From the NCBI GenBank assembly GCA_017940565.1, contig JAGAYH010000027.1, positions 1-47,837 on the forward strand: a stretch of 47,837 nt of DNA, in the 5' to 3' direction. The DNA is from Bacteroidaceae bacterium (GTDB lineage Bacteria > Bacteroidota > Bacteroidia > Bacteroidales > Bacteroidaceae). The notes under the pieces were generated by a model, which saw nothing but the letters and a program-made list of their open reading frames with translations, ran no database searches and was not told the DNA's origin. The position numbers and the translations under genes are program-made. Shown here in pieces: positions 1 to 47,837 of the stretch. The stretch's first letter is position 1. Each line of letters starts with the position of its first letter.

Positions 1-20
1 ACATTCCAAAAATTTTTGAC

Positions 21-100
21 ACTTTCGCCCTGAGAGGCCACTTTCGACTATCGTTGCACTACTTTTGCCCTGTTGGGGCTACTTTCGACTGTCGCATGCG
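21..100. repeat. two imperfect tandem copies of a ~40-base unit
   Basis: Two units, about 21-60 and 61-100, share ACTTT(C/T)GCCCTG near the start and ACTTTCGACT(A/G)TCG in the second half, with the second half offset by one base between copies. No open reading frame spans them. The function is unknown; they could be a degenerate intergenic repeat. I see nothing else in 1-130. Confidence 0.5.
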
Positions 101-133
101 TAGGAAGGCTTAGTGAAAAATCGTCCTAAAATC

Positions 134-163
134 TTGTTGCGTAACAAAATATTTATAACTTTG
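134..163 (+). promoter_or_regulatory. Bacteroidota-type promoter of the first BspA-like gene
   Basis: TAACTTTG at 156-163 matches the Bacteroidota -7 box TAnnTTTG. A TTG at 134-136 lies 19 bases upstream, close to the usual -33 position. Transcription would start around 170, giving a leader of about 105 bases before the ATG at 278. Confidence 0.6.
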
Positions 164-183
164 CAAGCATAAGTCAACAATAT

Positions 184-261
184 ATGTCAAAAAAATCCCT
201 TAAACCCGGCAAAGAGATGCGCAAAGATTTGGCCAATCCGGATTTTTGTGTACTCACTTAA
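184..261 (+). CDS. possible 25-residue leader ORF
   Basis: An ATG at 184 opens a 25-codon frame that ends with TAA at 259-261, 16 bases before the start of the BspA-like gene and downstream of the predicted transcription start. The product is basic at first (MSKKSLKPGK) and I do not recognise it. It could be a translated leader peptide or chance; position is the only support. Confidence 0.25.
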   Translation: MSKKSLKPGKEMRKDLANPDFCVLT

Positions 262-277
262 TTTAAAATTTATAGTT

Positions 278-2650
278 ATGAAGCGTTTTCTTATTTTATT
301 CCTTTTTGCCCTTGCCGGCATGTTGTATTCTGTGGCTCAGGAGGCCTACGTGGTTTACTCGAAAAGCAAGCAGACCCTGACGTTCTATTATGATGCAAAC
401 CAGAGTTCACGCACGGGAACAAAGTACGCATTGAATACGGGTAATGGCGTCCCGGGATGGCACAATAACGACGAGCTCGTTCACGGAGTGGTTCGTGCCG
501 TCTTCGATGCCTCCTTTGTAGATGCGCGCCCCACAACGACCAGTGACTGGTTCAGCAGAATGGACCAATTGACAGCCATTGAAGGCTTGGAGTATCTCAA
601 CACCAGTGAGGTGACAACCATGGATAACATGTTCGACGGCTGCAAAAGGTTGCAAAGCGTCGACTTGACCGGCTTCAATACGGAAAAAGTAACCAAAATG
701 AGATATATGTTCCGTGAATGTCTCTCGTTGAGACGTCTGGACCTAAGCAGTTTCGACACTCGTAACGTGACGACTATGATAGGAATGTTCAAAGGCGCAG
801 AAGATAAATACACATGGACAAGCCATCTGACGACAATCTATGCGACTGTAGGCAAATGGAAGGTTCCAAATGACAATGCCTCCGCTTCTGAAAACATGTT
901 CCTGTATTGCTACGATTTGAAAGGAGGCCAAGGTACAAAATACGATGAAACGAAAGTGAATTACACCATGGGGTATATCGACGGTGAGAATTCCCAAGGT
1001 CGTGTCAGAAATGGCTACCTGACATCGGTGGACAGCCTGAAAGAGGAGCCTTATGCCGTATTGTATAACCGCATAATGACATTCTATTACGACAAGAAGA
1101 TTTATCATCGTCATGGCCTCTCGCTGGAGATGGAACCCGGGACAGTGACACAGAAATATGTCAATATGTATACCGCGGAAGAAGCACCGGTTAAAGCCGT
1201 GGTTGACCCTTCGTTTCAGAATGGGCTTCTCAAGACGATTGGAGGCATGTTCGCTGGCCTGGATTCTTTAAGAACTATCGAAGGTCTTGAGAATTTGAAC
1301 ATGAGTGAGGTGACAGACATGAGTGGATTATTCTCCGGATGCAGTAGTCTGACGAGACTCAATTTAAGTAACTTAGATACCCGGAACGTCACAGACATGC
1401 ATAGGGCTTTTGCCAATTGTGAAAACTTGACGAGCCTCGATTTAAGTAGCTTCAATGCCCGGAACGTGACAAACATGAGCGGACTGTTCGCCGGATGCAG
1501 TAGCCTGACGAGCCTCGACCTAAGCAACTTCGATACCCGGAACGTGAAGGACATGAGTGGAATGTTCTCCGGATGCAGTAGTCTGGCGTTTGACCTGAGC
1601 AGCTTCGATACGCGGAATGTGGAAAACATGAGCGCGATGTTCAGCTCTTGCAAATTTTTGAAAGCAAAAACTCTTGACCTGAGTAGTTTCAATACACAGA
1701 AAGTGACAGACATGAGTAGCATGTTTAGTTCGAATGGTTATTTGAAAACAATCTATGTAGGCGCTGGATGGAGTACGGAAAGCGTTACCAACTCGAAGGA
1801 TATGTTTTTCGGCTGCGAATCGTTGGTAGGCGGAACTGGTTTGAAATACAATAGCAAGTATGTTGACGCTCAACGCGCCAACATTGATAACCCGCGTGCA
1901 TGCTATTTAACGGAGATGAAAGAATATGGTCTTAAAATCTGCGGCACGCAAGTGACAAGTAAAAATCTGACCGACGTCCTTCACGACGGAGCCTTCAGCT
2001 ACGACCCCGAGCAGAATGTGCTCAGCATAAAGGGCGACTGCCAGCATGATTCGGAAGCCTTGGTTCAGATTAATAGCATCGAGAGAGAAGGCATCACCTT
2101 GAAAGTGGAAAAGGATGTCACCTTTACCAGCGGCTTTATCGCCATCTTCGCAGGTTTTGGCGCTAAGATAACCGGCCCCGGAACTCTGAATATCGTATCC
2201 CAAAACGTCGGTATTGGAACCATGGGTTCCACTCTGACTCTTGAGGAGGCCCGTGTAAACGTAAAAGCCCTGCGTCCTATGGTTGGTACGAATGACACGA
2301 AAACGCTGTTGGTAATAAAGAATTCCAACGTCCATGCCGAGTCCACGTTAAGCGACGGCGGTGCCATCACCACCTTCATGCACGGTATCGTACTGGAAGA
2401 CTGCAAAATAATAACTCCCGAAGGAGGCAAAACTGGAATACAAGTGTCTGACGCTGACGGCAACGTGGCCAAGGAAGTAGTGATAGAACCCATTAATCCC
2501 GCCGATGTGAACCAGGACGGCACGGTGGACTCGGCGGACATCGTGGCGGTCATCAAGGAAATGCCCGATGGTGACAAGAAAGCCGACGTCAACGGTGACA
2601 CGGTCATTGACTCGGCCGACATCGTGGCGGTCATCAAAGCGATGAAATAA
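278..2650 (+). CDS. BspA-like DUF285 surface protein with dockerin-like C-terminus
   Basis: A 790-residue exported protein, probably surface-located and involved in adhesion or matrix binding, as known for BspA-family proteins. A type I signal peptide spans about residues 1-20 (ending SVAQ, no lipobox). Two modules follow, each beginning with a short beta segment around TFYYD and continuing into 24-26-residue DUF285 repeats of the form LDLSSFDTRNVTDMSGMF, at about 90-175 and 300-460. A beta-rich domain starting near KICGTQV (about 551) resembles the repeats of the second BspA-like gene. Residues 740-790 hold two EF-hand/dockerin-like motifs (DVNQDGTVDSAD and DVNGDTVIDSAD). I chose the ATG at 278 over a GTG at 248 because the signal peptide starts there. 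A promoter precedes it and a hairpin terminator follows. Ligand and anchoring mode are unknown. Confidence 0.85.
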   Translation: MKRFLILFLFALAGMLYSVAQEAYVVYSKSKQTLTFYYDANQSSRTGTKYALNTGNGVPGWHNNDELVHGVVRAVFDASFVDARPTTTSDWFSRMDQLTAIEGLEYLNTSEVTTMDNMFDGCKRLQSVDLTGFNTEKVTKMRYMFRECLSLRRLDLSSFDTRNVTTMIGMFKGAEDKYTWTSHLTTIYATVGKWKVPNDNASASENMFLYCYDLKGGQGTKYDETKVNYTMGYIDGENSQGRVRNGYLTSVDSLKEEPYAVLYNRIMTFYYDKKIYHRHGLSLEMEPGTVTQKYVNMYTAEEAPVKAVVDPSFQNGLLKTIGGMFAGLDSLRTIEGLENLNMSEVTDMSGLFSGCSSLTRLNLSNLDTRNVTDMHRAFANCENLTSLDLSSFNARNVTNMSGLFAGCSSLTSLDLSNFDTRNVKDMSGMFSGCSSLAFDLSSFDTRNVENMSAMFSSCKFLKAKTLDLSSFNTQKVTDMSSMFSSNGYLKTIYVGAGWSTESVTNSKDMFFGCESLVGGTGLKYNSKYVDAQRANIDNPRACYLTEMKEYGLKICGTQVTSKNLTDVLHDGAFSYDPEQNVLSIKGDCQHDSEALVQINSIEREGITLKVEKDVTFTSGFIAIFAGFGAKITGPGTLNIVSQNVGIGTMGSTLTLEEARVNVKALRPMVGTNDTKTLLVIKNSNVHAESTLSDGGAITTFMHGIVLEDCKIITPEGGKTGIQVSDADGNVAKEVVIEPINPADVNQDGTVDSADIVAVIKEMPDGDKKADVNGDTVIDSADIVAVIKAMK

Positions 2651-2669
2651 TCGAAGTGACAATAGTAGC

Positions 2670-2710
2670 AATAGTGGCTATAGTGATTATAAAAAACTAT
2701 AGCCACTATT
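2670..2710 (+). terminator. hairpin terminator after first BspA-like gene
   Basis: A perfect 14-base inverted repeat (AATAGTGGCTATAG at 2670-2683 and its complement at 2697-2710) with a 13-base loop sits 19 bases after the stop codon and is followed by an AT-rich stretch. Confidence 0.7.
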
Positions 2711-2875
2711 TATATAAATTAGGAACGCGCGTACCTATTTTTATAATATATTATCGCGAGCTTTTCAGTCGCATTTCAGGGTTTGGAAGCTGTCAGATTG
2801 ACTCTATAACCCTCATGGAATGCCGCTGCTAAATCCATTTTCTGTGCTTTAAAATATAAAGATTGTTAAATCTTT

Positions 2876-2908
2876 GCCCTTTTAAGGCGGTTTTGGCCTA
2901 AAATGGGC
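2876..2908. repeat. inverted repeat upstream of the ribosomal promoter
   Basis: GCCCTTTTAAGGC at 2876-2888 faces GCCTAAAATGGGC at 2896-2908 across a 7-base loop, with near-complete pairing. It lies 20-50 bases ahead of the -33 box of the rpsL promoter. It may be a protein-binding dyad or the end of an upstream transcript. The rest of 2711-3037 shows only the promoter. Confidence 0.4.
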
Positions 2909-2927
2909 AGAAAAAGGGAGAAAGAGG

Positions 2928-2958
2928 TTGTCTGTTTCAGCAGAAAGCCGTAACTTTG
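2928..2958 (+). promoter_or_regulatory. promoter of the str/ribosomal gene block
   Basis: TAACTTTG at 2951-2958 matches TAnnTTTG, and TTG at 2928-2930 lies 20 bases upstream. It is the only clear promoter ahead of rpsL and probably drives a long transcript through the ribosomal block. The leader would be about 70 bases and A-rich just before the ATG. Confidence 0.65.
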
Positions 2959-3037
2959 CACCCCAAATGGCACAATTGTGCCCGTACGTAAAGTAGCAAT
3001 AAATAAAATAAAAATATAATAATTAAAAGATTAAACA

Positions 3038-3421
3038 ATGCCAACTATTTCACAATTAGTTAGAAAGGGCAGACAGGTACTTGCTGACAAGAGCAAGTCG
3101 CCGGCGCTGGACTCGTGTCCACAGCGCCGAGGCGTGTGTGTGCGCGTGTACACCACGACCCCGAAGAAGCCTAATTCCGCCATGCGTAAAGTGGCGCGTG
3201 TGCGTTTGACAAACTCCAAGGAGGTAAACTCTTACATCCCCGGAGAAGGACACAATTTGCAGGAACACTCCATCGTGCTGGTGCGCGGCGGCCGTGTGAA
3301 GGACCTGCCCGGTGTGCGCTACCACATTGTTCGCGGTACGCTTGACACCGCCGGCGTGGCCAACCGCACGCAGCGCCGTTCCAAGTACGGTGCCAAGCGT
3401 CCCAAGGCAGCCAAGAAGTAA
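3038..3421 (+). CDS. rpsL: 30S ribosomal protein S12
   Basis: S12 sits at the decoding centre of the small subunit and governs accuracy of tRNA selection. The 127-residue product matches the family over its full length, including the loop TTPKKPNS (40-47) and the loop GGRVKDLPG (84-92). Lys43 and Lys88, whose substitution causes streptomycin resistance in other bacteria, are both the wild-type lysines. It opens the str cluster, followed by rpsG and fusA. The start has no Shine-Dalgarno sequence but an A-rich stretch, as is usual in Bacteroidota. Confidence 0.97.
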
Positions 3422-3513
3422 TCACAATCATTAACACAGGACGGCGGAAAGGTTGAGTAAAGCGCCCGCGAGGGTCTTGAAGACAAAGATGCAGCCCAAA
3501 CCGAAACATTAAA

Positions 3514-3990
3514 ATGAGAAAAGCAAAACCAAAGAAACGTCTGGTCCTGCCGGACCCGAAGTTTAACGACCAAAAAGTGTCGAAGTTTGTTAACCACCTG
3601 ATGTACGACGGCAAGAAGAGCCTCTCGTATGAGATTTTCTATGCCGCTCTCGATATCGTAGGTGAAAAAATGAAGAGTGAAGAAAAGCCGGCTCTTGACA
3701 TCTGGAAGGAAGCCCTCGACAAGGTGACCCCGCAGATTGAGGTGAAGAGTCGCCGTATCGGTGGTGCCACATTCCAGGTGCCGACGGAAATCCGTCCCAG
3801 CCGCAAGGAATCCATCTCCATGAAGAACATGATTGCCTTCGCACGCAAACGCGGCGGCAAGAGCATGGCCGACAAACTGGCTGCTGAGATCATGGATGCC
3901 TACAACGAGCAAGGCGGTGCTTTCAAGCGTAAGGAAGACCTGCACCGTATGGCCGAGGCTAACCGTGCCTTCGCACACTTCAGATTTTAA
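3514..3990 (+). CDS. rpsG: 30S ribosomal protein S7
   Basis: S7 nucleates folding of the 3' major domain of 16S rRNA and contacts the E-site tRNA. The 158-residue protein begins MRKAKPKKR and carries the typical segments QVPTEIRP and [13 protein letters not shown]. Length is normal for the family. It lies 92 bases after rpsL and 41 bases before fusA. That longer gap after rpsL contains no gene I can support. Confidence 0.97.
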
Positions 3991-4031
3991 TGAACGTAAG
4001 ATACTATAAGGAAAGGAGAAATTAAGTAAGT

Positions 4032-6152
4032 ATGGCTCAACATACAGATTTACACCTAACGCGAAATATCGGTATTATGGCCCACATCGACGCCGGCAAA
4101 ACGACGACGTCGGAGCGTATCCTGTTCTATACCGGTAAGACGCACAAGTTGGGTGAAGTTCACGACGGTGCCGCTACCATGGACTGGATGGCCCAGGAGC
4201 AGGAAAGAGGTATCACCATTACTTCGGCTGCCACTACGACCTTCTGGAACTGGAACGAGCACCAATACAAGATTAATTTGATTGACACCCCGGGGCACGT
4301 GGACTTTACCGCCGAAGTGGAGCGCTCGCTGCGTGTGCTCGACGGCGCTGTGGCTACATACTGCGCCGTAGGTGGCGTTCAGCCGCAATCGGAGACCGTT
4401 TGGCGCCAAGCCGACAAGTATAATGTGCCCCGATTGGGCTATGTAAACAAGATGGACCGCTCAGGTGCTGACTTCTTCGAGGTTCTCTCACAGATGAAGT
4501 CGGTGCTCAATGCCAATCCCATCGCCGTTAACCTGCCCATAGGCGCCGAAGAGACGTTCAAAGGCGTGGTTGACCTTATCAAAATGAAAGCTATCCTGTG
4601 GCACGACGAGACACTGGGCGCCGAATATGAGGTGGAGGATATCCCTGCCGACATGCAGGCCGAAGCTGAAGAGTGGCGCGCCAAACTCGTGGAACAGGCA
4701 GCTGAATTTGATGACAAACTCATGGAGAAATTCTTTGACGATCCCTCAGCCATCACCGAGGAAGAACTCATCCGTGCTATCCGTAAGGGTACGCTTGAGA
4801 TGAAACTGACCCCGATGTGCTGCGGTTCTTCGTTCAAGAACAAGGGTGTGCAGACGCTTCTTGACTACGTCTGCGCTTTCCTGCCTTCTCCTCTTGATAC
4901 TCCCAATGTCGTGGGCACCAACCCCGATACGGATAAGGAAGAAGACCGCCGTCCCGACGAAAGCGACCATACGGCAGCCTTGGCATTCAAGATTGCCACC
5001 GACCCGTATGTAGGCCGTCTGACTTATGTCCGCGTATACTCCGGCAAACTGGAGTCCGGTTCTTACATCTATGACGTTCGCTCCGGTAAGAAGGAGAGAA
5101 TTTCGCGCATGTTCCAGATGCACTCCAACCAACAGTTGCCGGTAGAAGTGATTTCGGCCGGTGACATTGGTGCTGTCGTTGGTATCAAGGACATCCGTAC
5201 GGGTGACACCCTGTGTGACGAAAAGGCTCCCATCATCCTTGAATCAATGGACTTCCCCGATCCTGTTATCGGTATTGCCGTGGAGCCCAAGACGCAGAAG
5301 GACCTCGACCGCCTGTCGCTGGGTCTGGCCAAACTGGCCGAAGAAGACCCCACCTTCACAGTGAAGACAGACGAGCAGAGCGGACAGACTGTAATTTCAG
5401 GTATGGGTGAGCTCCATCTGGACATTATCATCGACCGCCTGAAGCGCGAATTTAAGGTGGAATGTAACCAAGGACGTCCTCAGGTGAATTACAAAGAGGC
5501 AATTACCAAGACCGTCAATCTGCGTGAAGTGTACAAGAAGCAGACCGGTGGCCGTGGTAAGTTTGCCGACATTATCGTAAATGTGGGTCCCGTGGACGAA
5601 GACTATAAGGAAAGCGGCCTGCAGTTCATCAATTCGGTGACCGGAGGCAACATTCCCAAAGAATTCATCCCCTCAGTACAGAAAGGCTTTGAGACCGCAA
5701 TGAAGAGCGGTATACTCGGTGGCTATCCTATGGACACACTGAAGGTGGAGCTGCTCGACGGCTCGTTCCATCCGGTTGACTCCGACCAGCTGTCGTTTGA
5801 AGTAGCCGCCCTGAGCGCCTACAAGAACGCCTGTGCCAAGGCCGGTCCTGTGCTCTTGGAGCCCATCATGCGTCTTGAGGTCATTACCCCGGAAGAAAGT
5901 ATGGGTGACGTCATCGGAGACTTGAACAAGCGCCGCGGTCAGGTGGAAGGTATGGATACCAACCGCTCTGGTGCACGCGTAATCAAAGCCCTGGTGCCGC
6001 TGGCCGAAATGTTCGGCTATGTGACAGCCCTGCGTACCATTACATCGGGACGTGCCACGTCGTCGATGGAATACGATCATCACGCCCCACTCTCATCGAG
6101 TTTGGCCAAGAGTGTGCTTGAAGAAATAAAGGGACGTACAGATTTGGTATAA
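4032..6152 (+). CDS. fusA: translation elongation factor G
   Basis: EF-G is the cytosolic GTPase that drives translocation and, with RRF, ribosome recycling. The 706-residue protein has all G motifs: AHIDAGKTT (17-25), RGITIT (59-64), DTPGH (85-89) and NKMD (139-142), followed by domains II-V. The family's usual length is about 690-710. It is third in the str cluster, and tuf, often the next gene, is absent here. A purine stretch (AAGGAAAGGAG) lies 11 or more bases before the ATG, probably too far for a strong Shine-Dalgarno effect. Some Bacteroidota have a second EF-G for recycling; this position argues that this is the main one. Confidence 0.97.
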
Positions 6153-6232
6153 AAAGAAAAAGGCCAGGAGAGCGCTTAACGAATGACTCTTAAGTGCCCC
6201 ACCTGCCGAAACAATTAAAAATAACAAAAACA

Positions 6233-6538
6233 ATGAGTCAAAAAATTAGAATTAAACTGAAGTCTTACGACCACACGCTGGTGGAGAAATCTTCCGACAA
6301 GATCGTAAAGGCTGTGAAGGCAACCGGTGCTATCGTCAGCGGACCGATTCCCCTGCCTACCCGCAAACGCATCTATACGGTAAACCGTAGTACGTTTGTT
6401 AATAAGAAAGCTCGTGAACAGTTCGAGCTGAGTACCTACAAGCGTCTGATTGACATCTATAGTTCAACGGCAAAAACCGTGGACTCACTGATGAAGTTGG
6501 AATTGCCTTGTGGCGTAGAAGTAGAGATCAAAGTATAG
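6233..6538 (+). CDS. rpsJ: 30S ribosomal protein S10
   Basis: S10 is a 30S head protein and, as NusE, part of transcription antitermination complexes. The 101-residue product starts [15 protein letters not shown], the classic S10 N-terminus. I chose the ATG at 6233 because an in-frame GTG at 6194 would add 13 residues with no family counterpart. It opens the S10 cluster 80 bases after fusA. A weak inverted repeat (GCGCTTAA with TTAAGTGC, about 6173-6198) lies in that gap and could be a regulatory fold. Confidence 0.97.
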
Positions 6539-6561
6539 TTAATTGTTAAATATCAACTGAA

Positions 6562-7179
6562 ATGCCAGGATTAATTGGGAAAAAAATCGGAATGACATCC
6601 GTATTCAGTGCCGAGGGCAAGAATGTGCCATGCACTGTTATCGAAGCAGGTCCTTGCGTAGTTACTCAGGTGAAGACAGTGGAGACTGACGGCTATCAAG
6701 CTGTTCAGCTCGGTTTCCAGGAGTTGAAGGAAAAGAACACCTCCAACCCCATGAAAGGCCACTTCAAGAAAGCCGGAACTACGCCGAAGAGACACTTGGC
6801 CGAGTTCAAGGATTTTGAAAAGGAATTGAACCTGGGTGATACCGTAACGGTTGACATCTTCGCAGACACGAAGTTTGTCGATGTTGTGGGCACCTCTAAA
6901 GGTAAAGGATTCCAGGGCGTAATGAAGCGTCACGGTTTTGGCGGTGTGGGTCAGTCCACTCATGGCCAGGACGACCGTGCCCGCAAGCCGGGTTCCATTG
7001 GCGCTTGCTCTTATCCCGCCAAGGTATTCAAAGGAATGCGCATGGGCGGCCAAATGGGCGGCGACCGTGTGACTACGCAGAATCTGCGCGTGTTAAAGGT
7101 AATACCGGAACATAACCTGATTCTTCTGAAGGGTTCTGTGGCCGGTTGTAAAGGTTCAATTGTTTTAATTAAAGAGTGA
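6562..7179 (+). CDS. rplC: 50S ribosomal protein L3
   Basis: L3 binds near the 3' end of 23S rRNA and reaches toward the peptidyl transferase centre. The 205-residue protein starts [12 protein letters not shown] and has the conserved loop around [20 protein letters not shown] (about 152-171). The tip segment contains STHGQ, where a glutamine is methylated in some relatives. Its TGA stop overlaps the ATG of rplD by one base (TGATG), implying translational coupling. Confidence 0.97.
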
Positions 7180-7808
7180 TGGAAGTTAGCGTATTAAACA
7201 GAAAAGGTGAAGACACCGGCAGAAAGGTTACGTTAAACGAAACCGTTTTTGGCATTGAACCTAATGATCATGCCATCTATCTTGACGTGAAGCACTACAT
7301 GGCTGCCCAGCGTCAGGGTACGGCCAAGGCTAAGGAAAGAAGTGAAATGAGCGGTTCCACCCGCAAGCTGATCCGTCAGAAAGGTAGCGGTGGCGCCCGT
7401 CGCGGTGACATCAACTCGCCCGTCCTCGTTGGCGGTGCCCGTGTGTTTGGTCCCCAGCCCCGTGACTACAGCTTCAAACTGAACAAGAAGGTAAAGCAAT
7501 TGGCACGTCGCTCTGCACTTGCCTACAAAGCACAGGAAAATGCAATTATTGTAGTCGAAGATTTCAAATTTGAAGCTCCGAAGACGAAAGAGTTCGTTGA
7601 AATGACGAAAAATCTGAATGTTGCAGATAAAAAAGTGCTGTTGGTTTTGCCGGGTATAGAAAAAAATGTATATTTGTCGGCTCGAAATGTAAAGACGGCG
7701 AAAGTAATGGCAGCTCCTCAGCTCAATACCTACTCGGTACTTGATGCTGGTGTGTTGGTCGTGACTGAAGATTCGCTGAAAGAGATTGACGCCGTTTTAG
7801 CAAAATAA
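7179..7808 (+). CDS. rplD: 50S ribosomal protein L4
   Basis: L4 lines part of the peptide exit tunnel and in Escherichia coli also represses the S10 operon; whether it does so here is unknown. The 209-residue protein has the extended-loop signature around [10 protein letters not shown] (about 71-80) and [13 protein letters not shown]. The start is the ATG at 7179, inside the TGATG junction with rplC; a GTG at 7176 in frame is less likely. Confidence 0.96.
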
Positions 7809-7814
7809 GAAGTT

Positions 7815-8108
7815 ATGGGATACATAATCAAACCATTGGTCACTGAAAAAATGACCGCCTTGACGGATAAGCGGAACAACGTGTTCGGCTTTATTGTGCG
7901 TCCTGAAGCCAATAAGATTCAGATAAAGGCAGAGATTGAAAGCCTCTATAATGTCAATGTAAAGTCGATTAGCACCATGCGCTATGCTGGAAAGTCGAAA
8001 GTGCGTTATACGAGAGCTGGAATGCAAAAAGGCCGTACCAATGCTTTTAAGAAAGCTATTGTAACTCTGGCCGAAGGCGAAATGATAGATTTTTACAGCA
8101 ATATTTAA
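7815..8108 (+). CDS. rplW: 50S ribosomal protein L23
   Basis: L23 sits at the tunnel exit and docks trigger factor and SRP. The 97-residue protein begins MGYIIKPLVTEKM, with the usual LVTEK motif, and ends in a typical beta-strand region (KAIVTLAEGEMIDF). It is separated from rplD by 6 bases and from rplB by 6 bases, so it is clearly part of the S10 cluster. Confidence 0.96.
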   Translation: MGYIIKPLVTEKMTALTDKRNNVFGFIVRPEANKIQIKAEIESLYNVNVKSISTMRYAGKSKVRYTRAGMQKGRTNAFKKAIVTLAEGEMIDFYSNI

Positions 8109-8114
8109 TAGAAA

Positions 8115-8939
8115 ATGGCAGTACGGAAATTAAGACCCACAACACCGGGTCAGAGACACAAAATTATTGGTACTTTCGAAGAAATTACTGCACTGGTACC
8201 AGAGAAGTCTCTTGTTTACGGCAAACGTTCCACCGGTGGCCGTAATAATGACGGCCGACTCACTATGCGTTACAGAGGCGGCGGTCACAAGAGAAAATTC
8301 CGTTTTATCGATTTTAAGCGCGAAAAAGATGGTATTCCCGCAGTAGTAAAGACCATCGAGTACGATCCGAACCGTTCGGCTCGCATCGCTCTGTTGTACT
8401 ATGCTGATGGCGAAAAGCGTTACATTATTGCTCCCAACGGACTTGAAGTTGGCACACAAGTAATGTCTGGCCCCGACGCAGCTCCTGAAGTAGGCAACAC
8501 ATTGCCTTTGCAGAACATCCCCGTAGGTACAGTGATTCATAACATTGAATTGCGTCCGGGTCAAGGGGCTCTGCTGGTGCGTTCGGCCGGTAACTTCGCT
8601 CAGTTAACATCCCGTGAGGGTAGTTATTGTGTTATTAAATTGCCTTCTGGCGAGACTCGTAAGATTCTCAGCGCCTGCAAGGCTACGATTGGTAGTGTTG
8701 GCAATTCAGACCATGCTCTGGAAAGTTCCGGTAAGGCCGGACGTTCCCGCTGGTTGGGTCGTCGCCCGCACAACCGTGGTGTCGTAATGAACCCGGTAGA
8801 TCACCCGATGGGTGGTGGTGAAGGACGTCAGTCCGGAGGCCATCCGCGTTCACGCACTGGTTTGTATGCTAAGGGCTTGAAGACAAGACGCCCGAAGAAG
8901 CAGTCCAACAAGTATATTATCGAAAGAAGTAAGAAGTAA
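8115..8939 (+). CDS. rplB: 50S ribosomal protein L2
   Basis: L2 is required for subunit association and peptidyl transferase activity. The 274-residue protein has normal length and the highly conserved C-terminal segment [13 protein letters not shown] containing the functional histidine (about 230), followed by [11 protein letters not shown]-terminal [12 protein letters not shown] is also typical. It lies between rplW and rpsS. Confidence 0.97.
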
Positions 8940-8965
8940 CAAATAACAAGTTAATTGAGTAAATT

Positions 8966-9229
8966 ATGAGTCGTTCATTAAAAAAAGGTCCGTATATCGC
9001 CGTATCTCTGGAGAAGAAGATTCTTGCCATGAACGAAAGCGGTAAGAAAAGTGTCGTTAAGACCTGGGCCCGGGCTTCAATGATTTCCCCAGACTTTGTG
9101 GGTCATACCATTGCAGTCCATAACGGTAATAAATTCATTCCTGTTTATGTTACTGAAAACATGGTAGGTCACAAACTTGGTGAGTTTGCCCCGACCCGCA
9201 AGTTCGGAGGTCACTCCGGTAACAGATAA
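8966..9229 (+). CDS. rpsS: 30S ribosomal protein S19
   Basis: S19 forms a complex with S13 in the 30S head and contacts the A-site tRNA. The 87-residue protein starts [11 protein letters not shown] and ends [18 protein letters not shown], both family signatures. It lies 26 bases after rplB, with an AT-rich leader and no Shine-Dalgarno sequence. Confidence 0.97.
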
Positions 9230-9266
9230 GCAGGGCCATTAAACCAGAAATAAAAAAGAAGAAATA

Positions 9267-9662
9267 ATGGGAGCTAGAAAAAGAATTGCGGCCAAAGAAA
9301 GAAAAGAGGCCCAAAAAACCCAATATTTTGCATCCTTGCAAAATGTTCCCTCATCTCCGCGGAAAATGCGCTACGTGGTAGACATGATCCGTGGTATGGA
9401 GGTAGGTCGTGCTCTCGGTACGCTGAAATTCTCGGCTAAGGCAGCATCAGTACCCCTGGAAAAGTTGTTGCGTTCAGCTGTTGCGAACTGGGAACAGAAA
9501 AACGACAGAAAAGCAGAAGAAGGCGAATTGTTTGTGACGAAAGCCTACGTAAATGAAGGCGCTACCCTGAAGCGTATGAGACCCGCCCCCCAAGGCCGCG
9601 GCTATCGCATCCGCAAGCGCTCGAATCACGTGACATTGCACGTCGGTACTAAAAATGATTAA
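9267..9662 (+). CDS. rplV: 50S ribosomal protein L22
   Basis: L22 lines the exit tunnel; its loop is where some macrolide-resistance changes arise. The 131-residue protein has [14 protein letters not shown] near the N-terminus and the loop segment [17 protein letters not shown] near the C-terminus. A short N-terminal extension relative to Escherichia coli is common in Bacteroidota. It is followed 11 bases later by rpsC. Confidence 0.96.
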
Positions 9663-9673
9663 CAAGAAGTAGT

Positions 9674-10414
9674 ATGGGACAAAAGATTAATCCGATAGCA
9701 AACCGTTTGGGAATTATCCGCGGTTGGGATTCAAACTGGTACGGTGGCAAAAACTTTGGCGACACCCTGCTCGAGGATACAAAAATCCGCGAGTATCTGA
9801 ACGCCCGTTTAGCAAAAGCCAGCGTTTCCAAGATTGTGATCGAACGTACGCTTAAACTTGTGACGATTACGGTTTGTTCCTCTCGTCCAGGTGTAATCAT
9901 TGGTAAAGGCGGACAAGAAGTCGACAAACTGAAGGAAGAACTCAAGAAGATTACGGATAAAGATATTCAGATCAATATCTATGAAGTTCGCAAACCTGAG
10001 CTCGATGCCCAAATCGTAGGTAAAAACATCGCTCATCAGATTGAAGGCATGGTGGCCTATCGCCGTGCTATCAAGATGGCTATTGCCAATACGATGCGTA
10101 TGGGAGCAGAAGGAATCAAGGTGCAGATTTCCGGCCGTCTCAACGGCGCTGAAATCGCGCGCAGCGAAATGTATAAGGAAGGCAGAACGCCTCTGCATAC
10201 ATTCCGTGCCGATATTGACTATTGTCAGACTGAAGCTCTCACGAAAGTTGGCTTGCTGGGTATCAAAGTGTGGATTTGCCGTGGTGAAGTCTATGGCAAG
10301 AAGGACTTGGCACCCAACTTTGCACAACAAAATGAGAAGGGACGCGGTTTCGGCGGTCGCGGTCGCGGTGACCGTGATGGCAAGCCCCGTCGCAGAAGAA
10401 ACAATAACCGATAA
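9674..10414 (+). CDS. rpsC: 30S ribosomal protein S3
   Basis: S3 forms part of the mRNA entry channel. The 246-residue protein has the N-terminal [16 protein letters not shown], a KH domain with the GKGG loop (VIIGKGGQE, about 75-83) and the C-terminal [11 protein letters not shown]. The final 25 residues are rich in Gly and Arg ([12 protein letters not shown]), a basic tail that may bind RNA. It precedes rplP by 13 bases. Confidence 0.97.
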
Positions 10415-10427
10415 TTAGAAGAGTATT

Positions 10428-10853
10428 ATGTTACAACCGAAAAGAACTAAATACAGAAGACCCCAAAAAGGCCGTAGCAAGGGTAATGCCCAACGTGGAA
10501 ACCAGTTGGCTTTCGGCAGTTTTGGAATCAAGAGCCTTGAGACCGAATGGCTGAACAGCCGTCAGTTGGAAGCTGCCCGTGTTGCTGTGACCAGAGAAAT
10601 GCAGCGTCAAGGACAAGTTTGGATTCGAGTTTTCCCGGATAAGCCTATCACCAAGAAGCCTGCCGATGTCCGCATGGGTAAGGGTAAGGGTGATCCCGTA
10701 GGTTTTGTTGTTCCCGTAACGCCCGGCCGCATCCTGTTTGAGGTTGAGGGTGTACCCTATGAAGTCGCTAAGGAAGCCTTGCGCCTGGCCGCACAGAAAC
10801 TTCCTGTGGTTACTAAGTTTGTTGTTAGACGTGATTATGATAAAAATGCTTGA
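10428..10853 (+). CDS. rplP: 50S ribosomal protein L16
   Basis: L16 helps place tRNA in the A site and is near the last steps of 50S assembly. The 141-residue protein begins [16 protein letters not shown] and has the conserved MGKGKGDP segment (about 83-90). Length is slightly above the Escherichia coli protein. Its TGA stop is followed after two bases by the rpmC ATG. Confidence 0.96.
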
Positions 10854-10855
10854 TT

Positions 10856-11050
10856 ATGAAAAGTGCAGAAATTAGAGAAATTCCTACAAACGAATTGAAG
10901 GAAAGATTGGAAACTGCGCAGGCCAACTACAACCAGACCCTGCTGAACCATGCTGTTTCTCCTATTGCCAACAGCGCTTCGATTAAGATGGCACGCCGTG
11001 ACATCGCTCGCATGAAAACGGAATTGCGTCAGAGAGAACTTAACAAATAA
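10856..11050 (+). CDS. rpmC: 50S ribosomal protein L29
   Basis: L29 is a small helical protein at the tunnel exit next to L23. The 64-residue product starts [18 protein letters not shown] and has the family's C-terminal helix ([15 protein letters not shown]). I chose the ATG at 10856; a TTG at 10850 would overlap the rplP stop and add only two residues. It is co-transcribed with rplP and rpsQ. Confidence 0.95.
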
Positions 11051-11061
11051 ATTCATTCCCT

Positions 11062-11319
11062 ATGGAAGAAAGAAATCTTAGAAAGACAAGACAGGGTGTT
11101 GTCATCAGCAACAAGATGGATAAAACCGTTGTAGTTGCTACTATCTTCAAGAAAAAGCACCCCATATACGGTAAGTTTGTCTCCACGACAAAGAAGTATC
11201 ATGCCCATGACGAGAAGAACGATTGCAACCCCGGTGATACGGTGTTGTTGATGGAAACCCGTCCTTTGAGCAAGACTAAAAGGTGGAGAGTAGTAAAAAT
11301 CGTTGAAAGAGCTAAGTAA
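11062..11319 (+). CDS. rpsQ: 30S ribosomal protein S17
   Basis: S17 is an OB-fold primary binding protein of 16S rRNA. The 85-residue protein has the family core [14 protein letters not shown] (about 12-25) and the conserved C-terminal [15 protein letters not shown]. It ends the classical S10 cluster, but only 2 bases separate it from rplN, so the S10 and spc groups are fused. Confidence 0.96.
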
Positions 11320-11321
11320 TC

Positions 11322-11687
11322 ATGATACAGACAGAAAGTAGATTAACTGTAGCAGATAATAGCGGCGCTCGCGAAGCCCTGTGCATCCGCGTGCTCGGAG
11401 GCACCAAAAGACGCTATGCTTCTGTAGGAGACGTGATAGTCGTTTCTGTGAAGAACGTTATTCCGTCAAGCGAAATTAAGAAAGGCACTGTATCCAAGGC
11501 ACTCATTGTTCGTACGAAGAAGGAAATCCGCCGTGCAGACGGTTCATATATTCGTTTCGATGACAATGCCTGTGTATTGTTGAACGGTGCAAATGAATTG
11601 AGAGGTAGCCGCATATTCGGCCCGGTTGCTCGCGAACTTCGTGCAGTCAACATGAAAGTCGTTTCTCTGGCACCGGAAGTTCTTTAA
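11322..11687 (+). CDS. rplN: 50S ribosomal protein L14
   Basis: L14 contributes to intersubunit bridges and binds the silencing factor RsfS in other bacteria. The 121-residue protein starts [17 protein letters not shown] and ends [18 protein letters not shown], both diagnostic. It begins the spc cluster without a new promoter that I can see. Confidence 0.97.
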
Positions 11688-11707
11688 TTTTTAAAGATTA
11701 GCATTAC

Positions 11708-12028
11708 ATGAGTAAGTTACATATTAAGAAAGGCGATACCGTGTATGTCAACACAGGTGTGAGCAAAGGTTCCACCGGCAAGGTGCTCAAAGTGTATGTA
11801 GACAAACAACGCGCTATCGTTGAAGGAGTGAATATGGTCAGCAAGAGCATGAAGCCCGATGCCAAGCACCCGCAAGGAGGCATCGTGAAACAAGAAGCTC
11901 CGATTCATATTTCCAATTTGAATGTAGTAGACCCGAAGACCGGCAAACCAACGCGCATTGGCCGCAGACGTGATGCCGAGGGCAAACTGGTACGTTATTC
12001 CAAAAAATCAGGAGAGGAGATCAAGTGA
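11708..12028 (+). CDS. rplX: 50S ribosomal protein L24
   Basis: L24 initiates 50S assembly and carries a KOW motif. The 106-residue protein has [20 protein letters not shown] (about 7-26), the KOW segment, and the conserved [15 protein letters not shown]. The TGA stop overlaps the rplE ATG by one base (TGATG at 12026-12030), suggesting translational coupling. Confidence 0.96.
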
Positions 12029-12582
12029 TGAATACGACAGGACTTAAGAATGATTACAAAGAGCGCATTGCTCCTGCTTTGATGAAGAAGTTTAACTATT
12101 CATCGCCGATGCAGATTCCTGAATTGAAGAAGATTGTAGTTAACCAAGGCTTGGGTGCTGCAACACAGGATAAGAAAATTGTTGATGTGGCCATCACTGA
12201 ACTGACTGCTATCACCGGTCAGAAAGCCGTTGCCACCATTTCGCGTAAGGACGTGGCCAACTTCAAACTCCGTAAGAAGATGCCTATCGGTGCCCGTGTG
12301 ACGTTGCGCCGTGACAAAATGTACGAGTTTTTGGAGAAATTGGTTCGCATCGCCCTGCCGCGTATCCGTGACTTTAAGGGTATCGGTGGTAAATTTGACG
12401 GTCGTGGAAACTATACGCTCGGTATTGAAGAGCAGATTATCTTCCCCGAAATCAACATCGATTCTGTTGAACGCATTCAAGGTATGAACATTACTTTCGT
12501 GACAAGTGCCCCGACCGATGAGGAAGGCTACGAGTTGCTGAAAGAATTCGGATTACCGTTTAAGGACGCAAAAAATAACTAA
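12028..12582 (+). CDS. rplE: 50S ribosomal protein L5
   Basis: L5 binds 5S rRNA and contacts the P-site tRNA. The 184-residue protein shows [24 protein letters not shown] and the central [16 protein letters not shown], all family hallmarks. The start is the ATG at 12028 in the TGATG junction with rplX; a GTG at 12025 is a less likely alternative. Confidence 0.96.
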
Positions 12583-12587
12583 TAGAT

Positions 12588-12890
12588 ATGGCAAAAGAAT
12601 CAATGAAGGCTCGTGAAGTGAAGAGAGCCAAACTGGTTGCCAAATATGCGGAAAAACGTGCTGCCCTGAAAGAGATTGTCAATAAATCTGACGATCCCAT
12701 TGAAGCCTACGAAGCAGCCCGCAAGTTGCAGAAGATCCCTCGCAATGCTAACCCTATCCGTTTACACAACCGTTGCAAGATAACGGGCCGTCCGAAGGGT
12801 TACATGCGTCAGTTCGGTCTTTCACGTATCCAGTTCCGCGAAATGGCTTCCAATGGTCTTATTCCGGGCGTGAAAAAGGCAAGTTGGTAA
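12588..12890 (+). CDS. rpsN: 30S ribosomal protein S14, zinc-free type
   Basis: S14 is a late-assembly protein of the 30S head. The 100-residue form is the long, zinc-independent (C-minus) type: the CxxC pairs of the short zinc form are missing and only one cysteine remains in [12 protein letters not shown] (about 62-73). The C-terminus [17 protein letters not shown] is typical. It is co-directional with rplE and rpsH. Confidence 0.96.
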
Positions 12891-12941
12891 AAGAAGTTTA
12901 ATATTGTCGGGCTCTCCCGATCAATTAACAAATTAATTAAT

Positions 12942-13337
12942 ATGACAGATCCAATAGCAGATTATCTGACACGGTTGCGCAACGCCATTCAGGCCAAACA
13001 CCGGGTGGTGGAAGTTCCCGCGTCAAACTTGAAGAAGGATATTACAAAAATCCTCTTCGAGAAAGGCTACATTCTCAATTTCAAATTTATTGAGGACGGT
13101 CGCCAAGGCATCATCAAAATTGCGTTGAAATATGATGCTGTGAACAAAACCAGTGCGATTAAATCTTTGAAGCGTGTGTCTTCCCCTGGTTTGCGCCAGT
13201 ACACCGGTTACAAGGACATGCCGAGAGTAATCAACGGTTTAGGTATAGCCATCATCTCCACTTCCAAGGGTGTGATGACAAACAAAGAAGCTGCCGACAT
13301 GAAAATTGGCGGCGAAGTTCTTTGCTACGTATATTAA
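12942..13337 (+). CDS. rpsH: 30S ribosomal protein S8
   Basis: S8 is a central-domain primary binding protein and in Escherichia coli the repressor of the spc operon. The 131-residue protein starts MTDPIADYLTRLRNA and ends STSKGVMTNKEAADMKIGGEVLCYVY, with the conserved STSKG loop. A 51-base gap separates it from rpsN. An S8-binding regulatory site was not recognised. Confidence 0.96.
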   Translation: MTDPIADYLTRLRNAIQAKHRVVEVPASNLKKDITKILFEKGYILNFKFIEDGRQGIIKIALKYDAVNKTSAIKSLKRVSSPGLRQYTGYKDMPRVINGLGIAIISTSKGVMTNKEAADMKIGGEVLCYVY

Positions 13338-13339
13338 TT

Positions 13340-13358
13340 TCAGGAGGATAACACAATG
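13340..13358 (+). promoter_or_regulatory. strong Shine-Dalgarno sequence of rplF
   Basis: CAGGAGG at 13342-13348 lies 7 bases before the ATG at 13356. Nearly every other start in this block lacks a Shine-Dalgarno sequence and instead has an A-rich leader, so this near-perfect anti-SD complement stands out in a phylum that rarely uses it. Confidence 0.6.
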
Positions 13359-13925
13359 TCAAGAATAGGTAAATTGCCGATTAACATTCCTGCTGGTGTC
13401 ACTGTGACAATGCAGGATAATGTAGTGTCCGTAAAAGGACCGAAGGGTGAGTTAAGCCGCGAAGTGCATCCTTCCATTAAAGTGTCCATTGCTGATGGCA
13501 CCATCAATTTTGAGGTTGACGAGAAAAACGACAGCGTAAGCGAAAAGCAGAAGCATGCTTTCCATGGCTTGTATCGTGCTCTGGTCAACAACATGGTCGT
13601 AGGTGTATCTGAAGGCTATAAGAAAGAAATGGAACTTGTTGGAGTAGGTTATCGCGTATCTAACGAAGGCAACATCATCGAGTTCGCCTTAGGATATACT
13701 CATCCCATTTTCATTCAAGTGCCCGAACAGATAACAGTAGTGACCAAGTCAGAAAGAAACAAACGTCCCTATATTTGTCTGGAGTCTTGTGATAAGGAAC
13801 TTTTAGGACTTGTTTGTGCTAAAATCCGTTCTTTCCGTATGCCTGAACCTTATAAGGGTAAAGGTATCCTGTATGTAGGCGAAGTTATTCGTCGTAAGTC
13901 TGGAAAAACGGCAGCAGCCAAATAA
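13356..13925 (+). CDS. rplF: 50S ribosomal protein L6
   Basis: L6 lies near the factor-binding site of the large subunit. The 189-residue protein begins MSRIGKLPINIPAGVTV and contains the signature PEPYKGKGILYVGEVIRRKSGK (split here: PEPYKGKGI and YVGEVIRRK, about 163-183). Length is normal. It is unusual only in being preceded by a strong Shine-Dalgarno sequence. Confidence 0.96.
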   Translation: MSRIGKLPINIPAGVTVTMQDNVVSVKGPKGELSREVHPSIKVSIADGTINFEVDEKNDSVSEKQKHAFHGLYRALVNNMVVGVSEGYKKEMELVGVGYRVSNEGNIIEFALGYTHPIFIQVPEQITVVTKSERNKRPYICLESCDKELLGLVCAKIRSFRMPEPYKGKGILYVGEVIRRKSGKTAAAK

Positions 13926-13944
13926 CCATTAAAAGAATAAGATT

Positions 13945-14283
13945 ATGAACAAAGCAGATAGAAGGGTAAAGATTAAATATCGCGTTCGGAATAAGATTTC
14001 CGGAACTGCAGAACGTCCCCGTTTAAGTGTATTTAGGAGCAACAAGCAAATCTACGTCCAGATAATCAATGACGATGAAGGCCGTACTCTGGTTGCCGCT
14101 TCTTCTCTTGGCATGGAAAAAATGCCGAAGAAAGAGCAGGCTGCCAAGGTTGGCGAGAAAATAGCTCAGATTGCTCTCGAAGCAGGTATCACCCAGGTTG
14201 TATTCGACCGTAACGGTTATCTGTATCATGGTAGAATTCAAGAAGTGGCTAATGGTGCCCGCAAAGGCGGACTTAAATTTTAA
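13945..14283 (+). CDS. rplR: 50S ribosomal protein L18
   Basis: L18 binds 5S rRNA together with L5 and L25. The 112-residue protein shows [20 protein letters not shown] (about 20-39) and the C-terminal [20 protein letters not shown], both typical. It lies 19 bases after rplF and 8 before rpsE. Confidence 0.96.
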
Positions 14284-14291
14284 TTAAGATT

Positions 14292-14798
14292 ATGGCAAAC
14301 AGAATAAATGTAAACGCTGAAGAGTTGACTGACAGACTGGTTGCTCTTAATCGTGTAGTTAAAGTGACCAAAGGTGGTAGAACGTTCACCTTCGCAGCAA
14401 TAGTTGTTGTAGGTGATGGCAACGGTGTCTTAGGCTATGGCCTGGGCAAAGCCGGTGAAGTTTCTGCTGCCATTGCTAAAGGTGTAGAATCCGCCAAGAA
14501 AAATCTGGTGAGAGTCCCCATTTATAAAGGAACCATACCTCACGAGCAAGTTGCCAAGTACGGTGGTGCAGAAGTACTGCTCCGTCCGGCTTCTCCTGGT
14601 ACAGGAGTTGTAGCCGGTGGCGCTATGCGTGCCGTTTTGGAAAGTGCCGGAGTTAAGGACGTGTTGGCCAAGGCCAAAGGTTCTACTAACCCCCACAACC
14701 TTGTTAAGGCTACCGTAGAGGCATTGCTTCAGATGCGTGATGCCAGAATGGTGGCAGAGGATCGTAACATCAGTATTGAAAAAGTATTTAGAGGTTAA
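14292..14798 (+). CDS. rpsE: 30S ribosomal protein S5
   Basis: S5 participates in mRNA unwinding and accuracy at the entry channel. The 168-residue protein has the dsRNA-binding-like N-terminal domain ([20 protein letters not shown], about 18-37) and the conserved [16 protein letters not shown] (about 95-110). It is followed 4 bases later by rpmD. Confidence 0.97.
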
Positions 14799-14802
14799 TG
14801 CT

Positions 14803-14979
14803 ATGGCTACAATAAAAGTAAAGCAAACGAAAAGCCGCATTGGTGCCCCAAAGGATCAGTGCAGAACTTTAGATGCCCTCGGATTGAAAAAGCTCAATCG
14901 TGTCGTAGAGCATGAAGACACCGCCTCTATCCGCGGTATGATTCGGAAAGTTCATCATTTGGTGACGATTGTTGAATAG
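14803..14979 (+). CDS. rpmD: 50S ribosomal protein L30
   Basis: L30 is a small ferredoxin-fold protein of the large subunit. The 58-residue protein begins MATIKVKQTKSRIGAPKDQ and ends VRGMIRKVHHLV-like (IRGMIRKVHHLVTIVE), as in the family. I chose the ATG at 14803; an upstream in-frame ATG at 14737 lies inside rpsE and would add 22 residues unrelated to L30. Confidence 0.96.
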   Translation: MATIKVKQTKSRIGAPKDQCRTLDALGLKKLNRVVEHEDTASIRGMIRKVHHLVTIVE

Positions 14980-14996
14980 TTTAAAACGTAAGAACA

Positions 14997-15443
14997 ATGA
15001 AATTACATAATTTACAACCTGCAGCAGGCTCAACACATTCAAGCCGTCGTATAGGTCGCGGTCCCGGCTCTGGTCTCGGTGGCACATCAACCCGTGGTCA
15101 CAAAGGAGCCAAGGCCCGTTCCGGTTACAAGAAGAAGATTGGCTTCGAAGGTGGTCAGATGCCTTTGCAGCGCCGCGTACCGAAATCCGGTTTCAAAAAC
15201 TTCAACCGTGTAGAGTACAAAGCCATTAACTTGAACATTCTTCAGGCGTTGGCCGATTCCAAAGGTTTGGCAAAAGTTACAGTGTCCGATCTCATCGAAG
15301 CCGGCTTCGTTTCGAAAAAGCATTTAGTTAAGATTTTAGGTAACGGACAGCTCACCGCTAAGCTCGAGGTGGAAGCCAATGCATTCTCAAAGACGGCAGA
15401 AGAAGCCATCAAAGCAGCAGGTGGTAGCGTAACCATATTGTAA
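14997..15443 (+). CDS. rplO: 50S ribosomal protein L15
   Basis: L15 is a late-assembly protein that bridges 23S rRNA domains. The 148-residue protein has the basic Gly-rich N-terminal region RRIGRGPGSGLGGTSTRGHK (about 18-37) and the FEGGQMPLQRRVPKSGF segment. Only 3 bases separate it from secY. Confidence 0.96.
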   Translation: MKLHNLQPAAGSTHSSRRIGRGPGSGLGGTSTRGHKGAKARSGYKKKIGFEGGQMPLQRRVPKSGFKNFNRVEYKAINLNILQALADSKGLAKVTVSDLIEAGFVSKKHLVKILGNGQLTAKLEVEANAFSKTAEEAIKAAGGSVTIL

Positions 15444-15446
15444 TAG

Positions 15447-16772
15447 ATGAAAAAAATCATTGAGACATTAAAGAATATTTGGAGAATAGAAGACCTTAGA
15501 ACTCGTCTTCTCATCACGCTTCTTTTCGTCGCCATCTATCGATTCGGTTCTTTCGTAGTATTGCCCGGAATCGATCCTGGACAGCTGACGAAGTTGCAAG
15601 AGCAGACAAGCACAGGTCTGATGTCTCTTCTGAATATGTTTTCAGGAGGTGCATTCTCCAACGCCTCCATCTTCGCGTTAGGTATCATGCCGTACATCTC
15701 TGCCTCCATTGTGATGCAATTGTTGGCAATCGCCGTACCTTACTTCCAGAAGATGCAGCGTGAAGGCGAAAGTGGACGTAGAAAGATCAACCAGTACACA
15801 CGTTACCTGACCATCGCCATCTTGGTGTTCCAGGCTCCTATGTACATGATTAATCTGAAGTCCACGGCTGGTATGGCCATCAACCCCGGCCTCCAGTGGT
15901 CTTGGTTCTTAATCTCATCCACCCTGATTCTTGCCGCCGGCAGTATGTTCATCCTCTGGTTGGGTGAGCGCATTACGGATAAAGGCGTCGGAAACGGTAT
16001 CTCAATCATCATTATGATCGGTATCATTGCCCGTCTTCCCCAGGCTCTTGGTCAGGAATTCGTCACCGCTCTTACGGCTGAGGCCGGCGGTCTCATTAAA
16101 TTCTTGTTTGAGATTATTGCCCTCCTGATAGTCATCGCAGTATCTATCGTGTTGGTGCAAGCCACTCGCAAAATCCCTGTGCAGTATGCCAAGCGTGTTG
16201 AAGGAAACCGTCAGTTCGGCGGAGCCCGTCAATACATCCCAGTGAAGCTCTTTGCCGCCAATGTAATGCCTATCATCTTTGCGCAGGCATTGATGTTCAT
16301 ACCGCTTACATTAGGTAACTATGGTAAGGAAAGCGGTAGCTGGGTGGTGAACAATCTGCTTGACCAGAACAGTTTCCTCTACAATGTGGTAATGGTCATT
16401 CTGGTAATAGCCTTCACCTATTTCTATACTGCCATCACGCTGAACCCTGTTCAGATGTCTGAGGATTTGAAACGTAATAACGGATTTATCCCCGGTATCA
16501 AACCGGGCAAGAATACGGCAGACTTCCTTGACAACATCATGTCGCGTATCACATTACCCGGCTCGTTGTTCATTGCCCTGATTGCCATCCTTCCGGCTTT
16601 CGCCCGGTTCTTTGGCGTCAATCAAGAGTTTGCCCAATTCTTCGGCGGAACCTCTCTGCTCATTCTTGTCGGCGTAGTGCTCGACACCCTTCAGCAGATA
16701 GAGAGCTATCTCTTGGTCCGCCACTACGATGGTCTGTTAAGTTCTGGTCGTATTCGTTCTCGCCAAGGTTAA
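15447..16772 (+). CDS. secY: protein translocase subunit SecY
   Basis: SecY forms the membrane channel for protein export and membrane insertion. The 441-residue protein has about ten hydrophobic segments and family landmarks such as RFGSFVVLPGID near the N-terminus, FALGIMPYISASIVMQL (plug and TM2 region, about 73-89), and the cytoplasmic loop PVQMSEDLKRNNGFIPGI. It ends with SRQG. Its place after rplO is the standard spc arrangement, but adk, which follows in many bacteria, is absent and map comes directly after 9 bases. Confidence 0.97.
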   Translation: MKKIIETLKNIWRIEDLRTRLLITLLFVAIYRFGSFVVLPGIDPGQLTKLQEQTSTGLMSLLNMFSGGAFSNASIFALGIMPYISASIVMQLLAIAVPYFQKMQREGESGRRKINQYTRYLTIAILVFQAPMYMINLKSTAGMAINPGLQWSWFLISSTLILAAGSMFILWLGERITDKGVGNGISIIIMIGIIARLPQALGQEFVTALTAEAGGLIKFLFEIIALLIVIAVSIVLVQATRKIPVQYAKRVEGNRQFGGARQYIPVKLFAANVMPIIFAQALMFIPLTLGNYGKESGSWVVNNLLDQNSFLYNVVMVILVIAFTYFYTAITLNPVQMSEDLKRNNGFIPGIKPGKNTADFLDNIMSRITLPGSLFIALIAILPAFARFFGVNQEFAQFFGGTSLLILVGVVLDTLQQIESYLLVRHYDGLLSSGRIRSRQG

Positions 16773-16781
16773 CCATAAACA

Positions 16782-17576
16782 ATGGTTTACTTAAAGACGG
16801 AAGATGAAATAGAGCTTTTAAGGCAAGCCAACCTCCTTGTGGGGAAGACTCTTGCCGAGATAGCCCGCATGATAAAGCCCGGCGTGACTACACGTCAGAT
16901 AGACCAATTGGCCGACACGTTTATACGTGACAATGGAGCCTTGCCCACATTCAAGGGCGTGCCCAGTCCCTACGGAAAGCCGTTTCCCGCCAGCGTCTGC
17001 ACTTCAGTGAACGATCAGGTGGTCCACGGCATCCCGACGGACAAACCACTTGAAGAAGGTGACATCGTGTCTGTGGACTGTGGCACCCTGCTCAACGGTT
17101 TCAACGGCGACTCCTGTTACACTTTCTGTGTAGGCGAAGTCAAGCCCGAAGTCAAAGCCCTGCTGAAGACCACCAAAGAAAGTCTCTATCTGGGCATTCA
17201 GGCAGCACTTCCAGGTCACCGCATAGGCGATATCGGATATGCAGTACAGAGCTACTGCGAAAGCCACGGATATGGTGTTGTCCGTGAATTGTGTGGCCAC
17301 GGCATCGGCCGTGAAATGCATGAAGACCCCATGGTACCCAACTACGGCCGCCGTGGTAACGGAATGAAAATTCAGAACGGTCTGTGCATAGCCATCGAGC
17401 CCATGATAACCATGGGAAGTCACGAAATCGGCGTCCTTGAAGACGGCTGGACAGTAGTGACACGCGACGGTCAGCCGGCAGCTCACTTCGAGCACACCAT
17501 AGCCATCCACAACGGCCAACCCGACATCATGTCGTCTTTCGAAGAAGTAGAACTAGTAGAAGGTAAACTCTATTAA
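16782..17576 (+). CDS. map: methionine aminopeptidase, type I
   Basis: The cytosolic metalloenzyme removes the initiator methionine from nascent proteins. The 264-residue protein has the type Ia pattern: the first metal ligand region VSVDCGTLLNGFNGDS with two aspartates (about 104-119), the histidine in GHGIGREMHEDP (about 178-189), and glutamates in IAIEPM and in the final FEHTIAIH. There is no N-terminal zinc-finger extension. It is translated from the secY-infA transcript. Confidence 0.96.
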   Translation: MVYLKTEDEIELLRQANLLVGKTLAEIARMIKPGVTTRQIDQLADTFIRDNGALPTFKGVPSPYGKPFPASVCTSVNDQVVHGIPTDKPLEEGDIVSVDCGTLLNGFNGDSCYTFCVGEVKPEVKALLKTTKESLYLGIQAALPGHRIGDIGYAVQSYCESHGYGVVRELCGHGIGREMHEDPMVPNYGRRGNGMKIQNGLCIAIEPMITMGSHEIGVLEDGWTVVTRDGQPAAHFEHTIAIHNGQPDIMSSFEEVELVEGKLY

Positions 17577-17582
17577 AGAAAT

Positions 17583-17801
17583 ATGTCCAAAGAAACGGCA
17601 ATTGAACAAGACGGAGTCATCCTGGAGGCACTCTCCAATGCCATGTTCCGTGTAGAATTGGAAAACGGCCATCAGATTACTGCCCATCTCTCGGGTAAGA
17701 TGCGTTTGCACTATATCCGCATCCTCCCCGGTGACAAGGTAAAGGTCGAAATGAGCCCCTATGATTTGTCAAAGGGCAGAATCGTATTCAGATATAAATA
17801 A
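17583..17801 (+). CDS. infA: translation initiation factor IF-1
   Basis: IF-1 is an S1-like OB-fold protein that binds the A site during initiation. The 72-residue product has the usual length and motifs ([36 protein letters not shown]). It follows map by 6 bases and precedes rpmJ by 11 bases. Confidence 0.97.
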
Positions 17802-17812
17802 AAAGAAGCAAT

Positions 17813-17929
17813 ATGAAGACAAAAGTATCTATCAAGAAGCGCACCCCGGATTGCAAGATTGTCCGTCGCAAGGGTCGTCTGTTTGTTATCAATAAGAAGA
17901 ATCCCAAGTATAAAGTACGTCAGGGATAG
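17813..17929 (+). CDS. rpmJ: 50S ribosomal protein L36, zinc-free type
   Basis: This short gene encodes 38 residues beginning [20 protein letters not shown] and ending YKVRQG, a full-length L36. Alignment with the zinc form shows Thr at position 11, Asn at 27 and Tyr at 33 in place of the Cys, Cys and His ligands; only Cys14 remains. The protein therefore cannot form the usual zinc site and belongs to the C-minus class. It lies between infA and rpsM, the standard position. Confidence 0.95.
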
Positions 17930-17958
17930 AGTCAACAAGTAAAAAATATAAATAATAT

Positions 17959-18339
17959 ATGGCAATAAGAATTGTTGGTGTAGATTTGCCTCAGAACAAG
18001 CGAGGTGAAATCGCGTTGACCTATATTTTTGGAATAGGTCGTAGCAGCGCTGGTAAGATATTGGACCAAGCCGGTATCAACCGCGACATTAAAGTGAAAG
18101 ACTGGACCGACGACCAAACGGCAAAGATTCGTGAAATCATCGCCGAAGGTTTCAAGGTGGAAGGTGATCTTCGTTCCGAAGTTCAGATGAACATCAAGCG
18201 CCTTATGGATATCGGTTGTTATCGTGGCGTGCGCCATCGTATCGGCCTTCCGGTGCGTGGCCAGAGCACGAAGAACAATGCCCGTACCCGTAAGGGAAAG
18301 AAGAAGACTGTTGCTAACAAGAAAAAAGCTACTAAATAA
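17959..18339 (+). CDS. rpsM: 30S ribosomal protein S13
   Basis: S13 lies in the 30S head and bridges to the large subunit and P-site tRNA. The 126-residue protein starts [20 protein letters not shown] and carries the C-terminal [14 protein letters not shown] signature (about 94-107). The tail is lysine-rich. It opens the alpha cluster with rpsK, rpsD, rpoA and rplQ. Confidence 0.97.
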
Positions 18340-18347
18340 TAAGTGAT

Positions 18348-18737
18348 ATGGCAAAAAAGACAGTTTCAGCAAAGAAAAGAGTTGTAAAGGTAGGCGCAGC
18401 TGGACAGTTGCACGTTCATAGCTCCTTCAACAATATCATTGTGACTCTTGCCAACGATGAAGGTCAGGTAATCTCATGGTCTTCCGCCGGCAAGATGGGA
18501 TTCCGCGGCTCCAAGAAGAACACGCCCTATGCTGCCCAGATGGCCGCCCAAGATTGTGCCAAAGTAGCTTTCGACCTGGGTCTCCGCAAAGTGAAGGCCT
18601 TCGTGAAAGGTCCCGGTAACGGTCGCGAATCTGCCATCCGTGCCATACATGGCGCCGGAATCGAAGTAACCGAAATCGTAGACGTAACGCCGCTGCCTCA
18701 CAACGGTTGCCGTCCTCCGAAGAGAAGAAGAGTATAA
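18348..18737 (+). CDS. rpsK: 30S ribosomal protein S11
   Basis: S11 is a platform protein near the E site. The 129-residue protein has [15 protein letters not shown] (about 23-37) and the terminal [16 protein letters not shown], the family signature. Length is normal. It lies 8 bases after rpsM. Confidence 0.97.
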
Positions 18738-18760
18738 TTAATCAGCAAAATATTTAAGAA

Positions 18761-19366
18761 ATGGCTAAATATACAGGACCAAAAACACGCATGTCCCGTA
18801 AATTCGGTGACCCTATTTACGGACCTGACAAGGTATTGTCCAAGAGAACCAACCCTCCCGGACAACATGGTAACGACCGTCGCCGCAAGACTTCGGAATA
18901 TGGCACGATGCTTGCTCAGAAGCAGAAAGCCAAGTACACCTATGGTGTGCTCGAGCGCCAGTTCCGCAACATGTTCGAGCAGGCTTCCCGTTCCAGCGGT
19001 GTAACTGGTGAAGAGTTGATGCAGCTTCTTGAGCGTCGCCTTGACAACATCGTCTATCGTCTGGGCATTGCTCCTACACGCGCAGCCGCCCGCCAACTTG
19101 TCAATCACAAGCACATTGTAGTTGACGGACAGGTGGTCAACATCCCCTCTTATTCCGTAAAGCCCGGCCAAGTGGTAGGCGTACGCGAGAAGTCAAAGTC
19201 TCTCGAAGTCATTGCCGACTCCCTGGCAGGTTTCAACCACGGCAAATATGCCTGGATCGAATGGGACGAAAATACCAAGAGCGGCAAGTTCATGCATCTC
19301 CCCGAGCGTGCTGACATTCCCGAGAACATCCAGGAACAGTTGATCGTAGAATTATACTCCAAATAA
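18761..19366 (+). CDS. rpsD: 30S ribosomal protein S4, zinc-free type
   Basis: S4 is a primary 16S rRNA binding protein and in Escherichia coli the repressor of the alpha operon. The 201-residue protein has an S4 RNA-binding domain around [20 protein letters not shown] (about 91-110). The N-terminal region has no cysteine cluster, so this is the zinc-free form, consistent with the zinc-free S14 and L36 here. Confidence 0.97.
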
Positions 19367-19377
19367 AACATAAATCC

Positions 19378-20367
19378 ATGGCGATATTAGCATTTCAAAA
19401 ACCCGACAAAGTTGTAATGTTGGAAGAAACGCCAACCTACGGAAAGTTTGAGTTCCGTCCGTTGGAGCCTGGTTTCGGTACAACGATAGGAAACGCCCTG
19501 AGGCGCATCCTTTTGTCATCTTTGGAAGGCTATGCTATCAATACCATCCTCATCGATGGTGTCGAGCATGAGTTTTCCACCGTCCCCGGCGTCCGTGAGG
19601 ATGTAACCAATATCATTCTTAACTTGAAGCAAGTACGTTTCAAGCAGACGGTTAGCGAATTTGAACATGAAAAGGTTAGTATCACCGTCGAAAATTCTAC
19701 AGATTTTAAAGCCGGTGATATAGGTAAGTCCCTAACCGGATTTGAAGTGTTAAATCCCGAATTGGTCATCTGCCACCTTGATCCCAAGGCTACCCTGAAG
19801 ATGGTGCTCACCATCAACAAGGGTCGCGGCTATGTGCCTGCCGACGAAAACCGCGCCGCTTGCAACATCGTCAACCAGTTGCCAATCGACTCTATTTACA
19901 CCCCTATCCGTAACGTGAAGTATACCGTGGACAACTATCGCGTAGAGCAGAAGACCGACTACGAGAAGTTGACCATAGAGATAACCACAGACGGGTCCAT
20001 ACATCCTAAAGAGGCACTCAAGGAGGCCGCCAAAATCCTCATCTACCACTTCGTCCTCTTCTCTGAAGACAAGATCACCATCGAGAACAGTGAAGAAGGC
20101 GGCGAAGAATTCGATGAAGAAACGCTCCGTATGCGCCAGTTGCTCAAGACCCAGCTCGTCGACATGCACCTCTCCGTGCGTGCACTCAACTGTCTCAAGG
20201 CAGCCGACGTGGAAACTCTGGGCGATCTGGTACAGTTTAACAAGAACGACCTTCTCAAATTCCGCAACTTCGGAAAGAAATCGCTCTCAGAACTCGAAAA
20301 CCTGCTCGAAAGCCTCAATCTCTCGTTTGGACTCGACATTTCCAAGTATAAATACGATAAAGACTAA
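19378..20367 (+). CDS. rpoA: RNA polymerase alpha subunit
   Basis: The alpha subunit nucleates RNA polymerase assembly and contacts regulators and upstream DNA. The 329-residue protein has the N-terminal dimerisation domain with [20 protein letters not shown] (about 29-48) and a C-terminal domain with [18 protein letters not shown] (about 265-282). An acidic linker ([11 protein letters not shown]) joins them. It lies 11 bases after rpsD and 3 before rplQ. Confidence 0.97.
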
Positions 20368-20370
20368 ATC

Positions 20371-20934
20371 ATGAGACATAATAAGAAATTCAATCATCTG
20401 AGTCGTACCGCCTCTCACCGCGCAGCCATGCTCTCCAACATGGCCTGCTCGCTCATCAAGCACAAGAGAATCACTACGACCGTAGCCAAGGCCAAAGCCT
20501 TGAGAAAGTACGTTGAGCCCATCATCACCAAGTCCAAGAACGACACGACCCACTCCCGCCGCGTCGTCTTCAGCTACCTGCAGGACAAGGAAGCCATCAA
20601 GGAACTCTTCAAAGAAGTATCCGAAAAGATTGGCGGCCGTCCCGGTGGTTACACCCGCATCATCAAGCTCGGACAGCGTCAGGACGACGGTGCAGAAATG
20701 TGCTTCATCGAACTCGTTGACTTCGACGAGAACATGGCCAAGACCGAGAAGAAGGCCCGCCGCACCCGTCGTGGAGGCCGTCGTGCCGCCGAAAAGCCCG
20801 CAGAAGAGGTGAAAGCCGCTGAAGAAGTAGCCGAAGCCCCCGCTGAGGAAGCCGCTCCTGCTGCCGAAGAGGCACCCGCCGAGGCTCCCGCCGAAGAGGC
20901 TGCTCCCGCTGAGGAAGCACCCGCTGCTGAATAA
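20371..20934 (+). CDS. rplQ: 50S ribosomal protein L17 with long Ala/Glu/Pro tail
   Basis: L17 sits near the tunnel exit. Residues 1-122 of this 187-residue protein match the family, starting [20 protein letters not shown]. The rest is a basic stretch ([14 protein letters not shown]) followed by about 45 residues almost entirely Ala, Glu and Pro, likely a disordered, surface-exposed tail. Related tails occur in Bacteroidota L17 proteins. The last codons are repeated at 21922, as part of a 94-base duplication. It closes the ribosomal block. Confidence 0.95.
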
Positions 20935-20999
20935 TTGATTTTGAAAAGACAATCGATATCAGTAAAAAGCCCTGGACTACGGTCCGGGGCTTTTTGTTG
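20906..20999 (+). repeat. 94-base direct repeat, copy 1 (rplQ end plus terminator)
   Basis: This stretch covers the last codons of rplQ, its stop codon and the terminator. It is identical to 21922-22015. After position 20999 the copies diverge by an extra (GTT)2 in copy 2 and then share GGTAT. The bases between the two copies hold a toxin-antitoxin pair. Confidence 0.9.
20964..20998 (+). terminator. terminator of the ribosomal block
   Basis: A 14-base stem (20964-20977 with 20982-20995, one G-T wobble) closed by a TACG loop ends in TTTTT. It sits 30 bases after the rplQ stop and ends the transcript that began near 2960. Confidence 0.85.
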
Positions 21000-21023
21000 G
21001 TATCCGTTTTAATATATGAACAT

Positions 21024-21054
21024 AAAAAACTCCGAAATCTTATGGCTTCGGAGT
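21024..21054 (-). terminator. terminator of the higBA operon
   Basis: On the minus strand ACTCCGAA (21047-21054) pairs with TTCGGAGT (21029-21036) and is followed by a run of T. It lies 23 bases beyond the higA stop and faces the rplQ terminator. Confidence 0.7.
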
Positions 21055-21077
21055 GTTCTGTCATTATAGTGTGACAA

Positions 21078-21422
21078 TCATAATACTGCAGCAATCCGTG
21101 GAATCTTTTTGAGATGCTCAAAAAAAGACTTGTCGCGTTTTGCAGACAGCACATTATATTTCATCTGTAAAGAAAGCAAGGGCATCGGGTCAAGATCCAG
21201 TGCCTGGCCAATTAGCAGAGCCATCTCGGCACTCAATGGTCGTTTGGCATTCAGTACCTCATTCAACTGACTGGCTGGCACGCCTATCTCGGCTGCCAGC
21301 CGCCGTTGACTGATGCCGCGATACCCCAGTTCGTCTTTTATCACTTCACCCGGATGGGTAAGATAGTGTGGTTCCAAATTATTAGCAACCATTTTGTCGT
21401 CTTTCCCTTCTACGTGTACCAT
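21078..21422 (-). CDS. higA: HigA-family antitoxin (XRE helix-turn-helix)
   Basis: A 114-residue DNA-binding antitoxin predicted to neutralise the toxin encoded just upstream and to repress the operon. It has the HigA opening HPGEVIKDELGYRGISQRRL (about 23-42) and an XRE helix-turn-helix with LAAEIGVPASQLNEVLNAKR (about 42-61). A second in-frame Met at residue 11 is an alternative start. The gap to the toxin gene is 8 bases, so the two are co-transcribed in the toxin-first order of HigBA systems. Other HTH antitoxin names are possible, but the family is clear. Confidence 0.85.
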   Translation of the reverse strand: MVHVEGKDDKMVANNLEPHYLTHPGEVIKDELGYRGISQRRLAAEIGVPASQLNEVLNAKRPLSAEMALLIGQALDLDPMPLLSLQMKYNVLSAKRDKSFFEHLKKIPRIAAVL

Positions 21423-21430
21423 CTTTTATT

Positions 21431-21748
21431 CTATTTGTAATGGTTAGACAATTCTGTTATACTTACCACTTCAGCAATGGTTTTGTCTTCTTCTATAATT
21501 TCTCTGAACACGATGCGATATTGGTCGTTTATCCTAACCGAAGACAACCCCGCTTTGTCACCTCGTAGATGTTCGTAATGCAGTCCTCCATAACGTGCAA
21601 GGTCCATCACATTCTGTTGCTCCATCATCAAGTCCACAATACGGGTGAACTTCTTGACTATTTGAGGTTGAAAGCGGTACTTCTTTTCGGTGGCCTGCCC
21701 ATTCTCATAGAGTTCTCTCAGATAAACTTCTTCAAAGATGACAACCAT
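21431..21748 (-). CDS. higB: HigB/RelE-type toxin
   Basis: A 105-residue small basic protein of the RelE/HigB superfamily; such toxins cleave mRNA on the ribosome. Supporting segments are LARYGGLHYEHLRGDKAGLS (about 51-70) and VRINDQYRIVFRE (about 71-83), the typical beta-sheet core with basic residues, and the C-terminal ITELSNHYK close to the usual ...HYR/K ending. It is the first gene of the operon, preceded by a promoter and a dyad. It is less certain whether this exact member is active. Confidence 0.83.
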   Translation of the reverse strand: MVVIFEEVYLRELYENGQATEKKYRFQPQIVKKFTRIVDLMMEQQNVMDLARYGGLHYEHLRGDKAGLSSVRINDQYRIVFREIIEEDKTIAEVVSITELSNHYK

Positions 21749-21767
21749 ACGTTATATATTTTGCAGG

Positions 21768-21808
21768 CAAAGGTACAAATAATCTTCGTTGTTCACAAAT
21801 TTGAGAAC
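21768..21808 (-). promoter_or_regulatory. higBA promoter with overlapping operator dyad
   Basis: On the minus strand TACCTTTG (21768-21775) is a -7 box, with TTTG (21796-21799) 20 bases upstream. An 18-base near-perfect palindrome, GTTCaCAAATTTGaGAAC at 21791-21808, covers the -33 box. This is where an autoregulating HigA dimer would be expected to bind; binding is inferred. Confidence 0.6.
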
Positions 21809-21839
21809 ACTTTTCTTTGTAGAACTATTGGTTTAGGAT

Positions 21840-21921
21840 TACTGTAACCGTTTCATTTCTGGGAAATGCTCTTCTCGTAATACAATTTCAGCGGCTTCCA
21901 TGAGTTCAGGGCGTTGTGCCG
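21840..21921 (-). pseudogene. truncated 3' end of an unidentified gene
   Basis: On the minus strand an open frame without a start runs from the edge of repeat copy 2 to a TAA at about 21840-21842, encoding AQRPELMEAAEIVLREEHFP and seven further residues. The sequence looks protein-like (amphipathic helix) but I cannot name the family. It ends abruptly where the 94-base repeat begins, as expected for a gene cut by the rearrangement. A chance frame remains possible. Confidence 0.35.
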
Positions 21922-22015
21922 CCGCTGAGGAAGCACCCGCTGCTGAATAATTGATTTTGAAAAGACAATCGATATCAGTAAAAAGCCCTGGACTACGGTC
22001 CGGGGCTTTTTGTTG
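21922..22015 (+). repeat. 94-base direct repeat, copy 2
   Basis: Identical to 20906-20999: the last nine or so codons of rplQ with stop, spacer and terminator hairpin, but with no rplQ upstream. It includes a second functional-looking terminator hairpin (about 21980-22011) that now faces the 3' end of the DUF262-HNH gene. Confidence 0.9.
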
Positions 22016-22042
22016 TTGTTGGTATGTGTCAGAAGAGCCGCG

Positions 22043-23164
22043 TCAGTTCGCTCCCTTCTCGCGGTTGTGGCGCCGGCAGAGCATTTGGCAGTTGTCTGCC
22101 GTGGTCGGTCCGCCTTCGCTCCACGGGGTAATATGGTCCGCCTCCATTTCGTCCAGTTCGTAATGATGGCCGTCGCCGCATCGGGGGCAGACACCATGCT
22201 GGCGTTCGTATGCCTCGCGCTTCATCTTCGGTGTGAACTGGCGGATGTTCAGGTAGCGTTCGTCACGTGTCAGCACATAGGGATAGATGCCTTTTTTACT
22301 CGTCACGTCATCGTCCTGCATCAGGTCGGCAATCTCCGTTTCCAGTACATCGGTGTCCAGTCGGGCCTCGTGGAACCGGTCGTAGAGGCCGCCCCAGTCC
22401 AAGCCCTTCATCTCCTTGCGATACTTCGGAAACGTCAGCTGTACCCACTCAATCACCGCGCGGAAGTACATCCACAGCGCGTTGGCATTTTGGTCGTGCT
22501 GATGCTTGGCCATGTAGCCCTCGATGCTCTCTGTGTGGCCGTCTTTCGTCAGCGATGCCGCTATCCATCGCAGTGCCGTCTCCAGATAGTCCTGCCGGAT
22601 GGGCGAGCCGTTCACATAGTTGCTCCCCAGTCCGTAGGCCGCACAACCCGTCTTCGAGAAGTGGCGCTTGGCATCGGCCAGCCAAGGCCCGGCAAACACG
22701 GCATTCCGCAGCTCCTGGTCCGTCAGCCGTTCGCCGGCAATGTTGATGGTGCGGAACCAGTCCAGCTTTTCCTTATCCGAACCGCTGCACACGTACACCT
22801 GCAGTTCGTAGTCCAATATCTCGTCCTGCTCCTCCTTGGTCAGGTTGTCGAAAAAGCGGAAGAAGAACGGGAAATCGCCGTTCACGTATTGGCAAACGCT
22901 GATGGTCCGCTGCTGCCCGTCCATCACTTCGTAGGGCACTTCGGCGTCATCCTCGCGTCGCGCCCAATACATCACGTTCAGCGGAAAACCTTTGCGTACC
23001 GTGTCTATCACCGCATCGCGCTTCTTGTCATCATAGATAAACTCGCGCTGATAGGGCGGACGGATGTCCAACTTCCCGCCCAGGCCGCGCACGCCGCCTT
23101 CCTCATTATCCATGTAACCCGCCGTCAGTTCCCTGACCGTTACTTTCCGTAATTCTATTTTCAT
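22043..23164 (-). CDS. DUF262 and HNH nuclease, candidate restriction partner
   Basis: A 373-residue protein with an N-terminal DUF262 (GmrS-like/ParB-like) domain: PPYQREF (about 36-42) and DGQQRTISV (about 82-90), which in this family binds and hydrolyses nucleotides. The C-terminus is an HNH nuclease: CPRCG (326-330), ADHITPW with the catalytic His (about 344), DNCQMLC (357-363, with the Asn) and RRHN (His about 366), the cysteines forming a zinc site. It overlaps the methyltransferase gene by 4 bases (ATGA), so translation is coupled. I infer that it is the DNA-cleaving half of a restriction-modification pair; a modification-dependent nuclease is the main alternative. Confidence 0.82.
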   Translation of the reverse strand: MKIELRKVTVRELTAGYMDNEEGGVRGLGGKLDIRPPYQREFIYDDKKRDAVIDTVRKGFPLNVMYWARREDDAEVPYEVMDGQQRTISVCQYVNGDFPFFFRFFDNLTKEEQDEILDYELQVYVCSGSDKEKLDWFRTINIAGERLTDQELRNAVFAGPWLADAKRHFSKTGCAAYGLGSNYVNGSPIRQDYLETALRWIAASLTKDGHTESIEGYMAKHQHDQNANALWMYFRAVIEWVQLTFPKYRKEMKGLDWGGLYDRFHEARLDTDVLETEIADLMQDDDVTSKKGIYPYVLTRDERYLNIRQFTPKMKREAYERQHGVCPRCGDGHHYELDEMEADHITPWSEGGPTTADNCQMLCRRHNREKGAN

Positions 23165-24213
23165 TGCTTGCGTCGAATAAATAATCGTTTGTATAGTCTA
23201 TTCCCATTGATAAGAGGTTGAGCAATACTACTACTTTTGATCCATAATCCGTTTGAAAAGCCTTTACCTTCACTTTCGGTTGCACCTATAATTTCAAACT
23301 GTTCCGGACTATATTTATCAAGGAAAGTGATAGGCACGCCCATCACGCCGTCGTAGTCGTAAGGGATGTCAGCGGTCTTGTCCACATTGATGGCGTCGTA
23401 GTTGTCGTATTTAGGATATTCCTCCGGTGTATAACTCTTATAGAGCACCAATTCTTCGTGACGTTTCTTATGGTCGAGATTGGTAAACCAGCAAATATTT
23501 CCCATACTACGCCATTTTTGCCCTGTTTCATCTTGCCAATATCTCGTTTCTCTTGCTTCGTAGTTCTCAGGAACGCGGAATGCCATGTCTCCGGCTTTGA
23601 AACCCAGCCATAATCTATTTTCTTTGATAAGCGGGAAGATTTCTTTATAGGTAATGGCGTTTTGATTTCCAATAATCAGAAACTTTTTATCGAAGGCGAT
23701 AAGTTGCGCCACATATTCGCGGAAGAGCGAGAAGGGCGGGTTGGTGCATACGATGTCGGCCTCCTTGAGCAATTCGATACATTCGGCGGAGCGGAAGTCG
23801 CCGTGTTGCTTCAGCGTGGAGAGCGCATTGCGGTCGTTCTTCAGCAGATAGCGCACGTCGGCCAGGTCCACGCGCCCGTCGCCGTTGAGGTCGGACACTT
23901 CGGTAATCTCCACCTTGTAAGCAATCTTCTTCTCGTCCGTGCCGTCGCCGAAGTCGAACAACAGTTCGTTGCCCTGCACCGGCGAGCCGTCGAAGCAGGT
24001 GGCGATGAGCTTGCGAAGGCCCAGCGCGTTGAAGTTGAGCGCGAAATACTTGAAGAAATTGCTCTCGTAAGGGTCGTCGCAGTTGCAGAGCACGGTCTTG
24101 CCGCGGAAGTGCTCCTTGTAGTGTTTCAGTTCGTTGGCGATGTCCTCCATCTGTGTGTAGAACTCGTCCTTCTTGGCACGCGCTGCCGCGTGCAAGTTCT
24201 GATTACCTGCCAT
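23161..24213 (-). CDS. EcoRI-family adenine-specific DNA methyltransferase
   Basis: A 350-residue protein resembling EcoRI-type N6-adenine methyltransferases. Visible elements are YTQMEDIANELKHY near the N-terminus, VLCNCDDPYESNF (about 41-53, S-adenosylmethionine side) and the catalytic TNPPFS (157-162). An EF-hand-like insert DLNGDGRVDLAD (108-119) precedes motif IV. The stop overlaps the start of the DUF262-HNH gene. Base composition changes within the gene: the part encoding residues 1 to about 174 is GC-rich, the rest is clearly AT-rich, suggesting that the C-terminal half was exchanged. Its role is probably to protect host DNA from the paired nuclease. The recognition sequence cannot be read from the sequence. 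Confidence 0.82.
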   Translation of the reverse strand: MAGNQNLHAAARAKKDEFYTQMEDIANELKHYKEHFRGKTVLCNCDDPYESNFFKYFALNFNALGLRKLIATCFDGSPVQGNELLFDFGDGTDEKKIAYKVEITEVSDLNGDGRVDLADVRYLLKNDRNALSTLKQHGDFRSAECIELLKEADIVCTNPPFSLFREYVAQLIAFDKKFLIIGNQNAITYKEIFPLIKENRLWLGFKAGDMAFRVPENYEARETRYWQDETGQKWRSMGNICWFTNLDHKKRHEELVLYKSYTPEEYPKYDNYDAINVDKTADIPYDYDGVMGVPITFLDKYSPEQFEIIGATESEGKGFSNGLWIKSSSIAQPLINGNRLYKRLFIRRKQ

Positions 24214-24216
24214 AGC

Positions 24217-24244
24217 ATGATAAGTTTGGTGCGTTGCTTATCAT
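24217..24244 (-). promoter_or_regulatory. hairpin in the methyltransferase leader
   Basis: ATGATAAG and CTTATCAT (24217-24224 and 24237-24244) form an 8-base stem with a 12-base loop ending 3 bases before the ATG codon. It would cover the ribosome-binding region and could limit translation of the cassette, or act as a DNA operator. This is a reading of the sequence only. Confidence 0.4.
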
Positions 24245-24248
24245 CGGC

Positions 24249-24315
24249 AGTGGGCATTTAGAACAAAAAGCATGGACGGACTACATCCATGCTCTAGGCC
24301 CTGAGAATGCCCACT
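24249..24315. repeat. 10-base perfect inverted repeat around the RNA terminator
   Basis: AGTGGGCATT (24249-24258) and AATGCCCACT (24306-24315) are perfect complements. The right arm also lies in the central bubble of the structured RNA, so pairing between the arms would compete with the RNA fold and enclose the terminator. Confidence 0.55.
24265..24292 (-). terminator. terminator of the structured RNA
   Basis: On the minus strand GCATGGA pairs with TCCATGC across GTAGTCCG-type loop bases and is followed directly by TTTTT (24265-24269 on the plus strand as A). The run of T shows that the transcript is read on the minus strand. Confidence 0.75.
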
Positions 24316-24404
24316 TGTACAGATAAGTCACGCCCACGCTATGCGCAGGCGTTCGCGACTTATTCGAGTACAAGTATGTTTGAAATTTCTCAGGTTTCAG
24401 AGCA
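24290..24404 (-). ncRNA. ssrS: structured small RNA, candidate 6S (Bacteroidales-1) RNA
   Basis: Five nested helices can be traced: 24399-24404 with 24290-24295; 24387-24394 with 24300-24307; 24368-24374 with 24314-24320; 24357-24363 with 24323-24329; and 24348-24352 with 24330-24334. Together they make one long hairpin with a large asymmetric bubble (24375-24386 opposite 24308-24313). A terminator follows at once, and a minus-strand TATATTTG promoter lies at 24504-24511, so the full transcript could be about 24265-24497. A long hairpin with a central bubble, own promoter and terminator fits 6S RNA, which binds RNA polymerase; Bacteroidales-1 RNA has been proposed to be the 6S of this order. 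The paired core is shorter than Escherichia coli 6S. The structure is well supported, the name is from memory. Confidence 0.6.
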
Positions 24405-24503
24405 ATACCGAATAAACAGCAAACGCTATTATTTCCAATAAAGTTTGGACGGCGTACCGCGCTGGCCAGGCCTCCGCGTGGCGAAACGGCCGCTATCCGG
24501 GGG

Positions 24504-24511
24504 CAAATATA
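24504..24511 (-). promoter_or_regulatory. -7 box, probable promoter of the structured RNA
   Basis: TATATTTG on the minus strand fits TAnnTTTG. No good TTTG lies 20 bases upstream, only a T-rich tract. It is the best minus-strand promoter between the asparaginase gene and the RNA. The stretch 24446-24500 after it is GC-rich and can form a CGCG/GGCC hairpin. Confidence 0.45.
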
Positions 24512-24562
24512 CGAAGATTTTCCAATTAAAAAAGAAAAAAGAGTCAATGAATAATGTAGGAA

Positions 24563-24620
24563 CGCAGAAGCGGCGTTTCAAAAGTTTGAAACGCCGCTTG
24601 TGATTTATGGGGCGCCGCTT
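24563..24620. repeat. GC-rich palindrome, dispersed family member A
   Basis: GCAGAAGCGGCGTTTCAAA opens a perfect 15-base inverted repeat (24568-24582 with 24585-24599). A further half-copy GGCGCCGCTTTT follows at about 24611-24622. It lies 20-75 bases past the asparaginase stop and could act as its terminator, but the T run is poor. It resembles palindromes at 43228-43265 and 46399-46438. Confidence 0.55.
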
Positions 24621-24640
24621 TTGCGGGCGGGGATGTGGGG

Positions 24641-25717
24641 TCAGTTGTGCAGGGTGAATTCTCCGGCGATGGGTGTGGCGAGCTGTTGGCGGAGGGTGTC
24701 GCCCTGGTAGCCTTCGCCGAGGAGGAACATGAGTTTGGTGATGATGCTTTCGATGGTGCTGTCGTAGCCGTTGACGACCCCGCAGAGGAGGAGCTGTTTG
24801 CCGGTTTCGTAGCGTGCCATCTCGACGGCGCCTTCGGCGCATTGCGTGACGTTGACGACGACGATGCCGCGCTGCTGTGCTGCCTGGAGCTCTTCGATGA
24901 GCCAGGGCCGTTGCGGGGCGTTGCCCGAGCCGTAGGTTTTGAGGACTACGGCGCGCAGGTCGTCGATGCCGAGTACGGCGGCAACGATTTCGCGGCGTAT
25001 GCCCGGGAAGAGCGTGAGCACGGCCAGCCGGCGGTCGAGGCGGTAGTGGGGCTTGAGGGGCAGGCGGTAGGCCGTGTGGTGGATGTACTGGCGCTCATAG
25101 ACAATGTGGATGCCGGCGTGGGCGAGGGAGTGGTAGTTGAAGGAGCGGAAGGCGTTGAATCCCTCGGCGTTGATTTTAGTGGTGCGGTTGCCCCGCATGA
25201 GCCTGTTTTCAAAGAAAATGCACACTTCGGGCACCATGGGTTGTCCGTCGGCATCGCGTGCGGCGGCTATTTCGACGGCGGTGAGCAGGTTTTCCTTGCC
25301 GTCGGTGCGCAGTTCGCCCACGGGCAGCTGCGAACCGGTGAAGACGACGGGCTTTCCGAGATTTTCGAGCATGAAACTGAGGGCGCTGGCGGTGTAGGCC
25401 ATGGTGTCGGTGCCGTGGAGCACGACGAATCCGTCGAAGCGGTCGTAGTTGTCGGCGATGATGCGTGCGATGCTGACCCATTGGTCGGGGCCGATGTCGC
25501 TGCTGTCAACGGGCGGGTCGAAGGCGTAGGAGGAGATGTCGTAGTCGAACTGCTGCAGTTCGGGTACGAAGCTGACGAGGCGCTTGAAGTCGAAATTGCT
25601 CAGAGTGCCGCTTTCGGGATTGCGGTACATGCCGATGGTGCCGCCGGTATAGATGATGAGGATGGCGGTTTTGCCGGCGCGCCGGCCGGCGTTGTTAGTA
25701 AGTTTGAGTTCGTTCAT
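24641..25717 (-). CDS. ansA: type I L-asparaginase
   Basis: A cytosolic asparaginase hydrolysing L-asparagine to aspartate and ammonia. From the ATG at 25717 the protein has 358 residues. Signature 1, YTGGTIGM (23-30), contains the nucleophilic Thr; signature 2, VLHGTDTMAYTASALSF (about 98-114), has the second Thr-Asp pair; the catalytic lysine lies in RTDGKENLL. No signal peptide is seen, in line with the cytosolic AnsA type. An in-frame ATG at 25756 would add 13 polar residues; I prefer 25717 because the conserved part starts soon after it. It follows the HD phosphohydrolase gene closely and is probably co-transcribed with it. Confidence 0.92.
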   Translation of the reverse strand: MNELKLTNNAGRRAGKTAILIIYTGGTIGMYRNPESGTLSNFDFKRLVSFVPELQQFDYDISSYAFDPPVDSSDIGPDQWVSIARIIADNYDRFDGFVVLHGTDTMAYTASALSFMLENLGKPVVFTGSQLPVGELRTDGKENLLTAVEIAAARDADGQPMVPEVCIFFENRLMRGNRTTKINAEGFNAFRSFNYHSLAHAGIHIVYERQYIHHTAYRLPLKPHYRLDRRLAVLTLFPGIRREIVAAVLGIDDLRAVVLKTYGSGNAPQRPWLIEELQAAQQRGIVVVNVTQCAEGAVEMARYETGKQLLLCGVVNGYDSTIESIITKLMFLLGEGYQGDTLRQQLATPIAGEFTLHN

Positions 25718-25792
25718 GGTCGTGTGTGAGTTCGGAGTTTTCCGGGCCGCCGGCATTGCCAGTCCGCACGGTGCGGCGGTTCGGGGTAAGGG

Positions 25793-27940
25793 TTACGGCT
25801 GCGATTGCCGGCGTTGCTGCCGGCGGTCGCGGCGGGCGTGGTTCCAGTTCCTGTAGGAGCCGAAGAAGTTGCCCTGTTCCTGTGCCGTGGGGGCGTCGGT
25901 CTCGGGCTGCTTTATCTCGGGATAGCTGATGCGGGTGTGGTAGATGGTCTTGAGGCTACTGATGAACTGCTCCTTGGCCACGGCGATGTCGTGGAAGGTG
26001 ATGGGGCAGTCGCGGAAGTAGCCCTCGCTGACCTGTGAGTCGATGATGCGGTTGACGAGTTCGCGCAGCGAGTCGTCGTTGACCTCCTTGAGGCTTCGCG
26101 AGGCGGCTTCGACGGAGTCGGCCATCATGAGGATGGCCTGCTCCAGGGTGTTGGGGTTAGGTCCGGGGTAGGTGAAGCGCTCCTCGTTGACGGGCTCGCC
26201 GGGATGCTTGTTGACGTAGTTCACGTAGAAGTATTTGGCCTTGCTTCGCCCGTGGTGGGTGGCGATGAACCCCTTGATGTCGGCAGGCAGGCGGTATTTG
26301 TCGGCCATTTCGAGGCCATCGGGCACGTGCTGTATGATGATTTGTGCGCTGCGTTCTTCGCTGAGGGTGTCGTGTGGATTGACGCTGCTCTGGTTTTCGG
26401 TGAAGAAGGCCGGGTTTTTCATCTTGCCGATGTCGTGGTAGAGGGCTCCGGTGCGCACCAGTTCGGTCTTGGCACCGATTTTCGATGCCACTTCGGTGGC
26501 GAGGTTGGCCACCTGCATGGAGTGGTTGAAGGTGCCCTGTGCCTCTTTCGACATGCGCCGCAGCAGGGGCGCATTGATGTTGGACAGCTCAATGAGGGTG
26601 ACGCTGGAGGTGAAGCCGAAGAGCTTTTCGAAGAAGTACATCAGGGGATAGGCGAAGAGCAGCAGCACGCCGCTCATGGCGATGGCCACGTACCAGGTGG
26701 AGGAGAGTTTTTCGAAGGTGGTGCCGAGGCTGAGGTCGTAGGTGAGCATGGCCAGTGCGGCCACGCTGGTGACGACGAAGGCGGAGCGGAATACGTCGGA
26801 GCGCGAGGTGATTTCCTTGACGGAATAGATGGCGGCGAAGCCTGCCAGCGTCTGCACCACGACAAATTCGAAGGGCCCATAGACCGACACGGCGCTGAGG
26901 AGCACACAGACCACGTGGGCCACGAAGGCCGTGCGGGCGTCGAGGAAGACGCGCACGAAGAGGGGCACCATGGCGTAGGGGATGATGTAGGCCGTGTAGC
27001 CCGTGGAGTGTTCGATGAGGGCCGTGGCGATGGCGAAGACGGAGATGAGCGAGTAGAGCAGCAGCAGGCTGCGCTCGGAGTGGACGTAGTCTTGCCGGAA
27101 GAATCGGAGGTAGAAGTGGAAGGTAAGCAGCAGCAGGATGGCGAAGAGCCACTGGCCGGCCAGCAGCAGGCTGCGCTCGCCGCGGCTGGCGCTGTTCTTC
27201 TCCACGTCGCGCTTCATGGACTCGAGGATGGCCAGCCGCTCGGCGGTGACGATGTCGCCGCGGCCGATGACCTTCTGCCCCAGGGCCACTTCGCCCCGGG
27301 TGACGATGACGGAGGCGATGAGGTCGTGCTTGCTCTGTTCGGAGCGTTCGATGTCGCGGGTGAGGTTGGGGATGAGATAGTCTTCGACGGGGCATTGGGT
27401 GAGCACGTCGTGGAGGAAGCGGACGGAGTCGCCGGCGGTGATGTCGGCATAGGCCGAGCGTACGGTGTGGATGCCGCGCAGGGCGACGACGCGGGCGGTG
27501 TTGCCGTCAACCAGGGCGATGCCGGTGATGGCGCTGTCCTGCCACTGGGAGTAGTCGCCGCTGTCCATGATGCCGGCGGCATAGACGGCCTGCAGCCGAC
27601 GGGCCACGTAGTCGGCGTATTTCCACGAGAGCGAGCCCAGGCGCCCGTCGCGGTAGTTGGCCCAGAAGCGGGCAATCTGGGCATCGGCCGTGTCGTTGAG
27701 GGTGTAGTAGGGGTGGTAGAGGCGCATCACGCTGTCGCGCTCGTGGCTCACCACCTGGTCAGACTTGTAGATGGGGAAGTTGTGGCTGGCTATGATGTCG
27801 CCGTAGCGCCACGGCTTGTCGAGCTCGTAATCGTAGGAGAACGTTTCGGCCCGCGGCATGAACAGTACGATGACGGCCGAGAAGGCCAGCAGCAGCAGGG
27901 CCTGGAAGAAGAGGGATAACCATGTTTTGCGTTGCGCCAT
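25793..27940 (-). CDS. 7TM-HD family phosphohydrolase, PgpH-like
   Basis: A 715-residue membrane protein of the 7TMR-HD family, whose studied members (PgpH) hydrolyse cyclic di-AMP. Order: an N-terminal membrane segment (about 9-27), an extracytoplasmic domain (about 30-265), a bundle of roughly seven membrane segments (about 270-470), and a cytoplasmic HD domain with HSMQVANLATEVA, YHDIGKMKNP (His-Asp near residue 500) and ATHHGRSK, which hold the metal ligands. The C-terminal tail is basic and Gln/Arg-rich. Activity on c-di-AMP is family knowledge, not shown here. It precedes ansA on the same strand. A weak -7-like TAATTTCG lies about 30 bases before the start. Confidence 0.88.
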   Translation of the reverse strand: MAQRKTWLSLFFQALLLLAFSAVIVLFMPRAETFSYDYELDKPWRYGDIIASHNFPIYKSDQVVSHERDSVMRLYHPYYTLNDTADAQIARFWANYRDGRLGSLSWKYADYVARRLQAVYAAGIMDSGDYSQWQDSAITGIALVDGNTARVVALRGIHTVRSAYADITAGDSVRFLHDVLTQCPVEDYLIPNLTRDIERSEQSKHDLIASVIVTRGEVALGQKVIGRGDIVTAERLAILESMKRDVEKNSASRGERSLLLAGQWLFAILLLLTFHFYLRFFRQDYVHSERSLLLLYSLISVFAIATALIEHSTGYTAYIIPYAMVPLFVRVFLDARTAFVAHVVCVLLSAVSVYGPFEFVVVQTLAGFAAIYSVKEITSRSDVFRSAFVVTSVAALAMLTYDLSLGTTFEKLSSTWYVAIAMSGVLLLFAYPLMYFFEKLFGFTSSVTLIELSNINAPLLRRMSKEAQGTFNHSMQVANLATEVASKIGAKTELVRTGALYHDIGKMKNPAFFTENQSSVNPHDTLSEERSAQIIIQHVPDGLEMADKYRLPADIKGFIATHHGRSKAKYFYVNYVNKHPGEPVNEERFTYPGPNPNTLEQAILMMADSVEAASRSLKEVNDDSLRELVNRIIDSQVSEGYFRDCPITFHDIAVAKEQFISSLKTIYHTRISYPEIKQPETDAPTAQEQGNFFGSYRNWNHARRDRRQQRRQSQP

Positions 27941-28039
27941 AATTGTGGAAGTCTTGGGTTCTTTGAACGCGAAATTACATATAAAAAATAAGATAACGCC
28001 CCTCGTGAGGCAAAAAAGTGAGTTTCGGCGGCACTATCT

Positions 28040-28091
28040 CCGTTTTCGTCGTGCCTAAATCGGATTTAGGCAAAACCAACGCCGTTTTCGT
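28040..28091 (+). repeat. 52-base palindromic element, left copy
   Basis: A 32-base stretch (28040-28071) containing the palindrome GCCTAAATCGGATTTAGGC, a 10-base spacer and CCGTTTTCGT (28082-28091). The same arrangement occurs in inverted orientation at 33281-33332, with the 32-base and 10-base parts identical and only the spacer different. The two copies flank the 1646-residue protein gene. Confidence 0.8.
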
Positions 28092-28149
28092 CTTGTCAGA
28101 GAGAGATATGAAGAAAAGTAATACCATCCTCAAAATTTTTTTGCGTTTT

Positions 28150-28182
28150 TTTGTTTTATTCAGACCAAACTTTTTATCTTTG
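28150..28182 (+). promoter_or_regulatory. promoter of the large exported protein gene
   Basis: TATCTTTG at 28175-28182 is a -7 box and TTTG at 28150-28153 lies 21 bases upstream. The start codon follows 38 bases later. Confidence 0.65.
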
Positions 28183-28220
28183 CAGGTGCAGATAATATTT
28201 TTTGCAATAATAATATCGAT

Positions 28221-31200
28221 ATGTTTATGAGAAAAAGTTACATTCTGACTGCCTTGCTGGCAGTCTTGGTTTGGGCTCTTCCAGCACGCGCTGAAGTAGA
28301 TCTTAGCGTGTTGAAAGAGTACACGCACATTAACAATGTGCAAGAGATCAAAGATGGCAACTGCTATTTTCTGGTAAGCGACCGTACCAAGTATGCGTCG
28401 AACTCTACGACCGTGCCCAAGGCCATGTCGAACGTACAGTCTTCCTATACGGTAAACTGGGACGGCACCTATGTGTATGTGTATTGGGGTGACTTGGATG
28501 TTGCCTCCGAGGGATTCTTATGGAAAGCCGTGAAGATGGAAGACGGCCAATGGGCCTTCCAGAACATGGACAATGAGAAGTATCTCGGCAACATGAACGC
28601 CGCCGGAGACGAAACCGATGTCGTCTTCTCCGACACCCCCGTGGGCTACACCCTGACCGACCTTACGGAAGGTGCCGGCAGGTTCTACATGACCAACAGC
28701 GAATCGGAGCACTCCCTCCACGTGCAGGGCTATCTGCGCTCCGGCCGCCCCAACAACTCGTTGGCCAAGCAGGAAGTGGGCGATGACAACTATGACGGCA
28801 ATGGCGGCGATGACGGCTATGCCGGACGCTGGCATCTCTACCTGGTAAAAGAAGCTGCCGCCACTATCGTGAAGTATGTGGTTAAGGATGCCGAAGGCAA
28901 CGTGTTGGACGAGGCTGAAGTGGAAACCGAAGCCGGAACCGTCGTAGAGGCACTGCCGGACGCCATGAAGAAACCCTTCACTACCTATGAGAACGGCGAG
29001 TCTGTAACGGCAGAAGACGGCAAGACCGTAACGTTCACCGCCGTGGCCACTCCCGACCTGCCCTTCGAGACCGGAACGGAATATGTGCTGAAAATACGTC
29101 AGACCAAAGCCGTCGTATTGAACAACGAAGGCACGTTGGTGTACAATGCCAACTATGCTCTTAAGGACGCCGTAGACGGCCAGTTGTGGACCATCGAAGG
29201 CGATGCCTACCGCGGCCTGTCGCTGAAGCACAAGGCTACCGGCAAGTATCTCACACCGGGAACGCCGATTACCCTGACCGATAACAGCGAATACCTTTGG
29301 GAACTCTGCCCTAACTTCATCCTCAGAGAGAAGGGCACGGAACTCAATATCATCCATGATTACTACAATCAATTCACTTATTGGCAAAACGAAGGCGCCC
29401 TCCGTGACGGCGGCTCAATGTTTACGGCCATTAAGCCCATAACGATAGCCACCGACCTCATTGCCTCGCTGAAGGCCAGCAATGACGTGGGCGTGCTCTA
29501 CGGCGTAACCAGCAAGGAAGCTGCCGCCGCCCTGCCCGACGACGTATCCGACAAGTCGCTGGAAGAAATCCTCGCTCTCGTTGAGCCCGTGCAGATTACG
29601 CTCAAGACCGGTTACTACCGCATCTCGAACGACGGACGCAACAACGAAGTGCACTATGTCCGCGTGAAGACGAACGACAAACTGTGGGCCGACGCACTCG
29701 AAGGGGATGCCCTGGCTGACCTGGGCTCCATCTTCCGCTTCGACGTGGAAGGCTCCTCTGCTTCCGTACAGGGACAGTGCAAGTACATCCAGCCTGTTTC
29801 GACGTATAACAACGACAATATCTGGGTAAAGGACGAACCGTTCATGATTCCTATCAACAAGGTGAACGGACAGGCAAAGTCCTCCTTCTGGCTGACGGAT
29901 GGCCAGAACAACAACTACCCCAACTTCCAGTACATGCACCAGCGTGGTACCAACGGTTATGACGTGTGCACCTGGAATGAATGCGATGCCAGCTGGTGGG
30001 TGGTTTATCCCGTGACTACGGTTGACATTCCCGTACAGGTGATTGGTGACAAAGCCTACGCTGCCCTCAACGCTCCGTTCGGCTTCATCACTCCCCAAGG
30101 CGTGCAGGCCAACACCGTGAAACTGAATGCATCCGGCGACGGTGCCGAGCTCGTTCCCGTGAACGGTCCGATACCCGCCAATACGCCGGTTATTCTTGTC
30201 GGCGGTGCCGAGGCTTCCAAGGTAACCCTGACGCTGACGACGGAAGCCAGCCAGATTTCAGGCAACCAGCTCGTCGGCACACTGCAGGCCGCTGAGATTC
30301 CTGCCGGAGCTTACGTGCTGACCGATGTGCAAGGTGAACCTAAGCTCGTGCCCAGCACCGAAGCCGCCACTCTGGCCAACGTGGCTTATCTGCCCGCCGG
30401 CCTGACCAAGGCCGAGGCCCTGCCGTTCGTAGAACCTACGGCTACCGTCATCACCTCGCTCGACGAAGTGAACGAAAACCGCATCTACACCATCAAGGCT
30501 GAGCGTGGCTATGTGGCCATCGGCGAACGCAACAACGGCAACAAGACTTACCTCGTGACCCGTTCCGGTGAAGGTGCCGAAGAAAGCGCCGACATCCAGA
30601 TGGCATTCGTAAAGGTTGGCGACAACTACTACCTCTACGGCGTGGATGCCGACACCTATATTCCTTGGAACTATGGCTGGGGCGGTTGCCGTGTCAATTC
30701 CGCAGCTACAGGCACACCTGCCAAGGTGACCCTCGACGGTCCAAAACTGAAGCTGAACCGTGGCTATGTGAACCTTCAGGCAACCAACGGTGAATATGCC
30801 CGCGTGAATAGCTACAGCACGAACGATGCCGGCAACGTGATGACCATTCAGGAAGTCACGGGCAGCTACTTCGACCCGACGGCCGCCAAGGCTAAGGTGG
30901 AAGAAGCTTTGGCTTACTACACCAAGCAGGTATTTACCATCCAGGGCAACCGCGGTGCCTGGACCGTTGACGTTGATAAGAATGTGTTGGCTCCGACCCA
31001 CAAGGGTTCGACCACTACCGACGGCGTTGTAACCTATGGTGAAGAACTCGAGGCTATCAATGCCGAGAATCCCAACCAGCAGTGGGCATTCGTGCTCAAC
31101 GAAGGCAACGTTTACCTCTACAATGTAGGTCAGAAGAAGTTCCTCGTGAACAACGGCGATGTGACCAACCTGGCCGCTCACGATGCTACGCCCATCAACA

Positions 31201-33161
31201 TCAGCTGGGGTAACAGCACCGACCCGTTCTGGCTGCTCATTGACGACGGTACCAATACCATTAACAATAATAACAGCGGTAGTCTGGGCTTCGGCTCATG
31301 GTACAGTCCCGACGACGGCAACAAGGTAACCTTCACGAAGGTGGCTGACTTCGACGACACCGAAGCCATTGCCCAGCTCGGCATCCAGCGCTACGACGTG
31401 ACGCTGAACCTGCTCGACGAAAACGGCGCTCTTATCACGCGCATGGTTAAGGACTATGCCGACGGCGATGTGATCAACAGCGTTCCTGCCGAATTCAAGG
31501 CCGACTACTACGAATATGACGAGGTTACTCCGGTGACCGTTTCTGAAGACGGTGACAACACCGTGAACATCACAGCCAAGTGGGTTGGCCCGTTCAAGAT
31601 CAGCAATCCCCAGATGGAGCCCAACTGGTACTTCCTGACCATCCGCAACTATGCTTACGCCATCAAGGGCCTCAATGAAACGGAAAGCGAAATCCGTCCG
31701 TACTCCATCGAAGACGTCCTCAACGATCAGGTATGGTCGTTCACGGGTGACAACATCAATGGCTTCAGCATCTACAACAAGAAGGTGGGCAAATACCTCA
31801 CCGGTCCTGCTCAGGATGCCAACAGCCTCTACTCCTCGTTGTCCGACGATGCCACTCCGATGTGGAAGCTCATCCAGATTGAAGGCGGCAAGTTCGAAAT
31901 CAACCGTGTGGGCACACAGCGCGTGCTCAACCAGCTCGGCGGTGCCGACATCGAACGCTTCCAGCGCCTCGGTTACTGGGTACACTCCACGACTGATGCC
32001 GGAGGTCACTTCAATGTTGACGACCCGAAGGATATGGTTATGGATATGATCAACGAATGGCTCGAGGCTCCCGACGGTGCCGTCTATGGCCTCACCGACG
32101 CTGCCAAGGAAGAAGTGAAAGACCAAATCGACAAGTTGGGTGAAGAAGCTTCGTTGGCTTCACTGGCCCGCGTTTACGCCAGCATTGCCGACAAGGAAAA
32201 GGTACAGCTCTCCACGGGCTTCTATCGCCTTATCAACAAGAACTACGACCGCGCTCTCGGCGTAAAGGCCGGCGGTGTGTTCAACGCTGTTGCCGAAAGT
32301 GCCGAAGCCGACTTCAGCACCATCTTCAAGCTGACGCTCGGCGACAACAACGCCGTGACATTGTCTTCACAGGCTCTGTTCGTTCCGCAGCTGGCCACCA
32401 GTTCGCAGACGACCGGCGCTGAAGAAGGCGTAACCGGTCAGGTTGTCAACGACGGCACGGCCCCGACCGCAGCCTTCGACTTCCGCGGCGAAGAAGCCAA
32501 CAACTACCGTTGCATGCACATTGCCGGTGCTGCCCAGGGCAACTACCAGCAGTATGACCTGGTAGGCTGGGAAGCTGCCGCTCCCGCTTCGCAGTGGTAC
32601 ATTGTTCCCGTAGAACAAGTAGAATACAAGCTCAACGCACTGGGTGAGGATGAATACTACGCATCTCTCTACCTGCCGTTCACAGTCAATGTGGAAGGCG
32701 CCGATGAAATTGACTACATCTATGCCGTTGCCAACGAGCAGGCAGAGCGCAAGATCATCGAAGGCTCCACCATTCCTGCCGGCACACCGGTTATCATCAA
32801 GAGCAGTTCAGAGAGCATCAGCCTCTTCCCGAGCCTCGAAGCCGGTGAACCCATCGAGGGCAACCTCCTGCAGGGCACGTATCTCGACATTGCAACGCCG
32901 CAGAACGGTTACATCTTCTCCGGTGTTGACGGCGAACTGGGCTTCTATGCCAACGCACGCGAAGTCGTTCCTGCCAACAAGGCTTACATCGTAAGCGACG
33001 AAGGCAGCCCGAAGTTCCTCATCGACTTCACCAAGACCGGCATCAGCTCCGCCAAGGCTAATCTGGAGAACGCTGTGGTTTACGACCTCCAGGGCCGCCG
33101 CATCGAGAAGCCCGGCAAGGGCATCTACATCATCAACGGCAAGAAAGTGCAGTTGAAGTAA
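28221..33161 (+). CDS. large exported multi-domain protein with Prevotella-type C-terminal tail
   Basis: A 1646-residue exported protein of unknown function. A signal peptide covers about residues 1-26 (hydrophobic core, ending ARA-EV). The mature part contains at least three related blocks with a tryptophan and a GKYL motif (EKYLGN near 117, GKYLTP near 344, GKYLTG near 1192) that resemble beta-trefoil/ricin-type repeats, two segments like bacterial mucin-binding or internalin beta modules (YVVKDAEGNVLDEAEV and YDVTLNLLDENGALITRM), and long low-diversity beta-rich stretches. The last 30 or so residues, with YDLQGRRIEKPGKGIY, are a short C-terminal tail common in Prevotella and possibly a sorting signal. 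ATG 28227 is an alternative start. Surface lectin-like function is an inference. Confidence 0.75.
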   Translation: MFMRKSYILTALLAVLVWALPARAEVDLSVLKEYTHINNVQEIKDGNCYFLVSDRTKYASNSTTVPKAMSNVQSSYTVNWDGTYVYVYWGDLDVASEGFLWKAVKMEDGQWAFQNMDNEKYLGNMNAAGDETDVVFSDTPVGYTLTDLTEGAGRFYMTNSESEHSLHVQGYLRSGRPNNSLAKQEVGDDNYDGNGGDDGYAGRWHLYLVKEAAATIVKYVVKDAEGNVLDEAEVETEAGTVVEALPDAMKKPFTTYENGESVTAEDGKTVTFTAVATPDLPFETGTEYVLKIRQTKAVVLNNEGTLVYNANYALKDAVDGQLWTIEGDAYRGLSLKHKATGKYLTPGTPITLTDNSEYLWELCPNFILREKGTELNIIHDYYNQFTYWQNEGALRDGGSMFTAIKPITIATDLIASLKASNDVGVLYGVTSKEAAAALPDDVSDKSLEEILALVEPVQITLKTGYYRISNDGRNNEVHYVRVKTNDKLWADALEGDALADLGSIFRFDVEGSSASVQGQCKYIQPVSTYNNDNIWVKDEPFMIPINKVNGQAKSSFWLTDGQNNNYPNFQYMHQRGTNGYDVCTWNECDASWWVVYPVTTVDIPVQVIGDKAYAALNAPFGFITPQGVQANTVKLNASGDGAELVPVNGPIPANTPVILVGGAEASKVTLTLTTEASQISGNQLVGTLQAAEIPAGAYVLTDVQGEPKLVPSTEAATLANVAYLPAGLTKAEALPFVEPTATVITSLDEVNENRIYTIKAERGYVAIGERNNGNKTYLVTRSGEGAEESADIQMAFVKVGDNYYLYGVDADTYIPWNYGWGGCRVNSAATGTPAKVTLDGPKLKLNRGYVNLQATNGEYARVNSYSTNDAGNVMTIQEVTGSYFDPTAAKAKVEEALAYYTKQVFTIQGNRGAWTVDVDKNVLAPTHKGSTTTDGVVTYGEELEAINAENPNQQWAFVLNEGNVYLYNVGQKKFLVNNGDVTNLAAHDATPINISWGNSTDPFWLLIDDGTNTINNNNSGSLGFGSWYSPDDGNKVTFTKVADFDDTEAIAQLGIQRYDVTLNLLDENGALITRMVKDYADGDVINSVPAEFKADYYEYDEVTPVTVSEDGDNTVNITAKWVGPFKISNPQMEPNWYFLTIRNYAYAIKGLNETESEIRPYSIEDVLNDQVWSFTGDNINGFSIYNKKVGKYLTGPAQDANSLYSSLSDDATPMWKLIQIEGGKFEINRVGTQRVLNQLGGADIERFQRLGYWVHSTTDAGGHFNVDDPKDMVMDMINEWLEAPDGAVYGLTDAAKEEVKDQIDKLGEEASLASLARVYASIADKEKVQLSTGFYRLINKNYDRALGVKAGGVFNAVAESAEADFSTIFKLTLGDNNAVTLSSQALFVPQLATSSQTTGAEEGVTGQVVNDGTAPTAAFDFRGEEANNYRCMHIAGAAQGNYQQYDLVGWEAAAPASQWYIVPVEQVEYKLNALGEDEYYASLYLPFTVNVEGADEIDYIYAVANEQAERKIIEGSTIPAGTPVIIKSSSESISLFPSLEAGEPIEGNLLQGTYLDIATPQNGYIFSGVDGELGFYANAREVVPANKAYIVSDEGSPKFLIDFTKTGISSAKANLENAVVYDLQGRRIEKPGKGIYIINGKKVQLK

Positions 33162-33225
33162 TCCGAAAGCCAATCCCCCTCCCTTCCTCCATTGGAAAGG
33201 GGTAGGGGCCAGGCATACACCCCAG

Positions 33226-33268
33226 GCGGTGCGCCCCGGAGAAAAGGGCGCACCGCTTCTTTTTTTCA
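33226..33268 (+). terminator. terminator of the large exported protein gene
   Basis: GCGGTGCGCCC (33226-33236) pairs perfectly with GGGCGCACCGC (33246-33256), followed by TTCTTTTTTTC. Confidence 0.75.
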
Positions 33269-33280
33269 GCCCCGCGGCGA

Positions 33281-33332
33281 ACGAAAACGGAGTTGGGAAA
33301 GCCTAAATCCGATTTAGGCACGACGAAAACGG
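33281..33332 (-). repeat. 52-base palindromic element, right copy (inverted)
   Basis: The inverted partner of 28040-28091. The 32-base core is at 33301-33332 and the 10-base outer part at 33281-33290. It includes the TAAATCCGATTTA palindrome. A relative with the same TAAATCCGAT core lies at 39448-39498. Confidence 0.8.
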
Positions 33333-33376
33333 CGTCGGTCACGCCCTGACACCGGAAACGTATGTCCGGAAAAACA

Positions 33377-33431
33377 AAGGCGGCGCCTCGGCAGGACGAG
33401 GCGCCGCCTTGTCATCACGAGGCGCCGCCTT
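33377..33431. repeat. GC-rich hairpin with a third arm
   Basis: AAGGCGGCGCCTCG (33377-33390) pairs perfectly with CGAGGCGCCGCCTT (33397-33410), and a second copy of the right arm follows at 33418-33431. The left arm can pair with either right arm. Function unknown; it lies between convergent elements and the sbcD promoter. Confidence 0.6.
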
Positions 33432-33507
33432 TGTCGTCCATCCGACAATTTGCATTCCGGCCGCGAAAAACTCACTCCGACTTATCCCTTCTGCGCCCGT
33501 TTATTCG

Positions 33508-33515
33508 TATATTTG
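33508..33515 (+). promoter_or_regulatory. -7 box of the sbcDC operon
   Basis: TATATTTG 24 bases before the sbcD ATG fits TAnnTTTG. No clear TTTG is found 20 bases upstream. Confidence 0.5.
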
Positions 33516-33539
33516 CATCTTAAAAACCGAAGCAAACGT

Positions 33540-34793
33540 ATGAAAATACTCCATACTGCCGACTGGCATCTTGGCGACACCTTCCACGGCTACGACCGCA
33601 CGGATGAGCACCGTCATTTTCTGGACTGGCTGCTGCAGACGGTGGCCGAGGAACACCCCGACGCCCTGCTGGTGAGCGGCGACATCTTCGACCACGCCAA
33701 CCCGCCGGCTGCGGCCGAACGCCAGCTCTACGATTTCCTCACCCAAGTGACGGCCGACAACGCCGGTCTGCGAGTCATCCTGACGGCCGGCAACCACGAC
33801 TCGTCCTACCGCCTGGAGGCCCCTGCCGCCCTCTATCGCCGGCTGGGCATCGAGGTGCGCGGCGTCATTGCACGTACAGCGAAGGACGAGCCCGACATGG
33901 ACACCCTGATGGTGGTCCTGCGCGAAGCCACCGACGACGCCCCCGCCGTGGTGGTGCTGGCCGTCCCCTTCCTGCGTACTGAAGACTTGGCGCAGGGCAT
34001 GAGGCAGAGCGAGGCCGTCCGCCTGTTCTTCAAAGACCTGGTGCGTGCCGCCCGCAAGCGTTTCGGCCCGACAGCACGGCTGGTGCTGCAAGCCCACTTC
34101 TATGCTGCGGGAGCCGAAGTGTCCGAGTTGGAACACAGCGAGCGCGTCGTGGTGGGCGGACAGGAGTGTGTCGATGCTACCGGGCTGGGCCACGGGCTCG
34201 ACTACGTGGCTCTGGGCCACATACACAAGGCACAGGCCGTGGCCGGACAACCGACGGTGCGCTACGCCGGCAGCGTGCTGCCCATGTCGTTTGCCGAGAA
34301 AAACTATAGCCACGGCATAGAGCGCGTGGTCATTGCCGACGACGGCTCCGTGTCGGTGGACCGCATTGCCTACGAGCCCCCCCGTAGCCTGAAGTCGGTG
34401 CCGGAGCAGGGCAGCGGTACGCTTGAAGACGTGCTGCGTGAACTGACCCGCTTGCCCAAGGCCCACGGCGACGACGACGGTGCCGACTGGCCCTATCTGG
34501 AGGTGAGAGTGCAGGAACCCACGCCCGACCCCTCGGTGGGCGCAGCCATAGTGAAAACGCTCGACGGACGAGCCGCCCGGCTGTGCCGCGTCCTGCGCAG
34601 CCGCCCCGACGGACAGCCTGCCAACGAAAAAACGCCGGTGGCCACACTGGAGGATTTGCAGAAAATCAACCCCGTGCAGATAGCCCGCGACATCTACCGC
34701 AACCGCTACGGCGAGGACATGCCCGACGAGGTGGCGCGTCTGCTGGCGCGGGCCAAGCGCAGCTGCGAGGAGCAACAGGCCACACAGCCGTAA
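33540..34793 (+). CDS. sbcD: exonuclease SbcCD subunit D
   Basis: SbcD (Mre11 homologue) is the manganese-dependent nuclease that, with SbcC, opens DNA hairpins and trims ends. The 417-residue protein has metallophosphoesterase motifs HTADWHLGD (5-13), SGDIFDHANP (about 49-58), TAGNHDSS (about 81-88) and LGHIHKAQ. I chose the ATG at 33540, where the family begins MKILHTADWH; an upstream GTG at 33450 would add 30 residues overlapping the promoter. It lies 25 bases before sbcC. Confidence 0.94.
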   Translation: MKILHTADWHLGDTFHGYDRTDEHRHFLDWLLQTVAEEHPDALLVSGDIFDHANPPAAAERQLYDFLTQVTADNAGLRVILTAGNHDSSYRLEAPAALYRRLGIEVRGVIARTAKDEPDMDTLMVVLREATDDAPAVVVLAVPFLRTEDLAQGMRQSEAVRLFFKDLVRAARKRFGPTARLVLQAHFYAAGAEVSELEHSERVVVGGQECVDATGLGHGLDYVALGHIHKAQAVAGQPTVRYAGSVLPMSFAEKNYSHGIERVVIADDGSVSVDRIAYEPPRSLKSVPEQGSGTLEDVLRELTRLPKAHGDDDGADWPYLEVRVQEPTPDPSVGAAIVKTLDGRAARLCRVLRSRPDGQPANEKTPVATLEDLQKINPVQIARDIYRNRYGEDMPDEVARLLARAKRSCEEQQATQP

Positions 34794-34818
34794 GACGAAT
34801 CAGACGAAAAAGATAGAC

Positions 34819-37800
34819 ATGAGGATAGACAAGATAGAAGTAACCAACCTGGCCTCCATCGAAGGCACACAGACGGTGGACTTCACCGTGGAGCCGCTGC
34901 GGTCGGCCGGCCTGTTTGCCATCACGGGCAACACTGGCGCAGGCAAGAGCACCCTGCTCGATGCCGTCTGCCTGGCTCTCTACAACCATGCGCCGCGTTT
35001 TGAAACCACCGAGAAGCAACCGCGCAAACTGGGACTGGAGCCGGAAGATGACAAACACGCCCTTTCGGCCACTGACGTGCGCAACATACTGCGGCGCGGA
35101 TGTTCCGAGGGCGGTTGCAAAGTGACCTTTTCGCTCGTTGACGGCACGGTGTACGAAGCCGGGTGGAGCGTCAGGATAAAGCGCACCGGCACCTACGACA
35201 CCGTTGTACGCTCGTTGCGTAAACTGAAACCTCACAAGGAAAACTACGACACCCGCGAAGTGGCAGGGCGTATCGTGAATCTTGTTCATCTGACCTACGA
35301 ACAGTTCACACGCACCGTCATCCTGGCCCAAAACAGTTTCGCCAATTTCCTCAATGCCAAACAGGCCGACAAATCGCTGCTTCTGGAAAAACTGACCGGA
35401 ACAGAAGTGTTCGGCAACATCTCGCAGCAGGTGTACCAAGAAACAAAAGCGTCGGAGCGCCGCTACGACGACATCCGCCAGCGCATAGAAGGCATCAGCA
35501 CCCGACTGTTCAATGACGAAGACCTGGCCCGCGAAAAGAATAACCTGACAATGTACCGGGGCCAGCAGACCCGCGACCTCAACACCCTCGACCGTATCAC
35601 AAAACAACTCGATTGGTACACCCGTTACCATAAGGCGAAGGACGAGATGGAAAAGCAAAAGACGCTCTTCCTCCAGGCCCAGCGCGAATACAATGCCCTC
35701 TACGACAAGAAGCAGACCCTGGACCGATATGACAAGGTGCAAGTGTTCCGCGAACTGTTCCACAAGATAAAGGAAGCCGAGAACGAACTGGAAACACTGA
35801 AAACCCAAGTCACTCTGAAAAGCCGCCAACTGCGCGAAGAGCGTGACCGGATGGGAGAAGCCAAGCAGCAATACAAGCAAGCCCTGGCACTGCTGGAAGA
35901 AGCTACGGCGGCCTATGGACACAAGGAAAACCACTTCAACCGGGGACATGACCTGCAAGGACAGATTTCGGCCATTGAAAACGAAATAAAAAACAAGCGC
36001 AGCGACCTGGAACGCTATACGGAAGATATCCGCAAACACAATGAGCAGTTGGTGAAACTCGAAAACCAACGCGACTCCATCACCCGCCACAAGGAAGACA
36101 CCATGCAACAGCTGCAGAGCATTGCCATGCACCGCAATATGGTGGAAAACATCGAAAACGTGAAAGTGCAGCTGGAAAAGATGCACGAGTTGCAAGAAGA
36201 TACCCTCGCCAACCAGAAACAACTGGCCGACCTGCGCAACCGTCTCCAAATGGAGCGCGAGAACGAAAAGCACCTCAACGAAGAGCAGAACCGTCTGCAG
36301 GCCGAGGCAAAATCGCTCAAGGAAGAACTCTTCATCCATACACAGGCCAACCAGGGTCAGAGCGGCACCGACATCCAGCGTCGCCTGAACCGTCTGCTCG
36401 ACACCCACCGCCGCGCCAAGGGAGCTCAGGAACTCTGGATGCGTTTGTCGGAAGGCTACGCTGATATTGAGGACAAGGCGGATGAAATTCGCCGTCGCGA
36501 ACGCTCCATAGAGCAGGTGCAACGCGAGATAGACACAAACGAGAAACGTCTGATCGTGCTCAACGAGAGCCTTGAGGTACTACGCAAGTCCTACATGTTG
36601 AGCCAAAGCGAGAATATCATTGAACTCAGAAAGAATCTGAAAGAGGGCCTGGCTTGTCCTGTGTGCGGTGCCACACACCATCCTTACCATTCGGAAACGG
36701 AGCGGGAGCTGGGGCGCATACTTTCGACGCTCGAAGAAGATTTCCGTACAGCCGAGGCAGAAGCCAATGCGGCCCGCGACACCTTGTTGGAAAAACAAAA
36801 ACAGTTGGCTGAGGAAACGGGGCAACTAACCCAGTCGCGTGACGAACTGGAGCGCCTGCAGCGCCGACAACGCTACAACGAGGAAGCATGGAAGGATTTC
36901 GAAGACATGGATACCTCGTTGCAGGGATGCTCTGCCTCTGTGAACCGTGAAAGCCGCGCCACCGTGATAGGACAGCTCTTTGAGAACGCTTCGCGAGAAC
37001 TAGGCAAGGTACAACAGCTGATGGAGATGTTTAACCAGCATCAGGAAGCCATCAACAATATCAACGGACGCATCCGTCATGCCGACGACGTGAGAACGGA
37101 GAACGTGCGCCGGCTCTCAGAGGTGAACACCAGTGTACGTGTGCTCGACAGCCAAATCAACGAATTGCAAAACCGCATCAGCAGCAACGCCGATGCCCAA
37201 GACCTGATAGAAAGCAAACTGGATACAGTTGTCACCGTGCCGCTGTGGCACGAGAAATGGCGCAAAGGCTACGAAAATTTTGTTCAGCAACTGGTTTCGC
37301 TCGCCGAAACATGGAACGGGGGCGTGGCGGCCTGCAAGAAAGCCGATGAAGACGTCTTCCGGCTGAACGAAGAAATCAATGTGTTGCTGCAATGGGTGAA
37401 CGAAAAGAGCGGCCTGCGCTCGGCCTTGTCCAATGCCATCGTGTCAAAGGAACAGGAGATAAGCCGCAAACGCGATGAACTCTTCAAGATGTTCGGTGAA
37501 ACTGGCCTGGATGAGACCATGCGCCAGATGAAACTGAGCATAGAACGCCACTCTTCTGAGGAGCAGGCCAGCCGCACGGCTTTCGAGAAAATGGCTAACA
37601 AGGTGCAGGGGCTTGAAGGCGAAATGCGCAATCTGGAAGCGCAGCAGCACCGCCGTGAGGACGATTTGCACCAGAATCACGAGGAGTTGGACATTCGCAT
37701 CTCCCGTTTCAACAACGATAATTCTACCCTTCAGTATTTCGAGTTGGAAAAACTCTTTTCCGACCCCCGCGACTGGAATGCCTTGCGCAGCGAAATCACC

Positions 37801-38571
37801 GGCAGCCAGGAACGTCTGCAGTCGGCCACGTTCAGCTCCGATGCGGCCTCACGGGTGGTGGTGCAGTTGCAGCAAGACGAAAACCGGCCTTCGGAGAGCA
37901 ACGAGGAGAGTGAACTGATGCTCCAGCACCAGAAGGAGCAGTTTGAGCGCCATCTCGAAGAAGTGAAGGCCCACATCGATGAGACTCAGACCCTGCTGCG
38001 TATGCACGAGCAAAGCCAGCGCGACATTGAGGCCTGCGAGCCTGAACGCCGGCAGTTGCAGACGGAGTATGAGAACTGGCAACGTCTGAACGCCATTATC
38101 GGCAGCAGCGACGGCAAGTTGTTCCGTGAGATTGCCCAGTGCTATACTTTCGAGGTGTTGGTAGGCTATGCCAACCGCCATCTGCGCGATCTCACCACCC
38201 GCTACCGCCTGCGCTGCAAGCCGGGCACGCTGATGCTCGAAATCGTGGACCACGACATGCTCGACGAGGTGCGCAGCGTCACATCGCTCTCCGGCGGCGA
38301 AACCTTTATCGTCAGTCTCGGCCTCGCCCTGGGCCTGTCGTCGCTGCGCTCGGGCGAGATGCAGATAAGCAGCCTGTTCATCGATGAAGGCTTCGGCAAC
38401 CTCGATTCCAACAGTCTCGACCTTGTCATCAATGCCCTGGCCAACCTGCAAAGTTCACAAGGCCGCAAGGTGGGCATCATCAGCCACACCGACCAGGTGC
38501 GCCACCGCATCACCCCGCAGATACGTCTCGTCAAATGTGCTGGGGCCAAGAGCCGCATCGAGGTAAAATGA
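34819..38571 (+). CDS. sbcC: exonuclease SbcCD subunit C
   Basis: SbcC (Rad50 homologue) is the SMC-like ATPase partner of SbcD. The 1250-residue protein has the Walker A motif GNTGAGKST (37-45), long coiled coils rich in Glu, Gln, Arg and Leu, a zinc hook CPVC (613-616) near the middle, and a C-terminal ATPase half with the ABC signature SLSGGETF and Walker B LFIDEGFGNLD. Length is above the Escherichia coli protein but usual for Bacteroidota. It forms an operon with sbcD. Confidence 0.94.
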   Translation: MRIDKIEVTNLASIEGTQTVDFTVEPLRSAGLFAITGNTGAGKSTLLDAVCLALYNHAPRFETTEKQPRKLGLEPEDDKHALSATDVRNILRRGCSEGGCKVTFSLVDGTVYEAGWSVRIKRTGTYDTVVRSLRKLKPHKENYDTREVAGRIVNLVHLTYEQFTRTVILAQNSFANFLNAKQADKSLLLEKLTGTEVFGNISQQVYQETKASERRYDDIRQRIEGISTRLFNDEDLAREKNNLTMYRGQQTRDLNTLDRITKQLDWYTRYHKAKDEMEKQKTLFLQAQREYNALYDKKQTLDRYDKVQVFRELFHKIKEAENELETLKTQVTLKSRQLREERDRMGEAKQQYKQALALLEEATAAYGHKENHFNRGHDLQGQISAIENEIKNKRSDLERYTEDIRKHNEQLVKLENQRDSITRHKEDTMQQLQSIAMHRNMVENIENVKVQLEKMHELQEDTLANQKQLADLRNRLQMERENEKHLNEEQNRLQAEAKSLKEELFIHTQANQGQSGTDIQRRLNRLLDTHRRAKGAQELWMRLSEGYADIEDKADEIRRRERSIEQVQREIDTNEKRLIVLNESLEVLRKSYMLSQSENIIELRKNLKEGLACPVCGATHHPYHSETERELGRILSTLEEDFRTAEAEANAARDTLLEKQKQLAEETGQLTQSRDELERLQRRQRYNEEAWKDFEDMDTSLQGCSASVNRESRATVIGQLFENASRELGKVQQLMEMFNQHQEAINNINGRIRHADDVRTENVRRLSEVNTSVRVLDSQINELQNRISSNADAQDLIESKLDTVVTVPLWHEKWRKGYENFVQQLVSLAETWNGGVAACKKADEDVFRLNEEINVLLQWVNEKSGLRSALSNAIVSKEQEISRKRDELFKMFGETGLDETMRQMKLSIERHSSEEQASRTAFEKMANKVQGLEGEMRNLEAQQHRREDDLHQNHEELDIRISRFNNDNSTLQYFELEKLFSDPRDWNALRSEITGSQERLQSATFSSDAASRVVVQLQQDENRPSESNEESELMLQHQKEQFERHLEEVKAHIDETQTLLRMHEQSQRDIEACEPERRQLQTEYENWQRLNAIIGSSDGKLFREIAQCYTFEVLVGYANRHLRDLTTRYRLRCKPGTLMLEIVDHDMLDEVRSVTSLSGGETFIVSLGLALGLSSLRSGEMQISSLFIDEGFGNLDSNSLDLVINALANLQSSQGRKVGIISHTDQVRHRITPQIRLVKCAGAKSRIEVK

Positions 38572-38605
38572 TTTTACGAAAAACGCATATAAACTCTATA
38601 ATCGC

Positions 38606-39352
38606 ATGAAACGTTTCGGACTTTGCCTAATGGCTTTCCTGGCGGCCACCATCGTGCTGGCTGCCGCCGCCGACCGCCCCAGGGTGGGCATCACCGTCAT
38701 TCAGGAACCTTTCAATCCCATTGCCTACGACTGCTCAGGCTACGAGACCAATCCCGTCGGTCAAATGGACATCTCGCGTTATAACGGTGAAGACGAGATT
38801 TCGGCCCGTCTCAATGCTCTCAACGTGGGGAAGCGGGTGGTGGACCACCTCCTGGGCTACGACGGCCAGCGCATGAATCTGGAGCGCATCATGAGCCGCA
38901 TTCCCGAAGAGCGCAGGGCGCAGCCCGACAATCTGGACTATGCCCTGGCGGTGATGAACAACTATATCCTTGTGGTCAAGCTTGACGATACGGCTAAGGG
39001 CAAGGCCCTGCGCGGCGACACGGCGCGCTCGAAACCCACCGGCGAGTGGTATCTCTATCAGTTGGATTTCGGTACTGACGAAACGGAGGAGATGAAAACG
39101 GCCGTCATCCTGCCCGGCGACACGCCCGAAGCCCGTGGCTCGAAGCGTGTGGCCTACGAAAACCTTACCGTCGGCATCCGGCTGATAGGTACGGGCACCA
39201 ATGTCAAGTCCAATCTGCCGCAGAAATTGCGAGGCAAGCTCAAATACATCGACCGCAAGTCCATGGGTTCCAAGAAAAGGAACCGGCGCATCGGCACCAC
39301 CAGCACCGCGCTGAAAGTGGCCTTGTCGCCTTTCATTATTCTCAAGAAGTAA
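38606..39352 (+). CDS. exported protein of unknown function
   Basis: A 248-residue protein with a signal peptide (about 1-22, hydrophobic core ending AAA-DR), then a soluble, largely alpha/beta sequence. Near residues 70-130 there is a segment with NYILVVKLDDTAKG and WYLYQLDFG that suggests a secreted beta domain. The C-terminus is basic and ends FIILKK. I do not recognise the family. It starts 34 bases after sbcC and ends at a strong terminator, so it may ride on the sbcDC transcript. Confidence 0.7.
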   Translation: MKRFGLCLMAFLAATIVLAAAADRPRVGITVIQEPFNPIAYDCSGYETNPVGQMDISRYNGEDEISARLNALNVGKRVVDHLLGYDGQRMNLERIMSRIPEERRAQPDNLDYALAVMNNYILVVKLDDTAKGKALRGDTARSKPTGEWYLYQLDFGTDETEEMKTAVILPGDTPEARGSKRVAYENLTVGIRLIGTGTNVKSNLPQKLRGKLKYIDRKSMGSKKRNRRIGTTSTALKVALSPFIILKK

Positions 39353-39358
39353 GAAGCA

Positions 39359-39400
39359 GAGGGGGAATGGCCCGCAGGCCATTCCCCCTCTCTGTCTGTT
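39359..39400 (+). terminator. terminator after the unknown exported protein gene
   Basis: A perfect 14-base stem (39359-39372 with 39377-39390) with a CGCA loop is followed by a moderately T-rich tail. It begins 7 bases after the stop codon. Confidence 0.7.
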
Positions 39401-39447
39401 CTCAGTTCCATGGGTAAGTTGCCGGGACTGTTTTGAGAAATCCATAT

Positions 39448-39498
39448 CCGTTTTGTGCAAAACTAAATCCGATATAGCACACACTATATCGGATTTAG
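39448..39498. repeat. palindromic element related to the 52-base repeats
   Basis: CTAAATCCGATATAG (39463-39477) and its perfect complement (39484-39498) enclose CACACA. CCGTTTTGTGC just before recalls the CCGTTTTCGTCGTGC part of the elements at 28040 and 33301. It lies between two convergent genes and may serve as a two-way terminator. Confidence 0.55.
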
Positions 39499-39541
39499 CG
39501 GTTCACTCGCCCGTCCCGGCCTTGCCGTTTCGGGCGGGTAA

Positions 39542-40147
39542 CTACTGCTGTATGTTCTCAAGCAGGGGCACCAGGTTGCTGGCAAACAGGCGTATGGAAA
39601 TGGCCAGCAGGATGAGGCCGAAGAACTTGCGCATGATATAAATGAAGCTCTCCGTGAACAGACGCTGGGCCTTTTCGGTGGTCTTGAGCACGACATATAC
39701 CCATACCATGTTGAGGGCGAGGCCTATCAGTATGTTTATCATGGAGTATTCAGCCCGCAGCGACAGCAGCGTGGTGAACGAGGCGGCTCCGGCCAGCAGG
39801 GGAAACACCAGCGGCACGAGGGTGGCCGACTTGATGGGCCCGTTGTTCTTGAAGATGACCACGTCGAGAATCATTTCCAGCGAGAGCAGGAAGAGGATGA
39901 TGGCGCCACCCACGGCAAACGACTTGACGTCAACCTGGAACAGTTGCAGCACCCATTCTCCGCCCACGAGGAAGAGCACCAGTATGGCGGCAGCAATGAT
40001 GGTGGCCTTGCCCGAAGCGATGTGGCGCCCTTCGTTGCGGATGCTGATGATGATGGGCGTGGAGCCGATGGCGTCGATGACGGCAAAGAGCACGATGAAG
40101 CAGCTCAGCATGCCGGTGAAATCAAATTGTCCGAGATAGTTTAACAT
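39542..40147 (-). CDS. MarC family integral membrane protein
   Basis: A 201-residue protein with about six membrane segments of the MarC/UPF0056 family. Supporting parts are FAVIDAIGSTPIIISI near the N-terminus (about 22-37), LEMILDVV and FPLLAGAASFTTLLSL. The family was once linked to multidrug resistance, later evidence did not support this; the transported substrate is unknown. It follows waaA by 40 bases on the same strand and is probably the last gene of a gltX-waaA-marC operon. Confidence 0.85.
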   Translation of the reverse strand: MLNYLGQFDFTGMLSCFIVLFAVIDAIGSTPIIISIRNEGRHIASGKATIIAAAILVLFLVGGEWVLQLFQVDVKSFAVGGAIILFLLSLEMILDVVIFKNNGPIKSATLVPLVFPLLAGAASFTTLLSLRAEYSMINILIGLALNMVWVYVVLKTTEKAQRLFTESFIYIMRKFFGLILLAISIRLFASNLVPLLENIQQ

Positions 40148-40187
40148 AGTTCTTAGTTAGTTTTGTTTGGTTCGTTATCGTGTTGTT

Positions 40188-41489
40188 TTAATGTTTCATT
40201 CCGTCGAAATCGGGCCGCTTGCGGTGCTCGCCGTAGCGTGGGATATTTTGGAAATCAATCTTTCGGAATATCGTGTCGGCGGCTCCGGCGTTGTCTTTGA
40301 TGTAGTGTCCGGCCACCTCGCCGGCACGGGTGAGGAAGTCTGGCTCGGTGTCGAAGCGCTGCATGAGGCGGTTGAAGGCCTCTTGCCCGTCCGTCTCAAA
40401 GCAGCCGCCGGCTTTCAGAAGGTCCTGGGCTTCTTTGAATTTCTTGTTGTTGGGACCGATGATGACCGGCACGCCATAGACGGCGGCTTCGGGCACATTG
40501 TGAATGCCCACGCCAAACCCGCCGCCCACGTAGGCTACCGTGGCGTAGCGGTAGATGGACGACAGTTTGCCATAACAATCGACGAGCAGGGCATCGGCTT
40601 TCCGGAGGGCTTCGCTGTCGGTCTGGCGCTCCATTTCGGAGTAGAGGGCCACCTGCTTGCCCATTTGGCTGAGGCGTTGCCTGAGTTTGCCGATGCGGTC
40701 GCTGCTGACCACGTGGGGAGCAATGATCAGCTTGTGCCGGGTCTTTTCGAAGTAGGGCAGATACACGTCTTCGTCGGGCTCCCAGCTGCTGCCCACGATG
40801 AATACCTTGCGGCTGCTGTCGGCTACAAACTGCTCCACGACGGGCAGGTCGGCGGCCTCATTGCGGATGTCGAGCACGCGGTCGCAGCGGGTGTCGCCCA
40901 CGATAGTCACGTTTGTCAGCCCTTTACTGGCCAACAGTTGGCGTGAGGTTTCGTTTTGCACGAAGAAGTGGGTGAAGCACTCCAGCACGCGGGCGTAGCG
41001 CTGGCCATAGGAGCGGAAGAATATCTGGTCGGGGCGGAAAATGCTTGACACGCTGAAGGCCGGAATGCCGGCGCGGTGGAGTGCGCTCAGGTAGTTCTGC
41101 CAGAACTCATATTTGATGAAAAATGCCATGCACGGCCGTGCCAGCCGCAGAAATTTGCGGGCGTTGAGAGCCGTGTCGAAGGGCAGGTAGCACACCACGT
41201 CGGCGCCCTCGTAGTTTTTCCTCACCTCGTAGCCCGAGGGCGAGAAGAAAGTCAGCAGGATGCGGTATTGCGGGTAATTCCGGCGCACACGTTCGATGAG
41301 CGGCCGGCCTTGCTCAAACTCGCCCAGCGAGGCGGCATGGAACCAGATGTACTGTGCCTGCGGGTCTATCTGTTCGCGCAGGATGCGGTAGGTTTTGCTG
41401 TGGCCGGCCATGAGCAGGCGGGCCTTCTTGTTGAAGATGGCCACCACGTTGACGCAAAACATGTAGATGTATATGGCGAGGGAGTACAC
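40188..41489 (-). CDS. waaA: 3-deoxy-D-manno-octulosonic acid (Kdo) transferase
   Basis: WaaA adds Kdo to lipid A at the inner face of the cytoplasmic membrane. The 433-residue protein has an N-terminal membrane anchor (about 2-20), IWFHAASLGEFEQGRPLIE (about 48-66) with the conserved Glu, KYEFWQNYLSAL, and a C-terminal glycosyltransferase half with GGGFGVGIHNVPEAAVYGVP. It starts with GTG; the next Met is residue 10, which would shorten the anchor, so I prefer the GTG. It shows that the cell makes lipopolysaccharide. Confidence 0.93.
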   Translation of the reverse strand: MYSLAIYIYMFCVNVVAIFNKKARLLMAGHSKTYRILREQIDPQAQYIWFHAASLGEFEQGRPLIERVRRNYPQYRILLTFFSPSGYEVRKNYEGADVVCYLPFDTALNARKFLRLARPCMAFFIKYEFWQNYLSALHRAGIPAFSVSSIFRPDQIFFRSYGQRYARVLECFTHFFVQNETSRQLLASKGLTNVTIVGDTRCDRVLDIRNEAADLPVVEQFVADSSRKVFIVGSSWEPDEDVYLPYFEKTRHKLIIAPHVVSSDRIGKLRQRLSQMGKQVALYSEMERQTDSEALRKADALLVDCYGKLSSIYRYATVAYVGGGFGVGIHNVPEAAVYGVPVIIGPNNKKFKEAQDLLKAGGCFETDGQEAFNRLMQRFDTEPDFLTRAGEVAGHYIKDNAGAADTIFRKIDFQNIPRYGEHRKRPDFDGMKH

Positions 41490-41531
41490 GGGGAGACGGG
41501 TAAGAATTAATGGTGAATTCTGAACGATAAA

Positions 41532-43058
41532 TTATGAATTGCTCCCCAGCACCTTTATGGCGCGGTCCATACGGCGGAGGGTCTCTTCCTTGCCGAGGAA
41601 GGCGGAGATGTCGAACATGTGGGGCCCGATGCCTTCGCCCACCAGTGTCAGGCGGAAGGCGTTCATCACGTTGCCCGTGTGCAACTGGTTGTCCTCAATC
41701 CATTTCATTACTGTGGCCTCCTGGTTTTCCAGGCTGAAGTCGTCGAGACCGGCCAGCAGGTCGCGCAGGGCCTGCATGGTCTGCGGCGAGTCTTCCTTCC
41801 AGCGTTTCTTCACGGTCTTTTCGTCGTAGCTTTCGGGGGCCACGAAGAAAAAGCGGCACAGTGGCCACAACTCGTGTACGAAATTCACGCGGTTTTTCAT
41901 CAGGCTCACCACCTTCTCCACGCGCTCCATGGGCTCGTCGATGCCGTTTTCTTTCAGTATGCGGTCGAACACCGGGGCAATCTCGGCGTCGCTCTTGCGG
42001 AGGATATACTCGTGGTTGAACCAGGTGCCTTTCACGTAGTCGAACTTGGCGCCGGCCTTGGAACATTTGCTCAGATCGAAGAGTGTCACCAGTTCGTCCA
42101 TGCTGAAGAGCTCCTGCTCCGTGCCGGGGTTCCAGCCCAGCAGGGCGAGGAAGTTGACCACGGCCTCCGGGAAGTAGCCGCGCTCGCGGTAGCCCGAGCT
42201 CACTTCGCCCGACTTCGGGTCGTGCCATTCCAGGGGGAATACGGGGAAGCCCAGACGGTCGCCGTCGCGCTTCGACAGTTTGCCTTTGCCGTCGGGCTTG
42301 AGCAGCAGGGGCAGATGGGCAAAGCGGGGCATGCTCTCTTCCCAGCCCAGGGCGCGGTAGAGCAGCACGTGGAGCGGGGCGCTGGGCAGCCACTCCTCGC
42401 CGCGGATGACGTGGGTGATTTCCATCAGATGGTCGTCCACGATGTTGGCCATGTGGTAGGTGGGCAGCTCGTCGGCGCTCTTGTAGAGCACTTTGTCGTC
42501 GAGGATAGACGAGTTGATGACCACATCGCCGCGGATGAGGTCGTTGACGTGCACCTCCTCGTCGGGCTCAATCTTGAAGCGCACCACATATTGTGCGCCG
42601 CCGTCGATGAGCGCCTTCACCTCCCCGGCGGGCAGCGTCAGCGAGTTGCGCATCTGGCCGCGTGTGGTGGCGTCGTACTGGAAGTTCTGCACCTCTTCGC
42701 GCTTCTGCGTCAGTTCCTCCGGTGTGTCGAAGGCGTAGTAGGCGCGGCCGGCGTCGAGCAGTTGGCGGACATACCTTTTATATATCTCGCGACGCTCCGA
42801 CTGGCGGTAGGGGCCGTGGTCGCCGCCGATGCCCACGCCCTCGTCGAACGTGATGCCCAGCCAGCGGAAACTTTCCACGATGTATTCCTCGGCTCCCTCG
42901 ACAAAACGGCTCGAGTCGGTGTCCTCGATGCGGAGCACCAGCTCGCCGCCGTGGTGACGGGCAAACAGGTAGTTGTAGAGCGCGGTGCGCACACCGCCGA
43001 TATGGAGCGGTCCCGTGGGACTCGGTGCAAAGCGCACCCTCACTTTTCTTTCAGTCAT
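41532..43058 (-). CDS. gltX: glutamyl-tRNA synthetase
   Basis: The class I synthetase charges tRNA-Glu. The 508-residue protein has [14 protein letters not shown] (9-22) with the HIGH-type [14 protein letters not shown] (43-52), and KLSKR (260-264) as the KMSKS-type loop. The C-terminal anticodon-binding part is complete. It is the first gene of the minus-strand operon with waaA (42 bases on). Confidence 0.96.
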
Positions 43059-43078
43059 GCTTCAGAAATATTTGGCTG

Positions 43079-43086
43079 CAAAATTA
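43079..43086 (-). promoter_or_regulatory. -7 box of the gltX operon
   Basis: TAATTTTG on the minus strand, 20 bases before the gltX start, fits TAnnTTTG. The -33 position lacks a good TTTG. Confidence 0.5.
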
Positions 43087-43227
43087 CACTTTTTTTACCA
43101 ATTATGCCACCCATTTCTCCCTTAATCACAATTTCATCTTTCGGCAGTGCCGTATGAATTTCAAAAAATCTTTACATTTCTCCAGCCCGGGTCTCATTTC
43201 GGCGATTACAAGTGGGACTTCGTCGCA

Positions 43228-43265
43228 CAGAAACGGCGTTTCAAAATTCCGAAGCGCCGCTTCTG
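43228..43265. repeat. GC-rich palindrome, dispersed family member D
   Basis: CAGAAACGGCGTTT faces AAGCGCCGCTTCTG with two imperfect positions. It closely resembles the element at 24563-24600 (shared CAGAAnCGGCGTTTCAAAA). The gap 43059-43565 otherwise holds only the two divergent promoters; a plus-strand frame there does not look like a gene. Confidence 0.5.
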
Positions 43266-43450
43266 TTTTACCATATTTGAGAACCGGTGACAATCAGCGG
43301 GTTACAAAACTGCCAAAAATATTCCAAAAAATATTGACAAATCCCATAGCCGGGGGCGGACTCTGTCGCGCGTCACTTTGCCATGATTGTGGTCGCGGTT
43401 TGCACGCCCTGCCACTCATGCTCCTGCTTGTAAAAAGGATGCTCTTTATT

Positions 43451-43481
43451 TTTGTTGTATAAAAAAACTTTTTTAACTTTG
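43451..43481 (+). promoter_or_regulatory. promoter of the second BspA-like gene
   Basis: TAACTTTG at 43474-43481 with TTTG at 43451-43454, spaced 19 bases. The leader is about 75 bases. Confidence 0.65.
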
Positions 43482-43565
43482 CATCGAATGCGGTTGAATG
43501 ACGCATGTATTTACACCTGAATAGAGTTATTTTTTATTCCATAAATCATAAGAAAGAATAGAGCG

Positions 43566-46313
43566 ATGAAGAAAATTTTCATTTTAACACTACTCTGTAC
43601 CCTGTTGGGCTTTACCAAGACGATGGCCCAGGAAGCCTATGCCGTGTATTCCAACGGTACGCTGACATTCTACTATGACACGCAAAAGACGTCGCGCTCG
43701 GGTTCGGTGTACGATGTAACAGCGGCGAATGACCGTGGTTGGCTGGATAAGGCAAAACACATTAGCACGGTCAAGTTCGATGCTTCGTTTCAATCCTTCC
43801 AACCGACAACGACCGCCGGCTGGTTCTATACCATGACCAACCTCACGGCCATTGAACACCCGGATTACCTGGACACCAGGGAGGTCACCGACATGTCCGG
43901 CATGTTTAACACGTGTAGTAGCCTCACGGAATTGGACCTCAGCAGCTTCAATACGGAAAATGTCACCGACATGAAATACATGTTCAATGACTGCGGAAAA
44001 TTAAAGACCATCAAGTTCGGCAATGCCTTTAAGACGGACAATGTGACTAACATGCAATGGATGTTCGGATCCTGCAAGGAACTTGACAATCTTGACCTGA
44101 CCAACTTTGAGACCGAAAACGTGAGGAAGATGGATTACATGTTCTACCAATGTTATAAACTCACTTCACTTGACTTGTCCAGTTTCAACGTAAGTAGCGT
44201 TAATGATATGAGTTACATGTTCTTGGGATGCAACGTGCTTCAAACAATCTATGTGAGCAGTTGGACCTTGGGCAAAGCAACAAAAGATAGTGACATGTTT
44301 GAACGTTGCTACGCACTCAAGGGCGGTGCCGGAACAGCGTATAAAGACAATAATGACAACGATGGCAGCTATGCCCACATTGACGGCGGCACAGGCAATC
44401 CCGGCTATTTCACTCAGAGCTTCTGTTACGACCTTTGGGTCTGTGGCAAACGGGTGTTAAGCACAAATGCCAGCGACATCCTCGGCGACGGCTCCTGCTA
44501 TTACGATGACGAGACTAACACCCTGACCTTCACCAAGAGCGTGCTGGCCAGCGAGACGGTGGTGAGAAACGAGCATAATCACGACACATCGAACTTAACC
44601 ATCAAAATCACCCAAGACCTCTCCCTGTTAGGCTATGGCATCACCTCTATCAATAGCCTGATATTGGAAGGCCCGGGCAAGTTGGGCATCTATTCTGGAG
44701 AGTATAATTCGATTGAATTGAGCAACGGTGCCATTCTGTACGTCAAAAACCTGAATCTTGAAACCAACAACAGCATCACGGGAATAGGCTCTGCAGGACT
44801 GGTCGTTGAAAATGACGCCACCATTACAGCGTCATCTTCGCAAGGCGCCATCTATAATCTTTCCAGAGGCATTACACTCAACGACCGCGCCATCACTTCG
44901 CCCGCCGGCGCCACCGTCAAGGACGGCTCCATTGTGGACGCTGACGGCAAGGTGGCGACCAGCGTGAAGATAGGCGCCCCGACAGTAAACCTCCGGGTGG
45001 CCGGCGTAGGCGTGACCAGTTCCAACCAGGACGACATCCTGGGCAACGGTGCCGCCAGCTACGACCCGACGACCAACACGCTCACCCTGAAAGGCAGCAT
45101 CCACGGCGACGACAAGCAAGGTATCTGGAGCAACCTCTCCGGCCTGACCATACGGATGGCCACGCAAGAAGCCATGGTTACCAGCACCGGCTCGGCCGCC
45201 ATGGTCCTGCGCGGCAACACCACCATCCAGGGCCCGGGCTGGCTGTCGGTAAAGTCAACCAGCAGCAAAGGTATACTGGTGTCTCAAGGCGCCACACTGA
45301 CGGTTGAGAACATTACGTTGGATGTCTTGGGCGGCGGCCAGTACGGCAACGCCATCAGCGGCTTCGACTACAGCAGCAAGGAAAAACTGATTATTCGCAA
45401 CGCCGCCGTGACAGCTAACTGCAATGAGGGTAATAATGCTATCTACAGTTTTTATGGCGGCATCACCTTGGAAGGCTGTTCCATCATCGCACCCGAAGGT
45501 GCCAAGTTAGACAGCGATGCCAGCCGGTTTGTGAGCGCGAGTGGCAATATGATCAATTCGGTAACGGTAGGCCGCAGTTTCGATCTCCGGATAGCCGGCA
45601 CGCAGGTGACCGACCTCAACCGCTTCAACATTCTGGGTGACAGAACGGCCAGTTATGACCCGGCCACGAACACGCTGACCCTGAAAGGCACAAAGGTCAA
45701 CAGCGGTGACAAGACAGCTCTGGAATCATACATTGACGGCATTACAATCTATGTTGAGGGCGATGTGGAAATGGTCTGCGGTTTTGCGACGGCAGTCACC
45801 CTGGGCGGCCGTGTCACCATAACCGGTCCCGGCACACTGTTGGCCAAATCCACCCATACCGGAAATACGGCCGGATGGTCAGGCATCCGCATAGACGATA
45901 AATATAAAGGCTCTTCATTGGACATTATAGACACCAGAGTCAACGCGGTCGGCCAATACGGCATGCAGTCATGGAGTACCGCTCCCTTGTATATTAAGAA
46001 TTCCTATGTATCGGTCACAAGTGATTGGCAGGGTATAACCCATTTTACTTCCATAACGTTGGAAGATGTACGTATTGTAGAACCTGAAGGGGCTAAAGTG
46101 CAGGACCATGCAATTGTAGAAAAGAACGGTGAATATGCTAAAAACATCGTTATCCTCAACCCCGCCGATGTGAACCAGGACGGCACGGTGGACTCTGCTG
46201 ACATCGTGGCCGTCATCAAGGAGATGCCCGACGGTAACAAGAAAGCCGACGTGAACGGTGACGGCGTGATAGACTCTGCCGACATCGTGGCTGTCATCAA
46301 GGCCATGAAATAA
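43566..46313 (+). CDS. BspA-like DUF285 surface protein with three beta repeats and dockerin-like C-terminus
   Basis: A 915-residue exported protein related to the one at 278. Signal peptide about 1-21 (ending TMA-QE; Cys11 lies inside the hydrophobic core and does not form a lipobox). One N-terminal TFYYD segment is followed by DUF285 repeats (LDLSSFNTENVTDMKYMF type) at about 95-240. Three long beta repeats begin near residues 288, 474 and 672 (DLWVCGKRV, NLRVAGVGV, DLRIAGTQV), each with an ILGDG and a TNTLTL segment; the first BspA-like gene has only one. Residues 865-915 carry the same dockerin-like tail, about 89% identical at the DNA level by hand count. Likely an adhesin; partner unknown. 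Confidence 0.85.
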   Translation: MKKIFILTLLCTLLGFTKTMAQEAYAVYSNGTLTFYYDTQKTSRSGSVYDVTAANDRGWLDKAKHISTVKFDASFQSFQPTTTAGWFYTMTNLTAIEHPDYLDTREVTDMSGMFNTCSSLTELDLSSFNTENVTDMKYMFNDCGKLKTIKFGNAFKTDNVTNMQWMFGSCKELDNLDLTNFETENVRKMDYMFYQCYKLTSLDLSSFNVSSVNDMSYMFLGCNVLQTIYVSSWTLGKATKDSDMFERCYALKGGAGTAYKDNNDNDGSYAHIDGGTGNPGYFTQSFCYDLWVCGKRVLSTNASDILGDGSCYYDDETNTLTFTKSVLASETVVRNEHNHDTSNLTIKITQDLSLLGYGITSINSLILEGPGKLGIYSGEYNSIELSNGAILYVKNLNLETNNSITGIGSAGLVVENDATITASSSQGAIYNLSRGITLNDRAITSPAGATVKDGSIVDADGKVATSVKIGAPTVNLRVAGVGVTSSNQDDILGNGAASYDPTTNTLTLKGSIHGDDKQGIWSNLSGLTIRMATQEAMVTSTGSAAMVLRGNTTIQGPGWLSVKSTSSKGILVSQGATLTVENITLDVLGGGQYGNAISGFDYSSKEKLIIRNAAVTANCNEGNNAIYSFYGGITLEGCSIIAPEGAKLDSDASRFVSASGNMINSVTVGRSFDLRIAGTQVTDLNRFNILGDRTASYDPATNTLTLKGTKVNSGDKTALESYIDGITIYVEGDVEMVCGFATAVTLGGRVTITGPGTLLAKSTHTGNTAGWSGIRIDDKYKGSSLDIIDTRVNAVGQYGMQSWSTAPLYIKNSYVSVTSDWQGITHFTSITLEDVRIVEPEGAKVQDHAIVEKNGEYAKNIVILNPADVNQDGTVDSADIVAVIKEMPDGNKKADVNGDGVIDSADIVAVIKAMK

Positions 46314-46398
46314 GGAATGATAGGGTTAGACAGGGCCCTATACAACCTTATTACTCCCTATTCGACCCTATATACACGCTCTCTCCAACCTGATATAA

Positions 46399-46438
46399 CA
46401 GAAGCGGCGCTCCGGAATATCCCGGGGCGCCGCAACTG
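46399..46438. repeat. GC-rich palindrome, dispersed family member E
   Basis: CAGAAGCGGCGCTCCGG faces CCGGGGCGCCGCAACTG across a short loop, with a few mismatches. The opening CAGAAGCGGCG is shared with the elements at 24563 and 43228. It lies 85 bases after the BspA-like stop and may double as terminator, but lacks a T run. Confidence 0.5.
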
Positions 46439-46491
46439 TTTGTGGGCGAGTGGTAGTGCACATTTGTAGTTCCCATCGGAGGGCCAAAGAC

Positions 46492-46523
46492 TTGCAAACG
46501 GGGGCGGGGATGTTGTAATTTTG
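46492..46523 (+). promoter_or_regulatory. promoter of the HU-like gene with GCAAACGGG repeats
   Basis: TAATTTTG at 46516-46523 with TTG at 46492-46494, spaced 21 bases. GCAAACGGG occurs at 46494-46502 and again just downstream at about 46529-46537, so the -7 box is framed by a direct repeat that could be an operator. Confidence 0.55.
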
Positions 46524-46599
46524 CAACTGCAAACGGGACGCCGGCGAAACGAATGCAAAACAAAATTATTCTACTAACCTTTTAAAATTTTACACAACC

Positions 46600-47031
46600 A
46601 TGATTACCTACAAAGCAATTTTGAGAAAGAATCCTAAGAACGGCCGTACGGCTTACTACGCTACCCAAGTGCGCCTGGGCCAAATCAACATCAACGAGCT
46701 TGCCGATGACATGTCGGCCGAAAGCACCGTGACGCGCCACGACATTCTGGCCGTGCTCTCGAGTCTGCAGCAACACATCATCAAGAACTTGCAGCAGGGC
46801 CGCAGCGTGCGCCTGGGCGACTTGGGCTCCTTCCATGTGGACATCGTCAGCCGCCCCAGCGAGACGGAAGACAAGGTGACGAGCGAGAATGTGAAGGCTG
46901 TGCGTGTGCACTTTCGTAAAAGCGGCATCATGGAGTCTCAGTTTCAGCTGACCAACTCGAAGATGCGCTTCGTGAACTTCAACTCCATTCTCAACGAGAA
47001 GACTGAAGACCAGAATCAGACGGGGGCCTAA
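46600..47031 (+). CDS. HU-family (HU-like) DNA-binding protein
   Basis: A 143-residue member of the Bacteroidota HU-like group, longer than canonical HU. It begins MITYKAILRKNPKNGRTAYY and has the HU pattern of helices (LADDMSAESTVTRHDILAVL, about 36-55) followed by the DNA-binding arm region with VRLGDLGSFHVDI (about 68-80). The C-terminal 30 residues are not part of classic HU. It has its own promoter and terminator. In this phylum such proteins often stand beside a tiny protein and a cell-wall hydrolase, as here; their joint role is unknown. Confidence 0.82.
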   Translation: MITYKAILRKNPKNGRTAYYATQVRLGQININELADDMSAESTVTRHDILAVLSSLQQHIIKNLQQGRSVRLGDLGSFHVDIVSRPSETEDKVTSENVKAVRVHFRKSGIMESQFQLTNSKMRFVNFNSILNEKTEDQNQTGA

Positions 47032-47042
47032 ACCCTGTCAAC

Positions 47043-47095
47043 AGGCAGCTCTGCGGTCAGACAACAAGGCTCCGGAGCTGCCTTCCTTTTTTTTA
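47043..47095 (+). terminator. terminator after the HU-like gene
   Basis: AGGCAGCTC (47043-47051) pairs with GAGCTGCCT (47075-47083), followed by a run of eight T. Confidence 0.75.
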
Positions 47096-47119
47096 CACTA
47101 ACCTGAAAACAATGAAACC

Positions 47120-47254
47120 ATGAACATACCTTTTTTATTGAAAATCATATTACAGATACTACAACTTCTGCTGGGCTCTGGGCTCTTCAACGACGATCAG
47201 CGGCAAACACTCAACGGTTTGCTGAATGACGTGCAAAAGGTGAAACGCAAATGA
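47120..47254 (+). CDS. 44-residue hydrophobic small protein
   Basis: An ATG at 47120 encodes MNIPFLLKIILQILQLLLGS and 24 more residues. About residues 3-22 form one hydrophobic helix, and the charged C-terminus ends VKRK. It stands 10 bases before the muramidase gene, in the place of a holin, and resembles in position the 'smalltalk' small proteins annotated between HU-like and cell-wall hydrolase genes in Bacteroides. Membrane insertion is predicted from hydrophobicity only. It lies downstream of the HU-gene terminator, so it may be expressed by readthrough or a weak promoter I did not find. Confidence 0.6.
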   Translation: MNIPFLLKIILQILQLLLGSGLFNDDQRQTLNGLLNDVQKVKRK

Positions 47255-47264
47255 GAGACGCGCC

Positions 47265-47768
47265 ATGGCTAATGTGGAACACTATCTGCCGTTCCTCTTG
47301 AAGTGGGAGGGCGGCTATAGCGATGATCCTGCCGACCGGGGTGGCTCCACCTATATGGGTGTGACGCTGACCACTTACCGGCGGTTGCATCCCGAGGCTG
47401 GGGCCGAAGACCTGAAGCGGATGACCGACAGTGAGTGGGCGTATATCGTGGAGCGATTCTATTGGGGACGCTGTGAGGCGAATGCCATTAGGAACCAGAG
47501 CGTGGCAGAGATGCTGGTGGACTGGACATGGCTTTCCGGACCACGTGCCATACGCTATGCACAAGCCATTGTACACACTGTGCCAGACGGAAGAGTGGGC
47601 CCCCTGACTTTGAAGGCCATCAACGAATGTGAGCCCGGCATGTTCTTTGAAAAAATGCGACGGGCCCGTCTGCGCCACTTCCAGCGTATCGTGCAGCGCG
47701 ACCCGAGCCAACTGCGCTTTGTCAACGGTTGGCGCCGGCGGGTGAACGACCTGAGGTTTGAGTCGTGA
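47265..47768 (+). CDS. GH108-type N-acetylmuramidase
   Basis: A 167-residue lysozyme-like protein that would cleave peptidoglycan. The N-terminus HYLPFLLKWEGGYSDDPADR (about 5-24) contains the EGGY catalytic motif of glycoside hydrolase family 108 (TtsA/phage endolysin type), followed by GGSTYMGVTL. The C-terminal half, with PDGRVGPLTLKAIN (about 106-119), is the predicted peptidoglycan-binding domain 3. No signal peptide is present, as in endolysins that need a holin or special secretion. It is preceded by the tiny hydrophobic protein. Confidence 0.85.
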   Translation: MANVEHYLPFLLKWEGGYSDDPADRGGSTYMGVTLTTYRRLHPEAGAEDLKRMTDSEWAYIVERFYWGRCEANAIRNQSVAEMLVDWTWLSGPRAIRYAQAIVHTVPDGRVGPLTLKAINECEPGMFFEKMRRARLRHFQRIVQRDPSQLRFVNGWRRRVNDLRFES

Positions 47769-47785
47769 AAGGTGAATTGTGAAGA

Positions 47786-47823
47786 AAAGGTGCAGACTGT
47801 CGCACATGGCGGTCTGCACCTTT
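47786..47823 (+). terminator. terminator after the muramidase gene
   Basis: AAAGGTGCAGAC (47786-47797) pairs perfectly with GTCTGCACCTTT (47812-47823) across 14 bases. Confidence 0.7.
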
Positions 47824-47837
47824 CAATAAAGGGAAAA

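Follow-up and report, generated by a model that had tools for sequence, protein, structure and literature searches.

Introduction

M.EcoRI makes GAm6ATTC, and EcoRI and its methyltransferase recognise their site differently, as is general for such pairs (review PMC4081073). Retargeting a type II pair is difficult, since its methyltransferase and nuclease have to change in concert. Inverting type I systems, for example SpnD39III of S. pneumoniae, shuffle hsdS (PMC7394358), and in a 2026 review specificity change is tied to type I, with on/off switching found mostly in type III and in limited type II cases (PMC13076061). DUF262 proteins that combine DGQQR with an HNH-type nuclease have been described as SspE (PMC9646914) and as GmrSD and BrxU (PMC4619093, PMC10952713).

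We analysed a pair of genes, here called M and R, in a window of 47,837 nucleotides (the whole stretch of DNA under study), which is contig C55 of a Bacteroidaceae genome of 1.79 Mb, 56 contigs and 63% completeness. M belongs to the same methyltransferase family as M.EcoRI, at about 50% identity; however, the EcoRI nuclease is a PF02963 protein, whereas the partner here is a DUF262-HNH protein and two variable regions of the methyltransferase, VR2 and VR3, differ among relatives. Unlike the inverting type I systems, the locus has no HsdS, HsdM or HsdR; its methyltransferase is a single chain with the cassette at the C-terminus, R measures about 360–390 aa and is of the DUF262-HNH type, and the anatomy of arrays in relatives is what suggests switching. 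R resembles SspE, GmrSD and BrxU in its DGQQR-bearing DUF262 and HNH-type nuclease, but it is paired with a methyltransferase, and its match is to the PF01844 HNH family rather than DUF1524. In BREX, PglX is a specificity-bearing methyltransferase that gives the motif for both marking and exclusion; here, in contrast to BREX, there are only two genes.

We favour, with some confidence, the view that the pair is a two-gene restriction-modification system in which M would carry specificity in modular VR2 and VR3 and R would be a generic nuclease effector. What is new is the modular VR2/VR3 of M; the pair itself is already modelled in PADLOC as type II parts. Our search of the open-licence PMC literature found no description of the M–R pair or of the cassettes, and parts of it may be in REBASE.

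The methyltransferase–nuclease gene pair

Both open reading frames were confirmed on the minus strand of the window, with the following features.

23161..24213, minus strand: M, predicted N6-adenine methyltransferase of the EcoRI family (PF13651), 350 aa; from Pfam, PADLOC and homology
23731..23742, minus strand: catalytic NPPF motif of M, residues 158-161; invariant in 91 aligned M proteins
M residues 71-135, minus strand: VR1, variable region; from the M alignment
23494..23613, minus strand: VR2 of M, residues 201-240, probable specificity region; from the comparison of EcoRI-paired and DUF262-paired enzymes
23194..23289, minus strand: VR3 of M, residues 309-340, IGATESEGKGFSNGLW..., exchangeable C-terminal cassette, probable target-recognition region; from class clustering, tree and pair comparison
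23285..23298, minus strand: start of VR3, TTTGAAATTATAGG, with 2 mismatches to the putative recombination site TTTGAAATCTTAGG of relatives, a DNA match that is not significant alone
22043..23164, minus strand: R, DUF262 (GmrSD_N)-HNH protein, 373 aa, probable nuclease effector; from Pfam and PADLOC
22907..22921, minus strand: DGQQR motif of R, residues 82-86, DUF262 nucleotide-binding signature; from the alignment, role by analogy with SspE (PMC9646914)
22052..22189, minus strand: HNH domain of R with zinc-type cysteines, residues 326-371; from PF01844 and invariant residues

M matched the EcoRI_methylase profile PF13651 from end to end (profile positions 1-345 of 345, E 5.5e-153, 509.8 bits against a curated cut-off of 26.4), and R matched GmrSD_N/DUF262 (E 2.9e-17) and HNH (PF01844, E 2.4e-11). 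A reading of the sequence made before any search (the sequence-only reading) had described a methyltransferase with TNPPFS, residues 157-162 of M, whose gene overlaps that of a DUF262-HNH protein. This was confirmed by the frames, the Pfam matches and a 4-nt overlap of M stop and R start, which share ATGA at 23161-23164; its phrase 'fused by overlap' suits the overlapping genes and not the products, which are not one fused protein. DGQQR and the zinc-type HNH, also claimed there, are present in R with their key residues invariant in all 58 aligned R proteins including that of the window, namely D82, G83, Q85 and R86 and, on the HNH side, C326, C329, D343, H344, N358, C363 and N367. No DUF1524 match was detected in the window R up to E 0.1 or in the 58 R members up to E 0.01.

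The PADLOC model MTase_II (PDLC03297) matched M over its full length (E 2.6e-137) and also matches M.EcoRI, while REase_II (PDLC03418) matched residues 1-370 of R (E 3.1e-137). The suggestion in the sequence-only reading of a poorly characterised type needs qualifying here: in PADLOC-DB the two proteins already bear type II names, REase and MTase, in a listing that says no more than 'type II'. Linked methyltransferase and nuclease genes, one feature of type II systems, are present in this pair. The window M shares 50.1% identity with the methyltransferase encoded on an annotated EcoRI plasmid, but no PF02963 EcoRI-type endonuclease was found as its partner, which is the DUF262 and HNH protein. 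A search of the PDB found no solved relative of M.

A scan of bacterial genomes with R gave at least 557 relatives among the 589 pattern matches listed; the best 80 loci are biased towards window-like R, because only the best-scoring relatives were kept. An M match was present in 78 of these best 80 R-selected loci, the exceptions being L029 and L045. When M was the starting point, a PF13651 score above the cut-off was obtained for 17 genomes out of 395 in the class and for 118 out of 399 in the family. Among 126 M-selected entries, which are part of the places listed in these two surveys and include two pieces of one broken gene (L136 and L141), R lay in the locus in 114, an EcoRI-type nuclease in 8, a contig end in 1 and neither nuclease in 3 (L131, L137, L141). 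The M–R gene arrangement is far beyond chance and the same gene order recurs in many loci: 176 of the 233 M ORFs in the loci end between −25 and +40 nt from R, 42 have a longer gap and 15 are without a downstream R. The linkage of PF13651 with DUF262-HNH that the sequence-only reading had anticipated is thus conserved across genomes in both selections. It had also expected the type to be widespread in Bacteroidota, which it is, although it reaches beyond that phylum; titles of the records with R relatives name Patescibacteria, Clostridia, Lentisphaeria, Alpha- and Gammaproteobacteria and Anaerolineaceae, and R matched 50 plasmid records (E up to 1e-30), including Enterococcus and Variovorax, as well as 5 phage records (E up to 1e-20), one of them partially.

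Long M–R gaps were considered as possible tandem methyltransferase genes and this was rejected, with a complete second M found in L089 only; the other gaps of at least 290 nt contain mostly other genes, broken M pieces or cassettes. Gap genes recognised by eye were GIY-YIG-like, KilA-N-like, Fic-like, HigBA-like and DinD/BRO-like, and at L045 an M tail was visible by eye.

Cassette exchange between loci

The M proteins align well except in VR1, VR2 and above all VR3, which lies between an anchor (GVPITFLDKYNPEQFEI) and a tail (YxRIxIR). A first clustering placed 77 M genes in 33 VR3 classes, and a larger M set gave 44-66 discrete classes depending on which of three thresholds was applied, these being homology-based clusters of short cassettes with many sequences from genome bins; VR2 falls into about 23 classes. 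VR3 classes recur across phyla, one of them being common to records titled Prevotella, Clostridia, Candidatus Chaera, Rhodospirillales and Lentisphaeria.

The islands L027 and L035 share flanking DNA, M cores (98%) and R (98%, 6 residue differences) and have unrelated VR3; at the DNA level the alignment is lost at the anchor and picks up again shortly before R. Two further pairs with R at least 97% identical also differ in VR3 (L017/L020 and L209/L228). Of the 69 locus pairs whose R proteins reach 90% identity, 46 differ in VR3 class, as do 8 of 24 at 95% or more and 3 of 15 at 97% or more, and these counts were unchanged under refined VR3 classes. Judging from sequence comparison, parts of M other than VR3 are exchanged too, though rarely: L010/L006 have R 94% and M core 54% identical, L049/L073 have 97% and 75%, and the M core without variable regions was at or below 70% in 1 of the 69 pairs with R at 90% or more.

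Two observations weigh against an entirely generic R, namely that VR3 differences become rarer as R identity rises and that M, cassette and R are partly co-inherited. The latter follows from a correlation between R and M-core identities (r.78) and from a higher R identity within a VR3 class, where pairs sharing the class have a mean of.71 against.64 under shuffled labels, a value reached in 0 of 2000 permutations. Slipped-strand repeats were rejected as the main switching route, being found in 2 of 203 DUF262-paired M genes (L025, L055).

A fixed-site partner as reference

Some PF13651 methyltransferases are found beside an EcoRI-type nuclease. E. coli plasmid NZ_OW967970 encodes an annotated EcoRI endonuclease, a PF02963 protein, with its methyltransferase, whose VR3 is IKFRKGVDEKDLSINGKCP; M.EcoRI carries this EcoRI-type cassette, and the window VR3 is of another class. 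The EcoRI-type VR3 class occurs in all 18 PF13651 M genes found beside an EcoRI-type nuclease, and these 18 have one VR3 class and one VR2 class, with nuclease identity to EcoRI going down to 62% among them. Within this set the nucleases of L256 and L258 are partial matches and that of L134 lies in two frames; the EcoRI-like nucleases of L264 and L265, whose methyltransferase is without a PF13651-type match, were left out, and 11 other plasmid records, most of them near-identical to included ones, lie outside the sample. For the DUF262-paired group we required an M ORF of 318 aa or more that does not run off a contig and is followed by R; of the 233 M ORFs 203 qualified, and they vary freely in VR2 and VR3.

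Pairs within each group were matched on identity over residues 1-308 (.56-.81), a span that includes VR1 and VR2, giving 121 EcoRI-paired pairs and 6455 matched DUF262-paired pairs; region means of the latter come from a sample of 1500. Mean VR3 identity was.79 in EcoRI-paired against.11 in DUF262-paired enzymes, with an identity of at least.5 in 121 of 121 against 190 of 6455 pairs, and mean VR2 identity was.78 against.35, whereas three control regions agreed between the groups (.73/.74,.78/.77 and.76/.70, EcoRI-paired first). VR1 went in the opposite direction (.35 against.52); being less conserved in EcoRI-paired M, it was rejected as a specificity region.

When a tree was built from the M core alone, with the variable regions removed (221 tips), the 18 EcoRI-paired tips fell into a single clade, so the freeze of their VR2 and VR3 is one evolutionary comparison and not 18. 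The tree carries 129-131 VR3 changes, of which 0 fall in this clade against about 12.2 expected (Poisson P about 5e-6), while each of 19 DUF262-only clades of 14-24 tips, which are partly nested and not independent, has at least 3. For VR2 the clade has 0 changes against 6.1 expected (P.002), a weaker case than VR3 because some DUF262-only clades of similar size show 0 or 1 VR2 change.

Because the fixed-site nuclease freezes VR2 and VR3 and the DUF262-HNH protein does not, target specificity probably resides in VR2 and VR3, and R probably lacks a fixed recognition specificity. Of the earlier claim, the two-gene restriction-modification system is the simplest reading, but R is probably no simple substitute, as that claim had it, for a site-specific type II enzyme. 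The EcoRI-type VR3 is also present in fifteen DUF262-paired M genes; by the VR2 classes, L086 and L112 are the only DUF262-paired M genes with the EcoRI VR2. The question is directly testable, because the EcoRI cassette occurs in both EcoRI-paired and DUF262-paired enzymes.

We also tried to learn which motif the window cassette reads by way of a partner of fixed specificity, and this failed. The candidate was Campylobacter plasmid L267, with a window-type cassette beside a 201-aa protein for which we found no Pfam family up to E 1, noise only in PADLOC and nothing in the PDB; the M partners in L266 and L268 gave no identifying match in profile searches.

Silent cassettes next to a recombinase

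Six loci from five genera (L207, L208 and L317-L320; g2, g208 twice, g203, g3 and g205) contain silent VR3 cassettes between M and R and a tyrosine recombinase after R, with PF00589 matched at E 2e-28 in L207 and E 3.1e-27 in L208. The array cassettes are inverted and some are also direct (one inverted extra cassette in L207; two direct and one inverted in L208), and they start at TTTGAAATCTTAGG, at its TTGAAATCTTAGG core or, for one L208 cassette, at a close variant. In L207 a 22-nt inverted repeat (95% complementary) flanks two cassettes, with TTGAAATCTTAGGGATAAC in common. The putative site encodes the anchor end FEILG, so inversion there would give an in-frame exchange. M of L207 carries the ITKTWFG class and stores ITDRQNTS inverted, and L319 has the reverse.

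A search of 399 genomes of the family gave recombinase matches in 38, eight of them at least 64% identical: those of L207 and L208, four with the full system (L317-L320) and two without it, of which L321 is the recombinase only on a 5.1-kb contig and L322 has an R fragment and no M. Around two more distant matches (L323, L324) neither M nor R was found. The layout in the six relatives is shufflon-like, and from this anatomy such arrays may be expected to switch.

Extra cassette-like matches occur in 17 loci in total. L044 has two tandem cassettes after the end of another, seen by eye, with an 85-bp repeat (93%); L091, where R was not found, has two more tandem cassettes with repeats 157 and 190 nt apart; and L108 has one inverted cassette and a broken M. 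L160 and L219 contain apparent cassette remnants. Apart from these five loci and from L207 and L208, the matches come from broken, cut or second M genes. Window-type cassettes were seen by eye in the expressed position in L320 and in silent positions in L317 and L091. The window copy is without an array, its M and R overlapping, with no second anchor and no exact TTTGAAATCTTAGG site found there; a scan of the window for this site with up to 3 mismatches gave 6 matches against 3.64 expected, a number reached in 15 of 100 shuffles.

How the nuclease may follow the methyltransferase

Under the reading that we favour, M would methylate adenine in a motif set by its VR2/VR3 combination, and R would hydrolyse NTP through DUF262 (DGQQR) and cut or nick DNA with its HNH domain, by analogy with SspE (PMC9646914), its action following whatever motif M reads. 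VR3 would be freely exchangeable because R need not co-evolve with the motif, and some relatives would exchange it by an in-place shufflon of silent inverted and direct cassettes with a tyrosine recombinase. The setting of the motif by VR2 and VR3, the cutting and control of R and the switching of the arrays are all what we infer from the genes themselves. If the motif changes and the host is unharmed by R, then R must follow M, either physically or via methyl marks. In the first form, M or an M–R complex would lead R to unmethylated sites, a form that we put forward tentatively. The overlapping genes and the r of.78 suit such a complex, and the L010/L006 pair suits methyl sensing.

In the second form, whose probability is contained in that of the favoured reading and which we rate as possible though somewhat unlikely, R would read methyl-adenine in any motif, as SspE does with phosphorothioates, and would not be guided by M; self methylation would activate or license DUF262, and HNH would nick unmodified invading DNA with no preference for sequence. 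In SspE, DUF262 recognises a modification and the nickase is turned on by its GTPase (PMC9646914), and in L010/L006 R stands beside a very different M core. However, Pfam finds no reader domain in R besides DUF262, a divergent M core beside a near-identical R was as rare as one pair in 69, and gene overlap and correlated identities fit a complex equally well.

It could also be argued that VR3 has nothing to do with specificity, and either diversifies as an exposed surface under pressure from phage anti-restriction proteins or serves R as a docking site. Its extreme variability, its shortness as a C-terminal stretch and its exchange in discrete units would agree with this, but such a role fails to predict that VR2 and VR3, and not VR1, are conserved exactly beside the EcoRI-type nuclease, and we consider it quite improbable. 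A little less probable again is an ordinary type II enzyme, in which R itself would recognise the fixed sequence of M and both would diverge together. PADLOC files both proteins under type II, the partial co-inheritance of M, cassette and R is in its favour, and VR3 is shared in 12 of 15 pairs with R at 97% or more; yet in L027/L035 the cassette was replaced wholesale beside a near-unchanged R, a one-step change of motif by the arrays would leave the host genome open to attack from a fixed R, and true EcoRI-type partners do freeze VR2 and VR3. Least probable of all is that R is a GmrSD-kind type IV enzyme acting on foreign modified DNA and merely travelling with a protective methyltransferase since, although DUF262 is the GmrS domain (PMC4619093), tight linkage to one methyltransferase family would be unexpected and the 58 R members are without a DUF1524 match at E 0.01.

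We return to the favoured reading, a specificity-bearing M with a generic R. If R follows M, an exchange of about 20-90 residues in a single protein would be enough to redirect marking and cutting alike, and this would account for the many motifs that a single R family serves in different bacteria. A methyltransferase family known chiefly from EcoRI would gain specificity switching, and the cassettes would be a natural library for reading out a recognition code. It seems to us an even bet that the pair stands for a restriction-modification kind of its own, spread very widely: a DUF262-HNH effector of universal use would act on any motif that M reads, and the specificity cassettes (at least 44 VR3 and about 23 VR2 classes) would form a combinatorial library that is exchanged horizontally and, in some lineages, reshuffled in place by a dedicated tyrosine recombinase.

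Chromosomal position

In the window the M–R pair sits between rplQ and an L-asparaginase gene. A search for rplQ in 18 other genomes of the same genus gave 12 matches, one of which was too weak (L296), and in the rplQ flanks of the remaining 11 genomes (L285-L295), examined over about 0.1 kb (L291) to 1.5 kb after rplQ, no match to M, R, HigA or HigB was found. L272, the closest asparaginase relative (71%), has no M or R in about 1.5 kb beyond the asparaginase gene. The searches with flank genes were without a match in 8 of 19 genomes on the asparaginase side and in 6 of 19 for rplQ. Because the same-genus rplQ flanks and the L272 asparaginase flank are without M or R, the M–R insertion seems specific to the lineage of the window. 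The same genome carries a second M–R pair on contig C23, in which each protein is 41% identical to its counterpart and the two genes overlap by 4 nt too.

HigBA genes and other neighbors of the M-R pair

In the window, a HigBA toxin-antitoxin pair is bracketed by two copies of a 99-bp direct repeat (98% identical) that consists of the 3' end of rplQ together with the terminator of this gene:

20901-20999, direct repeat, one copy of the rplQ end
21078-21422, minus strand, higA
21431-21748, minus strand, higB
21917-22015, direct repeat, the other copy of the rplQ end

From this arrangement, it looks as if the HigBA pair had entered through a duplication of the rplQ end. HigBA and the system of M (EcoRI-family methyltransferase) and R (DUF262-HNH protein) keep company, because two related loci also have such genes, identified by eye, in the stretch separating M from R, namely a HigA-like gene in L209 and L228, and additionally a HigB-like gene in L228.

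DinD/BRO-like proteins of ~285-289 aa, named by eye, are encoded between M and R in L189, L192, L196 and L199, and between the cassettes and R in the shufflon-like arrays L317-L320; by sequence, these proteins fall into two different families.

Between the asparaginase gene and M, the window contains a strong stem-loop (24190-24320; z -5.56), which corresponds in part to a terminator-like site.

Variation at VR3 and unusual forms of M

The genome-bin contig of L214 ends at the anchor preceding VR3, the exchangeable C-terminal cassette of M, which is what one would expect of a cassette that differs among members of the sampled population. Simple repeats, (CAGA)22 and (AAGAG)7, occur at the VR3 region of L055 and L025, and L045 has a (CA)n tract there; these repeats may provide a second route of phase variation.

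A Lactiplantibacillus plasmid (L266:2180-4279) encodes an EcoRI-family methyltransferase and a C5-cytosine methyltransferase in one fusion (PF13651 + PF00145). On a viral contig (L092:2828-5484), an IS3-like transposase, recognized by eye, immediately precedes a stand-alone C-terminal part of M that includes the cassette, and R comes next.
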